A stretch of 64,000 bases of DNA from Natronomonas gomsonensis (GTDB taxonomy: Archaea; Halobacteriota; Halobacteria; Halobacteriales; Haloarculaceae), in assembly GCF_013391635.1 (NCBI RefSeq), contig NZ_JACAWU010000001.1, positions 248,001 through 312,000 of the forward strand, given 5' to 3'. The translations under genes were made by a program, and so were the position numbers. The notes beneath the pieces are model-generated. The model searched no databases and was not told where the DNA came from. It was given only the letters and a program-made list of their open reading frames with translations. Shown here piece after piece: positions 1 to 64,000 of this stretch (within the stretch, counting starts at the first letter, position 1; the number at the start of each line of letters is the position of its first letter).

Positions 1-94
1 CGTCGTGTGCGGCCGCGAGGCCGGGACCGACAGCGAGCACAATCGTGACGACGAGGCCGACCGAAAGCGACGGTACGGACCGGCGGTGAGCCAT
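1..94 (-). CDS. Partial secreted protein, N-terminus only
   Basis: The reverse strand opens with ATG at 94 and stays open to the window edge, giving 31 codons. The N-terminus is basic (MAHRRS), followed by a hydrophobic stretch and a small-residue AAAHD end, which is a typical Sec-type signal peptide with likely cleavage after the alanines. It is divergent from the secreted beta-propeller gene at 201. The mature part lies outside the window, so no function can be given. Confidence 0.5.
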   Translation of the reverse strand, partial: MAHRRSVPSLSVGLVVTIVLAVGPGLAAAHD

Positions 95-200
95 TCCCCC
101 GACGGTAATCACCGACGAGTGAAAAGCCGCTCTGGTTCGTGTCTCGAACGGCCGCTTCCGATGGGTACGCTTTTGCGCGGCGATTCCCGAGAGGAGACAG

Positions 201-1451
201 ATGCGCGTCCGCACTGCGGTCGTTCTCGGTGGGTTGCTCGCCGTCTTAGGCGCCGGACTCGTCGTGGGATTGGGCGGCATCGGCGCCTCGCCGTTCGGTG
301 GCACCTTCGAGGAGTCGTGGGTGAGCGACACCCCGCGGGACAACGAGTTCAACCACCACGCCATCGGTGCCGGGAGCGACGGAGACGTACTCGTCGCGCC
401 GGTCACCGAACAACCCGGTGACGACGCCGAACTGACGAACACCTCCTGTTCGCTCGTCCGACTCGCCGACGACGACGGCGAGGCGCTGTGGCAGGACGGA
501 ATGCCGCCGGAGGCGTGTTTCACCCACGCGCTCACCGAACCGGCCATCGACGACATCGACGGCGACGGGGAACGGGAGGTCGCCGTCGCGACGACCGAGG
601 ATGCCCTCGTCGTCTACGACGGAACGGACGGAACCGAGCAGTGGCGCGTCCCGCTGTCGACGTACGGTTACGCGCGGCCGACGATAGCGAACGTCACAGC
701 CGCTGACGGCCGAGAAATCGTCGCCAGCGACATCGACGGCGGCGTCGTCCTCGCCCACAGCAACGGAACCGTCGCGTGGCGGGTCGCCCTGAACGAGACC
801 GTCGGCGAGCGGGTGTCGGTGTACGGGGCGCCGCTCGTGGAGGACTTCGACGGCGACGGCCGACCCGAAATCCTCGTCGGCACCACGGAGTCGTTGGTGT
901 TGCTCTCGGCGGACGGAACCGTCGAGTGGCAGCGAGACGACGGCGCGCGGTACGTCGCCAGCGCACGGACCGACGACGGCGTCGAGATAGTCGTCGCCGG
1001 AACCGCGGCCGTCCGCTCTTACGACGGCGCCTCTGGTGCCGAGACGTGGAACCGGTCGATTTCGAACGGCCGTCTCCACACCGTCGCGGACGGCGACGGC
1101 GACGACACCCCCGAAGTGTACCTCGGGCGAATCGAAAGCGAGGTCGTCGTTTTGGACGCCGAGTCGGGTGACACCGAGTGGTCCACGACGGTGTCGAGCG
1201 AGGACACCATCGTCGCGGCGCCCCGACTCGGCGACGTGACCGGCGACGGCAGTCCCGAAGTCCTCGCGGCGGCACGGACCGGGACCGTCACCGCCCTCGA
1301 CGCCGACTCCGGCGGGGAGGTGGCCGTCTACGAGCGCTCGGTTCCGGTCTGGACGTTCGTCACCCCGGCCGACATCGACGGCGACGACCGCGACGAGGTG
1401 TTGGTCCGCTACGGCGACGGCCGCGTCGTCGCCCTCGAATACGTGTCTTAG
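201..1451 (+). CDS. Secreted FG-GAP/PQQ-like beta-propeller protein
   Basis: 416 aa. Residues 1-30 form a hydrophobic signal peptide or anchor (MRVRTAVVLGGLLAVLGAG). The rest is built of repeats with Ca-binding D-x-D-G-D loops, such as DDIDGDGERE, EDFDGDGRPE, GDVTGDGSPE and ADIDGDDRDE, each followed by a short strand, together with WxxPL/YDG-type propeller blades. This matches FG-GAP/VCBS and PQQ-type propellers that act outside the membrane in binding or scaffold roles. No catalytic residues are recognised, so a specific function is not claimed. The neighbours give no pathway clue. Confidence 0.75.
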   Translation: MRVRTAVVLGGLLAVLGAGLVVGLGGIGASPFGGTFEESWVSDTPRDNEFNHHAIGAGSDGDVLVAPVTEQPGDDAELTNTSCSLVRLADDDGEALWQDGMPPEACFTHALTEPAIDDIDGDGEREVAVATTEDALVVYDGTDGTEQWRVPLSTYGYARPTIANVTAADGREIVASDIDGGVVLAHSNGTVAWRVALNETVGERVSVYGAPLVEDFDGDGRPEILVGTTESLVLLSADGTVEWQRDDGARYVASARTDDGVEIVVAGTAAVRSYDGASGAETWNRSISNGRLHTVADGDGDDTPEVYLGRIESEVVVLDAESGDTEWSTTVSSEDTIVAAPRLGDVTGDGSPEVLAAARTGTVTALDADSGGEVAVYERSVPVWTFVTPADIDGDDRDEVLVRYGDGRVVALEYVS

Positions 1452-1544
1452 TCGCCGCTTTGACCGCTGAAACGCGGTTTCTTCACCGCCAAAACCGGCA
1501 ACAAATTCCACATCATTTACTATCCGTCCATCTGACAGGACGGT

Positions 1545-2423
1545 ATGATTCTCTGTGTCGACCAAAGCGAGGCCGACCGCGAGGCGACGCGGGCGGCTCT
1601 CGATCCTATCTACGAGGTCGAGACGACCGCGTCGCTGTCCGATGCTCGGAGCGTACTCACAGAGCGGACCGTCGAGTGTCTGGTCACGGAGTACGACCTC
1701 CCGGACGGCACCGGGTTAGAACTGATTCGAGCAGCGCGAAACGACGCCCCGGACGCCGCGTGTATCCTGTTTACCGACACGCCGCTGGACGACATCGACA
1801 CCGCCGCCTTCGGTGACGTGGTCGCGGAGTACCTCTCGAAGGACGACCCCGACGCCCACGAGGAACTCACCGAACTCGTCGAACACGCGCGGCTGTTTCG
1901 AAACCAGACTGCGTATCCGCTTCCGGACGACGAGGACGCGAGAGTGGCGGCGCTCGAACGGTACGCGACCGACCCCGAATCGCTCGGGGACTCCCTCGAC
2001 CGACTGACCGAACTCGCCACGGCACTGTTCGACCTCGACGCCGCCGCCGTCGGCCTCGTCGACGCCCACGAACAGCGGTTTCTCTCCTGTTTCGGCGTCT
2101 CCTTCGACCCAGTCGAACGCGAGGAGACGGTCTGTACCTACGCACTGCTCGACGAGGGGGTGACCGTCATCGAGGACACCAACGAGGACCCACGGTTCGA
2201 GGACAACGAAGGGCTACAATCCGCCGACATCCGGTTTTACGCGAGCGCGCCCGTCACGACGCCCGAGGGCCACGCCATCGGGACGTTCTGCGTCTACGAC
2301 GACGAACCGCGGGCGTTCTCCGAACGCGAGCGTGAACTGCTCTCGCTTTTGGCCGACGAGGCGATGGAGCAGTTGACGTTGCGTCTGAAGCTCCGCGAAC
2401 GCGGGGGTGGTCGCGATGCGTGA
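1545..2423 (+). CDS. Pseudo-receiver plus GAF domain protein
   Basis: 292 aa. Residues 1-115 follow the response-regulator receiver fold (D6 acidic pocket, LFTDT segment, EYLSK lysine), and about 130-285 form a GAF domain ending in a helix (LLSLLADEAMEQL). At the phospho-acceptor position the pattern CLVTEYDLPDGTG puts Glu at residue 49 where family members have Asp, so phosphotransfer at this site is unlikely and the Glu may mimic a phosphorylated state. The TATA-like catttacta lies just upstream of the start. The stop overlaps the next gene, so the two are probably co-translated. It is a signalling protein; no DNA-binding domain is seen. Confidence 0.8.
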   Translation: MILCVDQSEADREATRAALDPIYEVETTASLSDARSVLTERTVECLVTEYDLPDGTGLELIRAARNDAPDAACILFTDTPLDDIDTAAFGDVVAEYLSKDDPDAHEELTELVEHARLFRNQTAYPLPDDEDARVAALERYATDPESLGDSLDRLTELATALFDLDAAAVGLVDAHEQRFLSCFGVSFDPVEREETVCTYALLDEGVTVIEDTNEDPRFEDNEGLQSADIRFYASAPVTTPEGHAIGTFCVYDDEPRAFSERERELLSLLADEAMEQLTLRLKLRERGGGRDA

Positions 2424-3066
2424 TGAGTACCGATTCGCCGAGTTGCCGCTGGCTGATATCCGACCGGGAACCAGCGTGCTCGTCTCCGGTCCGACCCACG
2501 ACGGCGCTCGAAGCCTCAGCATGCAGATGCTTGCCGGCGAGTACGACGAGGGCGCCATCATCGTCACGACGAACCAGCGCGCGTCTCGGGTGGCTGAGGA
2601 CTGCCAGCGATTCGGTATCGACGTTCGAGACGACCGGACCGCGATTCTCGACTGCGTCGGCGACGACGACGACCCGGACGTACCGGCGCGAGTGTTGCCC
2701 GTCTCCGGCCCCTCGGACCTCACCGGCATCGGGATGCGGTTCTCCGACGTGTATCGGGAGTTCAAAACCACGGACATCGACCGCGTTCGGACGGGACTCT
2801 GTTCGGTGTCGACGCTGTTGTCCTTCGGCGACCTCCGAACGGTGTCTCGATTCACCCACACGCTCGTGGGGCGTATCGACAAGGTCGACGGGCTCGGCGT
2901 GTTCGTCGTCGACCCCGCCGGACACGACGAACAGGCCATCAACACGCTCGCGCAGTTCTGTTCGGGCCGCATCGAGGTTCGCGACCGCGACGGCAGGGCC
3001 GAACTCAGGACGCGGGGACTGGCCGACCAACCGCGGGAATGGACGCCGTTCGACGCGTTCCCGTGA
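2416..3066 (+). CDS. KaiC/RecA-like protein with degenerate P-loop (DUF7504-type)
   Basis: 216 aa from ATG 2416; GTG 2407 is an alternative. The layout resembles haloarchaeal KaiC-like proteins: an N-terminal P-loop position reading SGPTHDGARS (no Lys, so ATP hydrolysis is doubtful), a PSDLTGIGM motif, a TGLCSVSTLLSF segment at the Walker B position, and a final strand-helix block near DPAGHDEQAINTLAQF. It shares the SDLTG and DxxxHDxxxxxxL motifs with the proteins at 21143 and 39700. Because it overlaps the pseudo-receiver/GAF gene by 8 nt, the two probably work together in a regulatory complex. The family name is from memory. Confidence 0.7.
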   Translation: MRDEYRFAELPLADIRPGTSVLVSGPTHDGARSLSMQMLAGEYDEGAIIVTTNQRASRVAEDCQRFGIDVRDDRTAILDCVGDDDDPDVPARVLPVSGPSDLTGIGMRFSDVYREFKTTDIDRVRTGLCSVSTLLSFGDLRTVSRFTHTLVGRIDKVDGLGVFVVDPAGHDEQAINTLAQFCSGRIEVRDRDGRAELRTRGLADQPREWTPFDAFP

Positions 3067-3079
3067 CCATCACGGTGGG

Positions 3080-4033
3080 TCAGACGACTTCGAAGGATTC
3101 GGGAACCGTCCGTCCATCCCGGTAGCGTTCGAGGTAGTAGACGACGCCGGGTTGATGTGCCGCGCCGACGACGAGGTGGACCTCCTCGGCGTCGTCGTTG
3201 TGGAAGACGGCGTAGTCGGCCATCCGCTCGTTGCGCGCGTGGGTGACGATTTCCAGCTCCGGGTCGTGTCCTCGGAGCCACTCGCGTTCCAGCGGTTGGG
3301 GGAGGAAGTTGCGCTCGTAGTATCGCTGGAGGGCGCCGAGGCGTTCGGGATTGCGACTCGCCTCGCTGCTGAGCGCAAACGCCTCGTAGCTCTTGCCGAC
3401 CGCGAGGTCCGCGTGGGTGGTCAGGAAATCCGCCGCCACGTCGCCGAGGGCGCGCTCGAAGGCCTCGCCGTACACCGGCGTTCCGGAGTCGATGAGCGAG
3501 AAGGTGGCCTTCCGGAACGTCTCCGTGACCGCGGGGAGGTTCTCCAACAGCGCGTCGACGCCGGACTCCGGAAGCGCCTCCAGATGCGACGGCAAGTCCA
3601 GTTCCGCACACCGCTGCATCGCCCACCGGTAGTCGTCCATCTCACAGGTCGAAGGGAAGTCCTCGAAGTACATCGGCCGGATGCCCTGCTCGCAGTAGAC
3701 GACGGCATCGCGGTCCTGGAACGCCGAGACGTGCTCGCGGAGGAACGCCCGCTCCTCGTCGGTGCCGGCGTGGGTGACGCCGTGGACGTGGAAGGCGTGG
3801 CCGTCGACGACGACACGAGTCCCGGGAAGCCCCTCGTCGTCGGAGTCGGGGGCCTGTGTTTGCCGGATGGCTGTCTCCCACGCCACCTTCGCCCGGAAGT
3901 ACGCCTCGTGAACCGAATCCACCTCGAAACGCTCGGCCAACTCCTCGAGGTCCTCGGCGGTTCGAATCGCGTCGATTCGGTCGGCGGGGTCCGCTCGCTC
4001 CATCGGGCGTGCTACGTTCGCCTCGGCAATCAA
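3080..4033 (-). CDS. TraB/TIKI-like domain protein, putative
   Basis: 317 aa, soluble. Two short motifs stand out: GVTHAG at residues 85-90, followed by the Glu/Arg-rich EERAFLRE and a CEQGIRPMYF segment, and GAAHQPGV near residue 290. This pair of GxxH motifs at either end of a helical domain resembles the TraB/PrgY/TIKI superfamily, whose known members degrade peptides or lipoproteins. No signal peptide or TM segment is visible, unlike classical TraB. It is convergent with the KaiC-like gene (14 nt apart). The assignment rests on motif resemblance only and could be wrong. Confidence 0.4.
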   Translation of the reverse strand: MIAEANVARPMERADPADRIDAIRTAEDLEELAERFEVDSVHEAYFRAKVAWETAIRQTQAPDSDDEGLPGTRVVVDGHAFHVHGVTHAGTDEERAFLREHVSAFQDRDAVVYCEQGIRPMYFEDFPSTCEMDDYRWAMQRCAELDLPSHLEALPESGVDALLENLPAVTETFRKATFSLIDSGTPVYGEAFERALGDVAADFLTTHADLAVGKSYEAFALSSEASRNPERLGALQRYYERNFLPQPLEREWLRGHDPELEIVTHARNERMADYAVFHNDDAEEVHLVVGAAHQPGVVYYLERYRDGRTVPESFEVV

Positions 4034-4094
4034 AGCGTCTTCGATGTGCGTGAGTCATACCCGTTCAGAGGAGAGTCAATGCACCGAAGAGCGC

Positions 4095-4415
4095 TCACTG
4101 AGCGGCGAGGACGAGCAGCGCCGTCGCATCGGTGACCGCCTTCGGCGAGATATCCTGGTCGCCGTCGAACCGAACAATCTCGCCGGCATCGAGTTCGTGC
4201 GTCGAGTCGTCGAGCGCGAGGTCGAGACGCCCCTCCAGTAGATACAGAACGATGTGTCGGTCGGGGTGGCGGTGTGGTGGTATCTCCTCGCCGGCCGAAA
4301 GCGACAGCCGGACCGTCTTGGGTTCGGTTCCCGGAAACACGTTCGCCTGCGGCGTCGAGTCGAGTTCCGAGAGGTGGCGTTTCGTGGGCACGCTCGACGT
4401 TCGGGTGCCGACCAC
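4095..4415 (-). CDS. Small cupin-domain protein
   Basis: About 106 aa from GTG 4415; a second in-frame GTG at 4391 gives 98 aa. No ATG is in frame, so the start is uncertain. The core has the cupin motif PHRHPDRHIVLYLLEG and a second strand pair around GEIVRFDGDQDISPKA, consistent with a single beta-barrel metal- or ligand-binding protein. The substrate is unknown. It is divergent from the acyl-CoA dehydrogenase gene, and the CGAACATGTTCG palindrome lies 14-25 bp upstream of GTG 4415. Confidence 0.65.
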   Translation of the reverse strand: MVGTRTSSVPTKRHLSELDSTPQANVFPGTEPKTVRLSLSAGEEIPPHRHPDRHIVLYLLEGRLDLALDDSTHELDAGEIVRFDGDQDISPKAVTDATALLVLAAQ

Positions 4416-4428
4416 CTCCGCCCGTCGC

Positions 4429-4440
4429 CGAACATGTTCG
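4429..4440. promoter_or_regulatory. Palindromic operator CGAACATGTTCG, copy 1
   Basis: A perfect 12-bp palindrome in the divergent cupin/acyl-CoA dehydrogenase intergenic region. Its centre is about 65 bp upstream of the dehydrogenase ATG and about 40 bp upstream of a TATA-like TTTGTTA (4471-4477). The same 12-mer occurs at 8209 and 8939 in the nos region with similar spacing to TATA-like boxes. The position suits an activator site upstream of a leaderless promoter. Confidence 0.6.
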
Positions 4441-4499
4441 TGTCTCAATCGCTGGGATTCCGCACACCCGTTTGTTACGTGGCGTGACGAGGAGTACGT

Positions 4500-5726
4500 A
4501 TGAAGTACGACGACCCCGACGCAGGCCGCGTCGTTGCAGAGCGAACCCGTGAGTTCATCGACGACGTTGTTGTTCCGAAGGAGCGGTCGCTGGCAAGCGG
4601 CGGCGACGTGTCCGCCCACACCGTCAAGGAACTGCGGGACGCCGCACGGGAGTACGAGGTGTACGCGCCCCAAATCGACGCCGAGTACGGCGGACTCGGC
4701 TTGAGTTTCCGCGAGGCGTTGCCCGTCTTCGAGGCCGCCGGCCGCTCGTTGCTCGGACCGCTCGCCCTCCGGGTCGACGCCCCCGACGAGGGGAACATGC
4801 ACCTGTTGGAACTCGTCGGCGACGACCTCCAGAAGGAGCGGTATCTCCAGCCGCTCGTCGACGGGACGATGCGGTCGGCGTTTGCGATGACCGAACCGCA
4901 ACCCGGTGCGGGGTCGGACCCGAAGATGATTCGCACACGCGCCGAGCGCGATGGGGACGAGTGGGTCATCGACGGCCACAAGTGGTGGACGACACAGGGC
5001 GTCGAAGCCGACGTGTTCGTCGTCCTCGCCCGAACGGACCCCGAAGTCCACCCCTACGAGGGGTGTTCGCTGTTCCTCGTCGACGCCGAGACGCCGGGCG
5101 TCGATGTGGTTCGGAACATCCCCCACATGGGCGGCGGACCGACCGGGAAGAGCCACGCCGAGGTGAAATTCGAGAACGTTCGCGTCCCCAACGAACACCT
5201 CCTCGGCGAGGAGGGAGAGGGCTTTGCCGCCGCTCAGCGGCGGCTCGGACCGGCCCGGCTGACACACTGTCTGCGGTTCTCCGGCGTCGCCGACCGCGCC
5301 CTCGACATCGCGTCGGCGTACCTCTCCGAGCGGGAGGCCTTCGGCACGCCGCTTTCGGACAAGCAGGCCCAGCGGTTCGCCATCGCCGATTCGGGGACGC
5401 GGCTCCACGCCGCCCGAACGCTCGTGCGCCACGCCGCCGACCGAATCGAAGCGGGCGAGGAGGCACGCACCGAGGTCGCGATGGCGAAGACGTTCACCGC
5501 CGAAGTGGTCCAGGAGGCCGTCGACACCGCCGTTCAGGCCTGCGGCGGTAGCGGCATCGGCAAGGACCTCCCGCTGTCGGACTTCTACGAGTCGGTTCGT
5601 GCCTTCCGTATCATCGATGGCGCCGACGAAGTCCACAAGCGCGTCGTCGCCCGAGAACTGCTCGCCGACCCGCCGACGGAGGAGCTCGACGTGCTCCCGA
5701 CGTTCGAGGGGCGAACCGTCGAGTAA
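4500..5726 (+). CDS. Acyl-CoA dehydrogenase
   Basis: 408 aa, full length. It oxidises acyl-CoA to enoyl-CoA with FAD, passing electrons to ETF. Family blocks are present: AMTEPQPGAGSDP (the FAD/substrate loop), WVIDGHKWWTT, an SHAEVKFENVRVP strand region, and a C-terminal RAFRIIDGADEVHKR. The last block resembles ACAD10/11-type enzymes (DGxDEVH) rather than the YEGT with catalytic Glu of medium-chain enzymes. The gene appears leaderless: a TATA-like TTTGTTA lies about 25 bp upstream of the ATG. The palindrome further upstream suggests co-regulation with the nos region. Confidence 0.9.
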   Translation: MKYDDPDAGRVVAERTREFIDDVVVPKERSLASGGDVSAHTVKELRDAAREYEVYAPQIDAEYGGLGLSFREALPVFEAAGRSLLGPLALRVDAPDEGNMHLLELVGDDLQKERYLQPLVDGTMRSAFAMTEPQPGAGSDPKMIRTRAERDGDEWVIDGHKWWTTQGVEADVFVVLARTDPEVHPYEGCSLFLVDAETPGVDVVRNIPHMGGGPTGKSHAEVKFENVRVPNEHLLGEEGEGFAAAQRRLGPARLTHCLRFSGVADRALDIASAYLSEREAFGTPLSDKQAQRFAIADSGTRLHAARTLVRHAADRIEAGEEARTEVAMAKTFTAEVVQEAVDTAVQACGGSGIGKDLPLSDFYESVRAFRIIDGADEVHKRVVARELLADPPTEELDVLPTFEGRTVE

Positions 5727-5835
5727 CCGTGCCGACTCTCAGGAACTGGGACGCCGACTACCGATTGAAACCCGCGGGTACCGTATTCATGGGTATGAAG
5801 GGTGGACACCGGCACAAACGGAGGGGACGGACCCG

Positions 5836-6162
5836 ATGACCGCCGACGGACTCCAGTTGGCCGTGGTCGTGGCCAACACGGTGACGCTCGTCGTCGGCGG
5901 CTTCGTGACGCTACTCGCCGTGAGGGCGTACCGACGGACCGGCTCGCGGTCGCTGCGAGCGCTGTCGGCCGGCCTCGGCTGTATCACCGGCGGGACGCTG
6001 CTCGGGGGGCTACTGCACCAATCGGAACTCGCCTCGCTGCTCGTCGGCGTCACCGTCCACAGCGCCTCCATCGCACTCGGGTTCCTGCTGTTGGCGTGGT
6101 CGCTGTTCGGCCCCGATGCCGCGTTCGAACCGCAACTCACCACGTCGAGAGACGAACAGTGA
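5836..6162 (+). CDS. Small three-helix membrane protein
   Basis: 108 aa from ATG 5836. Three hydrophobic segments are clear, at about residues 8-30, 38-58 and 68-92, separated by a basic loop (RAYRRTGSRS) and a short acidic C-terminal tail. It resembles small haloarchaeal membrane proteins often found next to regulators or respiratory genes. No enzymatic motif is visible. It is convergent with the polytopic membrane gene that ends 2 nt downstream. Confidence 0.7.
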   Translation: MTADGLQLAVVVANTVTLVVGGFVTLLAVRAYRRTGSRSLRALSAGLGCITGGTLLGGLLHQSELASLLVGVTVHSASIALGFLLLAWSLFGPDAAFEPQLTTSRDEQ

Positions 6163-6163
6163 C

Positions 6164-7345
6164 TCACCGCCGGTTTCGACGCGTCCAGAACACGGCGAGC
6201 AACACGACCGCGTGAGCGACGGCGCCGGCCAGCGCCAACCACCGACCACCCTCGACGGCCGCCCCCGCGCCGGCGAGCAGTCCACCACCCTCCACGACGA
6301 CGCCGACGGCGAGCAGGGCGACGGCGACCGCCGCAGTTCGGTCGTCGACCCCCATCGCCGAGGCGACGGTCGGCGGATAGAACTGGTATTCGACGCCGAC
6401 GACGGCGAGGCCGAGAAAGCCGAGCAACGCGAGTCGAGCGTGGGCCGAAGCGACGTCGGAACTGATTCCCTCGACCGCCATGTGGACGCCGAGCAGGGCG
6501 ACCCCCGCCGCGGCGACGGCGGCGAGGACGACAGTGTACAGCCCGATTCGACGCCGGTCGCTCCGGAGGAACATGTCGACGTAGGCGACGCCGAAGCCGA
6601 GGAGCGCGAGCGCCTGAACGCCGGCACCGAGGTGGAACCACCCACCACCGCCGAAGGCTGTCGCCAGAAGCAGCGGCCCGGCCGCGCCAGCGGGGAGAAC
6701 GACTGCGACCAGCGGCCATCTCGGTGTGACGACGAGGAATCGCGGTAGTAATCGAAAGCCGAGCGTGAACACGAGCAGCGCGGCCGTCCCGGCGGCGAAG
6801 AGGTGAGTCACCGGCGGGCCGCCGGTCGGGAGCGGTCCGAATCCGATACCGAGCGACAGCACCGACCCGACGAGGAGGTAGCCGAGCGCGGCCGGGACGA
6901 AGGCGTTGGCGAAGCGGTCGACCCGCAGTCTGTCGGCCTTCGCGTCGCTGGTCCCGGTTTCGCCGCCGGAGAGGTTGTCGCGGACGCTCCAGGCGAGCGT
7001 TCCGACGAAGACGAGACACCCCAGCGCCCACAGCGCGGCGCCGACGGTTCCCCACATGGTCGGGAGGAAACCGGCCGCTTCCGCCGCGACGGCGGCGGTT
7101 CCGACGACGGCAAGCGGGAAGTGGACCGCCGGTGCCCGGGGGAACGCGAGCGCTCGGTCGAAGTAGGAGGGGACGAGCGCGTAGGCCTTCCCGAACACCG
7201 TATGCAGGACGAAGCCGTACAGGCCGACGACGACGGCGGGGCGGCCGACGCCAGCGACGACGGCCGCCTGCCAGCAGACGAACCACCCGAGACCGGCGAG
7301 TACGAATAGCCGCGTCCACCGCGCAGTCGCCGAGGAGGCGCTCAT
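6164..7345 (-). CDS. Polytopic membrane protein, NnrS/heme-copper-oxidase-like
   Basis: 393 aa with roughly 12 TM helices and almost no loops. Conserved-looking His residues sit at helix ends: VLHTVFGKAYALVPSYF, AVHFPLAVVG, VTHLFAAGTAALLVFTLGFR and WFHLGAG. The THLFAAGT...GFRLLPRF block resembles the NnrS-type and quinol-oxidase-like membrane proteins found with denitrification genes. A role in nitrogen-oxide or heme-linked membrane chemistry is inferred from this and from the neighbouring nos genes. A two-mismatch copy of the operator palindrome lies upstream at 7427. Confidence 0.55.
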   Translation of the reverse strand: MSASSATARWTRLFVLAGLGWFVCWQAAVVAGVGRPAVVVGLYGFVLHTVFGKAYALVPSYFDRALAFPRAPAVHFPLAVVGTAAVAAEAAGFLPTMWGTVGAALWALGCLVFVGTLAWSVRDNLSGGETGTSDAKADRLRVDRFANAFVPAALGYLLVGSVLSLGIGFGPLPTGGPPVTHLFAAGTAALLVFTLGFRLLPRFLVVTPRWPLVAVVLPAGAAGPLLLATAFGGGGWFHLGAGVQALALLGFGVAYVDMFLRSDRRRIGLYTVVLAAVAAAGVALLGVHMAVEGISSDVASAHARLALLGFLGLAVVGVEYQFYPPTVASAMGVDDRTAAVAVALLAVGVVVEGGGLLAGAGAAVEGGRWLALAGAVAHAVVLLAVFWTRRNRR

Positions 7346-7426
7346 CGCCGGCCGTTCGTGGCCGAGCGTGAAAGTCCTCGGGGACGAGTCGGAGATAACG
7401 GCAGAACGCCGAGGCCGTGTCGGTTC

Positions 7427-7438
7427 CGATTATGTTCG
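7427..7438. promoter_or_regulatory. Imperfect copy of the palindrome (CGATTATGTTCG)
   Basis: Matches CGAACATGTTCG at 10 of 12 positions. It lies 82-93 bp upstream of the start of the reverse-strand membrane gene (7345), about 38 bp from a TATA-like GTTATCTC on that strand, but it also overlaps the stop codon of the regulator gene. Weak evidence alone; listed because of the spacing. Confidence 0.25.
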
Positions 7439-8119
7439 GTTCGAGAGCATCGTCGGCGAGTCGGTCTGGGCTTCGATGTCGCCTCGCGGGACGAGGTGCT
7501 GTTCGGCGAACCGGCGGATGACCCGCCCCTCGGCGCGGTGAAGCGTCTCGCTGCACGTCGATTTGGCGAGACCGACGGCATCGGCGAGTTCGGTGAGCGA
7601 ACACTCCCGCGGTGTGTCGTAGTAGCCACACTCGACGGCCGTCAACAGCAGTTCGGCCTGCCGCTGTGAGAGTAGCCGGTCGGGTTCGGTGTCCTCGTGG
7701 ACGGCTTCGACGGTGTAGGAGAGGCCGAACCGGTCGAATTCCTCCCCAAGCGTCGAGAGTCGGTCGTGGGAGGCTCTGAGTTCGATTTCGGCGGTGCCCT
7801 CCCTGATGAGTACCGGCGGTTCGATGGGGATGCCCGAGGCCTGCGCAGACAGCAACAACAGGGGTGCAGTCGTTTCGATTTGGACGACGACGCGGCCCGC
7901 GGACTGCTGGAGCGGTTCGATGTCGTTTATTTGCGGATTTTCGACCATCGAGCGAATCGCCGGCTCCAGCTCGGGGGCGGTAATCTCGACGAGTGCGAAT
8001 CCCACGTCGTCGGTGGGCATCGTCGCGAGCACACGGAACGTCGCGTCGGCGTGTGTCGTCGTCACCTGGTGAATCCAGGTTCGCTCCGGAAGGTCGACGG
8101 TGAGTTCGGCCCGTGGCAT
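7430..8119 (-). CDS. Bat-type HTH-10 transcription regulator
   Basis: 229 aa from ATG 8119. The C-terminal third (LLSQRQAELLLTAVECGYYD, then CSLTELADAVGLAKSTCSETLHRAEG) is the bacterio-opsin-activator HTH_10 domain that binds DNA in haloarchaea. The N-terminal 150 residues are a ligand-sensing region of the kind seen in these regulators. It lacks the N-terminal Cys cluster of the anaerobic-respiration regulators NarO/DmsR as I recall them. It is divergent from halocyanin-nosZ with an operator palindrome in the shared intergenic region, so it is the best candidate to bind that palindrome. Confidence 0.85.
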   Translation of the reverse strand: MPRAELTVDLPERTWIHQVTTTHADATFRVLATMPTDDVGFALVEITAPELEPAIRSMVENPQINDIEPLQQSAGRVVVQIETTAPLLLLSAQASGIPIEPPVLIREGTAEIELRASHDRLSTLGEEFDRFGLSYTVEAVHEDTEPDRLLSQRQAELLLTAVECGYYDTPRECSLTELADAVGLAKSTCSETLHRAEGRVIRRFAEQHLVPRGDIEAQTDSPTMLSNRT

Positions 8120-8208
8120 ACCCGAGGGTATGGAACCCGACGGGAAAGCCCCGTCGTCGCCTCCCAAATGTTGGGATTCGGCCGCGTGAGCGCCACACTC
8201 GGCCGCAG

Positions 8209-8220
8209 CGAACATGTTCG
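8209..8220. promoter_or_regulatory. Palindromic operator CGAACATGTTCG, copy 2
   Basis: A perfect palindrome between the HTH-10 regulator (reverse, start 8119) and the halocyanin gene (forward, start 8288). Its centre lies about 45 bp upstream of a TATA-like CTTTATC (8256-8262). It is well placed to control halocyanin, and perhaps the regulator itself. Confidence 0.65.
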
Positions 8221-8255
8221 GGTCGGTCCCGAGCGGTGGGATGCCCCTCGACGGT

Positions 8256-8262
8256 CTTTATC
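8256..8262 (+). promoter_or_regulatory. TATA-like box for halocyanin
   Basis: CTTTATC, centred about 28 bp before ATG 8288. This spacing would place transcription start at or next to the ATG, a leaderless arrangement common in haloarchaea. Confidence 0.45.
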
Positions 8263-8287
8263 CATCGGTATCCTCGCTCCGAACGTA

Positions 8288-8827
8288 ATGGGACGACACG
8301 ATTCGACGCGACGGCGAGTGCTTCAGGTGACTGGAACGACGGTTGCCGCGGGCCTACTCGCCGGCTGTACCGGCGGTGGCAACGGCGACAGTGGAAATGG
8401 TAACGGTGACAGCGGAAACGGCAACGGCAACGGCGGAAACGGCAATAGCGACGATGGGAACGGTGGCGGCGACAGCGGCGGTGACACCGCCCAGTTCGAC
8501 GGTTGGTTCGATGGCGTGTCGAACTACGACGGCGTCACCGACGCGACAGGCGAGTCGGAGGTCACAGTCGAGGTTGGCGCCGGCTCCGACGGACTGCTGT
8601 TCAGTCCGCCCGCGATTCGAGTCGACGCCGGCACGACGGTCGTCTGGGAGTGGAGCGGCAACGGTGGCGCCCACAACGTCGTCGACGACGGTGGCGACTT
8701 CGAGAGCGACCTCTACAGCGAAGCCGGCGAGACCTTCGAGTACACCTTCGACAGCGCCAGAACGTCTAAGTACTACTGTAATCCCCACAAATCGATGGGG
8801 ATGAAAGGCGTCGTCGTCGTCGAGTAA
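8288..8827 (+). CDS. Halocyanin, blue-copper lipoprotein
   Basis: 179 aa. An N-terminal twin-arginine signal (STRRRVLQVTG) and the lipobox LAGC give a lipid-anchored extracytoplasmic protein. A Gly/Asn/Asp-rich linker (about residues 32-65) follows, then a plastocyanin-like domain with type-1 copper ligands His (GGAHNVV), Cys and His (YYCNPH) and Met (SMGMKG). It carries one electron at the outer membrane face. Being 223 bp upstream of nosZ with a matching operator, it is a likely electron donor to nitrous oxide reductase (inference). Confidence 0.92.
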   Translation: MGRHDSTRRRVLQVTGTTVAAGLLAGCTGGGNGDSGNGNGDSGNGNGNGGNGNSDDGNGGGDSGGDTAQFDGWFDGVSNYDGVTDATGESEVTVEVGAGSDGLLFSPPAIRVDAGTTVVWEWSGNGGAHNVVDDGGDFESDLYSEAGETFEYTFDSARTSKYYCNPHKSMGMKGVVVVE

Positions 8828-8938
8828 GCCGTCGAGTTCGAGCCCTTCCTTTCTCGCGTGCGTGCCGACGATAACCAGCCGCCGACAGCGGGTGCGCCGA
8901 ACGCTGCGACCCGAGGAAGGACCCGGCGGATGGGCGGC

Positions 8939-8950
8939 CGAACATGTTCG
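8939..8950. promoter_or_regulatory. Palindromic operator CGAACATGTTCG, copy 3
   Basis: A perfect palindrome upstream of nosZ. Its centre is about 45 bp before the TATA-like GTATATGC (8986-8992) and about 106 bp before the nosZ ATG. The spacing to the TATA box equals that of copy 2. Confidence 0.65.
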
Positions 8951-8985
8951 GACCCATCTCAGGCGTCGGGACCCTGCTCGGGACG

Positions 8986-8992
8986 GTATATG
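8986..8992 (+). promoter_or_regulatory. TATA-like box for nosZ
   Basis: GTATATG within the intergenic region. Transcription would start near 9015, leaving a 5' leader of about 35 nt before the nosZ ATG at 9051. Confidence 0.45.
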
Positions 8993-9050
8993 CGTCCCTC
9001 CAGTACTGCCGCATGTAGCACCGCCCGGCGACCAACGACACCAGAGGACA

Positions 9051-10952
9051 ATGACCGACACGACCCATACGGAGACGGACGACGCACAGGGCCGGGACGA
9101 GGAGATGCTGTTACCGCAGTTGGGCCTCGACCGGCGGGACTTCATGAAAGCCGGCGCCGCCGCCGGGACCCTCGGGGCCATGGCCGGTTGTACCGGCCTG
9201 CTCGACCGCGACGACGGGACCGGGGCCGGTGGCGCCAGCGGCAACGCCGACGCCCACGTCCCGCCCGGGGAACTCGACGAGTACTACGCCTTCCTCAGCG
9301 GCGGCCACTCAGGGGACATCCGCGTCCTCGGGTTGCCGTCGATGCGGGAGATAATGCGCATCCCGGTGTTCAACCACGAGAGCGCACGCGGCTACGGCTA
9401 CGACGACGAGAGCAGCGAGATGCTCGAGGAGGCGGGCGGCTACACGTGGGGGGACACCCATCACCCGCGTGTCAGCCAGACGGACAACGACTACGACGGC
9501 CGCTGGGCGTTCGTCAACGACAAGGCCAACGGCCGGATGGCCCGCATCAACCTGAAGTACTTCGAGACGGACGCCATCGTCGACATCCCGAACCAGCAGG
9601 GGACCCACGGCGCCTGTTGTGTCCTTCCGGACACGAAGTACGTCATCGGCGTCGGCGAGTTCCGCGTCCCGCTGGAGAACGACGGCCGCAGTCTCGACGC
9701 CCCCGACGAGTACGGCTCGGTGTTCGCCGCCATCAACCCCGAGACGATGAACGTCGAGTGGGAGGTGCTGGTCGACGGCAACATGGACAACGGCGACGGC
9801 GGCAAGGAGGGCAAGTGGTTCTTCACCACCGGCTACAACAGCGAGGGCGGGGTCACCGAATCCGAGATGACCCAGTCGGACCGCGACATGGTGAAGGCGT
9901 TCAACATCCCGGCCATCGAGGCCGCCGTCGAGGCCGGCGACTACGAGGAGATAAACGAGGTTCCGGTCGTCGACGGCCGACAGGACAGCCCGCTGAACAG
10001 CGGGAGCGACCCCGTCGTCAAGTACATCCCGACGCCGAAGAGTCCCCACGGCGTCAGCGTCACGCCGGACAACAACTACGCCATCGCCAGCGGGAAACTC
10101 GACCCGACGGCGACGGTCATCGACATCGCGGCGCTCGACGAGGTCGACGACCCCGAGGAGGCGGTCGTCGGCCGGCCACGACTCGGAATGGGGCCGCTGC
10201 ACACCGCCTACGACGGCCGCGGCCACGCCTACACGACGCTGTTCATCGACTCGCAAGTCGTCAAGTGGGACATCGAGGCCGCCGTCGAGGCCGACCTCGG
10301 CAGCGAGGACCCGGTCGTCGAGAAAATCGACGTCCACTACAACCCCGGTCACCTCATCGCCAGCGAGTCCTACACGGCCGACCCGGCGGGTGACTGGCTC
10401 ATCTCGCTGAACAAGCTCTCGAAGGACCGCTTCCTCCCGGTCGGGCCGATGCACCCCGAGAACGACCAGCTCATCTACATCGGCGACGACGAGGGTGGAA
10501 TGGAGTTGGTGAAGGACAAACCGTCCTACGCCGAACCCCACGACGCCTCCATCGTCCACCGGGACAAGATAGAGCCGGCGAAGACCTACGACCCCGAGGA
10601 CCTCGACTTAGAGCACACCGCCGCCGGCGAGGAGTCCGTCGAGCGGGTCGCCGACGACCGCGTCGAGGTGAAGATGTACTCGATGCGCAACGAGTTCGGC
10701 TTCCCGGACATCACCGTTCAGGAGGGCGACACCGTCGAGATGCAGGTGACGAACATCGAGACGACCAGCGACATCCTGCACTCGCTGGTCATCCCCGAAC
10801 ACGATGTCAACATCAAGATGGCGCCACAGGAGACGACGAAAGTGACCTTCGAGGCCGACGAGCCAGGGGTCTACTGGATGTACTGTGGGTTCTTCTGCAG
10901 TGCACTCCACCTGGAGATGCGCTCTCAGCTCCTCGTCGAACCGGAGGGATAA
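9051..10952 (+). CDS. nosZ: Nitrous oxide reductase
   Basis: 633 aa. It reduces N2O to N2 outside the cytoplasmic membrane. ATG 9051 gives a twin-arginine signal (LDRRDFMKAG, Arg28-Arg29) ending in a lipobox-like MAGC (Cys47). The CuZ region is seen in GDTHHPRVSQT (His137-His138) and the following YDGRWAFVNDKANGRMARI. The CuA domain is intact: His near 577 (DILHSLVIP), then YCGFFCSALHLEM with Cys612, Cys616, His620 and Met623. Classical enzymes have CTWFCHALHMEM here, so ligands are kept and spacers vary. It leads an operon with the following four genes. Confidence 0.97.
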   Translation: MTDTTHTETDDAQGRDEEMLLPQLGLDRRDFMKAGAAAGTLGAMAGCTGLLDRDDGTGAGGASGNADAHVPPGELDEYYAFLSGGHSGDIRVLGLPSMREIMRIPVFNHESARGYGYDDESSEMLEEAGGYTWGDTHHPRVSQTDNDYDGRWAFVNDKANGRMARINLKYFETDAIVDIPNQQGTHGACCVLPDTKYVIGVGEFRVPLENDGRSLDAPDEYGSVFAAINPETMNVEWEVLVDGNMDNGDGGKEGKWFFTTGYNSEGGVTESEMTQSDRDMVKAFNIPAIEAAVEAGDYEEINEVPVVDGRQDSPLNSGSDPVVKYIPTPKSPHGVSVTPDNNYAIASGKLDPTATVIDIAALDEVDDPEEAVVGRPRLGMGPLHTAYDGRGHAYTTLFIDSQVVKWDIEAAVEADLGSEDPVVEKIDVHYNPGHLIASESYTADPAGDWLISLNKLSKDRFLPVGPMHPENDQLIYIGDDEGGMELVKDKPSYAEPHDASIVHRDKIEPAKTYDPEDLDLEHTAAGEESVERVADDRVEVKMYSMRNEFGFPDITVQEGDTVEMQVTNIETTSDILHSLVIPEHDVNIKMAPQETTKVTFEADEPGVYWMYCGFFCSALHLEMRSQLLVEPEG

Positions 10953-10955
10953 CCC

Positions 10956-11681
10956 ATGAAGTCGTCGCTCGCGCGGTTCGCGGAACTCCGGCGTGGGTTG
11001 CCCCTGCTGGCGGCGGGGCTCCTGCTGCTCGCACTCGCGGTGCCGATGTGGCGCATCACGCTCACCGCGCCGCAGTACCCCGGTCAGGCGCTGGCCATCG
11101 AGCTGTACGCCTACCCGCGGCTGGGCGGCGACTACGTCGAAGTCCACAGCCTCAACAAGTACGTCGGGTTCTACTACCCCGACCCCGTCTACGTCGAGCC
11201 GAACTTCCCGGTCCACGAGAACTCCATCCGCGTTCCGGAGTGGATACTGGGGCCGGTAGCGTTCGTCGCCATCGCCGCGACCGGCGTGTTCGTCTCGCTG
11301 GCGCCGACCGTCCGCAAGCTCAAACGCGGGCTGACCGCCCAACTGGTCGGGACCGTCGTGACGTTCGCCGTCATGTTCGCGCTCATCCAGTACCGGCTGT
11401 ATCAGGCCGGCCACTCCCTCGACCCCGATGCCCCGCTGCGTGGCGTCGAAGGGTTCACTCCGCCCGTGCTGGGCGGCTACGAGGTGGCGAACATCAGCGG
11501 GTTCGCGTGGTTCGGCCCCGGCGGGTACCTGACGATGCTGGCGGTCGTCCTGCTGGGCGTCGCTTTCCTCGCCCGCGACAGCGAGGCGACGTTCGGCGAC
11601 GTGCCGGGGCTGGTCCGTGAACGAATCGGCGGCGTCCGTCGCCGCGAGAGCGGCGTTCGGAACGAACCGGGAGGTGACTGA
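10956..11681 (+). CDS. nos-cluster membrane protein of unknown function
   Basis: 241 aa, starting 4 nt after the nosZ stop. The first hydrophobic helix (residues 15-33) is followed by an aromatic-rich outer region (KYVGFYYPDPVYVEPNF), then three more helices around 92-112, 126-145 and 188-208, and a basic tail. It is not NosL (no lipoprotein signal) and not NosR (no FMN/Fe-S motifs). Its place between nosZ and nosD suggests a role in NosZ maturation or electron supply; this is inferred from position only. Confidence 0.7.
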   Translation: MKSSLARFAELRRGLPLLAAGLLLLALAVPMWRITLTAPQYPGQALAIELYAYPRLGGDYVEVHSLNKYVGFYYPDPVYVEPNFPVHENSIRVPEWILGPVAFVAIAATGVFVSLAPTVRKLKRGLTAQLVGTVVTFAVMFALIQYRLYQAGHSLDPDAPLRGVEGFTPPVLGGYEVANISGFAWFGPGGYLTMLAVVLLGVAFLARDSEATFGDVPGLVRERIGGVRRRESGVRNEPGGD

Positions 11682-11684
11682 GCC

Positions 11685-13058
11685 GTGACCCGCCTCGAAG
11701 CCGGTTTCGCCGTCGCAGTCGTGGCCGTCCTCCTCGTGTCGGTGACCGCGCCGTTCGTCGTGGCGGCGCCGGCCGACGAGGAACCCGACGCCTTCGACCT
11801 CGACGAGACCAACGCGCACGAACCGCCGTCGGTGCCCGAGGAATCGAGCGTGACCGTCGAGGACCGAACGTTCGCCGACGCCCAGCGAGCCATCGACGCT
11901 GCCGAACCCGGCGACACCGTCGTCCTCGAGGGCCGCTTCGAGGACCGCTTGAGGGTGAACACCAGCGACGTGACCGTCAGGGCCGGCGAGGCCGGCGCAG
12001 TCGTCGACGGCGGTGGCGAGGGGAACGTACTCGTCGTCGCGGCCGAGAACGTCACCGTCGAGGGGCTGTGGCTCCGGAACTCCGGCTACGACGCCGGCAG
12101 CGAACACGCCGGCGTCTTCGTCGAGGGAACGGCGAACGGAACCGAACTCCGGGAACTGTACCTCTCGCAGATTACCTTCGGCGTGTGGGTTGACGGCGCC
12201 GACGACGTGACCGTCACCGACAGCCGCATCGAGGGCCGCGAGGACGTCGAGCGCCGCACCGACCGCGGCAACGGCATCAACCTCTGGGAGACGAGGAACT
12301 CGACGATACGGAACACCGAAATCACGGACGTCCGCGACGGCATCTACTACTCGTGGGCCGAGGGCGTTGTCGCGACGAACAACACGATGTGGGACAGCCG
12401 CTACGGAGTCCACTACATGTACTCCAACGACAACCGACTGGAGGACAACCTCGCCGTCGACAACGACGTGGGCTACGCGCTGATGGTCAGCGACGGGTTG
12501 ACCCTCGTCAACAACACGGCGGCCCGCAACGACGGCACCAGCGGCCACGGCATCCTCCTGAAGGACATCGAGCGCTCCGAAATCAGGGGCAACGTCCTGC
12601 TGGAGAACGGCAACGGCCTGTACGTCTACAACGCACAGGACAACCGCATCGCCGGGAACCTCCTGTTGCGCAACGGCGTCGGCATCCACGTGACCGCCGA
12701 CAGCAACGGACAGGAGGTGGTCGGGAACAGTTTCATCAACAACGAAGACGCCGTCCTGACGACGACGCAGAACCTCATTGTCTGGAACGGCAGCGACCGC
12801 GGGAACTACTGGTCGGACGCCCGCGCCGTCGACCTCGATGGCGACGGGACGAGCGAGGTCCGCCACCGACCGGCGGGGCTGGTCGAAGCGCTCGTCGCCG
12901 AGCGGCCACAGGCGCGAATCTTCGTCGACAGCCCCGCCTTCGACGCGGTTCGACTCGCCGAGAGTTCGTTCCCCGTCGTCGACTCGCCGGGTATCGTGGA
13001 CAGACAGCCCTTGGCCGACACCCCACACGACTGGAGGAACTATGCGAATCACAGCTAA
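11685..13058 (+). CDS. nosD: NosD, copper-site maturation protein
   Basis: 457 aa with GTG start, 3 nt after the previous gene. An N-terminal signal segment (residues 1-24) is followed by a right-handed beta-helix of CASH/PbH1 repeats with many NxI/NxT turns (GNGINLWETRNSTIRN, NNTMWDSRYGVHYMYSN, NGNGLYVYNAQDNRIAGN). NosD is exported and works with the NosFY transporter to build the CuZ centre of NosZ. The last 17 nt overlap nosF, indicating translational coupling. Confidence 0.93.
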   Translation: MTRLEAGFAVAVVAVLLVSVTAPFVVAAPADEEPDAFDLDETNAHEPPSVPEESSVTVEDRTFADAQRAIDAAEPGDTVVLEGRFEDRLRVNTSDVTVRAGEAGAVVDGGGEGNVLVVAAENVTVEGLWLRNSGYDAGSEHAGVFVEGTANGTELRELYLSQITFGVWVDGADDVTVTDSRIEGREDVERRTDRGNGINLWETRNSTIRNTEITDVRDGIYYSWAEGVVATNNTMWDSRYGVHYMYSNDNRLEDNLAVDNDVGYALMVSDGLTLVNNTAARNDGTSGHGILLKDIERSEIRGNVLLENGNGLYVYNAQDNRIAGNLLLRNGVGIHVTADSNGQEVVGNSFINNEDAVLTTTQNLIVWNGSDRGNYWSDARAVDLDGDGTSEVRHRPAGLVEALVAERPQARIFVDSPAFDAVRLAESSFPVVDSPGIVDRQPLADTPHDWRNYANHS

Positions 13059-13956
13059 CGACGTCCGCAAGGAGTACGGCAGCGTGACGGCCCTCGACGG
13101 GCTGTCGATAGAGATACCCGACGGCAGCACCTTCGGCGTCCTCGGGACGAACGGCGCCGGCAAGACGACGCTGTTCAAACTGCTGGTCGGACTGGACCGA
13201 CCAGACGGCGGCCGATTGGCCGTCGGCGAGCAGTCGGTTGCCGACGCCGGCACCGAGATACGGCGGCGTGTCGGCTACCTGCCCGAGCGGGTCGGCTTCC
13301 CCGGCGCACTCACGGGCCGGGAGGTGCTGTCGTTTCACGCCCGGATGCGCAGCCTCCGGCGTGACGGCCGCATCGACGACGCCATCGAGACGGTCGGCCT
13401 CTCGCCGTCGGCCGCCGACCGGGCCGTCTCGGGATACTCCAACGGGATGCGTCGGCGGCTCGGACTCGCCGCCGCCATCCTCCCGGAGCCGCAGGTGCTC
13501 GTTCTCGACGAGCCGACGGCGGGGCTGGACCCCCGTGGCGTCGCCGAGTTCCACGGCATCATCGACCGCGTGCGGACGGAGACGGGCGCGACGGTCGTCC
13601 TCTCCTCGCACGTGCTCTCGGAAATCGAGCGGTTGTGTGACCGCGTGGCCGTCCTCGACGGCGGACAGGTCCTCGCCTCCGGAATGGTTTCGGAACTCGT
13701 CGACGCCGACGACGTAACCGTCCGGATACGACCGGAGAGCGCCGGAGATATCGGGGGACTCCTCGCGGCCGCCGAGACGTTCGGCACCGCCTCGGCGACG
13801 AACGGGACGGTCACCGTCCGGTGTCCGACCGGCGACGTGCCCTCGCTGTTCGCCGCGGTCGATTCGACCGTCGATATCGCCGACGTGACCGTCGAACGGG
13901 ACGGCCTCGAAGCGGCGTTCCACAGCGCACTCGAAACGGCGGAGGTGAGTCCATGA
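13042..13956 (+). CDS. nosF: NosF, ABC transporter ATPase
   Basis: 304 aa from ATG 13042, overlapping nosD by 17 nt. It is an ABC ATPase with Walker A GTNGAGKT at residues 35-42, a signature SGYSNGMRRRLGLAAA (the YSNGM form usual in ABC-2/Nos-type ATPases in place of LSGGQ), Walker B VLVLDEPTAGLDP and the H-loop SSHVLSE. The C-terminal 80 residues form the extra domain common in this family. It powers NosY, supplying a sulfur species or other factor needed for CuZ assembly. Confidence 0.94.
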   Translation: MRITANDVRKEYGSVTALDGLSIEIPDGSTFGVLGTNGAGKTTLFKLLVGLDRPDGGRLAVGEQSVADAGTEIRRRVGYLPERVGFPGALTGREVLSFHARMRSLRRDGRIDDAIETVGLSPSAADRAVSGYSNGMRRRLGLAAAILPEPQVLVLDEPTAGLDPRGVAEFHGIIDRVRTETGATVVLSSHVLSEIERLCDRVAVLDGGQVLASGMVSELVDADDVTVRIRPESAGDIGGLLAAAETFGTASATNGTVTVRCPTGDVPSLFAAVDSTVDIADVTVERDGLEAAFHSALETAEVSP

Positions 13957-14855
13957 CCGCAGAGAGCCCGGACGAACAACGCGAGGAGCCGACGCCCGAC
14001 GGCGGCTACGCGGCCGCCCACGAAGCGTCCGCGGCGCCCAGCGAGCGGCCGCAACTGCGGCAGATAGCCACCGTCGCGGTCACCGAGTACCGACTCGCGC
14101 TGCGGAGTCGGTGGGCGCTGGCGCTTTCGGCGCTGTTCGCGCTGTTCGGGACGATGCTTGCGACGTTCAGCGGGTCGGCGGTCGGCCCCGAGGGAATGGA
14201 ACGGGTCGTCGCCAGCCTCACCAGCCTCGCGGTGTATCTCGTGCCGCTTGCGGCGCTGGCGTTCGGTTACGACGCCGTCGTCGGTCGCGACGAGGAAGGC
14301 TGGCTCGAGGTCGTCTTCTCGCTGCCGGTGTCGCGGTGGCGGGTCGTCGCCGGGACGTACCTCGGGCGGGTCGCCGTCCTCGCCGGTGCGACGGTGCTTG
14401 GCTTCGGCGTCGTCGGCGTCCTGCTCGTTCGGGAGTTCGGCGTCGCCTACTGGGGGGCGTTCCTCGCCTTCCTCGCCGGCGCGGTCGCGGTCGGCGCGGC
14501 GTTCCTCGCGGTCGCCGTACTCGTCTCGACGCTCGCCCGCGAGAAGACCCACGCCCTCGGCGGCGTGTTGCTCGTGTGGGTGTGGTTCGTCCTCGTCCAC
14601 GACCTGCTGGCGCTGGGCGTCGTCGCGGCTTTCGAGTTGCCGGAGGCGGTGCTGAGTTTGTTCGTCCTCACCAACCCCGCGAGCGTCTTCCGCGTGCTCG
14701 TATTGAGCCAACTGGGAACGACCGCGGGAAGCGGGTTCGCGGCCGTTCTCTCGACGACGGGACTTTCGACGCCGGGACTCGTCGCCGTGCTCCTCGCGTG
14801 GTGTGTCCTCCCGGTTGCCGCGGCCGGCCTGTTGGTCTCCCGGCGGCGACTGTAG
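13953..14855 (+). CDS. nosY: NosY, ABC transporter permease
   Basis: 300 aa; its ATG overlaps the nosF stop by 4 nt (ATGA). The acidic N-terminal tail (about 45 residues) is followed by six TM helices and the cytoplasmic VFSLPVSRWRVVAGTYLGR coupling segment found in ABC-2-type permeases of the NosY family. It forms the membrane part of NosFY. It is the last gene of the nos operon; the next gene starts 118 bp later and is metabolically unrelated. Confidence 0.93.
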   Translation: MTAESPDEQREEPTPDGGYAAAHEASAAPSERPQLRQIATVAVTEYRLALRSRWALALSALFALFGTMLATFSGSAVGPEGMERVVASLTSLAVYLVPLAALAFGYDAVVGRDEEGWLEVVFSLPVSRWRVVAGTYLGRVAVLAGATVLGFGVVGVLLVREFGVAYWGAFLAFLAGAVAVGAAFLAVAVLVSTLAREKTHALGGVLLVWVWFVLVHDLLALGVVAAFELPEAVLSLFVLTNPASVFRVLVLSQLGTTAGSGFAAVLSTTGLSTPGLVAVLLAWCVLPVAAAGLLVSRRRL

Positions 14856-14973
14856 GGTATCCTGGCCGTTCCACGGCCTTCGAGTCCGCCGCCCGAACCG
14901 TCGAAGCGCTGACGTACCACCGGTACCTCTATCGGGTGACTGTGTCGCAGCACCGACGGTACCACACTACACG

Positions 14974-16224
14974 ATGACTCACAGCGACCCTGCGACGTAC
15001 GTTGCCGAGAACCGGTCGGAACTGGTGCGGACGACGCTCGACACCCTCGCCGTCGACACGTCGAACCCACCCGGCGACACGCGCGCCCTCCTCGAGGGAA
15101 TCGAAGCGGACCTCGACGGATTGGGCGTCGAGACCGAACGGTTCGCGGTCGACCCCGCGAAGCCGAACCTCCTCGTACGAGTTCCGGGTGACGGCGACCG
15201 GACGTTCTGTTTCAACGGCCACCTCGATACGGTGCCGTTCGACGCCGAGGCCTGGGAGTACGACCCCCTCGGCGAACGAGTCGACGACCGCATCTACGGC
15301 CGCGGCGCGACCGACATGAAGGGGCCGCTGGCCGCGATGCTGCTCGCACTGCGGGCGTTCGTCGAAGCCGACGAGAAGCCGCCGGTCGACCTCCTGTTCG
15401 CGTTCGTCAGCGACGAGGAGGTCGGCGGCGACGCGGGACTGCCGGCGCTGTTGGCGGCCGACCGTCTCGACGCCGACGCCTGCGTCATCGGCGAACCGAC
15501 CTGCTCGGGGGGCCGATACTCCGTCGTCGTCGCCGACCGTGGGAGCATCTGGTTGACGCTGGAGGCAACCGGCGAGGCCGCCCACGGGTCGCGGCCGGTT
15601 CTCGGCGACAACGCCATCGACCGCCTGTACGGTGCCGTAACGACGCTTCGAGAGCGGTTCGGGCGGCGCGAACTCGACATCGACGCCACGGTCGAACCGA
15701 TACTGGAGGAGTCCATCGAGTACTACGGGCCGACGATGGGCGCCGAGACGGCGCGTGACCTCTTTTCGTTCCCCTCGATTAATCTCGGGACCATCGAAGG
15801 CGGTGAGGCGATAAACAGCGTTCCGCAGTCCGCGACGGCGGAAATCGACGTCCGGCTGACGGCGGGGGTACAGACGCCCGATGTCCTCTCGGACATCCGG
15901 GAGTGTGCCGCGATGTGTGAGGGCGTCACCATCTCGGAGGTCTCCTGGAGCGTCGGGACCGCAGAGCCACCCGACAGCCCGCTCGTCGAGGCCGTTGCCT
16001 CGACGGCCGAAACGGTGACCGGCAAGCGGGTGTACCGCCGGAGTGCGACCGGTGGCGGCGACGCGAAGAAACTCCGAAACGCGGGCATTCCGGCCGTCGA
16101 GTTCGCGGCCGGAACCGACACGGTCCACGCCGTCGACGAGTACATCACGGTCGACGCGCTCGCGATCAACGCGGCCGTCTACGCGCGGCTCCCCGCCGTC
16201 TGGGCCGACACGGAGGGAACGTGA
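14974..16224 (+). CDS. M20 family metallopeptidase/deacylase
   Basis: 416 aa, related to ArgE/DapE/CPG2. Two-zinc site motifs are complete: NGHLDTVP (His, Asp), GRGATDMKG (bridging Asp), SDEEVGGD (catalytic Glu and ligand), GEPT, and C-terminal TDTVHAVDE (His ligand). The dimerisation domain (EATGEAAHGSRP) is present. Substrate is not readable: succinyl-diaminopimelate, acetylornithine and dipeptides are all possible. ATG 14974 has TATA-like sequence weakly placed upstream. No operon partner. Confidence 0.85.
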   Translation: MTHSDPATYVAENRSELVRTTLDTLAVDTSNPPGDTRALLEGIEADLDGLGVETERFAVDPAKPNLLVRVPGDGDRTFCFNGHLDTVPFDAEAWEYDPLGERVDDRIYGRGATDMKGPLAAMLLALRAFVEADEKPPVDLLFAFVSDEEVGGDAGLPALLAADRLDADACVIGEPTCSGGRYSVVVADRGSIWLTLEATGEAAHGSRPVLGDNAIDRLYGAVTTLRERFGRRELDIDATVEPILEESIEYYGPTMGAETARDLFSFPSINLGTIEGGEAINSVPQSATAEIDVRLTAGVQTPDVLSDIRECAAMCEGVTISEVSWSVGTAEPPDSPLVEAVASTAETVTGKRVYRRSATGGGDAKKLRNAGIPAVEFAAGTDTVHAVDEYITVDALAINAAVYARLPAVWADTEGT

Positions 16225-16276
16225 AAGCGCTGCCCGCGGGGGCACGTTTAATATCGTTGCATGCATACTATTGGGC

Positions 16277-16492
16277 ATGAAGCAAAATATCGGCGTACTC
16301 GACGGACGGGTTCGGCTCGCGGTTGGCGCACTGCTCGCGGCCGTCGGTATCGCGGCCGTCGCAAATGTTCTCGAACTCGGCTTGACGGCAGGCATCATCG
16401 CGCTCGTCGTGGGGGCAGTCCTCGTCGGGACGAGCCTGACCGGCCTCTGTCCGCTGTACCGCGCGCTGGGAATCAGCACCGCCGACGAGTAG
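16277..16492 (+). CDS. Small two-helix membrane protein, YgaP-like (DUF2892)
   Basis: 71 aa. The N-terminal NIGVLDGRVRLAVGALL motif, a first helix (13-32), a short turn and a second helix ending in GLCPLYRALGI are the hallmarks of the DUF2892/YgaP transmembrane domain. The conserved Cys in GLCPLY is present. The gene appears leaderless or nearly so, with a TATA-like GTTTAATATC about 30 bp upstream. The role of this family is not established. Confidence 0.88.
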   Translation: MKQNIGVLDGRVRLAVGALLAAVGIAAVANVLELGLTAGIIALVVGAVLVGTSLTGLCPLYRALGISTADE

Positions 16493-16586
16493 CGTCGGTT
16501 CGCGGTCGATTTTGTCGATCGGTTTTTGTCGGTTTGGTAACTCGTCGGACGTGAACACTAATGTGGAATGACGCCGATTTCGGCGT

Positions 16587-18635
16587 GTGTCAAATCGACC
16601 CACACAGCCACGGGAGAGCATCTGTCCGTACTGTGGTGTCGGCTGTGGTCTCACGTACAACCCGGATTCGGGGAAGGCGACCGGCTGGAAGGGCCCTGTC
16701 AACACTCGTGGAGAAATCTGTCCGAAGGGGGCGGCGGCGTGGGAAATCGTCGACCACGAGGACCGCCTGACCACGCCACTCGTCCGCGACGGCGAGACGT
16801 TCGTCCCCGTCTCCTGGGAGACGGCGCTGGAGGCGGTTACGGAGGTCTTCTCGGAAATCGTCGAGACCGACGGTCCCGACGCGCTGGGGTTTTTCGCCTC
16901 CTCGAACTGCACCAACGAGGAGAACTACGTCCTCCAGAAACTGGCACGGAGTCTCGGGACGAACAACGTGGACAACTGCGCCCGGTTGTGTCACTCCTCG
17001 ACGGTCGCCGCCATGGGCGAGCGCTTCGGCGCCGGCGCGATGACGAACACCCTCGAGGACCTCCGAGAGGCCGACGCCTACCTCGTCGCCGGCGCCAACC
17101 CCGCCGAACAGCACCCGATTATCTTCCGGTCGTATCTCCTCCCCGCGGTTCGGGACGGAACCGAACTGATTCACGTCGACCCACGAGAGAACGACACCAC
17201 GAAGGCGGCCACACACCACCTGCCGGTGAAGCCGGGGTTCGACATCCCGCTTCTCAACGCCGTCGCGAAGGTGATAGTCGAGGAGGACCTCACGGACGAG
17301 GCGTTCCTCGAAACGCGCGTCGAAGGCGTCGACGCGTTCGTCGAGTTCCTCGAGGGCATTGATGTCGACGACAACGCCCAGCTGGCGGGCGTCGACCCCG
17401 ACGACCTCCGGGCGGCCGCCCGCGCGTACGCCGAGGCCGACCGGGCGGCGACTTTCACCGGGATGGGGATGAGCCAACACCACTGCGGCACCGACAACGT
17501 TCACGCACTGTTGAACCTGGCCCTTTTGACCGGCAACGTCGGCGAGCGCGGGACGGGCGTGAATCCGCTTCGCGGCCAGAACAACGTTCAGGGTGCCGGC
17601 GACGTCGGCGCGTTGCCGAACGTGCTACCCGGGTATCAGTCGGTCGGCGACGACGAGGCCCGCGATGCCGTCGCCGACGTGTGGGGATTCGAGCCGCCGG
17701 CCGAACCGGGACTCACCGAAGTCGAGATGACACACGCCTTCGGCGAGGACCTGCGCGGGGCGCTGGTGTTCGGTGAAAACCCCGCCGTGACGGAACCGAA
17801 CGCCGACCGGGTCCGCGAGCGCTTCGAGCAACTGGACTGTCTGGTCGTGTTGGACCTCTTCGAAACCGAAACCGCCGAGTACGCCGACGTGATTCTCCCG
17901 GGGAGTGCGTGGGCCGAAAAGGCCGGCAGCGTCACCAACACCGACCGACAGGTCATGCGGATGCGACCCAATACCGAACCACCCGGCGACGCCCGTCTCG
18001 ACCTCGAGGTGCTGTGTGAACTCGGCGAGCGGTTGGCCGACGATGGCGTCCGCTTCGACTACGACGGTCCGGAGGCCGTCTTCGAGGAACTCACCGAAGT
18101 GCTTCCGCAGTACGCCGGCATGAGCTACGACGGCATCGGAACGGGAAGCCAGCGGTGGCCGTTTCCAGCGGGTGCCGAGGAGGGCGTCGGCGTCCTCCAC
18201 GCCGACCGGTTCGAATCCGGGCGTCGAACCGCCGACCTCCGGGCGGTCGAGCACGTCGACCCCGTCGACGACGTCGCCGACGACGAACTCGTGTTGACGA
18301 CCGGTCGGGTCCTCCAGCAGTTCAACAGCGGCGCGCTCACGCGGCGGTCGGGGACGCTCGTTCGCATGCGCGGCGAGGACGTCTTACAGATACACCCCGA
18401 GGACGCCGAGCGGCGCGACATCGCCGACGGTGATAGGGTTCGCGTCGAAAGCGAGCGGGGGTCGGTGACCATCGAGGCCGACCTCACGCCGGCGGTTCGT
18501 CGGGGAACCGTCTTCGCGACGTTTCACTACGCCGACCCGCTCATCAATCGACTCACCGGCGACACCCTAGACCCCGTCGCGAAGATTCCCGAGTACAAAC
18601 ACAGCGCGGTGACGGTCGAAATCCACCGGGAGTGA
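16587..18635 (+). CDS. FdhF-type formate dehydrogenase/molybdopterin oxidoreductase
   Basis: 682 aa, GTG start. An N-terminal 4Fe-4S binding site, CPYCGVGC with a fourth Cys in EICPKGAAAW, is followed by the molybdenum cofactor domains of the DMSO reductase family. At the Mo-ligand position the sequence is DNCARLCHSSTV, so a Cys replaces the selenocysteine of E. coli FdhF. C-terminal blocks (EYADVILPGSAWAEKAG, TGRVLQQFNSG, FHYADPLINRLT) match formate dehydrogenase alpha subunits. It lacks the extra Fe-S N-terminal domains of NAD-linked enzymes, so the electron partner is unknown. No accessory subunit gene is adjacent. Confidence 0.88.
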   Translation: MSNRPTQPRESICPYCGVGCGLTYNPDSGKATGWKGPVNTRGEICPKGAAAWEIVDHEDRLTTPLVRDGETFVPVSWETALEAVTEVFSEIVETDGPDALGFFASSNCTNEENYVLQKLARSLGTNNVDNCARLCHSSTVAAMGERFGAGAMTNTLEDLREADAYLVAGANPAEQHPIIFRSYLLPAVRDGTELIHVDPRENDTTKAATHHLPVKPGFDIPLLNAVAKVIVEEDLTDEAFLETRVEGVDAFVEFLEGIDVDDNAQLAGVDPDDLRAAARAYAEADRAATFTGMGMSQHHCGTDNVHALLNLALLTGNVGERGTGVNPLRGQNNVQGAGDVGALPNVLPGYQSVGDDEARDAVADVWGFEPPAEPGLTEVEMTHAFGEDLRGALVFGENPAVTEPNADRVRERFEQLDCLVVLDLFETETAEYADVILPGSAWAEKAGSVTNTDRQVMRMRPNTEPPGDARLDLEVLCELGERLADDGVRFDYDGPEAVFEELTEVLPQYAGMSYDGIGTGSQRWPFPAGAEEGVGVLHADRFESGRRTADLRAVEHVDPVDDVADDELVLTTGRVLQQFNSGALTRRSGTLVRMRGEDVLQIHPEDAERRDIADGDRVRVESERGSVTIEADLTPAVRRGTVFATFHYADPLINRLTGDTLDPVAKIPEYKHSAVTVEIHRE

Positions 18636-18700
18636 CTGGCTGGTCGATGCCGCGGCACGACCGGGGACCCGCTTAAGCGACTGGGGGTGGTACTAGCCGC

Positions 18701-19132
18701 ATGAAACACGTCGACTACGTGTACACCGTCGGGATGACCGACGCCGAACTCGATGAGTTCCTTCGACTCGGCGAGCACGGCGTTTTGGGGTTGGCCGACG
18801 GCGACGACGCCTACGCGGTACCGCTGAGTTACCACTACGACGGGAAGCGACTCCTGCTCAGGGTGAGCGGCCACGACGACGACAGCGAGAAGCGGCGGTT
18901 CCTGGAGACGACGGGGACGACGACGTTCGTCGTCTTCGACGCCTCGACGGCCGACTCCTGGAGCATTCAGGTCCGCGGCCCCGTGAGCGAGTTCGAAAGC
19001 GACGTCGATGAGGCGACACTGCGGGAGTGGTTCCCACCGTTTCGGCTGTTCGACGAGGCCGTCGAGGCGGTCGATTTCAGCCTCTTCGAGTTGGAGATGG
19101 AGTCGGTCGTCGGCCGCCGAACGGTCGAGTGA
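18701..19132 (+). CDS. Pyridoxamine-phosphate-oxidase-like split-barrel protein
   Basis: 143 aa. It shows the flavin/heme split-barrel pattern: DEFLRLGEHGVLGLADGDDAYAVPLSYHYDGKRLLLR, then RRFLETTGTTTFVVFDAS and WSIQVRGPVSEF. Members bind FMN, F420 or heme and many have unknown substrates. It shares this domain with the C-terminal half of the fusion protein at 21143. It is followed 3 nt later by the convergent DsrE-like gene. Confidence 0.82.
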   Translation: MKHVDYVYTVGMTDAELDEFLRLGEHGVLGLADGDDAYAVPLSYHYDGKRLLLRVSGHDDDSEKRRFLETTGTTTFVVFDASTADSWSIQVRGPVSEFESDVDEATLREWFPPFRLFDEAVEAVDFSLFELEMESVVGRRTVE

Positions 19133-19135
19133 GCG

Positions 19136-19492
19136 TTAGAAGGTGATGATTTCGTAGTCGTCGGCGACGAGCGAGCGGATGCTCGGGTGGCCGTCGTTTT
19201 CGTCGGCGACGACGACGCCGGAGTCGTTCACCGCCTCGTCGACGCCGAAGGCACCGGAACAGAAATCACAGACCGAGGTGTCGTCCCGGACCGACAGATA
19301 CAGGTCGTGGTGTCGGTGGTCTTCGTCCTCCAGTTCGGGCACCCACTGGGTGCCGGCGCCGTCGAAAATCAACTCGACGTCGTCGCCCTCGGCCTCGGCG
19401 AACTCCTTGGCTGCTTCGAGGCCGTTGACGAGTCGGCCGCGGTCGGCGTGCGATTCGGTGCCGGCGAGAATCACGATTGCTGCTTTCGTCAT
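19136..19492 (-). CDS. DsrE-like protein
   Basis: 118 aa from ATG 19492. The N-terminal TKAAIVILAG strand, the GLEAAKEFAEAEGDDVELIFDGAG helix-strand, and VCDFCSGAFGV with a CxxC-like pair match DsrE/DsrF-like sulfur-relay and peroxiredoxin-like proteins of haloarchaea. The Cys pair (CDFC) may carry sulfur or sense redox state. It is cotranscribed in reverse with, or separate from, the reductase gene 84 bp upstream. Confidence 0.75.
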   Translation of the reverse strand: MTKAAIVILAGTESHADRGRLVNGLEAAKEFAEAEGDDVELIFDGAGTQWVPELEDEDHRHHDLYLSVRDDTSVCDFCSGAFGVDEAVNDSGVVVADENDGHPSIRSLVADDYEIITF

Positions 19493-19576
19493 TACGGAGA
19501 GGGATACGTCGAGTCGGTACAAAAGGCCGAGTGGGTCGTGTGTCGTCGGAACCACTCACCGAAAGGCACGAACCGG

Positions 19577-21013
19577 TCAGTGGTCGTGGCTGTGGGCGTC
19601 GTCCGGGCGGGTGAACTGCCCGGCGAACGCCCGCTGGACCACCTCGGACAGCGCCGGGTGGATGTGAACCGACTCGCGAATGTCACGAACCGTTCCGGAC
19701 CCCGCTTTCATCGCGACGACGACCTCCTGAATCAGGTTCGACGCCTCGGGGCCGACGATGTGACAGCCGAGTATCTCCCCGTCGAGGTCGATGAGCACCT
19801 TCACGAACCCCTCGGCACGCATGGCGCTCCCGCGGGCAGTTTTGTCGTAGGGGTACGTCCGGGTGGCGTACTCGACGCCGTCGGCCCGGAGGTCGCTTTC
19901 CGTCGCCCCGACGCCGGCGACTTCCGGCGAGGCGAAGACGGCGAACGGCATCGCCTCGTAGTCGACCGCCTGGAGTTCCTCGCCGAAGAGGTTCCGGGCG
20001 ACCGTCTGCGCTTCGTGATTGGCGCTGTGTTTCAGCAGGTACTCTCCGACGATGTCGCCCAGCGCCCACACGCCGTCGGCAGTCGTCCGCAGGTACTCGT
20101 CGGTCTCGACGAACCCCCCGTCGTCGGTCTCAACGCCCGTCGCCTCGACGTTCAGGATGTCGGTGTTCGGGACGCGACCGGCGGCGACGAGCAGTTCGTC
20201 GCCGGTGGCGGTGACCGGGTCGGCGTCCTCGACGATGCCGCCGTCGTCGCCGTACTCGTAGGGTTTGGCCTCGACGGTCACCGAGTCGCCGTCCTCGCTG
20301 ACTGCCGTCGCCGTGTGGCCGGTGTGGACGGTAAAACGGTCGGCGTAGCGCTCGGTGAACGCCGCCGCGACCTCCTCGTCGGCGTCCGGAAGCAGATTCG
20401 GCCGGCGACCGACGATGGTCACGTCGCTGCCGAACGTCCCGAAGAAGTGGCCGAGTTCCGCTGCGATGTAGCCGCCGCCGACGATGACGAGATGGTCCGG
20501 CGGCGTCTCCAACTGGAGGGCTTCGGTACTCGTCAGGTAATCGACCGACTCGATGCCGTCGATGTTCGGAACACCCGGGCGCGTGCCGGCCGCGATGAGC
20601 ACCGTCTCACCCCGGAGTCTCGCCCCCTCGTCGTTGCCGCTGGAGATTTCGAGGGTTCGATCGTCGACGAACCGGCCCTCGCCCTCGAACAGGTCGTGTC
20701 GGGACGACGAGCGCAGTCCGCGCCGAATCGACTCGGCGTCCTCGGAGACTTCCTCGTTGACCGACCGGACGAGTTCCGCGAAGTCGACATCGTTCACCTC
20801 GGCATCGATGTGGAACTCCCCGGCCCGCTCGATGGTTTCGAGTACGTCCGCGTGATACAGCAGGTGTTTCGAGGGGATGCATCCCCGGTTGAGACACGTC
20901 CCGCCGAGCGGCCCTTTCTCGACGACGGCGACCGACTGCCCTTGGTTGGCGGCGGCGTTGGCCACGTCGAGTCCCGACCCCGAACCGACGACGACGAAAT
21001 CGAAGTCTTCCAT
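19577..21013 (-). CDS. FAD disulfide reductase, mycothione/bis-gamma-glutamylcystine reductase-like
   Basis: 478 aa from ATG 21013; a longer start at 21043 adds ten residues not typical of the family. Class-I pyridine nucleotide-disulfide oxidoreductase: FAD site VVVGSGSGLDVANAA, redox pair GTCLNRGCIPSK, NAD(P) site VIVGGGYIAAELG, and the C-terminal HIHPALSEV with the active-site His and Glu. The CLNRGC motif and the ending resemble mycothione reductases and the haloarchaeal bis-gamma-glutamylcystine reductase. Dihydrolipoamide dehydrogenase is less likely. It would keep the low-molecular-weight thiol reduced. Confidence 0.75.
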   Translation of the reverse strand: MEDFDFVVVGSGSGLDVANAAANQGQSVAVVEKGPLGGTCLNRGCIPSKHLLYHADVLETIERAGEFHIDAEVNDVDFAELVRSVNEEVSEDAESIRRGLRSSSRHDLFEGEGRFVDDRTLEISSGNDEGARLRGETVLIAAGTRPGVPNIDGIESVDYLTSTEALQLETPPDHLVIVGGGYIAAELGHFFGTFGSDVTIVGRRPNLLPDADEEVAAAFTERYADRFTVHTGHTATAVSEDGDSVTVEAKPYEYGDDGGIVEDADPVTATGDELLVAAGRVPNTDILNVEATGVETDDGGFVETDEYLRTTADGVWALGDIVGEYLLKHSANHEAQTVARNLFGEELQAVDYEAMPFAVFASPEVAGVGATESDLRADGVEYATRTYPYDKTARGSAMRAEGFVKVLIDLDGEILGCHIVGPEASNLIQEVVVAMKAGSGTVRDIRESVHIHPALSEVVQRAFAGQFTRPDDAHSHDH

Positions 21014-21142
21014 AGCGGTATCTACAGTGTGAATCCGTATCAAACCCCAGTTGCTCGTGTGACTCGGCTACCCGGGCGTCGAGAGGAGGACCGTCGGACA
21101 GTGACAAAACGTATCCCCACCGGTCCGCAGGGTTGACCCACG

Positions 21143-22252
21143 ATGGGGACACGCAGCGACAGAGCCGACGATGAGGTCGGACCGACCCTGTATCTCGAAT
21201 CGACGCCGCTCGATGCCGACGAGGCGTTCTGTACAGACGTGTTCGACGACGCCAGCGGGGAGTACCGAGTCGTCCAGTTCACCGCGGCGCAGTCATTCGA
21301 GTCGCTCCGAGAGGCGCTGGACGTCCAGTTGGAGCGGCTCCACGACCCCTCGGAGGCGGCGGTCATCATCACCACCCCACAGGCCGACGAGGAAGCGACG
21401 ACCTCCGAAGTCGGAGCGGGGACGCCGCTGTACGGCTTCCAGGTCAACCCACACGACCTGACGGGGATTTCGGTCGCCTTCTCCCGACTCATCGAGAAAT
21501 GGGACGAAACCGAGGGGACAGTGAGAATCTGTCTCCGAGACATCGAGTCGCTTCTGCCGTATCACGACGACGACCTCGTCTACCGGTTTCTCAACACCGT
21601 CCTCGCGACGCTGCAAGGAGCGGGCGCTGACGTCCACGCACACCTCCACCCGACGGCGACCGACGAGCAGACGCTCCACATGCTGAAATCCCTGTTCGCG
21701 CAGGTCATCGAACCGGGGGAGTCCGGCGAAACGACAGCTACGGCGGCGACCGAACCGAAACCGGAGGCCACCGCAGACACCTCGGAAGCGGAGTCGACAG
21801 ACACGACGACGGCGACGACCGCAGCGATGACCGACGCGGAAATCGATGCGTTCCTCGGTTCCGCCGGCTACGGCGTCCTCGCGTTCGGGAGTGAAGGGCC
21901 GTACGCCGTCCCGATGTCCTACGGGTACGACGCCGCACGGCGGGAACTGTACCTCCACATGTCGTCGTTCGAGGGGAGCGAAAAGCAGACTCGACTGGAA
22001 GAGTCGACGGCGGTGTCGCTGGTCGTCACCCGATACGAACGTCCCGACCGCTGGCGGAGTGTCGTCGTCGACGGGCAACTTGAGCGCCTCTCGGCTGACG
22101 AGGTTCGAGACCGGGACGTACTCAGCGTCTTCGCCGACAGCAAACTCGCCTCAGTCGACGTGTTCAGCCCCAAACCCTCCGAAATCTCCTTCGAGTGGTA
22201 CGCCCTCACCCCGACCGACATCACCGGGCGACAGGGCGCCGGTTCGCTGTGA
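21143..22252 (+). CDS. Fusion: KaiC-like (DUF7504-type) domain plus split-barrel flavin domain
   Basis: 369 aa. Residues 1-195 resemble the KaiC-like proteins at 2416 and 39700, sharing NPHDLTGISVAFS, CLRDIESLLPYHDDDLVYRFL (Walker-B-like position) and HLHPTATDEQTLHML; no P-loop remains (PTLYLESTPLDADEAF at that place). An Ala/Thr-rich linker follows (about 200-228). Residues 229-369 form a pyridoxamine-oxidase-like split barrel (DAFLGSAGYGVLAFGSEGPYAVPMSYGYD) similar to the protein at 18701. The combination suggests a signalling module coupled to a flavin or redox-cofactor sensor (inference). Confidence 0.75.
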   Translation: MGTRSDRADDEVGPTLYLESTPLDADEAFCTDVFDDASGEYRVVQFTAAQSFESLREALDVQLERLHDPSEAAVIITTPQADEEATTSEVGAGTPLYGFQVNPHDLTGISVAFSRLIEKWDETEGTVRICLRDIESLLPYHDDDLVYRFLNTVLATLQGAGADVHAHLHPTATDEQTLHMLKSLFAQVIEPGESGETTATAATEPKPEATADTSEAESTDTTTATTAAMTDAEIDAFLGSAGYGVLAFGSEGPYAVPMSYGYDAARRELYLHMSSFEGSEKQTRLEESTAVSLVVTRYERPDRWRSVVVDGQLERLSADEVRDRDVLSVFADSKLASVDVFSPKPSEISFEWYALTPTDITGRQGAGSL

Positions 22253-23146
22253 GTGTCGAGTCGTAACGGAGCGAATACCGACGGGGGCTGACAGAGGCCA
22301 TCCAGAACGCCCAGACAGCTGTATCTATCATATGCATCTTCTAGCCAGATACGCTTGTGTACATATGCGTTTCATATTGTGAAACTCGTATTTAACCGTT
22401 TCCGGAACTGCTGGAATTTCACACTCCGTTCCGATGGCGTTCGTCTGAAACTGATAGCATGTATTTCATAACATAGCTAATTTTGTTATGTATAACACCC
22501 TGCCCCGCAGACCCCCCGTCGTGTGCATCCGGTCACGAGCGGCATCTCTCCAAGCTCGACCGGAAATCGAGGGGCTCGATTGATACGAGCGTACGGGCGT
22601 GATTCGTCACCACACGAGCTACCCGATACCGAACCGGCGGCGATGGGCGCTGCGTGGTTGAACCGAGTGTGAGAGAGTGTTCGTCGGTAATCTAAATATA
22701 ATCACTGGAGCGGTCGGCTTACCGACTACCCCCCAGCCAGATATTGAAGACCGAACCAGTCCGGTCCCTCTCCCGCTGATTCATATTTACCGGACCATCC
22801 GATGGTTTGTCATAACGACGCCGCACATGCTTGCGAATAGACGCGTTACTTCGCGGGACCATAGCGGTGTTGTAGTCGGAGCCTACAGCGACTGGCATTC
22901 CTCGGCTGACAGCACCGACCACGGACGAGAGTACGCTGTGCTTACAGCGATATGGAACCAGCTAACAAACCGAGGGGCTCGTGTCGGAGACCGCTTGCCT
23001 CTCTCCAGCGGTTACTACTTCGGTCGGCACCGGCACCCCCTCGATGAACTGTTAGTGGCACGACGTATTTCCGCTAGGGCCAACGCTACTACGGCCCGGG
23101 GTGCAGTCAGGTCCCGACAGCTCTCCGCCCTAGAGGGACGCCGGCG
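22253..23146. other. Long noncoding stretch at the left edge of an accessory island
   Basis: About 890 bp with no convincing gene on either strand. The first 250 bp (22320-22500) are AT-rich with small inverted repeats (GTTTCA/TGAAAC at 22369-22385; CATAACA/TGTTATG at 22467-22490). The rest is moderately GC-rich; it contains open frames but without acidic composition or recognisable motifs. I see no tRNA, 7S RNA or RNase P signature. It may hold decayed genes or the boundary of inserted DNA. Confidence 0.5.
22467..22490. repeat. Inverted repeat, 7-bp stem in AT-rich DNA
   Basis: CATAACA and TGTTATG separated by 10 nt. It could be a protein site or a weak hairpin within the AT-rich block downstream of the KaiC/split-barrel fusion gene. 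Confidence 0.4.
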
Positions 23147-23323
23147 CTATGTGTCCCCGACGAGTCGTCCCACTACGGGGGCGTTCTCAGCCAGCCACGG
23201 CTTGAGATAGACGAGGCCACCAACGACGATGGCGGTGACGACGAGACCGCCAACCGGGCCGACCCGCTTCGTCGCCACCGTCCAGACCATCCATGCAGTC
23301 GTGAGGCGTTGGAAGAGTGCCAC
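23147..23323 (-). CDS. 58-aa membrane protein
   Basis: An open frame starting with GTG at 23323, 13 nt after the stop of the membrane gene at 23337, and ending at TAG 23147. The product begins MALFQRLTTAWMVWTVATKR, has one strong hydrophobic helix (about residues 21-40) and ends KPWLAENAPVVGRLVGDT. Codon use is haloarchaeal and the reading is clean, supporting a real small gene cotranscribed with the upstream one. An internal ATG gives a 47-aa form. Confidence 0.55.
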   Translation of the reverse strand: MALFQRLTTAWMVWTVATKRVGPVGGLVVTAIVVGGLVYLKPWLAENAPVVGRLVGDT

Positions 23324-23336
23324 TATTGTAGCACCA

Positions 23337-23690
23337 TCAGACGCCAGGAACTCCGAAGGCTCCGATGCCGAGCCCGAGGACCGTGTTCAGGACGAAGAGG
23401 ATGGCGAGCGCGGACAGCCAGGCCACCAAACCGATGAGCACGGCTTTGATCCAGTCACCCGGATACCGCCAGTTGATGACGGCAATCCACACGATCAGGG
23501 CGATGACAGGCCCGATGAGCGGAATCCAGGACGTCAGCGCCCACGCGATGGCACCGATCAGTGCGGTGATGACGGCGTGACTATAGTCGTCGACACCCGC
23601 GATCACGCGAGCGCTGATGTAGATTGCGAGCCCCCCGACTAGGAGAGCAACGATGAATGCGATTACCGACCCTACAAGTGCTGTTACCAT
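23337..23690 (-). CDS. Small polytopic membrane protein
   Basis: 117 aa from ATG 23690. Four hydrophobic segments are seen: residues 2-27, 38-55, 57-73 and 84-112, joined by short polar turns (GVDDYSHAV, NWRYPGDW). It has no Cys or His clusters and no enzymatic motif. It is probably in one unit with the 58-aa membrane protein just downstream. Function unknown. Confidence 0.65.
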   Translation of the reverse strand: MVTALVGSVIAFIVALLVGGLAIYISARVIAGVDDYSHAVITALIGAIAWALTSWIPLIGPVIALIVWIAVINWRYPGDWIKAVLIGLVAWLSALAILFVLNTVLGLGIGAFGVPGV

Positions 23691-23883
23691 ACCTACTCTT
23701 CGGTAACTGTCATGAAGAAGATTTCGGCACCGTGAATCTGGTGGAAGCAGTTTCGTGCACTCACTATCGCTTGTCTCGTGTGCAGCGTTGACCGATTCTC
23801 TTTGGCGGCTGACGATGGTCACTTCGCTGGCCGTTCGCCGAGACAGCAATACATTTGAACCACTGGAAACCCAAGAGCACCAC

Positions 23884-24417
23884 ATGCGGACCATAGACGA
23901 GACGCTCCAACCGGACGTTTCCTACCGCGTGAGACAGCGACTCGGGCCATTGATCACCCGACTCGCACAAACGTTCGGACAGCCCGAGTACCACCTTCGG
24001 GATACCGAGTATGTCGGTACCGTCCAGCGGCCGATAGACGAGTTCACGGAGACCCTCCAGGAACACGGGTTCGAGTGGGACCCGCTGGCGTGGTATCACC
24101 TGCCGCCAGTTGGGTCGGAACCGGATGGCAGCTGGACGTATCAACGGACCTTGCTGGCCGACAGACAGATACACACGATCCTCATCGCCCACTCGCCGGA
24201 GTATATCGACGTTTTCGCCCACGAGGAGTACAACTGGCTGCGACACCCGATCAAACACGTCCGGCAGGTCGGTATCGAGCGGAAAGCCGGTAGTAGCGCA
24301 ATGCGCCGTTGGATCGAGAGTCACGGCATAGCGGTCGAAACCAGGTCGCGTCGGCGGCGACAGGTCGCACACGCGATAGATGACCTCTACAACTACCTCG
24401 GGTCCATCATCCGGTAG
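23884..24417 (+). CDS. Hypothetical protein, island gene
   Basis: 177 aa from ATG 23884, which has a TATA-like CAATACATTTG about 35-40 bp upstream. Soluble, with less acidic composition than the window average and a basic C-terminus (TRSRRRRQVAHAIDDL). A central block reads VGTVQRPIDEFTETLQEHGFEWDPLAWYHL. It resembles unannotated haloarchaeal proteins; I do not recognise a family. It stands alone, divergent from the membrane protein genes on its left. Confidence 0.6.
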   Translation: MRTIDETLQPDVSYRVRQRLGPLITRLAQTFGQPEYHLRDTEYVGTVQRPIDEFTETLQEHGFEWDPLAWYHLPPVGSEPDGSWTYQRTLLADRQIHTILIAHSPEYIDVFAHEEYNWLRHPIKHVRQVGIERKAGSSAMRRWIESHGIAVETRSRRRRQVAHAIDDLYNYLGSIIR

Positions 24418-24489
24418 CGTGGGTCGATGTTCGGACTCCGAGATGCCGGTGGAGAGAATCTATCCGCGACGAAGTCGACTCGATATCCG

Positions 24490-25488
24490 CTACTTCAGCG
24501 AGAAAATCCCGCCCGACGCGGTCAACCGCGCGACAGTCGAGAGCCGGAGCATGTAGGCGGTCAACACGAGATAGGGTGCAATCGAGACCGTGAATGCGAC
24601 GGCCACAAACGTCTGTAGCGGCGGGATACCCAGAATCGCGCCGTCGGGGAGGACTTCGCCATTGATTGCGATAATCGCCGAGGCGTTGAACAGGATGGCC
24701 GGGAGCGCGACGACCAGCAGCGTCTGGGACAGCTTTGACACTTCTCTCGTATAATACAGCGTTTTGAAATACTCCTTCCCGATGGCGAACAGTTCGAACG
24801 CTTTGATGAGGTCGTCGAAGGATTCGGACGAGGTGTCATGGGACGAACCAAGCGTTCGTGACCGCTCGATGTGGGAACCGTAGTCGAACCCGATTCCCTT
24901 CCAGAGGACGGCAAACTCCGCGCCGGTGGTCTCATCGACTTCCCCGAGCTGTTCGGCGGCATCCGAGACCGAGACCGCGTACTCGTCGATATCCTCGGCG
25001 ATATCCTGTTCGACGCCGTCCAAATCGTTCGTGAGCGCCTGCGCGCGAGCACTGATGATTCGAGACATGACCTTAAGAAACGACGAGGGGTCGGACGGGT
25101 TCTCTCCGGGCTCGGTCAGTTCGCCGAGATCTCGGCGGAATTGTGTCGCCGCATGAATCCGATTCTCTTGGGTTTTGACGGAGGTGATATCGTGTGAGAG
25201 CACTATCGAGTTGATCGAGACGACGATAGAGACCAGGAGAATCATCCCGCTCAGGAGCGTATTGAGAATCGTCTGGATCGTCGAGGTGTCCGTCAGTAGC
25301 GTCTGCATCTCGAAGGTCCAGAACGTCGAGATGACCATGAAGGTCGCGAACACCACTGTGAGCAGCGCACCCGTCACTGCCAGCCGGTCGGCATCGAGCA
25401 ACACCCACCGTTTCAGGCCGAACCCAGTGGACCAGTTCGGGACGGGGAACCAGTCCCGCCACCGGCTGAATTTCGGGATGATACTCAT
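24490..25488 (-). CDS. Membrane protein of unknown family, island paralog A
   Basis: 332 aa. Two N-terminal TM helices (about 35-58 and 73-95) lead into SIVVSINSIVLSHDI, then a long polar helical region (100-245) and two or three C-terminal helices ending APYLVLTAYMLRLSTVARLTA. The same layout and motifs (VVTINQLVLSQEI, LPFLLFTSYILRLATLAKQ) occur in the protein at 32151, so these are paralogs. No transport or enzyme motif is recognised. A channel or envelope-stress role is possible but not shown. Confidence 0.65.
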   Translation of the reverse strand: MSIIPKFSRWRDWFPVPNWSTGFGLKRWVLLDADRLAVTGALLTVVFATFMVISTFWTFEMQTLLTDTSTIQTILNTLLSGMILLVSIVVSINSIVLSHDITSVKTQENRIHAATQFRRDLGELTEPGENPSDPSSFLKVMSRIISARAQALTNDLDGVEQDIAEDIDEYAVSVSDAAEQLGEVDETTGAEFAVLWKGIGFDYGSHIERSRTLGSSHDTSSESFDDLIKAFELFAIGKEYFKTLYYTREVSKLSQTLLVVALPAILFNASAIIAINGEVLPDGAILGIPPLQTFVAVAFTVSIAPYLVLTAYMLRLSTVARLTASGGIFSLK

Positions 25489-25669
25489 GGGACGGTTCCC
25501 CGAGCGGTAGCACTGGGGAATTCCGCTCGTGATCGAACGCTCATGGTTCCGATAGAAGAGCCACAGCGAAAAAACCCTGTGGTGAGCAGTATCGGGTGGG
25601 CCCGTCCCGAAAGTGATATTGGAGCGTCGCAGACCCGAACCGTCGGTTCACGCGGCGGCGTGGGTCGGC

Positions 25670-26980
25670 CTACGGCTTGTCACGGAAGAGCGCGAGATGC
25701 CGAAGTGCCATCCGGTTCTCGATTCCGCCCGCGAGGGCGCCCGACAGCACACCGAGCGTGCTGATGAAGCCCCCGACACGGACGAGGTCGACAAGCCCGA
25801 CAGTGGGGTCTTCGAGGCTTGGCCAGTTCGTCATCAGGTTCGGCGGGAAGACGGCGAGTTCGATCAGGAGCATGATCGACCCGACGAGGACGAACAGCCC
25901 CATCATCGCCACGACGAGGATGAAGAACACCGTCACGTTCACCAGCGCCATGTGTTCGGTGACCACCTGACTGCGTTCGCGCGGGAACGACAGCCGCTGG
26001 ACGTACAGCAGATGGATAGCGGCAGCGATGATACTCCCGATGGCGAACAGGGCAGTGGTGCGGTTGGTCAGGTTCAGCCCCACGTCCCATGCCTCGGCAC
26101 TGAACACGAGAATAAGCGTCGGCGTCACCGCGGCCGTCGAGAGGCGCGGCAGTGAGAAGGGGAGCAGCGGTGCGCGACTCCCCAGCAGCGTCGCGACGAC
26201 GATACCCGGATTCCGCACGAGGCTCACGGCGTGAAACGCCAGCCGTCGAAGCCGCCCTCGCGAGATGTCCGCTTCCGGGATGGAGGTGACGATTCCCTTG
26301 AGATGTTTCGTGATGTTCGCGTCGAACGGCGGGACGCTCCGCCGTGAGGGGTCGAACGAGAACGGAGCCATTACGCCGCCGTCATCGTGATCCGCACGAA
26401 ACACGTGTCCCAGGAGATGGACGAGAAGGGTCGCAGCGTTCCAGCGGACGGCCGCCGAATCGAGTTCCCGGACCGTGTCTTGGCCGGGGGTCCGCAGGAG
26501 TCGCCGCGTCGAGACGACGACGACGCGAGCGAGGGGGGAGGCAAGTCCCTCGACGAATCGCTCGTCCCGCGTGGTCAGGGGCACGTCGGTCACGACGACG
26601 ACCAGGTCGTAGGGGCGTTTCACCATGTGATGTGCGGCTTCGTCGAGGAACTCGGATGGCCGTCGGGGAGCGCGGTCGGCGAGTGGGTCCGGTTCGGCAC
26701 AGTGGACCCGCCAGGCCGCGTCCGTGGCTGCCGCCAACTCATCGACACCGTCGCGGGCCATCCGCTCGGCGAACGATTGCAGCGGCCCGGCATCCTCGCC
26801 CGGTGAGTGAGCAACGAGGACTCCCACGTCGATCCGTGGCGCAGCCTCGTCGGTACTCCAGTCATCCGCATTCGACGGGTCGGTCCGCACCGCTTCATCA
26901 CCGTCAGTTACTGCACCGCCTGAAGGGTCCCCGTCGACTCCGGAGTGCCTAGAATTCATCGCCTGAGAGTCGTCCATCAC
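25670..26980 (-). CDS. Membrane protein with inactive metzincin-like domain
   Basis: 436 aa. Residues 50-210 form a soluble domain with DLVVVVTDVPL and, at 188-198, HLLGHVFRADH followed by DDGGVMAPFSFD. This keeps the three zinc-binding His (188, 192, 198) and a possible Met-turn (Met204) of the metzincin motif HExxHxxGxxH, but Leu replaces the catalytic Glu and Arg replaces Gly. Residues about 255-425 carry four or five TM helices. So it looks like a membrane-anchored pseudoprotease, possibly a zinc-dependent sensor or binder. It lies 9 nt downstream of the GNAT gene and probably in its operon. Confidence 0.55.
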   Translation of the reverse strand: MMDDSQAMNSRHSGVDGDPSGGAVTDGDEAVRTDPSNADDWSTDEAAPRIDVGVLVAHSPGEDAGPLQSFAERMARDGVDELAAATDAAWRVHCAEPDPLADRAPRRPSEFLDEAAHHMVKRPYDLVVVVTDVPLTTRDERFVEGLASPLARVVVVSTRRLLRTPGQDTVRELDSAAVRWNAATLLVHLLGHVFRADHDDGGVMAPFSFDPSRRSVPPFDANITKHLKGIVTSIPEADISRGRLRRLAFHAVSLVRNPGIVVATLLGSRAPLLPFSLPRLSTAAVTPTLILVFSAEAWDVGLNLTNRTTALFAIGSIIAAAIHLLYVQRLSFPRERSQVVTEHMALVNVTVFFILVVAMMGLFVLVGSIMLLIELAVFPPNLMTNWPSLEDPTVGLVDLVRVGGFISTLGVLSGALAGGIENRMALRHLALFRDKP

Positions 26981-26989
26981 GGAGCGGTC

Positions 26990-27739
26990 TCAGAGATACG
27001 CATCGTCCCACTCGTCGGCCAAGTGCGTGTTGCCACAGTTCCCGCATTCGAGTCTGTCCTGTCCGTCGGCGGAGACGTTGGTACTGCCGCACTGTGAACA
27101 GAAGTACCCGTAGGCGTCCTCCTCGTCCTCCGCAGCGTACACCGTGAAGAACGGGGCCTCTCTGCCGGGAACGCTCTCGTCGCGGTCGACGGGTCGGTCG
27201 ACCCCGTCGACGGTGACGGATTCGGGGACCGGGACGGTCGGTTCGTTCGACGTCGTCGTTCCTTCGCCCTCGGTGAACATGGTAACCCCGAACTCCTCCC
27301 CGCCGACCATTATCAGGTCGTGGTCACTCTCCTTGAGGCCGAACCCTTTGAGGAACTCGCCGCCCTCGACGGCCTCCTCGAGGACACACGCCGCAATCGG
27401 CTTCTCGTCGAACTCTTCGCGAACGTGGTCGAGCAGCGCCGTGGCGATGCCCCTGCCACGGGCTTCTGGGTCGACGTGAAGCCACTGAATCGTCGCTTTC
27501 GTTCCGCTTTCGACGATGATGACTCCGAGGACCCCCTCGGCGCCGTCGGCCGTCCCGTCGACGACGAGCACCGTCGTGTCCCCATCGTCGAGCAGGTCGG
27601 CAAGCGAGGTATCGTCGAACTCCTCTTCGAGTATCGTCTCGATCTGCTGTGGGCTGAGCGAGTACGACGCTTGCAGCGAGTCCCGCGTAATCGCTCTGAT
27701 CCGTTCCCGGTCGTCAGACTCGGCAGGGCGAACATCCAT
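26990..27739 (-). CDS. GNAT acetyltransferase with C-terminal zinc ribbon
   Basis: 249 aa from ATG 27739; ATG 27748 adds three residues. The GNAT core is clear: MDVRPAESDDRERIRAITRD, then WLHVDPEARGRGIATALLDH with the acetyl-CoA loop RGRGIA. The last 40 residues hold a C4 zinc ribbon (CSQCGSTNV...CGNCGNTHLADEW). Acetyl transfer to an unknown amine, with the ribbon giving protein or nucleic-acid contacts. First gene of a two-gene unit with the membrane pseudo-metzincin. Confidence 0.8.
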   Translation of the reverse strand: MDVRPAESDDRERIRAITRDSLQASYSLSPQQIETILEEEFDDTSLADLLDDGDTTVLVVDGTADGAEGVLGVIIVESGTKATIQWLHVDPEARGRGIATALLDHVREEFDEKPIAACVLEEAVEGGEFLKGFGLKESDHDLIMVGGEEFGVTMFTEGEGTTTSNEPTVPVPESVTVDGVDRPVDRDESVPGREAPFFTVYAAEDEEDAYGYFCSQCGSTNVSADGQDRLECGNCGNTHLADEWDDAYL

Positions 27740-27961
27740 GCAACTCATTGTCGCTGAACGGTCATAAATCGTCCGCCGGCTTACATCGTCCCGTCGGAAA
27801 TACCGTACTCGAAAGGGAGACCAGCAGAAGACGGGTCGGTAGAGTCCGGTACCGGCGTTACCCGCTCAGGTGACTCTCGGTGCTGGAACTGTCACGCCGA
27901 GGCGATTCTGCGTCTCTCGTCCCCGCCAAATTGAATACACGTGCGAACCAATTGCCATAGC

Positions 27962-28261
27962 ATGGACAATCAGGACCAAGTCCACAGTACGTCGATCGAA
28001 CCGGGAGAACTAGTGTACGACAGCGACAGGCGACCGGTGGGGCGCGTGAGCGGCCTCACCGACGACGGATTCGAGGCCGAAGAGATAACACCCGACGAGA
28101 GCGAACTCGAGGAGTTGCCGGGCCAGGAGTTCGGCGAGGGATTCCTGATGTGGCGGTGTGCCGAATGCGGGGAGATGGACGAACTCGACGAGGGATTGCC
28201 GGAATCGTGCCCGAACTGTGGTGCTCCACAGGAAGCGATCTCTGCCGTCGAAGAGGATTAA
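27962..28261 (+). CDS. Rubredoxin-like small zinc protein (DUF7130-type)
   Basis: 99 aa from ATG 27962. An N-terminal barrel-like part (IEPGELVYDSDRRPVGRVSGLTDDGF) resembles PRC/DUF7130 haloarchaeal proteins, followed by a rubredoxin-like zinc knuckle: MWRCAECGEMDELDEGLPESCPNCGAPQE. Four Cys in two CxxC pairs bind Zn or Fe. Typical of stress-associated small proteins. Stands alone upstream of the dodecin-like gene. Confidence 0.72.
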   Translation: MDNQDQVHSTSIEPGELVYDSDRRPVGRVSGLTDDGFEAEEITPDESELEELPGQEFGEGFLMWRCAECGEMDELDEGLPESCPNCGAPQEAISAVEED

Positions 28262-28454
28262 ACGAGAACCCACCCACGAACTCGCCGGAGATGACCGCCG
28301 GAGAGCGTGCCGCATCCGATTTCCGCGCTGAAGCGGGTGCCACGAGAGCCATTTGGGCAGGAGCTGTCGATTACCGTGCGGGGAGTCCTCATCGGCGTGA
28401 CCGCACAGTAGAGCCTTCTTATTCGTGGTAACCTTCCCTGAAGTTCAGTAGCAG

Positions 28455-28464
28455 ATTTATACTT
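28455..28464 (+). promoter_or_regulatory. TATA-like box for the dodecin-like gene
   Basis: ATTTATACTT lies about 35-44 bp before ATG 28499, fitting a TATA box with a short 5' leader. Confidence 0.45.
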
Positions 28465-28498
28465 AATAGAACGCGTCACGGGGACGAATACGAACTAC

Positions 28499-28711
28499 AT
28501 GACAGCAGTCAAGATCATCAAAGTGCTGGGCACCTCGACCGAATCGTGGGAGGACGCGGCTCGCGAAGCGGTCAGTGAGGCGAGCAAGAGCGTCGATAAC
28601 ATCACGGGCGTCGAGATCCAGGACCACACGGCAAACGTCGAAGATGGCTCGATTACCGAATACAAGGCCACCGTCGAAGTGGCGTTCCCCGTTCGGGACG
28701 GAACTCAATAG
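28499..28711 (+). CDS. Dodecin-like protein lacking the flavin-stacking Trp
   Basis: 70 aa. The dodecin pattern is evident: KIIKVLGTSTESWEDAAREAVSEASKSVDNITGVEIQDHTA and EYKATVEVAFPV. Dodecins form hollow dodecamers that store flavin; the flavin is held between Trp side chains at the position after VDNVV in the Halobacterium protein. Here that position reads DNITGVE, with Gly, and the Gln that contacts flavin is also not seen (TEYKATVEVAF). It may bind a different ligand or none. A TATA-like box lies upstream; no operon partner. Confidence 0.8.
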   Translation: MTAVKIIKVLGTSTESWEDAAREAVSEASKSVDNITGVEIQDHTANVEDGSITEYKATVEVAFPVRDGTQ

Positions 28712-28717
28712 GCCGAA

Positions 28718-28883
28718 ATGAGAATCCCGCGGCTGGAGGAGTCCGCTCCAGACGGTCCTGCTCGTGGGGTGGGGAGTGCTCGCAGTCTTCTCGACGGATG
28801 AGGGTCCGCTCGCGACAGCCAGCGTCGTCGGGATTCCCGGCGAGATGTACGACCGTGACAGACCGGGCGACTGGAACCCGTAA
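28718..28883 (+). pseudogene. Candidate frameshifted small membrane-protein gene
   Basis: From ATG 28718 one frame reads MRIPRLEESAPD before running into a stop; the next frame, without a start of its own, reads LLVGWGVLAVFSTDEGPLA and ends in GEMYDRDRPGDWNP at TAA 28883. Joining the two gives a plausible 55-aa protein with one TM helix. A one-base indel near 28755 would explain it. Low confidence; it could also be a chance open frame. Confidence 0.25.
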
Positions 28884-29129
28884 CGTCCACTGGCACAGTC
28901 CACGCCACGCCGACCGTGTTCCAGGCTGTCGTCCTCTATCGACACACGATTCGGCACCCGATGTGCGTTGATCCGGTACACACCAGTGAGGGAGATACGC
29001 GACTGGCTTACGGCAGTACAACACCGCCCCAACGGGCGCTCGGCGGCGACCCTTCCGGTAACAATGTGGTACATACCGCTCGCCAAGTGGGCAGTTGGCT
29101 TAAATAACCCAAGACCATCCCACTATGTC

Positions 29130-29285
29130 ATGGGTTTTCAGCCAGAGGTAACGGTGCTGGCGTTCTGGGTGGACTGGCTCCGCGTGTCGTCGTACCACCA
29201 CCTACCGAAGATCGCGTCGGCCGGGGTCGTCAAGTACGACACCGAGAATCAGTTCGTCGAGCCAACCGACACGATGGGGACCTGA
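29130..29285 (+). CDS. Short winged-helix-like protein or remnant
   Basis: 51 aa from ATG 29130. The segment VSSYHHLPKIASAGVVKYD followed by TENQFVEPTD looks like the second half of a haloarchaeal winged-helix domain (LxHxHLPKLxxAGLVxYD). The HTH half is missing. A TATA-like TTAAATAACC sits about 25 bp upstream, so it may still be expressed. It ends 3 nt before the glutamate-cysteine ligase gene and may be a truncated regulator of it. Confidence 0.45.
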   Translation: MGFQPEVTVLAFWVDWLRVSSYHHLPKIASAGVVKYDTENQFVEPTDTMGT

Positions 29286-29288
29286 ATT

Positions 29289-30389
29289 ATGTACACACAC
29301 AGAGTCGGCGTCGAACTCGAGCTGTGGGTTGTCGACGAAGCGGGACGCCTATGTGATGGGACGAACATCACCGAGGCACACCGACGGATAGATCCCGAAT
29401 TCATCGACCCGCTCATCGAAGTGAAGACGGCACCACACACGAGCGAACGCGACCTGCGACGCGATCTTCAGTCGACGCTTCGGACGGGAATCCGAACGGC
29501 AGAGGCCGCCGGTAAGCGTCTCGTTCCACTGGGGACGCCGTTGACCGCGTCGAACGCGGAGGCGAACTGCGAGCGCGGACGCGCCTTCGAGACGGTCTAC
29601 GGCAGCGGTGTCCAGAGCGCGAAGAACTGTGCCGGGACGCACATCCACTTCGAGCAGGACGAGACCATAGACCAGCTCAATCTCCTGACCGCACTCGACC
29701 CGGCGCTTGCGCTGGTGAGTTCCTCACCCTACTACACCGGCACGCGTGGCGCGAGCTCCTCGCGTGCACTCGCGTATCGGACGGGGTGTGGGGACGGATT
29801 CCGCTGTTTCACCGAACTGTGGAACTACGTGGACAGCCTCGCGAGATGGCGCGAGCGCGTCGACGAAAAGTACGCTCGGTTCAAGCGGCTGGCTGCCGAT
29901 CGGGGGGTGGCCCGCGAGACCATCGAGGCGCTGTTCGAACCCGAGGACACGGTGTTGAACCCCGTCCGGCTTCGGGAGTGTCAGCCGACCGTCGAGTGGC
30001 GGGCGCCGGACGCTACCCTCCCCAGCCAGGTCGTCCAACTCGCCACCGACGTCGAGAACCTGATCTCGCACACGCGAACGGCTCACGTCGAGTACGGAAC
30101 CACGGAAGTCGGCGCGGACCGCATCCGACTCCCCGAGTTCGAGACACTCCGTGAGTTGAGTTACCAAGCGATCGAATCCGGCCTCGAATCCCTGGACGTT
30201 AGGTCCTACCTCCGCGATTTGGGCTTCGATCTCTCGGCGTACGAACCACTCTCGCCGCGGCTGGACGGACCACAACGGCTCAGTGACGCGGAGGCACGAA
30301 CGCGGCGGTTGCAACAGGCCGATCGACTGCAGGCGGATATCCAGAGGCTGACCCGCGAGCGAACACGGCATACGATGTTCCCAGTCTGA
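29289..30389 (+). CDS. Glutamate-cysteine ligase family 2 protein
   Basis: 366 aa. The N-terminal VGVELELWVVDEAGRLCDG and IEVKTAPH motifs, NCAGTHIHFEQD and the late RLRECQPTVEWRAPDATLPS block match the GCS2/YbdK family, which includes the haloarchaeal enzyme making gamma-glutamylcysteine, the main thiol of halophiles. It therefore probably ligates glutamate to cysteine or a related amine with ATP. Together with the disulfide reductase at 19577 it would form a thiol buffer. A second family member may exist elsewhere, so this one's substrate is not certain. Confidence 0.75.
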   Translation: MYTHRVGVELELWVVDEAGRLCDGTNITEAHRRIDPEFIDPLIEVKTAPHTSERDLRRDLQSTLRTGIRTAEAAGKRLVPLGTPLTASNAEANCERGRAFETVYGSGVQSAKNCAGTHIHFEQDETIDQLNLLTALDPALALVSSSPYYTGTRGASSSRALAYRTGCGDGFRCFTELWNYVDSLARWRERVDEKYARFKRLAADRGVARETIEALFEPEDTVLNPVRLRECQPTVEWRAPDATLPSQVVQLATDVENLISHTRTAHVEYGTTEVGADRIRLPEFETLRELSYQAIESGLESLDVRSYLRDLGFDLSAYEPLSPRLDGPQRLSDAEARTRRLQQADRLQADIQRLTRERTRHTMFPV

Positions 30390-30540
30390 CCTGGCAGTCG
30401 TCGCGACGACGGATTCGTCGCGGTTACGGCGTCCCAGATGTGGAATCGTCGTCTGGGCAATCCGTGTCTCTGACTCGAATTTCCGGACTAACTGAGTGTG
30501 GGAGGCAAAAATGGAGACGAGTTCCCGAGCGGATTCCCGC

Positions 30541-30897
30541 TTATGCGTTCGCCATCTGCCGACAGCTTTCGGCGCACTCCGGTAGGACGTCAGCACAGAC
30601 CTGACAGTGGTTGGCGTCGTGCTTGCTGCACTCGTCCGCACAGGCCTCGCACGCCTCTGCACAGGCCTCTGCGAGCATGGAACTGTACTCCGAGTTACGG
30701 GCGATGAATCGGGCGTGTAGCGACGTGAGATCGGCGACGTCCCGACAGAGACGGGCGCACTCTTCCATGTCGGAGTCGCCAAGACACTCGTCGGCGCACC
30801 ACTCACACACCTCGGCGGCTTCGTTGCAGACCTCGATGCACTCGCGCCCTTCATCGCTCAGCCCCTCGATTCTGTCGACTGTTTCTGTAAGAGACAT
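30541..30897 (-). CDS. Cys-rich four-helix protein, copper-storage-like (DUF326)
   Basis: 118 aa from ATG 30897; upstream ATGs at 30927 and 30966 would lengthen it and cannot be excluded. Fifteen Cys lie in helical CxxxC and CxxC spacings (ECIEVCNEAAEVCEWCADEC, CAEACEACADEC, HCQVCADVLPECAESC). This is the four-helix-bundle pattern of Csp/DUF326 proteins that hold many Cu(I) ions along the bundle core. It lacks a signal peptide, so storage would be cytosolic. A TATA-like CTTTATG lies about 30 bp upstream of 30897. Confidence 0.8.
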   Translation of the reverse strand: MSLTETVDRIEGLSDEGRECIEVCNEAAEVCEWCADECLGDSDMEECARLCRDVADLTSLHARFIARNSEYSSMLAEACAEACEACADECSKHDANHCQVCADVLPECAESCRQMANA

Positions 30898-31112
30898 CGC
30901 GTCGTGGTATTCGTTCTCCATCTGCATAAAGGGAACACCAACATCCGCAGCGATCGGAGGCTTCATTCTCTACTGGGACTGGGTTCTAACCCGGCTAATC
31001 GCTTCAAGGACTCCTCAAGGAGAGGGAGAGAGACAGTCGGCACTACCGATTCGCGGTGAACTTCTTGCGAATGTCGTTCGCCGTGAGTGCTCCCTGTATA
31101 ACGTACGAGAGT

Positions 31113-31601
31113 CCGCTGTACCGAGAAGCGATCTGTGTCAATCAGCAACTAGAACGCGGCAACATCGTCGTCATGGATGACCGCTACTATCTCTTCTGTG
31201 ACAGTCACAAATTCACGTTCCCGTCAGGGCTCGACGGTCCGGACGGGATGTACGGGTTCGTCGCGGATTCGCTCCAGGGCGACTACGAACCGCTCAACGG
31301 AAGTGGACTCGTCCTCGCGAATCCCGCTAATCAGCCGTTCCAGACGTACTCTTGGATGCCCGTTCCGTACAACGACAACCAGATTGCGGTGTTGAGCTAC
31401 TACAACTACCACGACCTCGGCGACGGCACACTCACCGACGTCGGAAGCCTCCCGCGGGAGGATCAGATGGCCAAATTCGGCGGGACGTTCGCCCCGACGC
31501 TCGTAGTTGAGTTGGACGGAACTTCCTCGGAAATCGTCGACACGCTTGACGCTGGCTTCCTCCCCTCGGAGAACTCGAACCCGCCAATCAACACGATGTA
31601 G
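31113..31601 (+). pseudogene. 3' fragment of a GH68 levansucrase/fructosyltransferase
   Basis: The 3' two-thirds of an open frame encodes the end of a GH68 enzyme: AICVNQQLERGNIVV (aligning with the region of the acid/base Glu), DRYYLFCDSHKFTFPSGLDG, DGMYGFVADSLQGDYEPLN, QTYSWMPVPYNDNQIAVLSYYNY and GGTFAPTLVVELDG. Complete enzymes are about 400 aa; here about 160 remain, and the nucleophile and transition-state Asp regions are missing. Codons before 31113 do not match the family. It is a remnant of an extracellular fructan-making or sucrose-using gene, truncated by insertion or deletion. Confidence 0.75.
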
Positions 31602-31960
31602 ATGCAAATAGTCAAATGGTCCGTACAGATAGAGCACACGTGCCGACGGAGAACTCGAACACCGCCAGCTAGAAGCGTACGTATGACCGGTCCGAAATGC
31701 GACTTCCGACGACTGTACGGCGAATCTGAGGCTCGCTGAGCGGTCCTTCCAGGCACCGTATTTGCTCAGTCCGGACCGAATCGAGCGCAGTCAGGGGAAC
31801 TGAACATGGATTTCCGAACCAGCCGAGAGTCGTACTCGGGGCCACCTGAGAACCACGATTGTGATAGACAATGTACGAACGAACCGCTCCGTTCTCGATC
31901 ATCACACGGCGGGAATCAGCCTGTCACCAGAGTCATGACCTTGAAAGCCGATATCAACGC
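31602..31960. other. Noncoding spacer after the levansucrase remnant
   Basis: About 360 bp without a supported gene. At 31648-31678 it repeats the end of the remnant (GGAGAACTCGAAC.CCGCCA, also at 31567-31586), suggesting a small duplication or a deletion scar. No promoter or RNA is evident until the DUF4177 gene. Confidence 0.4.
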
Positions 31961-32158
31961 ATGGGTACCGAAATGCACCAGCAATGGGAGTACAAGACAC
32001 TCGAACCGCCAAAGGGATTGACCAAGCGAGAGACAGTCGACCCAACGGACGAACTCAATCGCCTCGGTGCAGCGGGCTGGGAACTCACAGAGACGATCAG
32101 CTACGACGGTGGCGGCACGAAACTACTGCTGTTCAAACGCCCAATCGCTCATGAGTGA
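31961..32158 (+). CDS. DUF4177 domain protein
   Basis: 65 aa from ATG 31961 (ATG 31973 also possible). It shows the short DUF4177 pattern: QQWEYKTLEPP, ELNRLGAAGWELTETISYDGG and KLLLFKRP. These proteins form a small beta-sheet/helix domain of unknown role. The stop overlaps the start of the membrane gene at 32151 by 8 nt, so the two are translationally coupled. Confidence 0.75.
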   Translation: MGTEMHQQWEYKTLEPPKGLTKRETVDPTDELNRLGAAGWELTETISYDGGGTKLLLFKRPIAHE

Positions 32159-33146
32159 GCGCTCGACGGACAACACGCTACGTGAGCGAACGGACATCAA
32201 CGAGTACTGGTTCTGGTTGCTGTTTGGAGCCAACCGGTGGGTCGTCGCCGGTGGGCTCGCCGTTCTGATCTTCCTCGTGTTCATGCTCTGGGGCGTGATG
32301 AAGCCGGTGTCGCTGCACTCGACCATGCAGTCGAGCGACATGGTCGAGACGGTATTCGCCGGTCTCGTCGGTGCGATCATCACGGGAACGACGCTCGTCG
32401 TCACGATCAATCAGCTCGTCCTCTCCCAGGAAATCGGCTCGCTCGGAAGCCAGCGTAGTCGGATGGACGTGACGATGGACTTCCGCCAGAACACCGACAG
32501 CCTCCTCGGAATGACGACGCCCGCCGACCCGGTGGCCTACCTCGATGCGCTTATCGAAACGAGCGAACAGCGAGCGAAGACACTGCGAGACACACTCTCG
32601 GAGACTGAAAACCAGGATCTCTACAGGAAGGTAGACGAGTACGTCGACGACCTGTTGGAGAACGCCGACCACGCACGCAACCAGCTCGAAGACACGGATT
32701 TCGGCACCTTCGACGTCGTATCGCCCGCACTCGATTACAACTACGATCGGAAGATGCACGACGTTCGCCGGCTCGGGTTGGAGTACGAAGACTCTCTCAC
32801 CGACGAGGAACGAAGCGCGTTCAGAGAGTTGCTCGAGGTACTCACGATGTACGGGGTGGTCCGCGAGTACATCAAGGACCTCTACATCCAGTGGGCGCTG
32901 GTGAAACTCTCACGAGGTATCCTGTACGCCGCAGTAATTGCACTCACCGTCGCTGGGGGGATGGTCGTCTTCGTCGACCCGACGACGTTCCCCGGTACGT
33001 TCCTCGGCATCGAGAGCGTCCTCTGGGTCGTTAGCGCGGCGTTTGCCATCTCAGCGCTGCCGTTTCTCCTGTTCACGTCCTACATCCTGCGGCTCGCGAC
33101 GCTCGCCAAACAGACCCTCTCGATGGGGCCGCTCATGCTTAGCTAG
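32151..33146 (+). CDS. Membrane protein of unknown family, island paralog B
   Basis: 331 aa from ATG 32151. TM helices at about residues 28-50 and 64-88, a TLVVTINQLVLSQEIGSL motif, a polar helical middle (100-235) and three C-terminal helices ending PFLLFTSYILRLATLAKQTL. The same architecture and motifs occur at 24490 (VVSINSIVLSHDI, PYLVLTAYMLRLSTVARLT). It is coupled to the DUF4177 gene, and a strong hairpin follows its stop. Confidence 0.65.
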   Translation: MSERSTDNTLRERTDINEYWFWLLFGANRWVVAGGLAVLIFLVFMLWGVMKPVSLHSTMQSSDMVETVFAGLVGAIITGTTLVVTINQLVLSQEIGSLGSQRSRMDVTMDFRQNTDSLLGMTTPADPVAYLDALIETSEQRAKTLRDTLSETENQDLYRKVDEYVDDLLENADHARNQLEDTDFGTFDVVSPALDYNYDRKMHDVRRLGLEYEDSLTDEERSAFRELLEVLTMYGVVREYIKDLYIQWALVKLSRGILYAAVIALTVAGGMVVFVDPTTFPGTFLGIESVLWVVSAAFAISALPFLLFTSYILRLATLAKQTLSMGPLMLS

Positions 33147-33164
33147 CCTCCTGTCGGGTTCAAA

Positions 33165-33197
33165 CGCGTACTACGTAGGTCGCCCACGTAGTCCGCG
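33165..33197. terminator. Hairpin after the membrane paralog
   Basis: CGCG-T-ACTACGT then 9 nt then ACGTAGT-C-CGCG: a 12-bp stem with one mismatch, 19 nt after the stop of the gene at 32151. No T-run follows, so it is a candidate transcription or mRNA 3' structure, and it also overlaps the end of the small reverse open frame. Confidence 0.4.
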
Positions 33198-33290
33198 AAG
33201 GAGTTTTCCCAGGAGTTCGAACGCACGAAGCACGCTCCGGATATCGTCGGCGACGCGAATGACGCGCCACAATCGTCTGAGTAACGCCAT
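33171..33290 (-). CDS. Possible 39-aa basic peptide
   Basis: An ATG at 33290 opens MALLRRLWRVIRVADDIRSV and ends LLGKLLRGLRGRPT. It reads as a basic amphipathic helix. There is no homology I can name, and the end overlaps a hairpin. Listed as possible only. Confidence 0.3.
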   Translation of the reverse strand: MALLRRLWRVIRVADDIRSVLRAFELLGKLLRGLRGRPT

Positions 33291-33531
33291 ACGAGCTCCT
33301 TGGGACCGGATCACAATGAAACCCGTGGCTACTACGTTCGACGGTTGGAATATCCTGCGACTGTATTCAGCAAAACTCTCCGAAGAACGTATGCGACCCA
33401 GTATTAGGATTTCAATACAAGCGTTAAGGCTTACGAAGCTATGCCTGAGCTCTTGTAGATATTTGTTTATCTCAAACGGGTATGTCATGCGTAATATAAC
33501 GTATTCACAAGAGGAGGAAAATTATCAATAG

Positions 33532-33612
33532 TTTGTGGTTGTCGAGCATTATTATAACGGCCAGAGACCGCATCAATCGCTTGGTAATCTGACGCCAGCT
33601 GACGGGTACTAA
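33532..33612 (+). pseudogene. Transposase (rve/DDE) C-terminal remnant
   Basis: The frame reads VVEHYYNGQRPHQSLGNLT then PADGY and a stop. HYYNxQRPHxSLGxLTPA is the signature end of DDE integrase-type transposases (IS481/IS3 class). The upstream part is gone (a stop precedes it). A GGTGTCCGAACAG sequence 10 bp downstream may be the element's terminal repeat. It lies 115 bp from the tRNA-Met gene. Confidence 0.6.
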
Positions 33613-33726
33613 ACTAGGCGGTGTCCGAACAGAAAACACACCGATGGAGCATCATGAGCTGGAGAAAGAAGAGTACAAACCCTCAGACGTGCCAATAGAT
33701 TAGATTCAAACCGTGCACAATATCGA

Positions 33727-33839
33727 TGGGCCCTGCCGGATTTGAACCGGCGAATCGCCCGGTGTCCCATTCCGATGGACGAAATGTCAACAATCGGAAA
33801 TATGAGCCGGGTGCTGTAACCAGACTTAGCTAAAGGCCC
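33727..33839 (-). tRNA. tRNA-Met (CAT) with a 37-nt intron
   Basis: The reverse strand folds as a tRNA: acceptor GGGCCTT/AGGGCCC with discriminator A, anticodon stem CCCGG/CCGGG, T arm GCCGG/CCGGC with TTCAAAT. Exon 1 is 33839-33801 ending CTCATA; exon 2 is 33763-33727 starting ACCGGG; the intron is 33764-33800. The splice sites form a canonical bulge-helix-bulge: CTCA pairs with TGGG between 3-nt bulges TAT and ACA, flanked by TTCCGAT/ATCGGAA in the intron. Elongator tRNA-Met of Haloferax also has an intron; a tRNA-Ile2 with the same CAT gene anticodon is less likely. Confidence 0.9.
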
Positions 33840-33935
33840 TGTATACGGTGATTTTCACTCGGCCCTCTTTAGTTTGCCGGGAATGATCGTCGTCTGCACA
33901 CCAACACCCAAACCCCTGTCACCCGACGGACCAGT

Positions 33936-35117
33936 ATGTTCAGATTTGAGTACGACCCAGGGACCATCCGCTACGGCGAAAACTGCGTTGACCACCTTGG
34001 CGAAGAACTAGACGCACGGGGTGTCGAGCGAGCGCTCGTCGTCACGGGGACAACCGTCGGGACGACACCGGAGGTCATGGACCCCGTTCGGGAGGGACTC
34101 GGCGACCGACTCGTCGACGAGTTCGCGGAGACGACGCCGGAAAAGCGTCTGGAGACGGCCTTCGCGGGCGCCGACCGCGTCGCCGAGTGCGACGCCGACG
34201 CCCTCGTGGCGGTCGGCGGTGGCAGTAGCCTCGACATCGCCAAAATCATCGCCGTCATCGCCGACGCCGAGGTGTCCCACGAGGAACTCCGGGAGACCTT
34301 CGAGTCGAGTGGGTCGATTCCGGCCCCCGAGGGCGACCTCCGGCCGGTCGTTGCGGTGCCGACGACGCTCGCGGGAGCGGACCTCTCGATGATCGGCGGC
34401 ATCACCACCCGCGCCGACGGCGAGTTGGTTCGCGGCGGCGTCTACGACGAGCGATTGATGCCCGCGGCGCTGTGTTACGACCCCGAGTTGTTCCGGACGA
34501 CGCCGGACGGCGTGTTGTGTGCCTCGGCGATGAACGGCTTCGACAAGGCCGTCGAGACGGTGTACGCCAACACCGCGACGCCGATAACCGACGGGACAGC
34601 AGTTCGTGCCTTGCGATTGCTTTCCCGTGGTCTGCCGGCACTCGGGGCGGGCGACCGCGACGACGAGACACTCCACGACGCTGTCGTCGGGACGGTGCTG
34701 GCCCAGTACGGCTGTTCGCGTTCGGACGGGCTGACGCTGTCGTTGATTCACGCCTTCGGGCACGGCCTCGCCCGAGGGTACGACATCCAGCAGGGCGGCG
34801 CTCACGGCATCATCGCCCCCCACGCCCTCCGGTATCTGTTCGCGAAAGTCGATGGCGGCCGCGACCTGCTGGCGGAGGGCTTCGGCGTCGAAGCCGAAAC
34901 GCCCGAGGCGACCGCCGAGGCCGTCGTCGAAGAAGTCGAAGCGATACGCGACGGCCTCGGACTGCCGACTCACCTGCGAGAAATCGACGATATGAGCGAG
35001 TCCGACCTCCCGGACATCGCCGAGGACGTACACACTGATGGGCTGATGCCGTACTGTCCCGAGGGATTTGACCCGACGGTCGGAGAGCTAGAAGCGGTGC
35101 TACGGGAGGCGTGGTGA
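33936..35117 (+). CDS. Iron-containing alcohol dehydrogenase family protein
   Basis: 393 aa. The nucleotide-binding GGGSSLDIAK motif and VPTTLAGADLS region match group III (Fe-ADH) enzymes. Metal ligands are visible: Asp in MNGFDKAVE, His in SLIHAFGHGLA and His in QGGAHGIIAPH. Substrate is open: alcohol, glycerol or a sugar-phosphate. ATG 33936 follows a TATA-poor spacer; the gene sits between tRNA-Met and tRNA-Asn. Confidence 0.85.
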   Translation: MFRFEYDPGTIRYGENCVDHLGEELDARGVERALVVTGTTVGTTPEVMDPVREGLGDRLVDEFAETTPEKRLETAFAGADRVAECDADALVAVGGGSSLDIAKIIAVIADAEVSHEELRETFESSGSIPAPEGDLRPVVAVPTTLAGADLSMIGGITTRADGELVRGGVYDERLMPAALCYDPELFRTTPDGVLCASAMNGFDKAVETVYANTATPITDGTAVRALRLLSRGLPALGAGDRDDETLHDAVVGTVLAQYGCSRSDGLTLSLIHAFGHGLARGYDIQQGGAHGIIAPHALRYLFAKVDGGRDLLAEGFGVEAETPEATAEAVVEEVEAIRDGLGLPTHLREIDDMSESDLPDIAEDVHTDGLMPYCPEGFDPTVGELEAVLREAW

Positions 35118-35161
35118 GGAATCGAGAGAACGCTATTGGGACACGTTTTCGGAGAGAACCA

Positions 35162-35234
35162 CGCCGCCGCCAGGTCTCGAACCTGGGACAACCTGGGTAA
35201 CAACCAGGTGCTCTACCAACTGAGCTACGGCGGC
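35162..35234 (-). tRNA. tRNA-Asn (GTT)
   Basis: 73 nt on the reverse strand: acceptor GCCGCCG/CGGCGGC with discriminator G, D arm AGCTCAGTTGGTAGAGC, anticodon stem CCTGG/CCAGG with loop TTGTTAC (anticodon GTT), T arm with GGTTCGAGACC. CCA is not encoded. No intron. Confidence 0.95.
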
Positions 35235-35328
35235 ACGTTGCAGTCGTTCATACCCGGATACGACAAATAGGGCTTTCGCTTCGCCCCGGCATCGACACGC
35301 TTTACCAGCCGACGGCGCAACCGCGAGT

Positions 35329-36675
35329 ATGACATTCGAGTCGGTCGTCTCCGAGGTCCGCGACCGGGTCGTCCCCCGAGCCGAGGAACGCGAGGCCCTG
35401 GAGAGGGTCGTCGCCGACCTCACCGCTCGCGCCGAGGCCGCCATCGAGGACCTCCCCGTCGAGGCGGACACGCGGCTGGTCGGCTCGACCGCCCGGGGAA
35501 CGTGGCTCGCCGGCGACCGCGACATCGACCTCTTCGTCCGGTTTCCGCCCGACCTCCCGCGTGAGGACCTCGAACGCTACGGGCTGGCAGTCGGCCACGA
35601 AGTCGTTCCGGAGGGCCACGAGGAGTTCGCCGAACACCCCTACGTCAAAGGCGAGTACCGCGGTTTCGACGTGGACTGTGTGCCCTGCTATGCCGTCGAG
35701 GACGCCGCGAACATCCGCTCGGCCGTCGACAGGACGCCGTTCCATACCGCGTATCTCGAGGGCCGAATCGATTCGCTGGCCGACGACGTTCGGCTGGCAA
35801 AGGCGTTTCTCGGGTCGGTTGGCGCCTACGGCAGTGACCTCCGAACCAAGGGGTTTTCGGGCTTTCTGACCGAACTGCTCGTCGTCGAGTACGGCGGCTT
35901 TCGGGAGCTGCTCGAAGCGGCCGCCGACTGGCACCCTCCGATTCACCTCGACCCCGAGGCCCACGGGACGAAATCCTTCGACGACCCGCTGGTCGTCATC
36001 GACCCAACCGACCCCGAGCGCAACGTCGCGGCGGTCTGTTCGGCCCGCAACGTCGGCCGACTGATTCACTACGCCCGCGAGATGCTTGCCGACCCCCGAA
36101 TCGAACTGTTCGACTGGCGAGACCCCGAGCCCCTCTCGGCAGACGACATCCGAGACCACGTCGCCGACCGCGGAACGGTGCCCATCGCCGTTCGCTTCGA
36201 GACCCCGGATATCGTCGAGGACCAACTGTACCCCCAACTCGACAAGTCGTTATCGGGCATCGAAGGCGCCCTCGAACGGGCGGACTTCGCACCGCTCCGA
36301 AGCGCCCGGTTCGCCGACGAGACGGCTGTGCTCCTCGTCGAATGCGGCGTCGCCGAGTTGCCGGCCATCGAGCGCCACGATGGCCCACCGGTCGGCGTCC
36401 GCTCTCACGCCGAGGGCTTTCACGACGCCTACGCCGACGACGAGAGCGTTGCCGGCCCGTTCATCGACGATGACGGACGGTACGTCGTCGAACGCCCCCG
36501 AGACGCTCGAACGCCTGCCGAACTCGTCGACTCGAAACTGTTCGAGGTGTCGCTGGGGCCGCACGTCGAGTCGGCGCTGAAAAGCGACTACGACCTGCTG
36601 GCCGGCCGAGAAATCGCGGCACTGGCCGAGGAGTTCGGCACCGAGTTGGCGACGTACTTCGACCCGCGGCCCTGA
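35329..36675 (+). CDS. cca: Archaeal CCA-adding tRNA nucleotidyltransferase
   Basis: 448 aa, the usual length for the archaeal class-I enzyme. It adds CCA to tRNA 3' ends; the tRNAs here lack encoded CCA. The nucleotidyltransferase motif GSTARGTWLAGDRDIDLFV (catalytic Asp pair) is at residues 52-70, with the third acidic residue in FDVDCVP. The KAFLGSVGAYGSDLRTKGFS block and C-terminal archaeal-type domains are present. The gene follows tRNA-Asn by 95 bp. Confidence 0.95.
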   Translation: MTFESVVSEVRDRVVPRAEEREALERVVADLTARAEAAIEDLPVEADTRLVGSTARGTWLAGDRDIDLFVRFPPDLPREDLERYGLAVGHEVVPEGHEEFAEHPYVKGEYRGFDVDCVPCYAVEDAANIRSAVDRTPFHTAYLEGRIDSLADDVRLAKAFLGSVGAYGSDLRTKGFSGFLTELLVVEYGGFRELLEAAADWHPPIHLDPEAHGTKSFDDPLVVIDPTDPERNVAAVCSARNVGRLIHYAREMLADPRIELFDWRDPEPLSADDIRDHVADRGTVPIAVRFETPDIVEDQLYPQLDKSLSGIEGALERADFAPLRSARFADETAVLLVECGVAELPAIERHDGPPVGVRSHAEGFHDAYADDESVAGPFIDDDGRYVVERPRDARTPAELVDSKLFEVSLGPHVESALKSDYDLLAGREIAALAEEFGTELATYFDPRP

Positions 36676-36690
36676 CGGCGCGTCGGCGTG

Positions 36691-37695
36691 CTACAGGTCG
36701 TGGGCGTCACGAACGTCGGCGAGCACTCGCTTGGCCTTCGAGAGGATTTCCCCCTCGGGTTCGACGGGTTGGCGGCCGTCGAACGTCTCGTGGACCATGC
36801 CCACCGAGTCGGACAGCGCATCGAGACCGTAGCCGCCTTCGAGGATGAACGCCAACGCGGCGTCGCTGTCCTCCGCGATACTCCGCACGCGGTCGGTGAG
36901 GACGCCGTACCCCTCCGTCGAGACGCGCATCCGCGAGATGGGGTCGTGTTGGTGGGCGTCGAACCCCGCACTGATGAGGAACAGGTCCGGGTCGAACCGT
37001 TCGAGCGCGGGCGCGAGTAGGTCGTCGACTGCGGTGGTGTACTCCACGTCGCCACAACCGCCAGGCAGCGGCGCGTTGAGAACCGTCTTCCGGGCGTTCG
37101 GGCCGCCCGTCTCCAGGATGTCGCCCGTCCCCGGGAACAGCCCGCGTTCGTGAAACGACGCGTAGAACACGTTCGGGTCGTCGTAGCAGATGTCCTGGGT
37201 GCCGTTGCCGTGGTGGACGTCCCAGTCGAAGATGGCGACGCGGTCGACGCCGTCGCGCTCCAGTGCTTGGTTGGCCGCGATGGCGGCGTTGTTGAAGAAA
37301 CAGAACCCCATCGCCTCGTCGGTTTCCGCGTGGTGGCCCGGCGGTCGGCCGATGGAGAAGGGGGTCTGTCGGCCGTCGGCGCCGTCCAGCGCCTCCTCGG
37401 CGGCCCAACAGGCCAGTCCGGCAGACGCCCGCGCGGCGTCCCACGTCGCTTCGACGGCGACGGTGTCGGCGTCCCACGTTCCGCCACCGTCGGCACAGAA
37501 CTCCTCGACGTCCGCAACGTAGTCGGGGTCGTGGACGGCTTCCAGCGCCGCTCGCTCCGCGAAACTGCCGTCGTCGTACTCCACACCGTGGCGTCGCTTC
37601 AGCCCGCGACGGATGGCCCGAAGCCGGTCGGCGGTCTCTGGGTGTCGTGAACCGGTGTCGTGGTCGAGGCAGCGGTCGCGGTAGCCGAACCTCAT
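36691..37695 (-). CDS. Histone deacetylase/AcuC family protein
   Basis: 334 aa from ATG 37695. Zinc-dependent deacetylase: IGRPPGHHAET (His pair), FDWDVHHGNGTQD (Asp and His ligands), SAGFDAHQHDP (Asp ligand) and LEGGYGLDAL (catalytic Tyr). It removes acyl groups from lysine or small amines. The start overlaps the stop of the histone gene by 4 nt (ATGA), and the unit includes RPA, so a chromatin substrate is plausible, though acetylpolyamine or AcuC-type acetyl-protein targets cannot be excluded. Confidence 0.93.
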   Translation of the reverse strand: MRFGYRDRCLDHDTGSRHPETADRLRAIRRGLKRRHGVEYDDGSFAERAALEAVHDPDYVADVEEFCADGGGTWDADTVAVEATWDAARASAGLACWAAEEALDGADGRQTPFSIGRPPGHHAETDEAMGFCFFNNAAIAANQALERDGVDRVAIFDWDVHHGNGTQDICYDDPNVFYASFHERGLFPGTGDILETGGPNARKTVLNAPLPGGCGDVEYTTAVDDLLAPALERFDPDLFLISAGFDAHQHDPISRMRVSTEGYGVLTDRVRSIAEDSDAALAFILEGGYGLDALSDSVGMVHETFDGRQPVEPEGEILSKAKRVLADVRDAHDL

Positions 37696-38129
37696 TCGAA
37701 GTAGGGCTGGAGTTCGTAGTAGGTCTCGACGTCCTCGGCCTTGATGGTTCGACGGTCTGCGTGGCGCGCGAGGATGGCGGCCGCGGCGGCGACGGTGTCG
37801 GCGTACGATTCGAGGATGCCGGCGAGTGCGATTCGTGCGTCCATCGACACCCGATACCGGTCGTCGATGTCGAGGCGCGCGATGCGGTCGATTGGCGCGA
37901 CCGGCAACTCCAGGGTGTCCTTGTCGACGACCGGGGCATCGAAGTCCTCGGCCATCAGCGTCTTTCGACCGTCCTCCGTCGCCTGTTCGGCCGCCTCGAC
38001 CGCCAACTCGGCGCCGCGGGACTGAACCCGACGCGCGAGCTCCTCGGCGGCTTCGGCGCTGACCCGCAGGTTCCCCGCGTTCCGGCGAATGACGGTATCG
38101 ACCGGAGCGAACGGTAGCTCGACGCTCAT
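37692..38129 (-). CDS. Archaeal doublet histone
   Basis: 145 aa from ATG 38129. Two fused histone folds: residues 1-66 (LPFAPVDTVIRRNAGNLRVSAEAAEEL...RKTLMAEDF) and 76-145 (LPVAPIDRIARLDIDDRYRVSMDARIAL...RRTIKAEDVETYYELQPYF). Haloarchaea encode histones in this head-to-tail form. It is acidic like the proteome. In haloarchaea, histones behave partly as regulators rather than abundant packers. Lies 51 nt downstream of RPA and overlaps the deacetylase gene. Confidence 0.95.
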   Translation of the reverse strand: MSVELPFAPVDTVIRRNAGNLRVSAEAAEELARRVQSRGAELAVEAAEQATEDGRKTLMAEDFDAPVVDKDTLELPVAPIDRIARLDIDDRYRVSMDARIALAGILESYADTVAAAAAILARHADRRTIKAEDVETYYELQPYFE

Positions 38130-38180
38130 ACCCCACACGCGGGCCGAGTCGGCCTTAACTGTAACGCAGGCGGCGCGACC

Positions 38181-39575
38181 TCAGAATACGTCGTCGGCGA
38201 CGAACCGTTCGCCGTCGCGTCGACCCCGAACCGTCACTTCCTGTCCGAGATGTACGTCGGCGTCGGTCTCGACGTGTAACGTCTCCTCGCCGCTGTCGAG
38301 GATGACCGGGTCACCCGGCTGGACGACGGTTCCGGTGAACGTCTCCTCGTCGCTATCGTCGGTTTCTTCGCCGTCGTCGGCATCGGCCTCCTCGGATTCG
38401 CCACTCGATGTGGGCTTCGAGCCGTTGGCGAACTCGTCGAGGCCGGCGGAGTCCCCGCCGCGGTCCGGTTCCGCACCGTCGATGACCGTCACCGTCGAGC
38501 GCCACCCGGCGGAGGCTTCGAGGTCGTCCTGCCAGCCCTCCTGTATCTCCACCTCGGCACAGAACACCTCGTCGCCGGGGCCGAGGTCGAGGTCGGCTTT
38601 GTCGCCCCACAGCGCCACGCGGATGTCGCCGGTCTGGTCTTGAACGCGAATGTTGCGGACCTGTCCCTCCGAGCCGTCGTCGCGGTCGAAGGTCCGCTTC
38701 GGGTCAGCCGAGCGAACCACGCCCGCGATGTCGGCCGTCTCGTCGAGTTCGAGGGCGTCTATGTCGGTCGCTTCGGGAACGAACTCGACGGTCTCTTCGA
38801 GTTCATCGACGGCACCGCGGTCGCCGACGTGCAGTTCCAGCGACCCGTCGCGCTCCCGGACGTAGCCGTCGACGACCTCGACGCTCTGGCCGGCTTCGAG
38901 TTCCTCGGCGCGGTCGGCTTGCTCGTCCCACAGCGTCACTCGCACCCGACCCGTCTCGTCACCCAGCGTCAGGTTCGACACCCGACCCTCCGAACCGTCG
39001 TCGCGGTCGAAGGTCCGAATCGAGTCGGTGTCGAGGACGACCCCCCGGAGGTTCACGTCCGATTGGCCGATAGTCAGCGAGTCGGCGGTCACTTCGCCGC
39101 CGACTTCCACGTCGACATCCGCGTCGGGTTCGCCCTCGACTCTGTCGGCGCTCACTTCGAGGCCGTTGTAGCCGTCCTTCGGCCGACCTTTCACGCGCAA
39201 CACCTGCCCCGGTTCGAGTTCCTCCTCGCCCGCGACGGCGTCCTCGCCCCACAGCGCCACGCGAACCGACCCCGACTCGTCGGCCACGTCGATGTTGAGC
39301 ACGTTGCCGTCCTCGTCCTCGCCGTCGCGTTCGAACGTCCGGAGGTCGCCGACGCTCGTCACTTTCGCGAGGAACTTCGCCTCCTCCATCCCGGGCTCGA
39401 TGTCCGCGATAGTTTCGACTTCGCCGCCGTCGAGGTCGTGGGCGATGAGCATCGCGGCGGTCTCCTCGTCCGCCAATCCCCCCATTTGTTCGACCTTCTG
39501 TTCGACGGCCTCGCGGAACTCCTCTTTCTCGACGTCTGCGTCGAGTTCCGCATAAATATCGTCGATGGCGCCCAT
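38181..39575 (-). CDS. rpa: Replication protein A (multi-OB-fold ssDNA-binding protein)
   Basis: 464 aa from ATG 39575. After an N-terminal helical region with AMLIAHDL, three OB folds repeat the pattern (R)TFxRDDGxEGxVxNxxxxDxTGxxRVxLW (residues about 68-160, 165-250 and 280-350). An acidic linker (AEPDRGGDSAG... to about 425) precedes a fourth small OB-like end (GTVVQPGDPVILDS). It coats single-stranded DNA in replication and repair. First gene of an rpa-histone-deacetylase unit. Confidence 0.92.
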   Translation of the reverse strand: MGAIDDIYAELDADVEKEEFREAVEQKVEQMGGLADEETAAMLIAHDLDGGEVETIADIEPGMEEAKFLAKVTSVGDLRTFERDGEDEDGNVLNIDVADESGSVRVALWGEDAVAGEEELEPGQVLRVKGRPKDGYNGLEVSADRVEGEPDADVDVEVGGEVTADSLTIGQSDVNLRGVVLDTDSIRTFDRDDGSEGRVSNLTLGDETGRVRVTLWDEQADRAEELEAGQSVEVVDGYVRERDGSLELHVGDRGAVDELEETVEFVPEATDIDALELDETADIAGVVRSADPKRTFDRDDGSEGQVRNIRVQDQTGDIRVALWGDKADLDLGPGDEVFCAEVEIQEGWQDDLEASAGWRSTVTVIDGAEPDRGGDSAGLDEFANGSKPTSSGESEEADADDGEETDDSDEETFTGTVVQPGDPVILDSGEETLHVETDADVHLGQEVTVRGRRDGERFVADDVF

Positions 39576-39699
39576 TGCTATGGAGGGCAAGTACGGCCAC
39601 CCGAAAAGCGTTGTCGTTGTCGGTGCGACCGGCCGCTACGGCGTCGTTTCGACATAGCGTCGCTGGCCGCGGCTTCGGTCAAAAACCCTCGGTCGGTCG

Positions 39700-40332
39700 C
39701 TACCGGCGTCGGAGCGACCACTCGCCGTCCTCGAACTCCGCGACGGCGTCGAACAGCGACGACAGCGTCGCCACCTCGCGGGCGTCGTGGGCCGCGGGGT
39801 CCATATGGAAGTGTGCGACTGACTCGGCCGTCTTTACGCGGTTCGTCAGGACGTGGAGGAACCGGAAGGCTCGCTGGAGTTCGACGTACTGCAGTAGCGC
39901 GGTCAGCGAGTCGAACGTGACGACCGTGTTCGACCCGCCGTGCTTGGAGAGATACTCGCTGACCGTGATACCCAATCCCGTCAAATCGCTCGGGTTCTCG
40001 ACGCAGGCGGCGGTGTTTGGACCGTAGGTGACCGAACCGCCGCTCGCCGCGGCCGCCGACCGCGTCGTCTCGTCGGTGCTGACGATGGTACACTGCCGGG
40101 GGCGGTCGCCGACGTACTGCTGCCACTCGTCGAGCCACTGGTCCGGCGAGCGCCGGTACTCGACGGCCAACACCTCCAACGCTGACGGCCGCTCCGGCAA
40201 CAGCCCCTCGTAGTACGACCGGCGAGCAGCGCTGCTCATCGTCGGTGCAAGCACCAAGAGGTTCGACACCCCGTCGAGGTCCATCACGATATCCTCCCCC
40301 GAGGAGTTCCCCACTGCGTCGCCGGCCGACAT
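39700..40332 (-). CDS. KaiC-like DUF7504-type protein, third paralog
   Basis: 210 aa. Strand-loop VSNLLVLAPTMSSAARRSYYEGLL occupies the P-loop position but lacks a GK(S/T), so ATP binding is doubtful. NPSDLTGLGITVSEYL, NTVVTFDSLTALLQYVELQRAFRFLHVLTNRV (Walker-B-like) and HMDPAAHDAREVATLSSLFD are shared with the proteins at 2416 and 21143. The short AT-rich spacer upstream (40333-40380) carries its promoter. Divergent from tRNA-Arg. Confidence 0.7.
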   Translation of the reverse strand: MSAGDAVGNSSGEDIVMDLDGVSNLLVLAPTMSSAARRSYYEGLLPERPSALEVLAVEYRRSPDQWLDEWQQYVGDRPRQCTIVSTDETTRSAAAASGGSVTYGPNTAACVENPSDLTGLGITVSEYLSKHGGSNTVVTFDSLTALLQYVELQRAFRFLHVLTNRVKTAESVAHFHMDPAAHDAREVATLSSLFDAVAEFEDGEWSLRRR

Positions 40333-40461
40333 TATATTCCTACTTATAATTCTGTTGTAATAAATATACGGGTAGATGACGGAGAACCGACTGGTCGTCG
40401 GATAGTACGTGGCTGTCGAATCGTAACCCCTATACGTCGAACCGGGGTAAGAACAGATGAG

Positions 40462-40534
40462 TCCGGGTAGGGTAGTGGACTATCCTCTTGGCTTGCGGAG
40501 CCAGGGACCGGCGTTCAAATCGCCGTCCGGACGT
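40462..40534 (+). tRNA. tRNA-Arg (GCG)
   Basis: 73 nt: acceptor GTCCGGG/TCCGGAC with discriminator G, D arm GGGTAGTGGACTATCC, anticodon stem TTGGC/GCCAG with loop TTGCGGA (anticodon GCG), T arm CGGCG/CGCCG with TTCAAAT. No encoded CCA, no intron. Its last 11 bases plus TT (13 bp in all) recur at 41855 on the far side of the TnpB cassette. Confidence 0.92.
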
Positions 40535-40536
40535 TC
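40524..40536. repeat. Direct repeat, left copy (tRNA-Arg 3' end)
   Basis: CCGTCCGGACGTT, the 3' acceptor half of tRNA-Arg plus two bases. Identical to 41855-41867. This is the pattern left when an element integrates at a tRNA 3' end (attL/attR). Confidence 0.55.
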
Positions 40537-41854
40537 TTCACGTTTCACCCAATTTTTATAAACCAATGAGCGGCCAGTATCGCCGTGGCAACCGACTACC
40601 AACGTCGGACGGCAATAACTCGGCTTGACGTCTCGGCGAAACAGTCTACTCTACTCAGTGAGACGATAGCGGAGTGGCTGAAAGGTTGCCAACTGGCTGC
40701 TGATATCGGCTGGAGAAACGAGGTTCGCTCGAAGTCAGATTTACAGTCCATTGCCTACGATGAAATTCGTGAGAACACCGATTTGAAGAGCCAGCATGCG
40801 ATTCTCGGCGTACATCAGGCAGCTGATGCACTTTCCAGCGTCGCCGAGCGGCGTGAGAGCGGACACGAAGTGTCGAAGCCGGTGTTCAGTTCACGTTCGA
40901 TGCAGTTTGACGAGCGAACAATGACTGTTTTCGACGACGGTGAAGTGTCTCTGTCCACGGTGAGTAACCGTGTCCGTTGCAAACTGAGACTGCCATCAGA
41001 AACGGATGGGTATCAGCAGAAATTCCTGAACAGCGACGAGTGGGAACTCGCTACATCGACACTCAAACCCAGAGGCGGAGAGTACTACTTACACCTCGGG
41101 TTCCGAAAGCCAATAGATGAGAGTTCAGAGGAACCGACTCCCGAGAACAGGACAGTTCTCGGAGTCGACCTTGGCATAGAAAACATCGCGGTGACATCGA
41201 CGGCTCACTTCGAAAGTGGCAATCGGCTTCGAGCGAAACACCGTCAATTCGAGCGAATACGTGGCGATATCCAACGAACAGGAACTCGTTCCGCCCATCT
41301 CACTCTCGAACAGCGCGAGCGAAGAGAAAAACGTTACACTCGAGACGAACTCCACAAGATTTCGAGAGCGATAGTGGAGGAAGCGTCGTCGTACGGATGT
41401 AACTGCATCGCACTCGAGGACTTAGAGTACATCCGCGAGAGCTTGCCGAGTGGAAAGGAGTTCCACCAATGGGCACACAGGAAGCTCGTTGAGTTCATTG
41501 AATACAAAGCCAACGAGGAAGGAATTTCTGTCGTCTTTGTCGACCCCGCCTACACGAGTCGTCAGTGTAGTGAATGCGGTCACGAGGCAGCCAAGAACCG
41601 GAAGACACGCCAGCACTTCCACTGTCAGAACTGCGGGTCGAAAGCAAACGCAGACTATAACGCAGCCAAGAATGTCGGACTTGCCGCTGTCCGTTGTGGT
41701 CAACAGCCGCCACAGCGGACGGGCCACGGCCAACTGGCCCTGAAGTCGGGGACTGTGACGCCGAATGAAGGATTCACACCCTACACCCCTTCTGCGGGGA
41801 TTGAGGCAGAGGACACCGACAAGTCGCGTTGTTCGTAGTCGACAGTTGGTATCT
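40537..41854 (+). mobile_element. Lone TnpB cassette (IS1341-type)
   Basis: 1.3 kb between the two 13-bp repeats, holding only a tnpB gene; no tnpA and no integrase. The left flank has a TATA-like TTTTTATAA just before the gene. TnpB elements of the IS200/IS605 group do not duplicate their target, so the repeats may come from an older element. Confidence 0.55.
40585..41838 (+). CDS. tnpB: TnpB RNA-guided nuclease/transposase OrfB
   Basis: 417 aa, GTG start. The RuvC-like catalytic triad is intact: Asp195 in LGVDLGIENIAV, Glu278 in IALEDLEYIR and Asp357 in KANADYNAAKN. A zinc finger (CSECGHEAAKN...CQNCGSKAN) lies between the second and third. TnpB proteins use an RNA from the element's right end to cut DNA and so keep the element in place. 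A helical N-terminal region (1-110) matches the WED/REC part. C-terminal 30 residues are the variable tail typical of halophile copies. Confidence 0.92.
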   Translation: MATDYQRRTAITRLDVSAKQSTLLSETIAEWLKGCQLAADIGWRNEVRSKSDLQSIAYDEIRENTDLKSQHAILGVHQAADALSSVAERRESGHEVSKPVFSSRSMQFDERTMTVFDDGEVSLSTVSNRVRCKLRLPSETDGYQQKFLNSDEWELATSTLKPRGGEYYLHLGFRKPIDESSEEPTPENRTVLGVDLGIENIAVTSTAHFESGNRLRAKHRQFERIRGDIQRTGTRSAHLTLEQRERREKRYTRDELHKISRAIVEEASSYGCNCIALEDLEYIRESLPSGKEFHQWAHRKLVEFIEYKANEEGISVVFVDPAYTSRQCSECGHEAAKNRKTRQHFHCQNCGSKANADYNAAKNVGLAAVRCGQQPPQRTGHGQLALKSGTVTPNEGFTPYTPSAGIEAEDTDKSRCS

Positions 41855-41867
41855 CCGTCCGGACGTT
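41855..41867. repeat. Direct repeat, right copy
   Basis: CCGTCCGGACGTT, 17 bp after the tnpB stop, identical to the end of tRNA-Arg. The core CGTCCGGACG is also a palindrome. Confidence 0.55.
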
Positions 41868-41931
41868 TCTGTCGACGCTACACCGCGAGCGTTCACGCTG
41901 GAGTTTTGCCGACCCGTCTCCAAGTCAACGT

Positions 41932-42510
41932 ATGGACCACCTCCGTGCCGGCGCGGCGTTGTTCAACGCCGGCCACTATCTCGCCGCTCACGAGCCGTGG
42001 GAACACCGGTGGCTGGAGGCACCCGCTGGCGAGCGCGACGACTGTCTGCAGGGGCTCGTACAGGCGACAGCGGCGACGCACAAGGCCCGAACCGGCAACT
42101 GGTCGGGGGCGGTCGGGTTGGCCGAAAGCGCCGTCGAGTACCTCGAGGGCTGTGGCCACGACGGGGTACGGGCGTGGCTTCGCGGCCTCGCCGCCGACCC
42201 CGAGTTGGGCGAGCGCGAGCGGCCGCCCCGAATCCACGTCGACGGCGAAGTCGTCACGGTGGGCGATTTACAGTTCCCCGCCGCCGGCATCGCCGCCGAG
42301 GCGCTCGCGGAAACACGCGGCGACGAACTCGTCGAGCGGGGGGTCGGCTACGCCGAGGCGGACATCGCCGACGGCAACGAAACGAGTCCGTTCGTGACGC
42401 TGACGCTGGATTACTTACGCGGTGGGTCACCGACGGCCCGAAAGCGTCTCGTCCAGCACGTCGAACGGCGGCAGGCTCGGGAGGCCGACGTGGACGGGCT
42501 CTTCGAGTGA
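41932..42510 (+). CDS. DUF309 domain protein
   Basis: 192 aa. The DUF309 signature is clear at the N-terminus: FNAGHYLAAHEPWEHRWLEAP...RDDCLQGLVQATAATHKARTGNWSGAVGLAESA. This all-helical domain has conserved HExWE and is of unknown function, sometimes linked to metal binding. It is 42 bp upstream of nadM on the same strand. No signal or TM segment. Confidence 0.85.
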   Translation: MDHLRAGAALFNAGHYLAAHEPWEHRWLEAPAGERDDCLQGLVQATAATHKARTGNWSGAVGLAESAVEYLEGCGHDGVRAWLRGLAADPELGERERPPRIHVDGEVVTVGDLQFPAAGIAAEALAETRGDELVERGVGYAEADIADGNETSPFVTLTLDYLRGGSPTARKRLVQHVERRQAREADVDGLFE

Positions 42511-42552
42511 CTGACCCCGTAATCTAACCGTTCGGCCGCCGAGAGCGTAGCC

Positions 42553-43077
42553 ATGCGAGGATTAGTCATCGGCCGGTTTCAGCCGTTCCACGAGGGGCAC
42601 CGTCGGTTGGTCGAAGAAATCGCCGACGATGTCGAGGAAGTCGTCGTCGGCATCGGGAGCGCCGGCCAGTCGCACACGAAACGCAACCCGTTTACCTCCG
42701 GCGAGCGCGTCCAGATGGTCCAGAACGTCCTCGATGAGGTCGACGCCAAGACCTACCTCATCCCCATCGCCGACGTGGAGCGAAACGCCGTCTGGGTGAA
42801 ACACATCGAGACGCTGTGTCCCCGCTTCGAGGTGGCGTACACGAACAATCCCTTCGTCGAACGACTCTTCGGGGAGGACGGCTACGAAGTCCGGGGGACG
42901 CCACTGCACAACCGCGAGGAGTTCTGTGGGTCGGAGATTCGACGACGAATACTGACCGGCGAGGAGTGGACCCACCTCGTTCCCGACCCGGTCGTCGCGG
43001 GTATCGAAGAGATAGACGGCATCGAGCGGTTGCGGAAAATCGAGTCGACGGACGACCCGGCGGAACGTGAGGGGTAG
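42553..43077 (+). CDS. nadM: Nicotinamide-nucleotide adenylyltransferase
   Basis: 174 aa. It joins NMN and ATP to NAD. Archaeal NadM features: GRFQPFHEGHRRLVEE (nucleotidyltransferase GxFxPxHxGH), AGQSHTKRNPFTSGERVQM, and SEIRRRILTGEEW (ISxTxxR-type loop). Full length. It may be cotranscribed with the DUF309 gene. Confidence 0.96.
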   Translation: MRGLVIGRFQPFHEGHRRLVEEIADDVEEVVVGIGSAGQSHTKRNPFTSGERVQMVQNVLDEVDAKTYLIPIADVERNAVWVKHIETLCPRFEVAYTNNPFVERLFGEDGYEVRGTPLHNREEFCGSEIRRRILTGEEWTHLVPDPVVAGIEEIDGIERLRKIESTDDPAEREG

Positions 43078-43083
43078 GGGCAG

Positions 43084-43857
43084 TCAGTTGCCGGTGTCGT
43101 CTTTCGGTTCGCCCTCGAAGGTGAACTCCGCGGAGTTGTCCCGCGGTTCGTAGCCGAGTACCTCCTTGGCGCGCTCGAGGGAGTAGTACTTCCGGTCGTT
43201 GTCGGAGATACCGTAGACGATTTCGTAGTCGTAGTCGGCCTGCAAGGCACAGTCGTGGATGTGCGCACAGTCCCGATAGGAGAGCCACATCGCCTGCCCG
43301 CGTTCGTACTCCTTCGGCGGGTGGTTCCGGGTGAGGTTGCCGATGCGGATGTTGCACACCGAGATGCCGTGTTCGTCGTGGTAGTAGCGACCGATGGTCT
43401 CGCCGGTGGCCTTCGAGATGCCGTAGAAGTTCCCGGGGCGGGGCAGTTCCGTCCCGTCGAGGCGGAACTCGTCGTCGGTCCGGTAGAGGTCGGGTTTGCG
43501 GTCGGTTTCGTAGTGGCCGACGGCGTGGTTCGAAGAGGCGAAGACGAACTTCTCGACGCCGGCGTCGATTGCGGCGTCGTACAGCACCTTCGTGCCGTGG
43601 ATGTTGTTGTCGAGAACGGAGTCCCACGGCGCGTCGCGTCGGGGGTCGCCGGCGAGGTGGACGACGGCACTGACCCCCTCGCAGGCCTCGGCCATCAGTT
43701 CCTCGTCGGTCACGTCGCCGACGAGATACGGGTGGTCGGGGTCGAACGGCGGCGGGTTGTGAAACAGGTAGCGCCAGTCGTAGTCGTCGCCGAGGCCTTC
43801 CCGGATGGCCGTCCCGACTGCGCCCTTGGCTCCGGTGAGCAACACGGTGTCGTCCAT
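43084..43857 (-). CDS. azf: NAD-dependent glucose-6-phosphate dehydrogenase, Azf-like
   Basis: 257 aa SDR-type. NAD-binding GAKGAVGTA at residues 9-17, DVTDEEL, VHLAGDPRRDAPWDSVLDNNI, SSNHAVGHYE, catalytic YGISK, and the distinctive NPTRNHPPKE-like segment GNLTRNHPPKEYERGQAMWL with NDRKYYSLERA. This matches the haloarchaeal Azf (oxidative pentose-phosphate entry without Zwf). Uronate dehydrogenases are close relatives. Convergent with nadM. Confidence 0.88.
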   Translation of the reverse strand: MDDTVLLTGAKGAVGTAIREGLGDDYDWRYLFHNPPPFDPDHPYLVGDVTDEELMAEACEGVSAVVHLAGDPRRDAPWDSVLDNNIHGTKVLYDAAIDAGVEKFVFASSNHAVGHYETDRKPDLYRTDDEFRLDGTELPRPGNFYGISKATGETIGRYYHDEHGISVCNIRIGNLTRNHPPKEYERGQAMWLSYRDCAHIHDCALQADYDYEIVYGISDNDRKYYSLERAKEVLGYEPRDNSAEFTFEGEPKDDTGN

Positions 43858-43926
43858 TTACGAGATGGAAGGCGTGAGGCGGACAAGAAACGTGCGGTTC
43901 GTTCGTCGCCAGGTGGTCGGCCCGAA

Positions 43927-44874
43927 TCAGTCAGCGGCAGCCGGCCCGTCGTCGAGCTTGACGAGTTCCTCGACATCGGGAATTTCGGCCTGTGCATCGG
44001 TGATGATGTCGATGCGGCGGGTGAGTTTGTCGCGAGCGTAGTTGACCAGCGGCATCGGGTCGATGATACTGTCGCCGACCGAGACGGTTTCGGCGACCAT
44101 CGGCATCAACTCCATCAGCGTGTCCTGGACGACCGCTTCGTCGACGCCATCCTCGGCGAGGTGTTTCTGGACTTTCTGCATCCCGAAGCCGACGTGTCGG
44201 CCCTCGTCGGAGCGGATGTAGTTGATACCCTTCACGAGTCCTTCGAGGTGCGGCGTGTCGCGGTCCGGCGGCGTCAGCGGGTCGTCGTCCTCGGGGCCCA
44301 TCGCCGACGTGATGCCGAAGTAGCCGGTCTGGGCGAGAATGCTCTCGACGACGAGGTGGTAGTGACAGTATGCCCGGACGCGGTTTTCGGGCGTGTCGTC
44401 GGTCAGAAGTGTCTCCATGGCTTCCTCGGTGCGGTCGAAGAGCTCGATGTAACCCTTTGGGAAAAACCGCTGGTCGGTGGGGGCGATTTTCTCCCAGCCA
44501 CGCTCCTCGGCGACCGGATAGATGACCTCCCGCCAGTAGCGGTCGAAGAACTGGGTGTGTTTGGCCTCCTCGTAGATTTGGCTGGAGACGAACATCTGGT
44601 CGTTGATGTCTCCCAGCGCAATCATCAGCGGTGCGAGGTCCTCGGTAACCGCCTCCTCGCCTGCACCGAACAGCGCGAGATACTGCATCGTCTCGAAGAA
44701 CTCCTGTTCGGTGGCGTCCATCTCGATGGCCCGCTTTCGGTCCTGTTCGATGAGGTCCTGTGAGATGTCCTCGTAGGGGTCCCAGTGGTTGTAGACGGCG
44801 TGTCGGAAGTAGCCGCCACCGACGGTGTCCTCGCTGATGCGCATCTCTCGGCTGTCGTCGCGAATCTGTGTCAT
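43927..44874 (-). CDS. R2-like ligand-binding oxidase (ferritin-like)
   Basis: 315 aa from ATG 44874. Helix-bundle dimetal protein related to the ribonucleotide reductase beta subunit: Glu in EFFETMQYLALFGAGEEAV, E and H in SSQIYEEAKHTQFFDRYW, Glu in HYHLVVESILAQTGYFG, and DEGRHVGFGMQK. The YIRSDEGRH and EEAKHTQFF blocks fit R2lox proteins (Mn/Fe site with a bound fatty acid) rather than class-I NrdB, as no large subunit is near and the C-terminus lacks the NrdA-binding tail. Reaction unknown. Confidence 0.82.
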   Translation of the reverse strand: MTQIRDDSREMRISEDTVGGGYFRHAVYNHWDPYEDISQDLIEQDRKRAIEMDATEQEFFETMQYLALFGAGEEAVTEDLAPLMIALGDINDQMFVSSQIYEEAKHTQFFDRYWREVIYPVAEERGWEKIAPTDQRFFPKGYIELFDRTEEAMETLLTDDTPENRVRAYCHYHLVVESILAQTGYFGITSAMGPEDDDPLTPPDRDTPHLEGLVKGINYIRSDEGRHVGFGMQKVQKHLAEDGVDEAVVQDTLMELMPMVAETVSVGDSIIDPMPLVNYARDKLTRRIDIITDAQAEIPDVEELVKLDDGPAAAD

Positions 44875-44985
44875 GGACGGACACACCTACCGACTACTAC
44901 AGAATCGTCCTGTTGCCTCGAATGCGGGGTGGTTTATGTTATTGGTCGACACGGACCAATCCATGCGTCGAACCCGGAGAAGACG

Positions 44986-45753
44986 CTACTGTCCCTCGAA
45001 CTCTGGGTCCCGATTCTCCATGAACGCCGCGACGCCCTCGGCGAAGTCGTCGCTGTCTATCATCGTCTCCTGGGCCAGCGCCTCCTCTCGAAGTGTCTCC
45101 TCTAGAGAGCGCTGGTGGCTCCGGTAGACGAGTCGCTTGGCGGCACCGACGGCCATCGTCGGCCGGCCTGCGAGCGTCTCGACGCGCTCGGCAACGAACG
45201 AGTCGAGGTCCTCGGCCGACACGGTGTCGTTGGCGACGCCCAACTCGACGGCCTCCTCGGCGTCGATGCGGTCGCCAGTGATGACTAACTCGAGGGCCTT
45301 CCGGACGCCGACGAGGCGCGGCAGGACGTACGTCGCACCCGTGTCGGGCGCGAGGCCGATGTTGGTGAATCCCCACTCGAAGAAGGCATCGTCGGCGGCG
45401 TAGACGAAGTCACAGGCCGCCGCAATCGACCCGCCGGCGCCCACCGCCGGCCCGGGAACCTTCGCGACGGTCGGTTTCTCCATCCGGATCAGGCCACTGG
45501 CGATGGCGTTGAGTCCGTGTTCGAGTTCGGCGGCGGGACTGCCACCGCCCATGTCGCCGGCCAAATCGAGGCCGGAACAGAAGGCGTCACCCTCGCCAGT
45601 GACGACGACACAGCGAACCGAGTCGTCGTAGGCGGCGTCGTGGATGTGTTCGGCCATCTCCTTCGACGCCGGGGCGTCGACTGCGTTCTTTCGTTCAGGG
45701 TTCGATATCGTGATGGTCGCGACGGCACCGTCGCGGGTCAACTCGACGCTCAT
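44986..45753 (-). CDS. Enoyl-CoA hydratase/isomerase family protein
   Basis: 255 aa from ATG 45753. Crotonase fold: TISNPERKNAVDAPA, the oxyanion-hole segments FCSGLDLAGDMGG and KVPGPAVGAGGSIAAACDFVYA, and GFTNIGLAPDTGATYVLPRLVG. The catalytic Glu of hydratases at the second site reads D (APDTGAT), so the exact reaction (hydratase or isomerase) is uncertain. Probably part of fatty acid or branched-chain degradation, like the dehydrogenase at 4500. Confidence 0.9.
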   Translation of the reverse strand: MSVELTRDGAVATITISNPERKNAVDAPASKEMAEHIHDAAYDDSVRCVVVTGEGDAFCSGLDLAGDMGGGSPAAELEHGLNAIASGLIRMEKPTVAKVPGPAVGAGGSIAAACDFVYAADDAFFEWGFTNIGLAPDTGATYVLPRLVGVRKALELVITGDRIDAEEAVELGVANDTVSAEDLDSFVAERVETLAGRPTMAVGAAKRLVYRSHQRSLEETLREEALAQETMIDSDDFAEGVAAFMENRDPEFEGQ

Positions 45754-45834
45754 AGACGTTCCCCCGAGGCCAGTGACTTTACTCTGTGTATCGCGAGGGA
45801 GAGGGCTTATCGGCGCGACGCCCCTCGTGTTGGT

Positions 45835-46092
45835 ATGGAATCCCGGACGGACGACGCCGAGGTCGACACCGACGCCCCGAGCGAGGGGCCGGGCGACGGC
45901 TGGGTCACCGTCCGCGGCGCGTTGGGCGGGCTCGCGTTGCTGTGGCTGTCGGCGATGTCCGGCTTCGGCGCGCTGCAGGCGGCGGTGTACGGCGTGCGGA
46001 CCGACCCGCTTTTCGGCCTCGTCGCGGCCGGCGCCGTGGCGCTGTCGGCGCTGGCCGCCTACGGCTCGCTTCGCTCCTTTGGCCTGCGCTGA
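45835..46092 (+). CDS. Small two-helix membrane protein
   Basis: 85 aa from ATG 45835. An acidic N-terminal tail (residues 1-22), then helices at about 29-50 and 58-77. No motif recognised. It is convergent with the Usp gene 2 nt away. Confidence 0.65.
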   Translation: MESRTDDAEVDTDAPSEGPGDGWVTVRGALGGLALLWLSAMSGFGALQAAVYGVRTDPLFGLVAAGAVALSALAAYGSLRSFGLR

Positions 46093-46094
46093 GA

Positions 46095-46526
46095 CTACCC
46101 CTCCGAGGACATCCGGACGGTCAACACCGGCACGTCCGCGGTGCGAACGATGCGTTCGGTGACGCTTCCGAGCAGGTAGCGGTCCAGCCCGCTGCGGCCG
46201 TGTGTGCCCATCACGATGGCGTCGATGTCGGCCTCGTCGGCGTACCCGAGGATAGCCGTATGCGGCGCGCCCTCTTCGAGGTCGGTGACCACCGTGACGC
46301 CCGCTTCGTCGGCGCGGGCACGAATCTCTTCGAGGGCGTCCTCGCCGATTTTCCGAATCCGTGCTTCGACCTCGTCGTCCATCATCTCCGGTGCGTAGGG
46401 GATGTCCTCGACGACGAACAGGACGTGCAGTTCCGCGCCCGTCGCTTCGGCGAGTCCGATGGCCTCCTCGACTGCACGGTTGCTCGCGTCGCTGCCGTCG
46501 GTCGGAAGCAGAATCCGGTCGTACAT
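46095..46526 (-). CDS. Universal stress protein (UspA family), ATP-binding type
   Basis: 143 aa from ATG 46526. Canonical Usp: YDRILLPTDGSDASNRAVEEA at the start, IDAIVMGTHGRSGLDRYLLGSVTE with the full ATP-binding G-x2-G-x9-G-S motif, and a VPVLTVR end strand. Typical cytoplasmic stress or regulatory protein. Confidence 0.95.
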   Translation of the reverse strand: MYDRILLPTDGSDASNRAVEEAIGLAEATGAELHVLFVVEDIPYAPEMMDDEVEARIRKIGEDALEEIRARADEAGVTVVTDLEEGAPHTAILGYADEADIDAIVMGTHGRSGLDRYLLGSVTERIVRTADVPVLTVRMSSEG

Positions 46527-46577
46527 GAGCGGAGTGTCGCCCCCGGGGTACAAAGAGATGCGGGGCGGCCGCCGTCT

Positions 46578-47105
<528 letters not shown>

Positions 47106-47153
47106 AGTTCTCGATAGGGGTTCGAGATGCTTCAATTGGTGGTCGGCGGGGAT

Positions 47154-48620
47154 TCAGTCGTCCGACCCCCCGACCTGTTCGTGTTTGTGCAACAGCGCCA
47201 TCCGCTCTTTGAGGTCGATGCCCTTCTTGTCGTAGGCGCGGATGCGGTAGAAGTACAGCGCGGCCGACAGCACCATCCACGCGAGGACGACGGCGAACGC
47301 CGAGGGCGCACTGGAGACGACGAGGACGGTGAAAGCCACCGAGACGACGACGTTGCCGACGGCGACGATTCGGAGGACGGGCATCGGCAGCTTGTAGATG
47401 GAGTACTCGTAGCGCTGGGGGAACACCTTCGGGAGGTTCCACAGCGCGACGCCGCCGATGGCGAAGGCGATGAAGATGCCGGTGACCACGACGACGACGA
47501 GCCAATCGAGCACGTCCGGCGGCGTGATGGCGTCGAGTTGGCCGACGAACGGCGCCGCGAGCAGTGGCGGAATGCCGAACAGCAGGATGGCACGGTGCGG
47601 CGTGTTGTAGTCGTCGTGGACCGACGCGAACACGTCGGGGACGACCTCGTCGCGGGCAGCCCGCATCACGGTCCGGGAGTAGGAGGTAAACAGCGTGTTG
47701 ACGGTCGTCGCGGCGGCGATGAGCGCCGAGACGCCGACGACCAGCAGTATCGGCGTCGGGAGGACACCCGTCGCGACCGCGGCGAGGCCGCCCTCGACTG
47801 GTTCACCGCCGAGTTGCCCCGAGACGGTCATGTTCTCCAGCGGAATCGCGCCGATGAGCGTGAACACGATGGCTATCGAGAGCACCGTCACGATGGCCAT
47901 CCCGATGGCGAGGACCCGAGGGATGTTCTCGACGGGGTTTTCGAGTTCCTCGCCGATTTCGATTATCATGCCGAACCCCTGGAAGGGGATGTACAGCGTG
48001 ACCACGGCCAACAGGAAGGGGGCGAAACTGTCGGCGAACGGTTGGCCCTCACCGGCGGGGAACAGCGGCGTGTAGTTCGCGGTGTCGACGTGCGGAATCC
48101 CGCTGACGACGAAGGCGACCATCCCGAGGATGAGCGCGATGACGAACGCGATCTGGACCTTCGTGACGATCTGGACGCCGACGTAGTTCAACACGAGAAA
48201 CAGGCCGAGCAGCCCCCACACCGCGGCGACGGTGGGGACCGACCCCATACCTAAGGTGTCCAGCAAGCCGTTGAGGTAATCCGAAAAGCCGACGGCGGCA
48301 AAGAGGAGATACGACCAGACGGCGAGGACGGGCACCGAGACGCCGAGCATCCCCCAGAAGGGACCGACCAGCCGCGAGCCGTAGACGTAGATGCCGCCGG
48401 CGACGGGAATCGCCCCGCCGAGTTGTAACAGCAACAGTACCCCGAGCACCATCGGGACAATCGAGACGAGAATCGCGACAGTGATACTCGGGCCGGCCGC
48501 GGCGGCCATCTGCGTCGGGACGATGAAGATGCTCATGCCCAGCGCCGTCCCGACCAAGAGTGCGACCGCGCCCCAGAGTCCGACCTGTTCGTCTATCAGT
48601 TTGTATTCGTCGGCTGACAT
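47154..48620 (-). CDS. APC-family amino acid permease
   Basis: 488 aa from ATG 48620, about 12 TM helices. The first helix GTALGMSIFIVPTQMAAAAGP carries the broken-helix substrate site of the APC superfamily, followed by GGIYVYGSRLVGPFWGMLGV and FQGFGMIIEIGEELENPVENIPR. Probably a proton- or sodium-coupled amino acid importer. Two Usp genes precede it on the same strand (48699-49988), an arrangement seen for halophile amino acid transporters, implying regulation by Usp binding. Confidence 0.88.
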   Translation of the reverse strand: MSADEYKLIDEQVGLWGAVALLVGTALGMSIFIVPTQMAAAAGPSITVAILVSIVPMVLGVLLLLQLGGAIPVAGGIYVYGSRLVGPFWGMLGVSVPVLAVWSYLLFAAVGFSDYLNGLLDTLGMGSVPTVAAVWGLLGLFLVLNYVGVQIVTKVQIAFVIALILGMVAFVVSGIPHVDTANYTPLFPAGEGQPFADSFAPFLLAVVTLYIPFQGFGMIIEIGEELENPVENIPRVLAIGMAIVTVLSIAIVFTLIGAIPLENMTVSGQLGGEPVEGGLAAVATGVLPTPILLVVGVSALIAAATTVNTLFTSYSRTVMRAARDEVVPDVFASVHDDYNTPHRAILLFGIPPLLAAPFVGQLDAITPPDVLDWLVVVVVTGIFIAFAIGGVALWNLPKVFPQRYEYSIYKLPMPVLRIVAVGNVVVSVAFTVLVVSSAPSAFAVVLAWMVLSAALYFYRIRAYDKKGIDLKERMALLHKHEQVGGSDD

Positions 48621-48698
48621 CGTGGTGTGCCGGACCGTACCACGCAATCGTCTTTAGTGTATCTCCGATTTTCGGCCGCCGTTTATCAGGGGCAACCG

Positions 48699-49562
48699 CT
48701 ACCGGCGCCGAAACAGCCGTTCGCGAAGCGTCCGCGAGGACGGTCGCTCGGCGAGCAGCACCGGCGTCTCGATGTCTTCGAGCACCGACAGCGCGAGCGA
48801 CCCGCCGACGACCCGCGACAGCAACCCCCGTTCGGTCGCACCGACGACGACGAGCGTCCGGGAGGCCGCCGCCGTTTCGATTGCGGCCTCAACGTCCCCG
48901 GTGTCGACGAGCAACTCGGCGTCGGCGAGGCCGTGGTCGGTAGCCCACTCGGCGAGGAACGCTCGCCCGGCCTCCTCGTCGCCATCCTCTGCGACGTACA
49001 GAAGGGACACCTCGGCGCCGACCGTCTCCCGGAGTGCGCGGGCGATGGCCGCCGACAGCTCCGAGGAGTAGCCGCCGGCCGTCGGAACCAACACCCGCGA
49101 GGGGTCGAACGCCTCGCCGTCGAAGACGAGGAAATCACACGGGAGGTCGTGGGCCAACTCCTCGACGACGCCTTCGGCCCGGCCGCCGAAGCGGGCGCCG
49201 CTGTACCCCATCACCACGGCGTCGGCGGCGTTGGTTCGCGCGGCGTCGAACACCTCCGCGAGGCCGCGGTGGGAGAGCACCGTCTTCGTCTCGACGGGGA
49301 CGCCGGCGGCCTCGGCGTCGGCCTTCGCCGCCCCGAGCAACTCAGCGGATTCGGCGTCGATTCGCTCGCGGTTCTCGGCGGCGACCGACAGGGCCGTCTG
49401 GTCCGGTACCTGCACGATGTGTATCGCGAGGACGGTCCCGTCGCAGTGGTTCGCCCACGCCGCCGCAAGCGAGACCAGCGCCGACTCGGTTCGCGGATTC
49501 GACAGCGCGACCATCACCGTCGGTCCCTCCGAGCCGTTCGCCCGCTCGTCGGTCGAGGTCAC
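48699..49562 (-). CDS. Tandem Usp-domain protein
   Basis: 287 aa. Two Usp domains: 15-130 (PTVMVALSNPRTESALVSLAAAW...ADAVVMGYSGARFGG) and 150-280 (SRVLVPTAGGYSSELSAAIARAL...RTLVVVGATERGLLSRVVGGSLAL). The ATP-loop glycines are partly lost in both. It lies between the single-domain Usp gene and the APC permease, with 9 and 78 nt gaps, and likely modulates the transporter. Confidence 0.85.
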   Translation of the reverse strand: MTSTDERANGSEGPTVMVALSNPRTESALVSLAAAWANHCDGTVLAIHIVQVPDQTALSVAAENRERIDAESAELLGAAKADAEAAGVPVETKTVLSHRGLAEVFDAARTNAADAVVMGYSGARFGGRAEGVVEELAHDLPCDFLVFDGEAFDPSRVLVPTAGGYSSELSAAIARALRETVGAEVSLLYVAEDGDEEAGRAFLAEWATDHGLADAELLVDTGDVEAAIETAAASRTLVVVGATERGLLSRVVGGSLALSVLEDIETPVLLAERPSSRTLRERLFRRR

Positions 49563-49571
49563 TGCGAGGCC

Positions 49572-49988
49572 TCACTCGCTCGGTAGCGCGACGACCGGCA
49601 GCGTCGCCTCGGTGACGAGTCGAATCGACGTATCGCCAGACAGCAGCCGAACGAGTCGGCTCCCGTCGCGGGCGACGAAGGCGATAGCCGTCGCGTCGTG
49701 TCCGTTCGCCTCCGCCAACAGCGTCTCGACGACGTCGGTTCCGTACGCCGTATCTCGTTCGACGGACACGTCGTCGCCGAGAGTGTCTTCGACCACGTCG
49801 AGAATCGTCTGGGCGTCCTCCTGCCGCTTTGCCAGCGGTGCTTTGTCGATACCACCGCCGGCCTTCTCGATGACGTGGACCGCGATGACCTGCTCGATCT
49901 CGTCGAGATACGGCGAAAGCGCCGCACACGTCTCGGCCGCGTCGTCTTCGGTCGCAACCGGGACAACCACCCGCTGTAGGAGAGTCAT
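49572..49988 (-). CDS. Usp-domain protein
   Basis: 138 aa. Starts MTLLQRVVVPVATEDDAAETC and ends AFVARDGSRLVRLLSGDTSIRLVTEATLPVVALPSE. It keeps the Usp fold pattern but the G-x2-G part of the nucleotide loop is degenerate. First gene of the Usp-Usp-permease unit. Confidence 0.85.
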   Translation of the reverse strand: MTLLQRVVVPVATEDDAAETCAALSPYLDEIEQVIAVHVIEKAGGGIDKAPLAKRQEDAQTILDVVEDTLGDDVSVERDTAYGTDVVETLLAEANGHDATAIAFVARDGSRLVRLLSGDTSIRLVTEATLPVVALPSE

Positions 49989-50031
49989 ACTCGACGGTAC
50001 GCTGGGCCGTCCGTTAAGCCTTCCCTCGCGG

Positions 50032-50211
50032 TCAGGAGGTAGTGAATCCCGCCGACCCGTCGTATTCCTCGAGAACCCACTCTAGTTCCTCGATTGCACG
50101 GAGGATGGCAACCTCGGCGGTGTCCTCGAACTCCGAGGACGGCGGGTCGTAGTCGTCGTACTGGGCCTCCAGTTCCGCGATTCGCTCTCGAATCGCCGCT
50201 TCGTCTCGCAT
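50032..50211 (-). CDS. 59-aa acidic hypothetical protein
   Basis: From ATG 50211: two predicted helices (RDEAAIRERIAELEAQYDD and VAILRAIEELEWVLEEYDGS). A coiled-coil-like acidic peptide common in haloarchaea. Function unknown. Divergent from msrB. Confidence 0.65.
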   Translation of the reverse strand: MRDEAAIRERIAELEAQYDDYDPPSSEFEDTAEVAILRAIEELEWVLEEYDGSAGFTTS

Positions 50212-50300
50212 ACCTCGAGACACCGCCGGAGCCCTCTTTGTCCTTGCGGCGTCGAGCGCGCCGCCGGAAGTCGGAAGCCGCTGGCCCCCCAACACCAGGT

Positions 50301-50693
50301 ATGACCGACGAGATTCCCCAAACCGACGAGGAGTGGCGCGAGGTGCTGACCGACGAGGAGTACCGAATCCTCCGCGAGCAGGCCACCGAACCGAAGTTCA
50401 CCGGCGAGTACCTCGGCAAGGACGACGACGGCAACTACTGCTGTGCCGGCTGTGGCGCCGTCCTGTTCGACTCGGAGACGAAGTTCGACTCGAACTCGGG
50501 GTGGCCCTCCTTCTACGACGCCGAAGAGAATTCCGTCGAGTTGCGCGAGGACCGCAGCCACGGGATGGTCCGCACCGAAGTCGTCTGTGCTCGCTGTGAG
50601 GGCCACCTCGGACACGTCTTCGAGGACGGCCCCGAGCCGACCGGCAAGCGGTTCTGCATCAACTCCGCGGCGTTGGATTTCGAATCGGGGTAA
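50301..50693 (+). CDS. msrB: Peptide-methionine (R)-S-oxide reductase
   Basis: 130 aa. It repairs methionine-R-sulfoxide. Zinc site CCAGCGAVLF and CARCEGHLGHVF, substrate region SNSGWPSFYDA, and catalytic RFCINSAALDF. Full length. Complements MsrA at 46578. Confidence 0.97.
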   Translation: MTDEIPQTDEEWREVLTDEEYRILREQATEPKFTGEYLGKDDDGNYCCAGCGAVLFDSETKFDSNSGWPSFYDAEENSVELREDRSHGMVRTEVVCARCEGHLGHVFEDGPEPTGKRFCINSAALDFESG

Positions 50694-50755
50694 CTCCCAC
50701 GCCGGGAATCGAAGTGATAATCCTCATATAACGCGCCCGACAAGCGGCGACAAGG

Positions 50756-51526
50756 ATGTCCACGAACGACACCGGTGGTGTGAGCCGACGGGACTTCGTC
50801 CGGGTCACCGCTGGCGCGACGGCCGCGGCCGCCGCCGCGTCGACCTCGGCGACGACCGCGTACGCACAGGAGGAGTTCGACTACGGCGGCTGGTTCGAGG
50901 GCGTGCCGAACTTCGAGGGTACCGTCGACCGAACCGGCGAGGACGAGGTCCGCGTCATCGTCGGCCCCGGTGGCGACCTCGTCTTCGACCCGCCGGCGAT
51001 TCACGTCGACCCCGGGACGACCGTCGTCTTCGAGTGGGACCAGGGGTTCCACAACGTCGTCGAGAAAGAATCCGGCGAGCGATACGGCAGCGAACTCGCC
51101 GACACCACGGGAACGACCTACACGGTCACCTACGAGAGCGACGGCATCTCGACGTACGTCTGTGAACCGCACGAAACGCAGGGCATGAAAGGCGCCGTCG
51201 CCGTCGGCAGCGGCGAGGGAACGCCCGACATCACCGAAGGCGAGATGGGAATGGCCGACGGTGGCGACGGCAGCGGCGACGGCAGTGACGGCGGTGGCGG
51301 GGACGGCGAAAACGGCGGTAGCGATGGTGAAAGCGGCGACGGGAGCGGCGGCGACGGGAGCGGCGGCGACGGGAGCGGCGGCGACGGGAGCGGCGGCGAC
51401 GGGAGCGGACTCCCCGACAACGACGTGTTGGCGCTGTACGGTATCGCGCTCGTTCTCGCGTTCCTCTCGCCGATTGCGCTCGTCGTGTTGATGCTCCGTC
51501 AGGGTCAGGACGAACCCGAGTACTGA
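50756..51526 (+). CDS. Membrane-anchored halocyanin with repeat linker
   Basis: 256 aa. Tat signal SRRDFVRVTAGATA (no lipobox), a cupredoxin domain (residues 45-155) with type-1 Cu ligands His (GFHNVVEK), Cys and His (YVCEPHETQ) and Met (GMKGAV), then a Gly/Asp/Ser low-complexity linker including GSGGD repeats, and a C-terminal TM helix (LALYGIALVLAFLSPIALVVLM). So it is tethered to the outer membrane face by its C-terminus, unlike the lipoprotein halocyanin at 8288. Confidence 0.9.
   Translation: MSTNDTGGVSRRDFVRVTAGATAAAAAASTSATTAYAQEEFDYGGWFEGVPNFEGTVDRTGEDEVRVIVGPGGDLVFDPPAIHVDPGTTVVFEWDQGFHNVVEKESGERYGSELADTTGTTYTVTYESDGISTYVCEPHETQGMKGAVAVGSGEGTPDITEGEMGMADGGDGSGDGSDGGGGDGENGGSDGESGDGSGGDGSGGDGSGGDGSGGDGSGLPDNDVLALYGIALVLAFLSPIALVVLMLRQGQDEPEY
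51341..51410 (+). repeat. 15-bp tandem repeat in the halocyanin linker
   Basis: GGGAGCGGCGGCGAC repeated four times plus a partial unit, encoding GSGGD. In-frame, so copy number changes would lengthen or shorten the linker without breaking the gene. Confidence 0.85.
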
Positions 51527-51619
51527 ACGGTCTCACCGGCGGTGAGCGTTCGTTTTCGAAGCAAAGCCGAGTGGAGAGGCGACCGCAGTGGAGAGCAAAA
51601 ACTGTGGATTGAGAGTGGA

Positions 51620-54604
51620 TTAGAGACTGGCGCCGACAGCGACGGTCTCGTCGGTGCCTGCGAAATCGGCCGCCTCGTTGGCGTACTCCGAGGCGTCGAC
51701 GATATCGGCGATGGCCGGACCGAAGGTGTAGCGGTTCGTTTCTTCGGGGGCATCCGGCGATTCGACGAAGTACGTGAACGTCACGGGGCCGTCTTCCTCG
51801 AGTTCTGTCGTCGAGATCTCGCGGAACTCGACGACACGCTCGCCGTCACGAGTCGTCTCGGTCCCCTGACCGAACGACTCCAGTAGGTCCCAGTTCTCCG
51901 GGATCCGGTCGTAGACGACCGCGTCGTCGTCGAGATCCGAGACGGTCAGACGGACCCGATTCGCGCGACCACCGGGCGTGACCTGTGAGTCGACTGTCCG
52001 GGAGCCGTCAGCAGTGAACGTCTCCTGAGGAATCTCGCCGGCTTCGAAGTCGAGTTCGAGGTCGAAGTACGCCTGCACGTCGTAGCCGTTGACGACGCCG
52101 GGCACGTTGACGAGTTTCGCGACGACGTAGTACGTTCGCTCGGTGGATTCGTCGGCGCCGGCGTCGGCGGTCGGCACGTCGACGGAAACCGACCCGGTGC
52201 CGTCGATGCCTTCGACGCTGGCGACGACGTTGGGTTCGCCGTTGGCGGCCGGCGTCTCCGCATCGTAGACGAACAGGTCGATGTGGGGATCTCCCTTCGC
52301 CATTCCGGCGTTGCCGCCGGCATAGCGGCTGAAGGAGATGGACGCGTCGAGGGTGCCGCCGCGGGCGGTGACGTAGCCGCCGACCGCACGGGAATCCTCG
52401 GGAACGTCGAGGCCGACGGTCTCCTCGTAACTCGCCGAAGTCGACCCCTCGTCGGAACCCGGAAGCAACTCACGCGTCACGGCGTCGATGGCTGCGTCGA
52501 TGTTCACCCGACCGAACCCCTCGTAGGGGTCCCGCTCGGCGTGAGTGTAGACGGGGGCCTTCCCTCGGTGATACGGCGCCGCGGTGAAGGCCGTCGTCGA
52601 AGCCGTCGCCAACAGGACCTGCTTCAACCGCATCACGTCCTCGCGGTCGGTGTCGACGGGCGCGGGCAGCGAAATGCCATCGGGAGCGTCCTCCTCCATC
52701 GCCTGTGCGACTAGTCCAGCGGTTCCACACACCGACGGCGACGCCATCGAGGTGCCGCCTTTGCCGGTGTAGTCGCGCACGTCGCCGAACTCCGCATCGG
52801 AGTTCGGGTCGCCGGCCTTCGACGCCCAGTCGAGCTGGGTGAGCTGGCCGCCCGGTGCGGTCACGTCGGGTTTGGCGTGCGGCGTGCCGTCCTCGTCGAC
52901 GCCGCCGACACCACCCGAGGAGTACGACGCGATGCCGTCTCGGGGGCCGGTCGCGACGACCGAGATGGCCTCCTCGACGACCGCCGGCGAGGAGTTACCG
53001 TTGGCCGGCGTCGCGGCGTTGCCCGCGGCAGCGACCGTCAGGATGCCGCCGTCGGTGATCGACTCGACGTCGCCGGGCGTCGTATCGACGACGCCGCCCA
53101 AAATGCCGAACGGAACGCCGCCGACGGCACCCCACGACATGTTGACCGCGCGGACGTTGAACGCCTCGGTGAAGTCGCCGGCCGCGCGAGCGAGGTTGTT
53201 CGTCCCCCCACCGAGTCCGGAGATCGCGACGAGGCTGTTGCCCGGCGCGATGCCGGCGTGGATGGCGTAGTCGTCGTCCTCGTTCGCCTCGCCGTTGGTG
53301 TCCTCGAAGGATTCGAAGGCGCCGACGGCGACCTCCTCGACGCGGCCGGGAGCGACGGCCTCGCCTTCCGTCGTCCGAACGTAGACGGTGTACGTCTCCG
53401 TTCCGCTGTCGTGGTTGGTCGGCGTCTGAGTGATGTTCGCCTCAAGCGAGATTTCGGAGGTGCTGTTGGCGCCGACCGAGCGGGCGAGTTGCCGACCTTC
53501 GGGGCCTTCGATAACGACCTCGACCCCGTCGCCGGTGGCGGCGCCGAAGACGCCCGTGCCAGCCTCGGCATCGACCTCGTATTCGAGGAAATCGCCAGCG
53601 ACGAGAATCGCGTTCGGCGAGTCCGTCGTCGAATCCGCGACGGTCGCCCCGCGACCCGACCCCGTCATGATACCGGAGACGTGCGTGCCGTGGCCGTTCG
53701 CGTCCCGCGGCGCGTCGAAGTTCCCGTAGGAAGTGTCCTGATTGTGCCAGGCGACGAGTTCCGGCGTGTCGTCTTTCCCCGGCAGCAGGGTGTCGCTGTC
53801 GATAGAGACGTCCTCCGTGACGGTGACCTCCCGAGTTTCGGTCTCGCCGGTGTCGACCAACTCCTCGAACTCGGCGGTGACCGTGTAGGTGTTGACGCTC
53901 CGCCACGTGACGACCTCGAAGGTGTAGTCGTCCTCGGCGTTCAGTTCGATGGGGTCCTCGACGACGACGGTCTTCGTACTCTCGGTGTTGACCACGAGAC
54001 CGCCGCCGGTGGAGGCGACCTGCGTTCCGTTCTTCAGGATTTGGAGTTCACACTCGCCGGGTTCTTCGGTCCCCTCGGGCGTGCCGGGTTCCCAATCGAC
54101 GGTGCCTCGCAGTTGAACGCGGCTGTCGTCGTCCGTTTCGAACTCGCCGGTGTCGATTTGGGCTGGCCCGAACGTCTCCGAGAAGCCGAGCGCGCCGGCA
54201 CCGGCGTTCTGTCCCGAGTACTCCTCGGTCTGTCGGACCGTGTTTTCGAACACCGGCAGTTCCGTCTCTTCGGTGCCGACGTTGCGTTCGAGGACGAGTT
54301 CGTCGTCGCTGTTCGTGGTCGCGGAGACGCCGTTCCACGGGCCGAGGTCGGCGTGTCGGCCGTCGGCCCCGGAGTCCGTCAGCGCCAGCGAGCGGTCCGC
54401 ACGCCCGCGGTAGCCGCGTCGCCACGCTTTCTGGGCCTCACGGACGCGGATGTTCTGAAAAACCGAGTCGATGGTGTGGTCGGCGGCGGCGGTGCCACTC
54501 GCCGAGGCACCGAGAACGCCCGCCGCGGCGGCCACACCGGAGACTTTCATGAACGTCCGGCGGGAGAAATCCGTGCTGTCGTCGTCGTTCTGCTGTCCAC
54601 TCAT
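51620..54604 (-). CDS. Large subtilisin-like serine protease (S8), Tat-exported
   Basis: 994 aa. Tat signal SRRTFMKVSGVAAAAG with AASGTAAAD cleavage region. Catalytic Asp77 (LALTDSGADGRH), His near 307 (NGHGTHVSGIMTG) and Ser near 618 (GTSMASPSVCGTAGL); oxyanion AAAGNAA. Unusually, about 230 residues separate Asp and His (normally about 40), holding a beta-rich insert (VQLRGTVDWEPGT...TYTVTAEF), and a second insert lies after the His. The C-terminal 300 residues form beta-sandwich domains (VTARGGTLDASISF, GYDVQAYFDLELDFE). Extracellular degradation or processing of proteins. Confidence 0.93.
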   Translation of the reverse strand: MSGQQNDDDSTDFSRRTFMKVSGVAAAAGVLGASASGTAAADHTIDSVFQNIRVREAQKAWRRGYRGRADRSLALTDSGADGRHADLGPWNGVSATTNSDDELVLERNVGTEETELPVFENTVRQTEEYSGQNAGAGALGFSETFGPAQIDTGEFETDDDSRVQLRGTVDWEPGTPEGTEEPGECELQILKNGTQVASTGGGLVVNTESTKTVVVEDPIELNAEDDYTFEVVTWRSVNTYTVTAEFEELVDTGETETREVTVTEDVSIDSDTLLPGKDDTPELVAWHNQDTSYGNFDAPRDANGHGTHVSGIMTGSGRGATVADSTTDSPNAILVAGDFLEYEVDAEAGTGVFGAATGDGVEVVIEGPEGRQLARSVGANSTSEISLEANITQTPTNHDSGTETYTVYVRTTEGEAVAPGRVEEVAVGAFESFEDTNGEANEDDDYAIHAGIAPGNSLVAISGLGGGTNNLARAAGDFTEAFNVRAVNMSWGAVGGVPFGILGGVVDTTPGDVESITDGGILTVAAAGNAATPANGNSSPAVVEEAISVVATGPRDGIASYSSGGVGGVDEDGTPHAKPDVTAPGGQLTQLDWASKAGDPNSDAEFGDVRDYTGKGGTSMASPSVCGTAGLVAQAMEEDAPDGISLPAPVDTDREDVMRLKQVLLATASTTAFTAAPYHRGKAPVYTHAERDPYEGFGRVNIDAAIDAVTRELLPGSDEGSTSASYEETVGLDVPEDSRAVGGYVTARGGTLDASISFSRYAGGNAGMAKGDPHIDLFVYDAETPAANGEPNVVASVEGIDGTGSVSVDVPTADAGADESTERTYYVVAKLVNVPGVVNGYDVQAYFDLELDFEAGEIPQETFTADGSRTVDSQVTPGGRANRVRLTVSDLDDDAVVYDRIPENWDLLESFGQGTETTRDGERVVEFREISTTELEEDGPVTFTYFVESPDAPEETNRYTFGPAIADIVDASEYANEAADFAGTDETVAVGASL

Positions 54605-54743
54605 GGGATGTGAGTCAGCCTACAGAAACCCACTCAAAAGGGGTTCTGGCAAAACCGTCCAAAGGTGTCTTAGCACACCTCTACCAGCAAATTCCGCCGA
54701 TAAGAACCTGCTCTGCGAGCGCCGAACACATCCACCCTCGGGG

Positions 54744-54752
54744 ATTTATATT
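54744..54752 (+). promoter_or_regulatory. TATA box of ubaA
   Basis: ATTTATATT centred about 25 bp before ATG 54773, implying a leaderless transcript. Confidence 0.5.
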
Positions 54753-54772
54753 TCCGGCCATTACGGCGAGAC

Positions 54773-55591
54773 ATGACCGACCTCTCGTTGGACGCCGAGC
54801 AACTCGACCGCTACTCCCGACACATCATCATGGACGGCGTGGGGCCGGAGGGACAGAAGAAGCTCCTCGATTCGAACGTGCTGTGTATCGGTGCGGGCGG
54901 TCTCGGCTCACCGATTATCCAGTATCTCGCCGCCGCGGGCGTCGGTACGCTCGGCATCGCCGACGACGACGTCGTCGAGCGGTCGAACCTCCAGCGACAG
55001 GTCATCCACGGCGACCCCGACGTGGGGCGGCCGAAAGTCGACTCCGCCCGGGAGTTCGTCGAGCGACAGAACCCCGACGTGACCGTCGAGACCCACGAGA
55101 CGCGCGTCACCGCCGACAACATCGAGGGACTGCTCGAGTCCTACGACGTGGTCGTCGACGGGTCGGACAACTTCGCGACGCGGTATCTCGTCAACGACGC
55201 GTGTACGCTCGCGGGCGTCCCGTTCGCCCACGGCGCGATTCTCCGCTTCGAGGGGCAGATAACGACGTTCGAGGCGAACGAAGACGGCCCCTGCTATCGG
55301 TGTCTGTTCCCCGAAGCGCCGCCGGCGGGTACCGTCCCCGACTGTGCGACGGCCGGTGTCCTCGGCGTCCTCCCCGGAACGGTCGGCTGCATTCAGGCGA
55401 CCGAAGCCGTCAAACTCGTTCTCGGGTACGGCGAGACCCTCGACGGCCGGATGCTGTTCTACGACGCCGGCGACATGACCTTCGAGGAAATCGCCATCGA
55501 GCAGCGCCCCGACTGTCCGGTGTGTGGCGACGGCGAAGAGCGAATCGAGTCGATACACGACGTGGAGTACACCGAAACCTGCGCTATCTGA
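54773..55591 (+). CDS. ubaA: E1-like activating enzyme for SAMPs, UbaA/MoeB family
   Basis: 272 aa. It adenylates the C-terminus of ubiquitin-like SAMP proteins, serving both protein conjugation and sulfur transfer for molybdopterin and tRNA thiolation. ATP site GAGGLGSP at residues 40-47, the RSNLQRQ loop, DGSDNFATRYLVND, active-site Cys191 in VPDCATAGVLG and zinc Cys pairs CYRC and CPVC. No rhodanese domain, as in haloarchaeal UbaA. Convergent with a JAMM protease gene 6 bp away. Confidence 0.93.
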   Translation: MTDLSLDAEQLDRYSRHIIMDGVGPEGQKKLLDSNVLCIGAGGLGSPIIQYLAAAGVGTLGIADDDVVERSNLQRQVIHGDPDVGRPKVDSAREFVERQNPDVTVETHETRVTADNIEGLLESYDVVVDGSDNFATRYLVNDACTLAGVPFAHGAILRFEGQITTFEANEDGPCYRCLFPEAPPAGTVPDCATAGVLGVLPGTVGCIQATEAVKLVLGYGETLDGRMLFYDAGDMTFEEIAIEQRPDCPVCGDGEERIESIHDVEYTETCAI

Positions 55592-55597
55592 GCGGTC

Positions 55598-56008
55598 TCA
55601 GGGGGCACGTATCTCCTCGTGTTCGAATCGCTCGCCGCGCCAGCGCCAACTGCCGAGTTCGGCGTCGCCGGCCAGCGAGACGATGACGTAGGAGTGGTCG
55701 GGCCACGCCGCCAGTCGGGCGTCGGTGTCGCTCGGTTCGGCCGGTCCCCGCGGGTGAGAGTGATAGAAGCCGACCACGTCCAGTCCCGCTGCGTCGATTC
55801 GCTCCAACAGGTCGAGTTCCTCGGTCGGTTCGATTTCGTAGCGCGTCCGCGGCGTCGCCGCGGCGTTGTCGGCCCGATAGCAGCGTTCGACGGTCGAGCG
55901 GCCCTCGCCGTGGTCGCCGGCCAACACGCCGACGACCTCCTCGGGGGCGCCCTCACGGGCGTGGGCGAGTATCTCCGCTCTGAGTTCCGACGGCAGCGAG
56001 AGTGTCAT
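55598..56008 (-). CDS. JAMM/MPN+ metalloprotease (SAMP deconjugase-like)
   Basis: 136 aa from ATG 56008. The JAMM motif is complete: Glu in PEEVVGVLAGD and HSHPRGPAEPSDTD (two His and Asp zinc ligands, Ser). Haloarchaeal JAMM1 removes SAMP modifiers from proteins; this small single-domain protein fits that role. It faces UbaA tail-to-tail and overlaps the BtuF-like gene by 4 nt. Confidence 0.9.
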   Translation of the reverse strand: MTLSLPSELRAEILAHAREGAPEEVVGVLAGDHGEGRSTVERCYRADNAAATPRTRYEIEPTEELDLLERIDAAGLDVVGFYHSHPRGPAEPSDTDARLAAWPDHSYVIVSLAGDAELGSWRWRGERFEHEEIRAP

Positions 56009-56916
56009 GCGGTCGTCCGGGCGAGCGGTCGTGCCGCCCACTCCTCGGGCGCCTCGAAGACGTCGGGATGCACCAGCGCCGCCAGCGTCTCCAGCGTGTC
56101 GACGACTCGCGGGCCGGGCCGGTTCATCAGGTGGTGGCCATCCATCGCGTAGGCGCGGTTGGTCTCGACCGCCCGTAGATGCTCGAAGCCGGGTCGGTCC
56201 GTCAAATCGGTGAGGTTCTCGAACGTCTGTTCCAACTCGAACCCACACGGCGCCGCGACGAGTACGTCGGAGTCGTACTCGCGGATTTCGGCCCACTCCC
56301 GTGGCGTCGAGGCGTCCCCAGGGTTGGCGAGTCCGTAGCGGCCGCCGGCCAACTCGACCAACTCGGGCACCCAGTGGCCGGCGACCATCGCCGGGTCGAG
56401 CCAATCGAGGATGGCCACTTCCGGTCGGTCGTCCGTGTCGCTCACTCGCCGTTCGACCGCTTCGACGCGACTCTGGAGGTCGGAGAGCAGGCTCTCGGCG
56501 CGCTGCTCGCGGCCCAGCGCCGCACCGATTCGCTCGATGTCGTCGAAGATGTCACCGAGGCTGTGGGGGTCGGTCGTCAGCAACTCACAGTCCAGTCCGA
56601 GGTCAGCGATGGCTTCCTCGACGACGACGGTGTCGACGGCACACACCTCACAGATGCCCTGTGAGATGACGAGGTCGGGGTCGGCCGCGGCGAGCGCCTC
56701 GCGGTCGATGGCGTAGACGCCGCCGTCGGATTCGGCCTGTTGGACTTGGCTGTCGATGTCGGCGCTGGACGCCGAGGCATCGATTCTAGATTCGACGACG
56801 GACGGTACCTCGGCCGCCTCCGGCGGGTAATCGCACTCGTGGGAAGTTCCGACAGGTTCGACGCCGAGGGCGTAGACGATTTCGGTCGCCGAAGGGAGCA
56901 GTGAGACGACGCGCAT
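56005..56916 (-). CDS. BtuF-like cobalamin/metal-chelate-binding protein
   Basis: 303 aa from ATG 56916 (GTG 56922 possible). Class-III periplasmic-binding fold: VVSLLPSATEIVYALGVEPVGTSHECDYPPEA, DLVISQGICEVCAVD and WLDPAMVAGHWVPELVELAGG. No signal peptide or lipobox, so unlike classical BtuF it may act in the cytosol or be exported otherwise. The HECDYP motif is shared with cobalamin-binding proteins. Probably co-transcribed with the JAMM gene. Confidence 0.8.
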   Translation of the reverse strand: MRVVSLLPSATEIVYALGVEPVGTSHECDYPPEAAEVPSVVESRIDASASSADIDSQVQQAESDGGVYAIDREALAAADPDLVISQGICEVCAVDTVVVEEAIADLGLDCELLTTDPHSLGDIFDDIERIGAALGREQRAESLLSDLQSRVEAVERRVSDTDDRPEVAILDWLDPAMVAGHWVPELVELAGGRYGLANPGDASTPREWAEIREYDSDVLVAAPCGFELEQTFENLTDLTDRPGFEHLRAVETNRAYAMDGHHLMNRPGPRVVDTLETLAALVHPDVFEAPEEWAARPLARTTA

Positions 56917-56970
56917 ACCCACTGTAGGGACGCCAGCGGGTTAAAGGAACCCCGCGACGAGAGGACAGTC

Positions 56971-57744
56971 GTGCGGGTCGACTACCACACCCACTCGACG
57001 TACTCCGACGGCCGCTTTATGTGGTCGATGTGCGGCGCCGCCGAAGACGCCGGTCTCGACGCCATCGGCTTTGCCGACCACTGTAACGTCTCCTCGCGGG
57101 CGGCCCAGAAGCGCGCGAAGAAGGCACTCGGGTTCAATCTCGACGTGACCTACGAGCGCCGCCGCGACGCCATCGAGACCGTCGACGACCGCTTCGATAT
57201 CGACGTGTACGACGGCGTCGAGATGGACTACGACGCCCGAGACGAGGAGGCGATTGCGGCGTTTCTGGACGAAGCCGACTTCGAGTACGCCATCGGCAGC
57301 GTCCACCACCTCGACGGGATGAACGTCCACATCGAACCGTACTTCGCGAAGAAGACCGACGACGAGCGCTCGGCGTTGGTCGATACCTTCTACGAGGAGG
57401 CGGTCGCGCTGCTGGAATCGGAGTTGTTCGACATCGCGGCCCACGTCGATTTGGTCGAGCGCAACCCCACCCTCCGGGGGTACGCGACCGAAGACCACTA
57501 CCGGGCGGTCGCGGAGGCCGCCGCGGACTCCCGGACGAAACTCGAACTCAACGCCGGCCGAATCCTCGCCGACTACGGCGAGTTCCACCCCAACCCCGGC
57601 TTTCTCGACGTACTGGCGGAATACGGCGTCGAGTTCGTCCCCGGCACCGACAGCCACGACCCAACCGAGATGGGTGAACGGAAAGAGGAGTTAGAGAAAT
57701 TCGTCGCGGCACACGGCTTGAACACTTCCGAGTTGTCGCTCTAG
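56971..57744 (+). CDS. PHP-domain phosphatase, HisJ-like
   Basis: 257 aa, GTG start. PHP metal-site motifs: VDYHTHSTYSDG, GFADHCN, GVEMDY, YAIGSVHH, FDIAAHVDLV, and GTDSHDP at the C-terminus. Best matches histidinol-phosphatase-type PHP enzymes or related phosphoesterases. Last 4 nt overlap the convergent PUA gene. Confidence 0.82.
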   Translation: MRVDYHTHSTYSDGRFMWSMCGAAEDAGLDAIGFADHCNVSSRAAQKRAKKALGFNLDVTYERRRDAIETVDDRFDIDVYDGVEMDYDARDEEAIAAFLDEADFEYAIGSVHHLDGMNVHIEPYFAKKTDDERSALVDTFYEEAVALLESELFDIAAHVDLVERNPTLRGYATEDHYRAVAEAAADSRTKLELNAGRILADYGEFHPNPGFLDVLAEYGVEFVPGTDSHDPTEMGERKEELEKFVAAHGLNTSELSL

Positions 57745-58220
57745 ACGTGGAACTCGTAGAGGTCGTCGCCGACGTGGTGCAGCGACTCGACGACTTTCCC
57801 GCTGTCGCCGACCATGTCGTCGCCGTCGGCCTCGGCGCGGCCGATGGCGAGGGCCTTGCTGTGGGTCTCCTCGACGATGACGACGAGGTCGCCGGGTTCG
57901 ATGTCGTCGGTCGCCTCGGTGATGCCCGGTCGCATCACGTTCGCGCCGTCGGAGACGAAGGAGATGGCCCCCGAATCGACGGTGACGACGTGGTTCTGTG
58001 GCGGATACTCGTTGGCGCCGCGCACGGTGAGAAAGAGGTCGCCGTCGAAGGAGGCGACGAGTGGTTCCCCGTCGACGAGAACGACCTCGCGGTCGACGTC
58101 GGTGAACTCGACGCGTTCGTAGCTGTCGCCGTCGAGGTCGACGCCGAGGTGGTCGGCGAGGTCGGCCTCCAGTTCGCTGATTTCGTCCGACCGGAGGTGG
58201 TGGCGTGACTTCACGTCCAT
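57741..58220 (-). CDS. PUA-domain RNA-binding protein
   Basis: 159 aa. N-terminal DUF1947-like part (RHHLRSDEISELEADLADHLG) and C-terminal PUA domain (VTVDSGAISFVSDGANVMRPGI...DLVVIVEETHSKALAIGRAE). Related to archaeal and eukaryotic MCT-1/Tma20-like translation factors that bind RNA. Acts in translation or ribosome recycling by family inference. Confidence 0.88.
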   Translation of the reverse strand: MDVKSRHHLRSDEISELEADLADHLGVDLDGDSYERVEFTDVDREVVLVDGEPLVASFDGDLFLTVRGANEYPPQNHVVTVDSGAISFVSDGANVMRPGITEATDDIEPGDLVVIVEETHSKALAIGRAEADGDDMVGDSGKVVESLHHVGDDLYEFHV

Positions 58221-58345
58221 ACCCGAGAGTCAGTCGTCATCGGCTAAAAACCGCCGGTCCGGCGGTCGCGCGACGAGGGCTGTCAGGGCTCGCGAGTCAT
58301 CTACGGACCCACCACCGCTAAGACGGGAGCGCCCAGTAATCCAGT

Positions 58346-59353
58346 ATGATAGATTTACGCAGCGACACGGTGACGAAACCCTCGCCCACGATGCGGGAGG
58401 CCGCCGCCGACGCCGAAGTCGGCGACGATGTCTACGGCGAAGACCCGACGATAAACGACCTCGAATCGACGTTCGCCGAGTTGGTCGACAAGGAGGGCGC
58501 ACTGTTCGTCCCCTCGGGGACGATGGGTAACCAAATCGCCGCGAAGGTCCACACCGAAGCAGGCCAAGAGGTACTCGTCGAACGCGAGAGCCACGTGTAC
58601 AAGTGGGAGTTGGGCGGCCTCGCACAGCACGCCGGCCTGCAGGCGCGGACGATAGACGGCGGCGACCGCGGCGTCGTGACGCCCGACGCGGTTCAAGAGG
58701 GGTACGTCGAGGAAGACGACCACCGCCCCGGAACCGGGTTGCTGTGTCTAGAGAACACCCACAACAGCAAGGGCGGGACGGCCATCGCGGCGGAGCGAAT
58801 CGACGCTGCCTGCGAGACAGCCCACGACCACGGCGTCTCGGTCCACCTCGACGGGGCGCGTCTGTTCAACGCCGCAGCGGCGCTGGAGGTCGACGCGGCC
58901 CGACTCGCTCGCGAGGTCGATTCGGTGATGTGCTGTCTCTCGAAGGGACTCGGCGCGCCCGTCGGGTCGATGCTCGCCGGCAGCGAGGCGTTCGTCGAGT
59001 CGGCCCGCCGGGTTCGAAAACTGTTCGGCGGCGGGATGCGACAGGCCGGGATGATTGCCGCGCCCGGACTCCTCGCGTTGGAGAACCGCGAGCGACTGGC
59101 CGAGGACCACGAAAACGCCCGACGACTGGCCGAAGGGTTGGAAGCGATAGAGGGACTGTCGGCACGAGAACCGGAGACGAACATCGTGTTGGTCGAAACT
59201 GCAGACCCCGCCGAGGCGTTCCTCGAACGCTGTGAGCGCGAGGACGTGTTGGGTGTCCCGTTCGGAGAGCACGTCGTGCGGTTCTGTACCCACCTCGATG
59301 TCGATACTGACGACATCGACGCCGCGGTTCGGCGAATCGAGCGAGTGGCCTGA
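58346..59353 (+). CDS. Low-specificity L-threonine aldolase
   Basis: 335 aa. PLP enzyme splitting threonine/allo-threonine into glycine and acetaldehyde. Family blocks: MIDLRSDTVTKPSPTMREAAADAEVGDDVYGEDPT, ENTHNSKGGTAI, HLDGARLFNAA (Asp contacts PLP) and CLSKGLGAPVGSMLAG (Schiff-base Lys). Full length. TATA-like sequence near 58318. Confidence 0.93.
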   Translation: MIDLRSDTVTKPSPTMREAAADAEVGDDVYGEDPTINDLESTFAELVDKEGALFVPSGTMGNQIAAKVHTEAGQEVLVERESHVYKWELGGLAQHAGLQARTIDGGDRGVVTPDAVQEGYVEEDDHRPGTGLLCLENTHNSKGGTAIAAERIDAACETAHDHGVSVHLDGARLFNAAAALEVDAARLAREVDSVMCCLSKGLGAPVGSMLAGSEAFVESARRVRKLFGGGMRQAGMIAAPGLLALENRERLAEDHENARRLAEGLEAIEGLSAREPETNIVLVETADPAEAFLERCEREDVLGVPFGEHVVRFCTHLDVDTDDIDAAVRRIERVA

Positions 59354-59359
59354 ACGCGG

Positions 59360-59503
59360 CTACTTCCGGCCTTCGCGCATCCCTTCGGAGAAACTGAGCA
59401 GCGTCCGCCGGATTAGTAGGAAGAAGGCGAAGACGATGAGCAGCAGCACCAGGATGATGCCGACGAGGACGGGGTCGACCTCGGGCAGCTGCAGGGGGAA
59501 CAT
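59360..59503 (-). CDS. 47-aa single-helix membrane protein
   Basis: From ATG 59503: short N-terminus, one strong helix (VGIILVLLLIVFAFFLLI) and a basic tail (RRTLLSFSEGMREGRK). Common small haloarchaeal membrane peptide of unknown role. Tail-to-tail with threonine aldolase (6 bp). Confidence 0.65.
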   Translation of the reverse strand: MFPLQLPEVDPVLVGIILVLLLIVFAFFLLIRRTLLSFSEGMREGRK

Positions 59504-59605
59504 ACTCGCCGGTTGCCGCGCCACCGCAAAATCGTTTCGGGGGCGGCCGCTCGCCGAAACCTCGCGGAACAAAGTTCTTAGCCCCCCAGTTAAAAACGAA
59601 CGACA

Positions 59606-60463
59606 ATGAGCCTCCTGCCCTCCAGCCCGGACGTCTCTCCCGACGGCGAGCCGCGGGTCGTCGGCCTCGACAGCGAGGAGGCCGACGACCTGATGGCCGC
59701 GCTCTCCTCGACGACGGCCCGTCGGCTCCTCGCCGAACTCCACGAGGAGCCGGCGCCGCCCGGCGAACTCGCCGACCGGGCCGACACGTCTCTGCAGAAC
59801 GCCCAGTATCACCTCGAGAAACTCGAAGACGCCGGCGCAATCGAAGTCGTCGGCACGGCCTACTCCGAGAAGGGTCGGGAGATGCGCGTCTACGGCCCCG
59901 CCGACAGCCCGCTGGTCATCTTCGCCGGCGAGAAGGAACGCGCCTCGGGGCTTCGAGCGGCGCTGTCGCGGCTGTTCGGCGGCTTTCTCGCCCTCGCCGT
60001 CGGCGCCTTCGCCGTCCAGGAACTGTTCGGTGGCGTCCCGGAAGGCGCCGCACCCGCCGGCGGCGGTGGTGGCAACGGTGGAGGTGATGGAAACGGCGGG
60101 GCTGCGGAGGCGACGCAGACCCCGACGCCAGAGCAGACACCGCAACCGACCGCGACGGCGACCGAGAGCAACGACGTGGGTGCGTTCGACGCGACGGAGA
60201 CGCCGGCACCGGAGGCGACCGAGGCCGCAACCGACACGCCGGTCGGCGAACAGATGGACACGCCCGCCGCGACCGAGGGTGCCGCCACGCCGACGCCCAC
60301 CGCCGAAGAAGCCGCGACGCCGGCCGATGGCGCCGTCGACTTTCTCGACCCGCTGTTCGACGCGCTGTTCGGTGCGGGGCTGGAACCGGGCGTCGCGTTC
60401 TTCCTCGGCGGGGCGACGGTGCTGACCGTCGTCGTGGCGCTGACGTACCTCCGCGGCCGGTGA
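59606..60463 (+). CDS. Membrane-anchored ArsR-like regulator
   Basis: 285 aa. Residues 25-100 are a winged helix (LSSTTARRLLAELHEEPAPPGELADRADTSLQNAQYHLEKLEDAGAI). A TM helix follows near 118-135, then a Gly- and Thr/Pro-rich linker (145-235) that is probably outside and O-glycosylated, and a final TM helix near 262-282. Halophiles have such membrane-bound regulators, which may sense envelope state. The TATA-like AGTTAAAAAC lies about 15-25 bp upstream. Confidence 0.82.
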   Translation: MSLLPSSPDVSPDGEPRVVGLDSEEADDLMAALSSTTARRLLAELHEEPAPPGELADRADTSLQNAQYHLEKLEDAGAIEVVGTAYSEKGREMRVYGPADSPLVIFAGEKERASGLRAALSRLFGGFLALAVGAFAVQELFGGVPEGAAPAGGGGGNGGGDGNGGAAEATQTPTPEQTPQPTATATESNDVGAFDATETPAPEATEAATDTPVGEQMDTPAATEGAATPTPTAEEAATPADGAVDFLDPLFDALFGAGLEPGVAFFLGGATVLTVVVALTYLRGR

Positions 60464-60636
60464 GTCCAGCGTTTCGGTACGTTAAATCGCCGTTTGACCT
60501 TCCGTTGGTGCCTTATTATCACCGGTAGACGCATCAAACGCGCTGAACGCTTCGGCCCTCCATTCCCGCTGACGACCCTCCGACACCCCCGCCCGGCGTT
60601 CGGCGCGTTCCTCCTTCATAACCCACCGAGCGACGG

Positions 60637-61158
60637 CTACTCCAGCGGCCGCGGTTCGACGACGAACCGCTCGAAAACCGCACCGGAGGGCTCGAGTAGC
60701 CGCCCCTCGGCGCGACCGGCCGCGTCGTCGAACTCCAACTCCGCGTGGGCGGGTCGGTTCCACCGCGGGTCGGCGTGACTCCCCGGATTCAACATCGGGA
60801 CGGGGCCCTCACGGAACTCGGGGGCGTGGGAGTGGCCGAACACGAGGAGGTCGGCGTTGGCCTGCCGGCCGAGCATCGACAGCGCCGTGTCGGTGTGTTC
60901 GTGGCCGTGGACGACCGCGATTCGGAGCCCCGCCCACTCGACGAGTTCCTCGGCGGGGACGCGCTCCCGAACCGCCGGCGGGTCGTTGTTGCCGTAGACG
61001 CCGCGGAGGTCACAGCGGGTCTCGAAGGCGTCGAGGACCGTCTCGGTCATGTAGTCGCCGGCGTGGATGACGAGGTCAGCCGCGTCGACGGCCTCGGCGG
61101 TCCGGCCCTCGAGTCGCGTCGAATCACGGCCGTGGGTGTCGGAGAGGACGACGAGCAT
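60637..61158 (-). CDS. YfcE-like metallophosphoesterase
   Basis: 173 aa. All metallophosphoesterase motifs: VVLSDTHG, VIHAGDYMT, YGNNDP, VVHGHEH and FGHSHAP. Small single-domain members hydrolyse phosphodiesters or cyclic nucleotides (YfcE/MJ0936). Divergent from the CDF transporter. Confidence 0.9.
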   Translation of the reverse strand: MLVVLSDTHGRDSTRLEGRTAEAVDAADLVIHAGDYMTETVLDAFETRCDLRGVYGNNDPPAVRERVPAEELVEWAGLRIAVVHGHEHTDTALSMLGRQANADLLVFGHSHAPEFREGPVPMLNPGSHADPRWNRPAHAELEFDDAAGRAEGRLLEPSGAVFERFVVEPRPLE

Positions 61159-61208
61159 ACCCGCGGTAGAACCCCCGGCCGCATGACACCAACGCTTAGT
61201 GTGTCCCC

Positions 61209-62186
61209 GTGGACGACACCCACATGGCAGGTAGTACGGGCGTCGTCATCGCCGCGATGTTCGCCAACGGCGGTATCGCCGTCCTGAAGTTCATCGGCTT
61301 CCTGTTGACCGGAAGCCCCTCGATGCTGGCCGAGACGTATCACTCCATCTCCGACACCGGCAACCAGGTGCTGCTGTTGGTCGGCATCAAGTACAGCCAA
61401 CAGGACGCGAGCAGGAGACACCCGTTCGGTTACGGGAAAGCGCAGTTCTTCTATGCCTTTCTCGTCTCGGTACTGCTGTTCGGCATCGCCGGCTGGGAGA
61501 GCCTGAAACACGGCATCAGCGAGGTCAGAGCGGGCGGTCACGAAACGGAAGCCGGCCCCGCGGAGTTCCTCGGCTACACCATCGACATCACGCCGCCGGT
61601 CGACCCCTTCTGGATCGTCGTCGCCATCCTCTTCGGCGGCATCGCCTTCGAGACCTACGCGTTCGTGAAGGCCAACGCCGAACTCCGACGGCAGATGGAG
61701 ACCTACGGCTGGTCGGGGTACCGGGAGGCCTTCGACCGGACGAGCGACCTGACGACGCTGACGGCGTTCACCGAGGACACCGTCGCCCTCGCGGGGTTGG
61801 TCGTCGCGCTGTTCGGTATCGTCGCCACCCGCATCACCGAGAACCCCATTTACGACGCGCTCAGCGCGGTCGTCATCGGCGTGTTGCTGATGGGCTTTGC
61901 GGTGCTGTTGGCCATCGAGAACAAGCGGCTCATCCTCGGCGAAAGCCTCGCGAGCGACGTCGAAAGCGACCTCCGGAGAATCGTCGAATCCCAAGAGAGC
62001 GTCGCCCACGTCGACGACTTCCGGACGATGTTCATCGGACCGGGTCAGGTCCTCGTCACCGCCGACGTGAGCTTCGATTCGGGGCTGACGACCGAGGAGG
62101 TCAACACCGGCATCAGCGAGATGGAGGTGGCGATGCGGGAACGCGACGACCGCGTGAAGACCATCTACATCGAGCCCGAACTGTAG
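61209..62186 (+). CDS. Cation diffusion facilitator, SLC30A9-like subgroup
   Basis: 325 aa; GTG 61209 or ATG 61224 as start. Six TM helices and a C-terminal cytoplasmic domain (DVESDLRRIVESQESVAHVDDFR). TM2 has the HxxxD metal site (ETYHSISDTGNQ). In TM5 the second His is replaced by Glu: AFTEDTVALAG, a pattern shared with the ZnT9-like subgroup, so metal choice may differ from zinc. Exports a divalent cation or works in a related role. Confidence 0.85.
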   Translation: MDDTHMAGSTGVVIAAMFANGGIAVLKFIGFLLTGSPSMLAETYHSISDTGNQVLLLVGIKYSQQDASRRHPFGYGKAQFFYAFLVSVLLFGIAGWESLKHGISEVRAGGHETEAGPAEFLGYTIDITPPVDPFWIVVAILFGGIAFETYAFVKANAELRRQMETYGWSGYREAFDRTSDLTTLTAFTEDTVALAGLVVALFGIVATRITENPIYDALSAVVIGVLLMGFAVLLAIENKRLILGESLASDVESDLRRIVESQESVAHVDDFRTMFIGPGQVLVTADVSFDSGLTTEEVNTGISEMEVAMRERDDRVKTIYIEPEL

Positions 62187-62204
62187 CGGCCGCCCGTTTC
62201 GAGT

Positions 62205-62213
62205 CCTTTTTCC
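62205..62213 (+). terminator. T-rich terminator after the CDF gene
   Basis: CCTTTTTCC, 19 bp after the stop. T-runs serve as archaeal termination signals; this is the clearest one in this stretch. It precedes pdxT by 23 bp. Confidence 0.35.
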
Positions 62214-62235
62214 ACCGCTGGAGAGTACCTCGCGT

Positions 62236-62814
62236 ATGCTCACAGCGGGCGTCATCGCGGTACAGGGCGACGTGGCCGAACACGCGGCGGCCATTCGTCG
62301 GGCCGCAGAACGCCACGGCGAGTCGGTCACCGTCGAGGAGATTCGGACCGCCGGCGTCGTCCCGGAGTGTGACCTGCTGCTCATGCCCGGCGGAGAGTCG
62401 ACGACGATTTCGCGGCTGCTCCGGGAGGAAGGCATCGACGAGGAGATTCGCGCCCACGCCGAGGCCGGCAAGCCGATGTTGGTCACCTGTGCCGGCCTCA
62501 TCGTCGCCAGCCGCGACGCCAAAGACGACCGCGTGACGACGCTCGACATCCTCGACGTGAGTGTCGACCGCAACGCCTTCGGTCGACAGAAGGACAGTTT
62601 CGAGGCGGCCCTCGACGTGACCGGCCTCGAGGAGCCGTTTCCCGCCGTGTTCATCCGCGCGCCGGCCATCGACGAGGTCGGCGACCAAATCGACGTACTC
62701 GCCACGTTCGACGGGCGACCGGTCGCCGTCCGGGAAGACAACGTCGTCGGGACGGCGTTCCATCCGGAGTTGACCGACGACTCACGTATCCACGGCCTGG
62801 CGTTTTTCCGATAG
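62236..62814 (+). CDS. pdxT: Pyridoxal 5'-phosphate synthase glutaminase subunit
   Basis: 192 aa. It supplies ammonia to PdxS in PLP synthesis. AVQGDVAEHAAAI, LLMPGGESTTISRLL, nucleophile in LVTCAGLIVASR (Cys near 85), RNAFGRQKDSFEA, IRAPAI and the His-Glu of AFHPELTDD. pdxS is not in the window. Confidence 0.96.
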   Translation: MLTAGVIAVQGDVAEHAAAIRRAAERHGESVTVEEIRTAGVVPECDLLLMPGGESTTISRLLREEGIDEEIRAHAEAGKPMLVTCAGLIVASRDAKDDRVTTLDILDVSVDRNAFGRQKDSFEAALDVTGLEEPFPAVFIRAPAIDEVGDQIDVLATFDGRPVAVREDNVVGTAFHPELTDDSRIHGLAFFR

Positions 62815-62873
62815 CGACATCGCCACCGCCCGCAAGCGAGTGGCTTTTTGAACCGCCGTCACCTCCCAACTGT

Positions 62874-63317
62874 ATGAACGCACACATCGAGGGGGTCCGC
62901 GTCGCCGAGACCGCCTCGGGACTCGCGGCGGTCGTGACGCTCGGCGTAGAGGGCGACGACGAGGTGTTGCCCATCTTCATCGGCGTCGAGGAGGCCACGA
63001 GCATCGCTCGTGGACTCGATGCCACCGACATCGGCCGGCCGCTCACCCACGACCTCCTGTTGGACGTGATGGAGGAACTCGGGGGGCGCGTCGAACGCGT
63101 CGTCGTCTCCGGCCTCGACGACGGCACCTACGTCGCGGACCTCCACGTCGAGACCCCACGCGACGAGGCGGTCGTCGACGCCCGCCCGAGCGACTCGCTG
63201 GCGCTTGCGGCCCGAACGAACGCCGACATCGAAGTCGAAGACGCGGTCTTCGATGCCAACCGGGAACCCCTCGACGAGTACGGCGAACTCGACGACATTC
63301 GGGAGGTGATGGCCTGA
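62874..63317 (+). CDS. DUF151 bifunctional-nuclease-family protein
   Basis: 147 aa. VVTLGVEGDDEVLPIFIGVEEATSIARGL, RPLTHDLLLDVMEELGG and RPSDSLALAARTNADIEVEDAVFD define DUF151. The plant and Thermotoga relatives include nucleases; function here is not proven. Overlaps hisE by 1 nt and so is probably cotranscribed. Confidence 0.92.
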   Translation: MNAHIEGVRVAETASGLAAVVTLGVEGDDEVLPIFIGVEEATSIARGLDATDIGRPLTHDLLLDVMEELGGRVERVVVSGLDDGTYVADLHVETPRDEAVVDARPSDSLALAARTNADIEVEDAVFDANREPLDEYGELDDIREVMA

Positions 63318-63610
63318 TGGACGACGCAGACGACGTACTCGACGAACTGTTCGACGTCATCGAGTCCCGCAAAGAGGAACTGCCGGAGGACTCCTACACC
63401 ACCTCGCTGTTCACTCACGAGAAAGGCGAGAACGCGGTGTTGGAGAAATTGGGCGAGGAGACGACCGAACTGATTCTGGCGGCGAAAGACGATGACAGCG
63501 AGGAGTTGGCCCACGAAGCCGCCGACATCGTCTATCACATGCTCGTGTTGCTGTCGATGAAAGAGATGGACCTCGAGGACCTGCGGGCGGAACTGCGGGA
63601 GCGGCGCTAA
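63317..63610 (+). CDS. hisE: Phosphoribosyl-ATP pyrophosphohydrolase
   Basis: 97 aa. Second step of histidine synthesis (PR-ATP to PR-AMP). SYTTSLFTHEKGENAVLEKLGEETTELILAAKDDD and HEAADIVYHMLVLL carry the MazG-like metal-binding E-x-x-E and E-x-x-D. A separate HisI would be elsewhere. Confidence 0.95.
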   Translation: MDDADDVLDELFDVIESRKEELPEDSYTTSLFTHEKGENAVLEKLGEETTELILAAKDDDSEELAHEAADIVYHMLVLLSMKEMDLEDLRAELRERR

Positions 63611-63822
63611 TCGGTCGGGACGCGGTCGACGTGGTGGACTGCTTCGGGAGAGAGGAGTCGCCCGCTCGGGAGTTCGAGCCAGCCGTTGGCTTTGATTCGG
63701 ACGGACCCTTCGTGGAGAACCGTCTCCCCATCATCGGCATCGGCGTAGACCACCACGCCCTCGTATCGCTCCTCGAAAACGTCCAAGAGGGCTTCGCGGA
63801 CGGCTTCTGCGGGGGCAATCAT
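63607..63822 (-). CDS. 71-aa hypothetical protein
   Basis: From ATG 63822: AEAVREALLDVFEERYEGVVVYADADDGETVLHEGSVRIKANGW and LPSGRLLSPEAVHHVD. A small alpha/beta acidic protein conserved-looking in halophiles. Function unknown. The stop overlaps hisE by 4 nt tail-to-tail. A TATA-like poly-A tract (GATAAAAAAAC) lies about 25 bp upstream. Confidence 0.65.
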   Translation of the reverse strand: MIAPAEAVREALLDVFEERYEGVVVYADADDGETVLHEGSVRIKANGWLELPSGRLLSPEAVHHVDRVPTD

Positions 63823-63879
63823 ACCTACGGATACGAACACGGCGATAAAAAAACGGTCCGCCGAACCGGTCCGTGACGG

Positions 63880-64000
63880 CTACTGGCGTTCGAACCGGTA
63901 GGTGACTATCTCGCTCGTCGGGTCCCACTCGAAGTTCCCGCCGTGGACCATCTTCATCCGTTCCTTGTACGCCTCCAGTGAGTCAGAGCCTTCCCGCTGT
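63880..64000 (-). CDS. Partial protein, C-terminal 39 residues
   Basis: The reverse strand carries the end of a gene: REGSDSLEAYKERMKMVHGG then FEWDPTSEIVTYRFERQ and TAG at 63880. The rest lies beyond the window. I do not recognise the family from this piece. Confidence 0.55.
   Translation of the reverse strand, partial: QREGSDSLEAYKERMKMVHGGNFEWDPTSEIVTYRFERQ

Follow-up and report, generated by a model that had tools for sequence, protein, structure and literature searches.

A published denitrification palindrome in Natronomonas gomsonensis and an HTH_10 regulator as its candidate reader

Introduction

Bat-type regulators of the bop regulon are HTH_10 activators, with a palindromic UAS just upstream of the TATA box. 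The denitrification of Haloferax volcanii is governed by NarO, another HTH_10 regulator (PMC10062603 and PMC11218638), which is described as the only transcriptional regulator known for haloarchaeal denitrification (PMC11218638). In the same species, the palindrome CGAA-X4-TTCG occurs in the promoters of denitrification genes and of ahbD (PMC5746218) and is reportedly essential at nirK (Hattori 2016, as cited in PMC5746218); the gene called ahbD, HVO_2144, lies near nirK, and its deletion impairs anaerobic growth (PMC5746218). In Haloferax mediterranei, CGAACATGTTCG is the motif of the nos and nor promoters, with the consensus CGAAYATDKTYG. All mutations but one significantly cut the activity of nos, and a single mutation in nor did likewise (PMC10062603). 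The motif was found with FIMO in 83 promoter regions; in nir, nor and nos genes, it lies 66–79 bp before the ATG, and it is present although H. mediterranei reportedly has no NarO (PMC10062603). In a further report, the genes placed in the context of the motif are halocyanin, DUF2249 genes and E6P09_00735, a bacterioopsin-activator-like gene, and two genes of this last kind, chiefly E6P09_00735, are proposed as possible main regulators; the core discussed there is nar/nir/nor/nos, and the binder of the motif is called undisclosed (PMC11218638).

Here, we analyze a stretch of 64,000 nucleotides from Natronomonas gomsonensis (hereafter the window), which holds this known motif in a new species: its 12-mer is identical to the published nosp/norp 12-mer and agrees with the published consensus. 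Because this 12-mer is already in print and has been mutated, the motif itself is not new; what is new is the class-wide picture of the motif, a candidate reader and a wider regulon. As in H. mediterranei, sites are found upstream of halocyanin and DUF2249 genes, but unlike in the reports on that organism, the motif is tied here to one regulator family class-wide, and to CGCGG and MoaD-like genes. The terms RiPP, MoaD and radical SAM are absent from the main text of PMC11218638, and no paper linking the CGCGG family, TIGR03995 or TIGR04053 to the motif was found among the literature matches listed. A sequence-only reading of the window had noted that the 12-mer would fit the CGAA-N4-TTCG-like repeats of NarO/DmsR-type anaerobic regulators, and the published descriptions support its place in the CGAA-N4-TTCG family of denitrification sites (PMC10062603, PMC5746218).

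Results

An exact scan of the 64 kb confirmed that CGAACATGTTCG occurs at the three places noticed in the sequence-only reading and nowhere else in the window. The copies and the features around them are listed below, where REG denotes the HTH_10 regulator gene and its protein, and ACAD the acyl-CoA dehydrogenase.

4095–4391, minus strand: small cupin gene (98 aa, GTG start), whose frame and start align with the ATG of homologues
4429–4440: motif copy 1, exact CGAACATGTTCG, between the divergent cupin and ACAD genes
4500–5726, plus strand: ACAD gene (Pfam match), probably a bystander
6164–7345, minus strand: membrane protein with 12 transmembrane segments (12-TM), predicted heme-copper-oxidase/NO-reductase-like fold
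7427–7438: degenerate copy CGATTATGTTCG with 2 mismatches, ~87 bp upstream of the 12-TM gene
7430–8119, minus strand: REG (PF04967), proposed motif binder, with the motif in its promoter class-wide
8209–8220: motif copy 2, exact CGAACATGTTCG, between REG (95 bp to the ATG) and halocyanin (73 bp)
8257–8262, plus strand: TATA-like box TTTATC upstream of halocyanin; distance to the motif start, 48 bp
8288–8827, plus strand: halocyanin, a blue copper electron carrier (TIGR03102, over cut-off)
8939–8950: motif copy 3, exact CGAACATGTTCG, 106 bp upstream of the nosZ ATG
8987–8990, plus strand: TATA box upstream of nosZ; distance to the motif start, 48 bp, as in motif-bearing nosZ relatives
9051–10952, plus strand: nosZ, nitrous oxide reductase (TIGR04244, 729 bits, cut-off 625)

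We consider it likely that a single transcription factor uses all three palindromes as operators; this factor is most probably REG, which would activate from two positions. This reading has to be weighed against a chance clustering of the 12-mer in a GC-rich genome. The exact 12-mer is expected 0.008 (first-order Markov) to 0.038 (second-order Markov) times per 64 kb, and the second-order expectation scaled to the genome (3,377,131 bp) is ~2 exact copies, so that the five copies found there (none for the reversed control) are weak evidence as a count, and the weight rests on their placement. Placement speaks against chance: three copies lie inside 4.5 kb, and a genome-wide comparison with gene starts, which the sequence-only reading had put forward as a check, places all five exact copies 43–106 bp before a plausible start, at fixed spacing. 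In addition, the motif is conserved class-wide, and the counts for permuted controls stay close to zero when 1 mismatch is allowed. We rejected a chance origin, which the comparative counts at the CGCGG, MoaD-like, REG and nosZ promoters oppose and which we regard as having a negligible probability.

The two copies outside the window lie upstream of a MoaD/ThiS-like gene (locus L004) and of a CGCGG gene (L005), with the motif centre 44 bp from the ATG in both. Among the 11 one-mismatch genome sites listed, none has an ATG at this spacing, and one (L011) has a GTG frame there. At up to 2 mismatches, the window holds 8 places against a shuffle mean of 4.64, a degenerate count that is not special, since at least 8 were reached in 10 of 100 shuffles; one of these places, CGATTATGTTCG at 7427–7438, is a possible weak site upstream of the 12-TM gene. 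The corresponding genome-wide contrast (347 sites versus 44 for the reversed pattern) was left unused, because the reversed pattern is unfair as a composition control. Across 292 genomes, the reversed 12-mer turns up in four.

To REG, which the sequence-only reading had singled out as the HTH_10 gene bordering copy 2, the motif is linked by several lines of comparison. REG carries PF04967 at its C-terminus (58.6 bits, cut-off 23.1), and REG-like matches occur in all 292 genomes; in 263 of them, the match is strong (E 1e-30 or better). In 110 haloarchaeal REG promoters, taken from the best-scoring of the 292 genomes (30 loci and 80 fetched stretches, skipping second hits of two genomes and leaving 182 genomes unread), the motif is exact in 23, has at most 1 mismatch in 76 (within 160 bp before the start) and at most 2 mismatches in 88, against maxima of 0, 2 and 7, respectively, for 59 permuted palindromes. 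This class-wide conservation, found by reading the same promoter in relatives as had been suggested, supports REG as the likely binder. The motif precedes REG in at least one promoter for 29 of 42 genera, and among the 24 HTH_10 loci of the genome, it lies within ~1.5 kb of REG alone. The 34 other REG promoters have no motif at up to 1 mismatch, and only 11 of the 30 closest REG loci have it when scanned from −150 to −20. In genus g39, it precedes REG in 0 of 4 cases, and in two of these four genomes (G201, locus L234, and G134) it precedes a MoaD-like gene that lies immediately upstream of REG. No motif occurs in 16.6 kb of a Halomicrobium plasmid on which REG, CGCGG and cupin genes are present.

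The presence of the motif also follows that of REG. Among the 29 genomes without a good REG match, 4 hold the exact motif, 4 the CGCGG gene and 7 the MoaD-like gene; among the other 263, the numbers are 176, 201 and 181 (Fisher 3e-8, 4e-11 and 5e-6, respectively). REG was called absent at a best E above 1e-30, a threshold fixed after the table was inspected, and the tests ignore shared descent, the promoters not being phylogenetically independent. At a stricter threshold of 1e-40, the exact motif is found in 8/41 versus 172/251. Genome groups and the values for the motif and for the CGCGG, MoaD-like and DmsR_N-like genes were tallied by eye from tables. We propose REG as the reader on the basis of promoter conservation, its position as the sole HTH_10 locus with the motif, the co-occurrence of motif and REG, and the published mutagenesis; the comparative case makes it a strong candidate.

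In REG promoters, the distances between site and start concentrate at 44, 50–51, 90 and 7 bp. At 7 bp (15 cases, sometimes with a second copy at 45 bp), the site abuts the ATG, which would suggest negative feedback in that group, and the 7-bp and 45-bp copies together look like a repressing plus an activating site. Promoters in which the motif centre is 7 bp upstream of the ATG include those of L118, L120 and L122.

REG has Cys residues only at 164, 173 and 189, all in the HTH half (in a 98% identical orthologue, and in the window protein as aligned), and no N-terminal Cys cluster, which bears out the earlier remark that it lacks the Cys cluster of NarO/DmsR-type regulators. Domain searches found no PAS or GAF match, a difference from the Bat-type regulators, which REG resembles as an HTH_10 protein; a fold search with the predicted model (pLDDT 79.7) gave no meaningful match, and no sequence relative was found in the PDB at E up to 0.1. 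The NarO/DmsR-type regulators, defined by DmsR_N (PF24277), share with REG the C-terminal HTH_10 domain and the association with anaerobic respiration genes, and REG differs from them in its three Cys in the HTH half and in giving no DmsR_N match at E up to 1. It is conceivable that such a regulator, with its DmsR_N domain and Cys cluster, reads the motif and that REG is merely a target. In genus g6, a DmsR_N plus HTH_10 gene directly follows REG (in L240, this neighbour matches PF24277 at 2.5e-39), which makes a NarO-like protein a serious rival, favoured too by the standing of NarO in the denitrification literature (PMC11218638) and by the palindrome reported as essential at H. volcanii nirK (PMC5746218). 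Nevertheless, we find it unlikely. The motif lies upstream in just 1 of the 30 best homologues of the g6 DmsR_N protein (30 DmsR-like loci read of 292), and this neighbour was rejected as a motif-carrying gene. Likewise, the exact motif is present in 2 of 18 REG-less genomes with a good DmsR_N-like match (E below 1e-30), versus 22 of 46 genomes in which REG is present and the DmsR_N-like match is weak (E above 1e-20), a contrast (Fisher 0.009) that is not decisive, because the DmsR_N search mixes orthologues and paralogues. Finally, the motif is present in H. mediterranei, which reportedly has no NarO (PMC10062603).

With REG as the preferred reader, we compared the positions of the sites. The sequence-only reading had proposed a regulatory site at much the same distance from the TATA-like boxes of halocyanin, nosZ and ACAD. 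This holds for halocyanin and nosZ, whose identical 48-bp spacing from the motif start supports a regulatory site at fixed spacing, and fails for ACAD, whose box (TTTGTTA, 4471) is poor and ~6 bp closer. Of 107 nosZ loci, 91 were kept at ≥55% identity (16 bacterial loci were dropped), with at least one genome, Natronomonas sp. CBA1123, counted twice; its NosZ is 98% identical (L032). The conservation at nosZ orthologues looked for on the strength of that reading is seen in part: 20 of the 91 promoters carry the motif inside 200 bp with no more than 1 mismatch, and 71 do not. In all 20, a TATA-like 4-mer begins 46–50 bp from the motif start, in a test that accepts any of five 4-mers. Within 350 bp, a count of 21 at up to 1 mismatch compares with a control maximum of 4, and at up to 2 mismatches the count is 31/91, with one permuted palindrome reaching 11. 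In genus g3, the motif is found at 7 of 7 REG promoters but at 0 of 14 nosZ loci. Compared with the published 66–79 bp (PMC10062603), halocyanin, at 73 bp, falls inside, and nosZ (106 bp), REG (95 bp) and cupin (43 bp) fall outside; nosZ, despite its 106 bp to the ATG, still keeps the TATA spacing of halocyanin. In the genome, whose record is 99% complete, nosZ was found and no NirK over cut-off, and the organism is possibly an N2O reducer without NirK.

The second position is typical of CGCGG and MoaD-like genes. The L005 gene clears the TIGR03995 cut-off (“CGCGG family putative rSAM-modified RiPP protein”), and its product is a putative RiPP by the name of this NCBI model; the L004 gene scores over the cut-off of Pfam ThiS and below that of NCBIfam moaD_arch. 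At up to 1 mismatch, the motif lies upstream in 23 of 30 CGCGG loci (read of 205 matching genomes) and 22 of 30 MoaD-like loci (of 188), with control maxima of 0 and 1. Sites at 43–45 bp number 19 in each set of 30, the MoaD-like figure being lowered by automatic start choices that were wrong at some loci. In these promoters, a T-rich spot lies 22–24 bp and a TA 39–40 bp from the motif start, positions that would be as expected of leaderless promoters. The distal and proximal positions differ by 26–29 bp, no whole number of helical turns. The MoaD/ThiS-like gene of L004 (G000:C1:325218-325637) and its homologues do not end in Gly-Gly; in the 30 loci, the C-terminus reads PF-x-F/Y-C and then C in 25 cases, L in 4 and F in 1.

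For copy 1, which lies between divergent genes, the target has to be chosen. The sequence-only reading had assigned it to ACAD and overlooked the cupin gene. The ACAD ATG is 65 bp away, near the published range (PMC10062603), the box TTTGTTA lies ~36 bp from the motif centre, and the arrangement is retained in one close relative; if copy 1 controlled ACAD, alone or with the cupin gene, lipid metabolism would join the regulon. That assignment went unsupported: among the 30 best ACAD homologues (of 69 matching genomes), the motif lies upstream in one, the window's own, and with 0 of 29 others ACAD was rejected as a conserved target. In the close relative, 1 bp is missing on the ACAD side alone, and the cupin-side spacing is unchanged. 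We therefore hold ACAD control to be rather improbable. Copy 1 probably serves the cupin gene instead, judging by its class-typical spacing (centre 43–44 bp from the GTG at 4391, the class mode) and by the motif at DUF2249–cupin operons elsewhere, although the cupin side shows no TATA, which counts against it. In 14 of 30 cupin loci (read of 49 matching genomes), the motif lies 271–284 bp upstream, and in 9 of these 14 a DUF2249-like frame (Pfam-confirmed in one of the nine) intervenes, its start 36–46 bp away from the motif centre. No such motif lies within 420 bp in the remaining cupin loci, among them L200 and L201 from the same genus, except for weaker 2-mismatch sites in L210, L217 and L219.

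Discussion

From the observed sites, their spacings, their conservation and their co-occurrence with REG, we infer a mechanism in which a dimer of REG would recognise CGAA-N4-TTCG and act as a transcriptional activator. At the proximal position, ~44 bp would separate the motif centre from the start of a leaderless gene, with a weak TATA directly following the motif; at the distal position, which would be used at halocyanin and nosZ, the motif start would lie ~48 bp before a good TATA and ~73 bp before the expected transcript start. The REG gene would be autoregulated, the other targets in the window would be halocyanin, nosZ and, through copy 1, cupin rather than ACAD, and the CGCGG peptide gene and the MoaD-like gene would be added elsewhere in the genome. 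The signal would be low oxygen and/or NO or other N-oxides.

NosZ is found over cut-off in only 85 of the 292 genomes, which indicates that the regulon is wider than N2O respiration. We give even chances to the more general proposal that REG is the reader of the haloarchaeal denitrification palindrome, and that its ancestral regulon is not denitrification, but a class-wide module of REG, the CGCGG peptide with its TIGR04053 radical SAM protein, a ubiquitin-like protein with a PF-x-aromatic-Cys tail and DUF2249/cupin proteins, to which nirK, nor, nosZ and halocyanin were recruited lineage by lineage. Under low oxygen, such a module may deal with NO, heme or copper. The regulon would provide a first functional context, in low-oxygen, N-oxide or NO metabolism, for the CGCGG and MoaD-like proteins, both small, conserved and little known, and the finding bears on N2O release from saline systems. 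With the reader called undisclosed (PMC11218638), a named REG gene with a proposed autoregulatory site, present in much of the class, makes the question testable.

Related clusters combine these genes. Cluster L240 of genus g6 (L229 is similar) holds NirK over cut-off, MoaD-like, CGCGG and TIGR04053 radical SAM genes, together with the DmsR_N plus HTH_10 regulator, REG, DUF2249, cupin and 12-TM genes, with motif copies in between. A Haloferax larsenii plasmid, on which a 45% identical REG relative sits in a similar cluster, has eight motif sites in ~10 kb, 43–48 or 72–73 bp from annotated starts (worked by hand). The genes bearing them are REG, halocyanin, a radical SAM gene whose product exceeds the TIGR04053 cut-off but not the AhbD one, DUF2249, two hypothetical genes, a multicopper oxidase that scores below the cut-off of the NirK model, and a cbb3-type oxidase subunit I, which is perhaps a quinol NO reductase. 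In H. mediterranei, E6P09_00735 is a candidate orthologue of REG. Homologues of the 12-TM protein, which itself has no Pfam or NCBIfam match, occur in clusters L229, L231, L240, L076 and L106. Its AlphaFold model, of modest confidence (pLDDT 73), resembles NorB and cbb3 oxidase (TM ~0.6), so that the protein would be heme-copper-oxidase-like and perhaps NnrS-like.

Two smaller neighbours were also noted. In L240, a gene next to a DUF2249 gene (4784–5104, minus strand) encodes a small protein with a match to the GlutR dimerisation domain (PF00745). The window carries a DUF7521 gene (Pfam) at 5836–6162, and a gene similar to it by eye adjoins the CGCGG gene and REG in L239.
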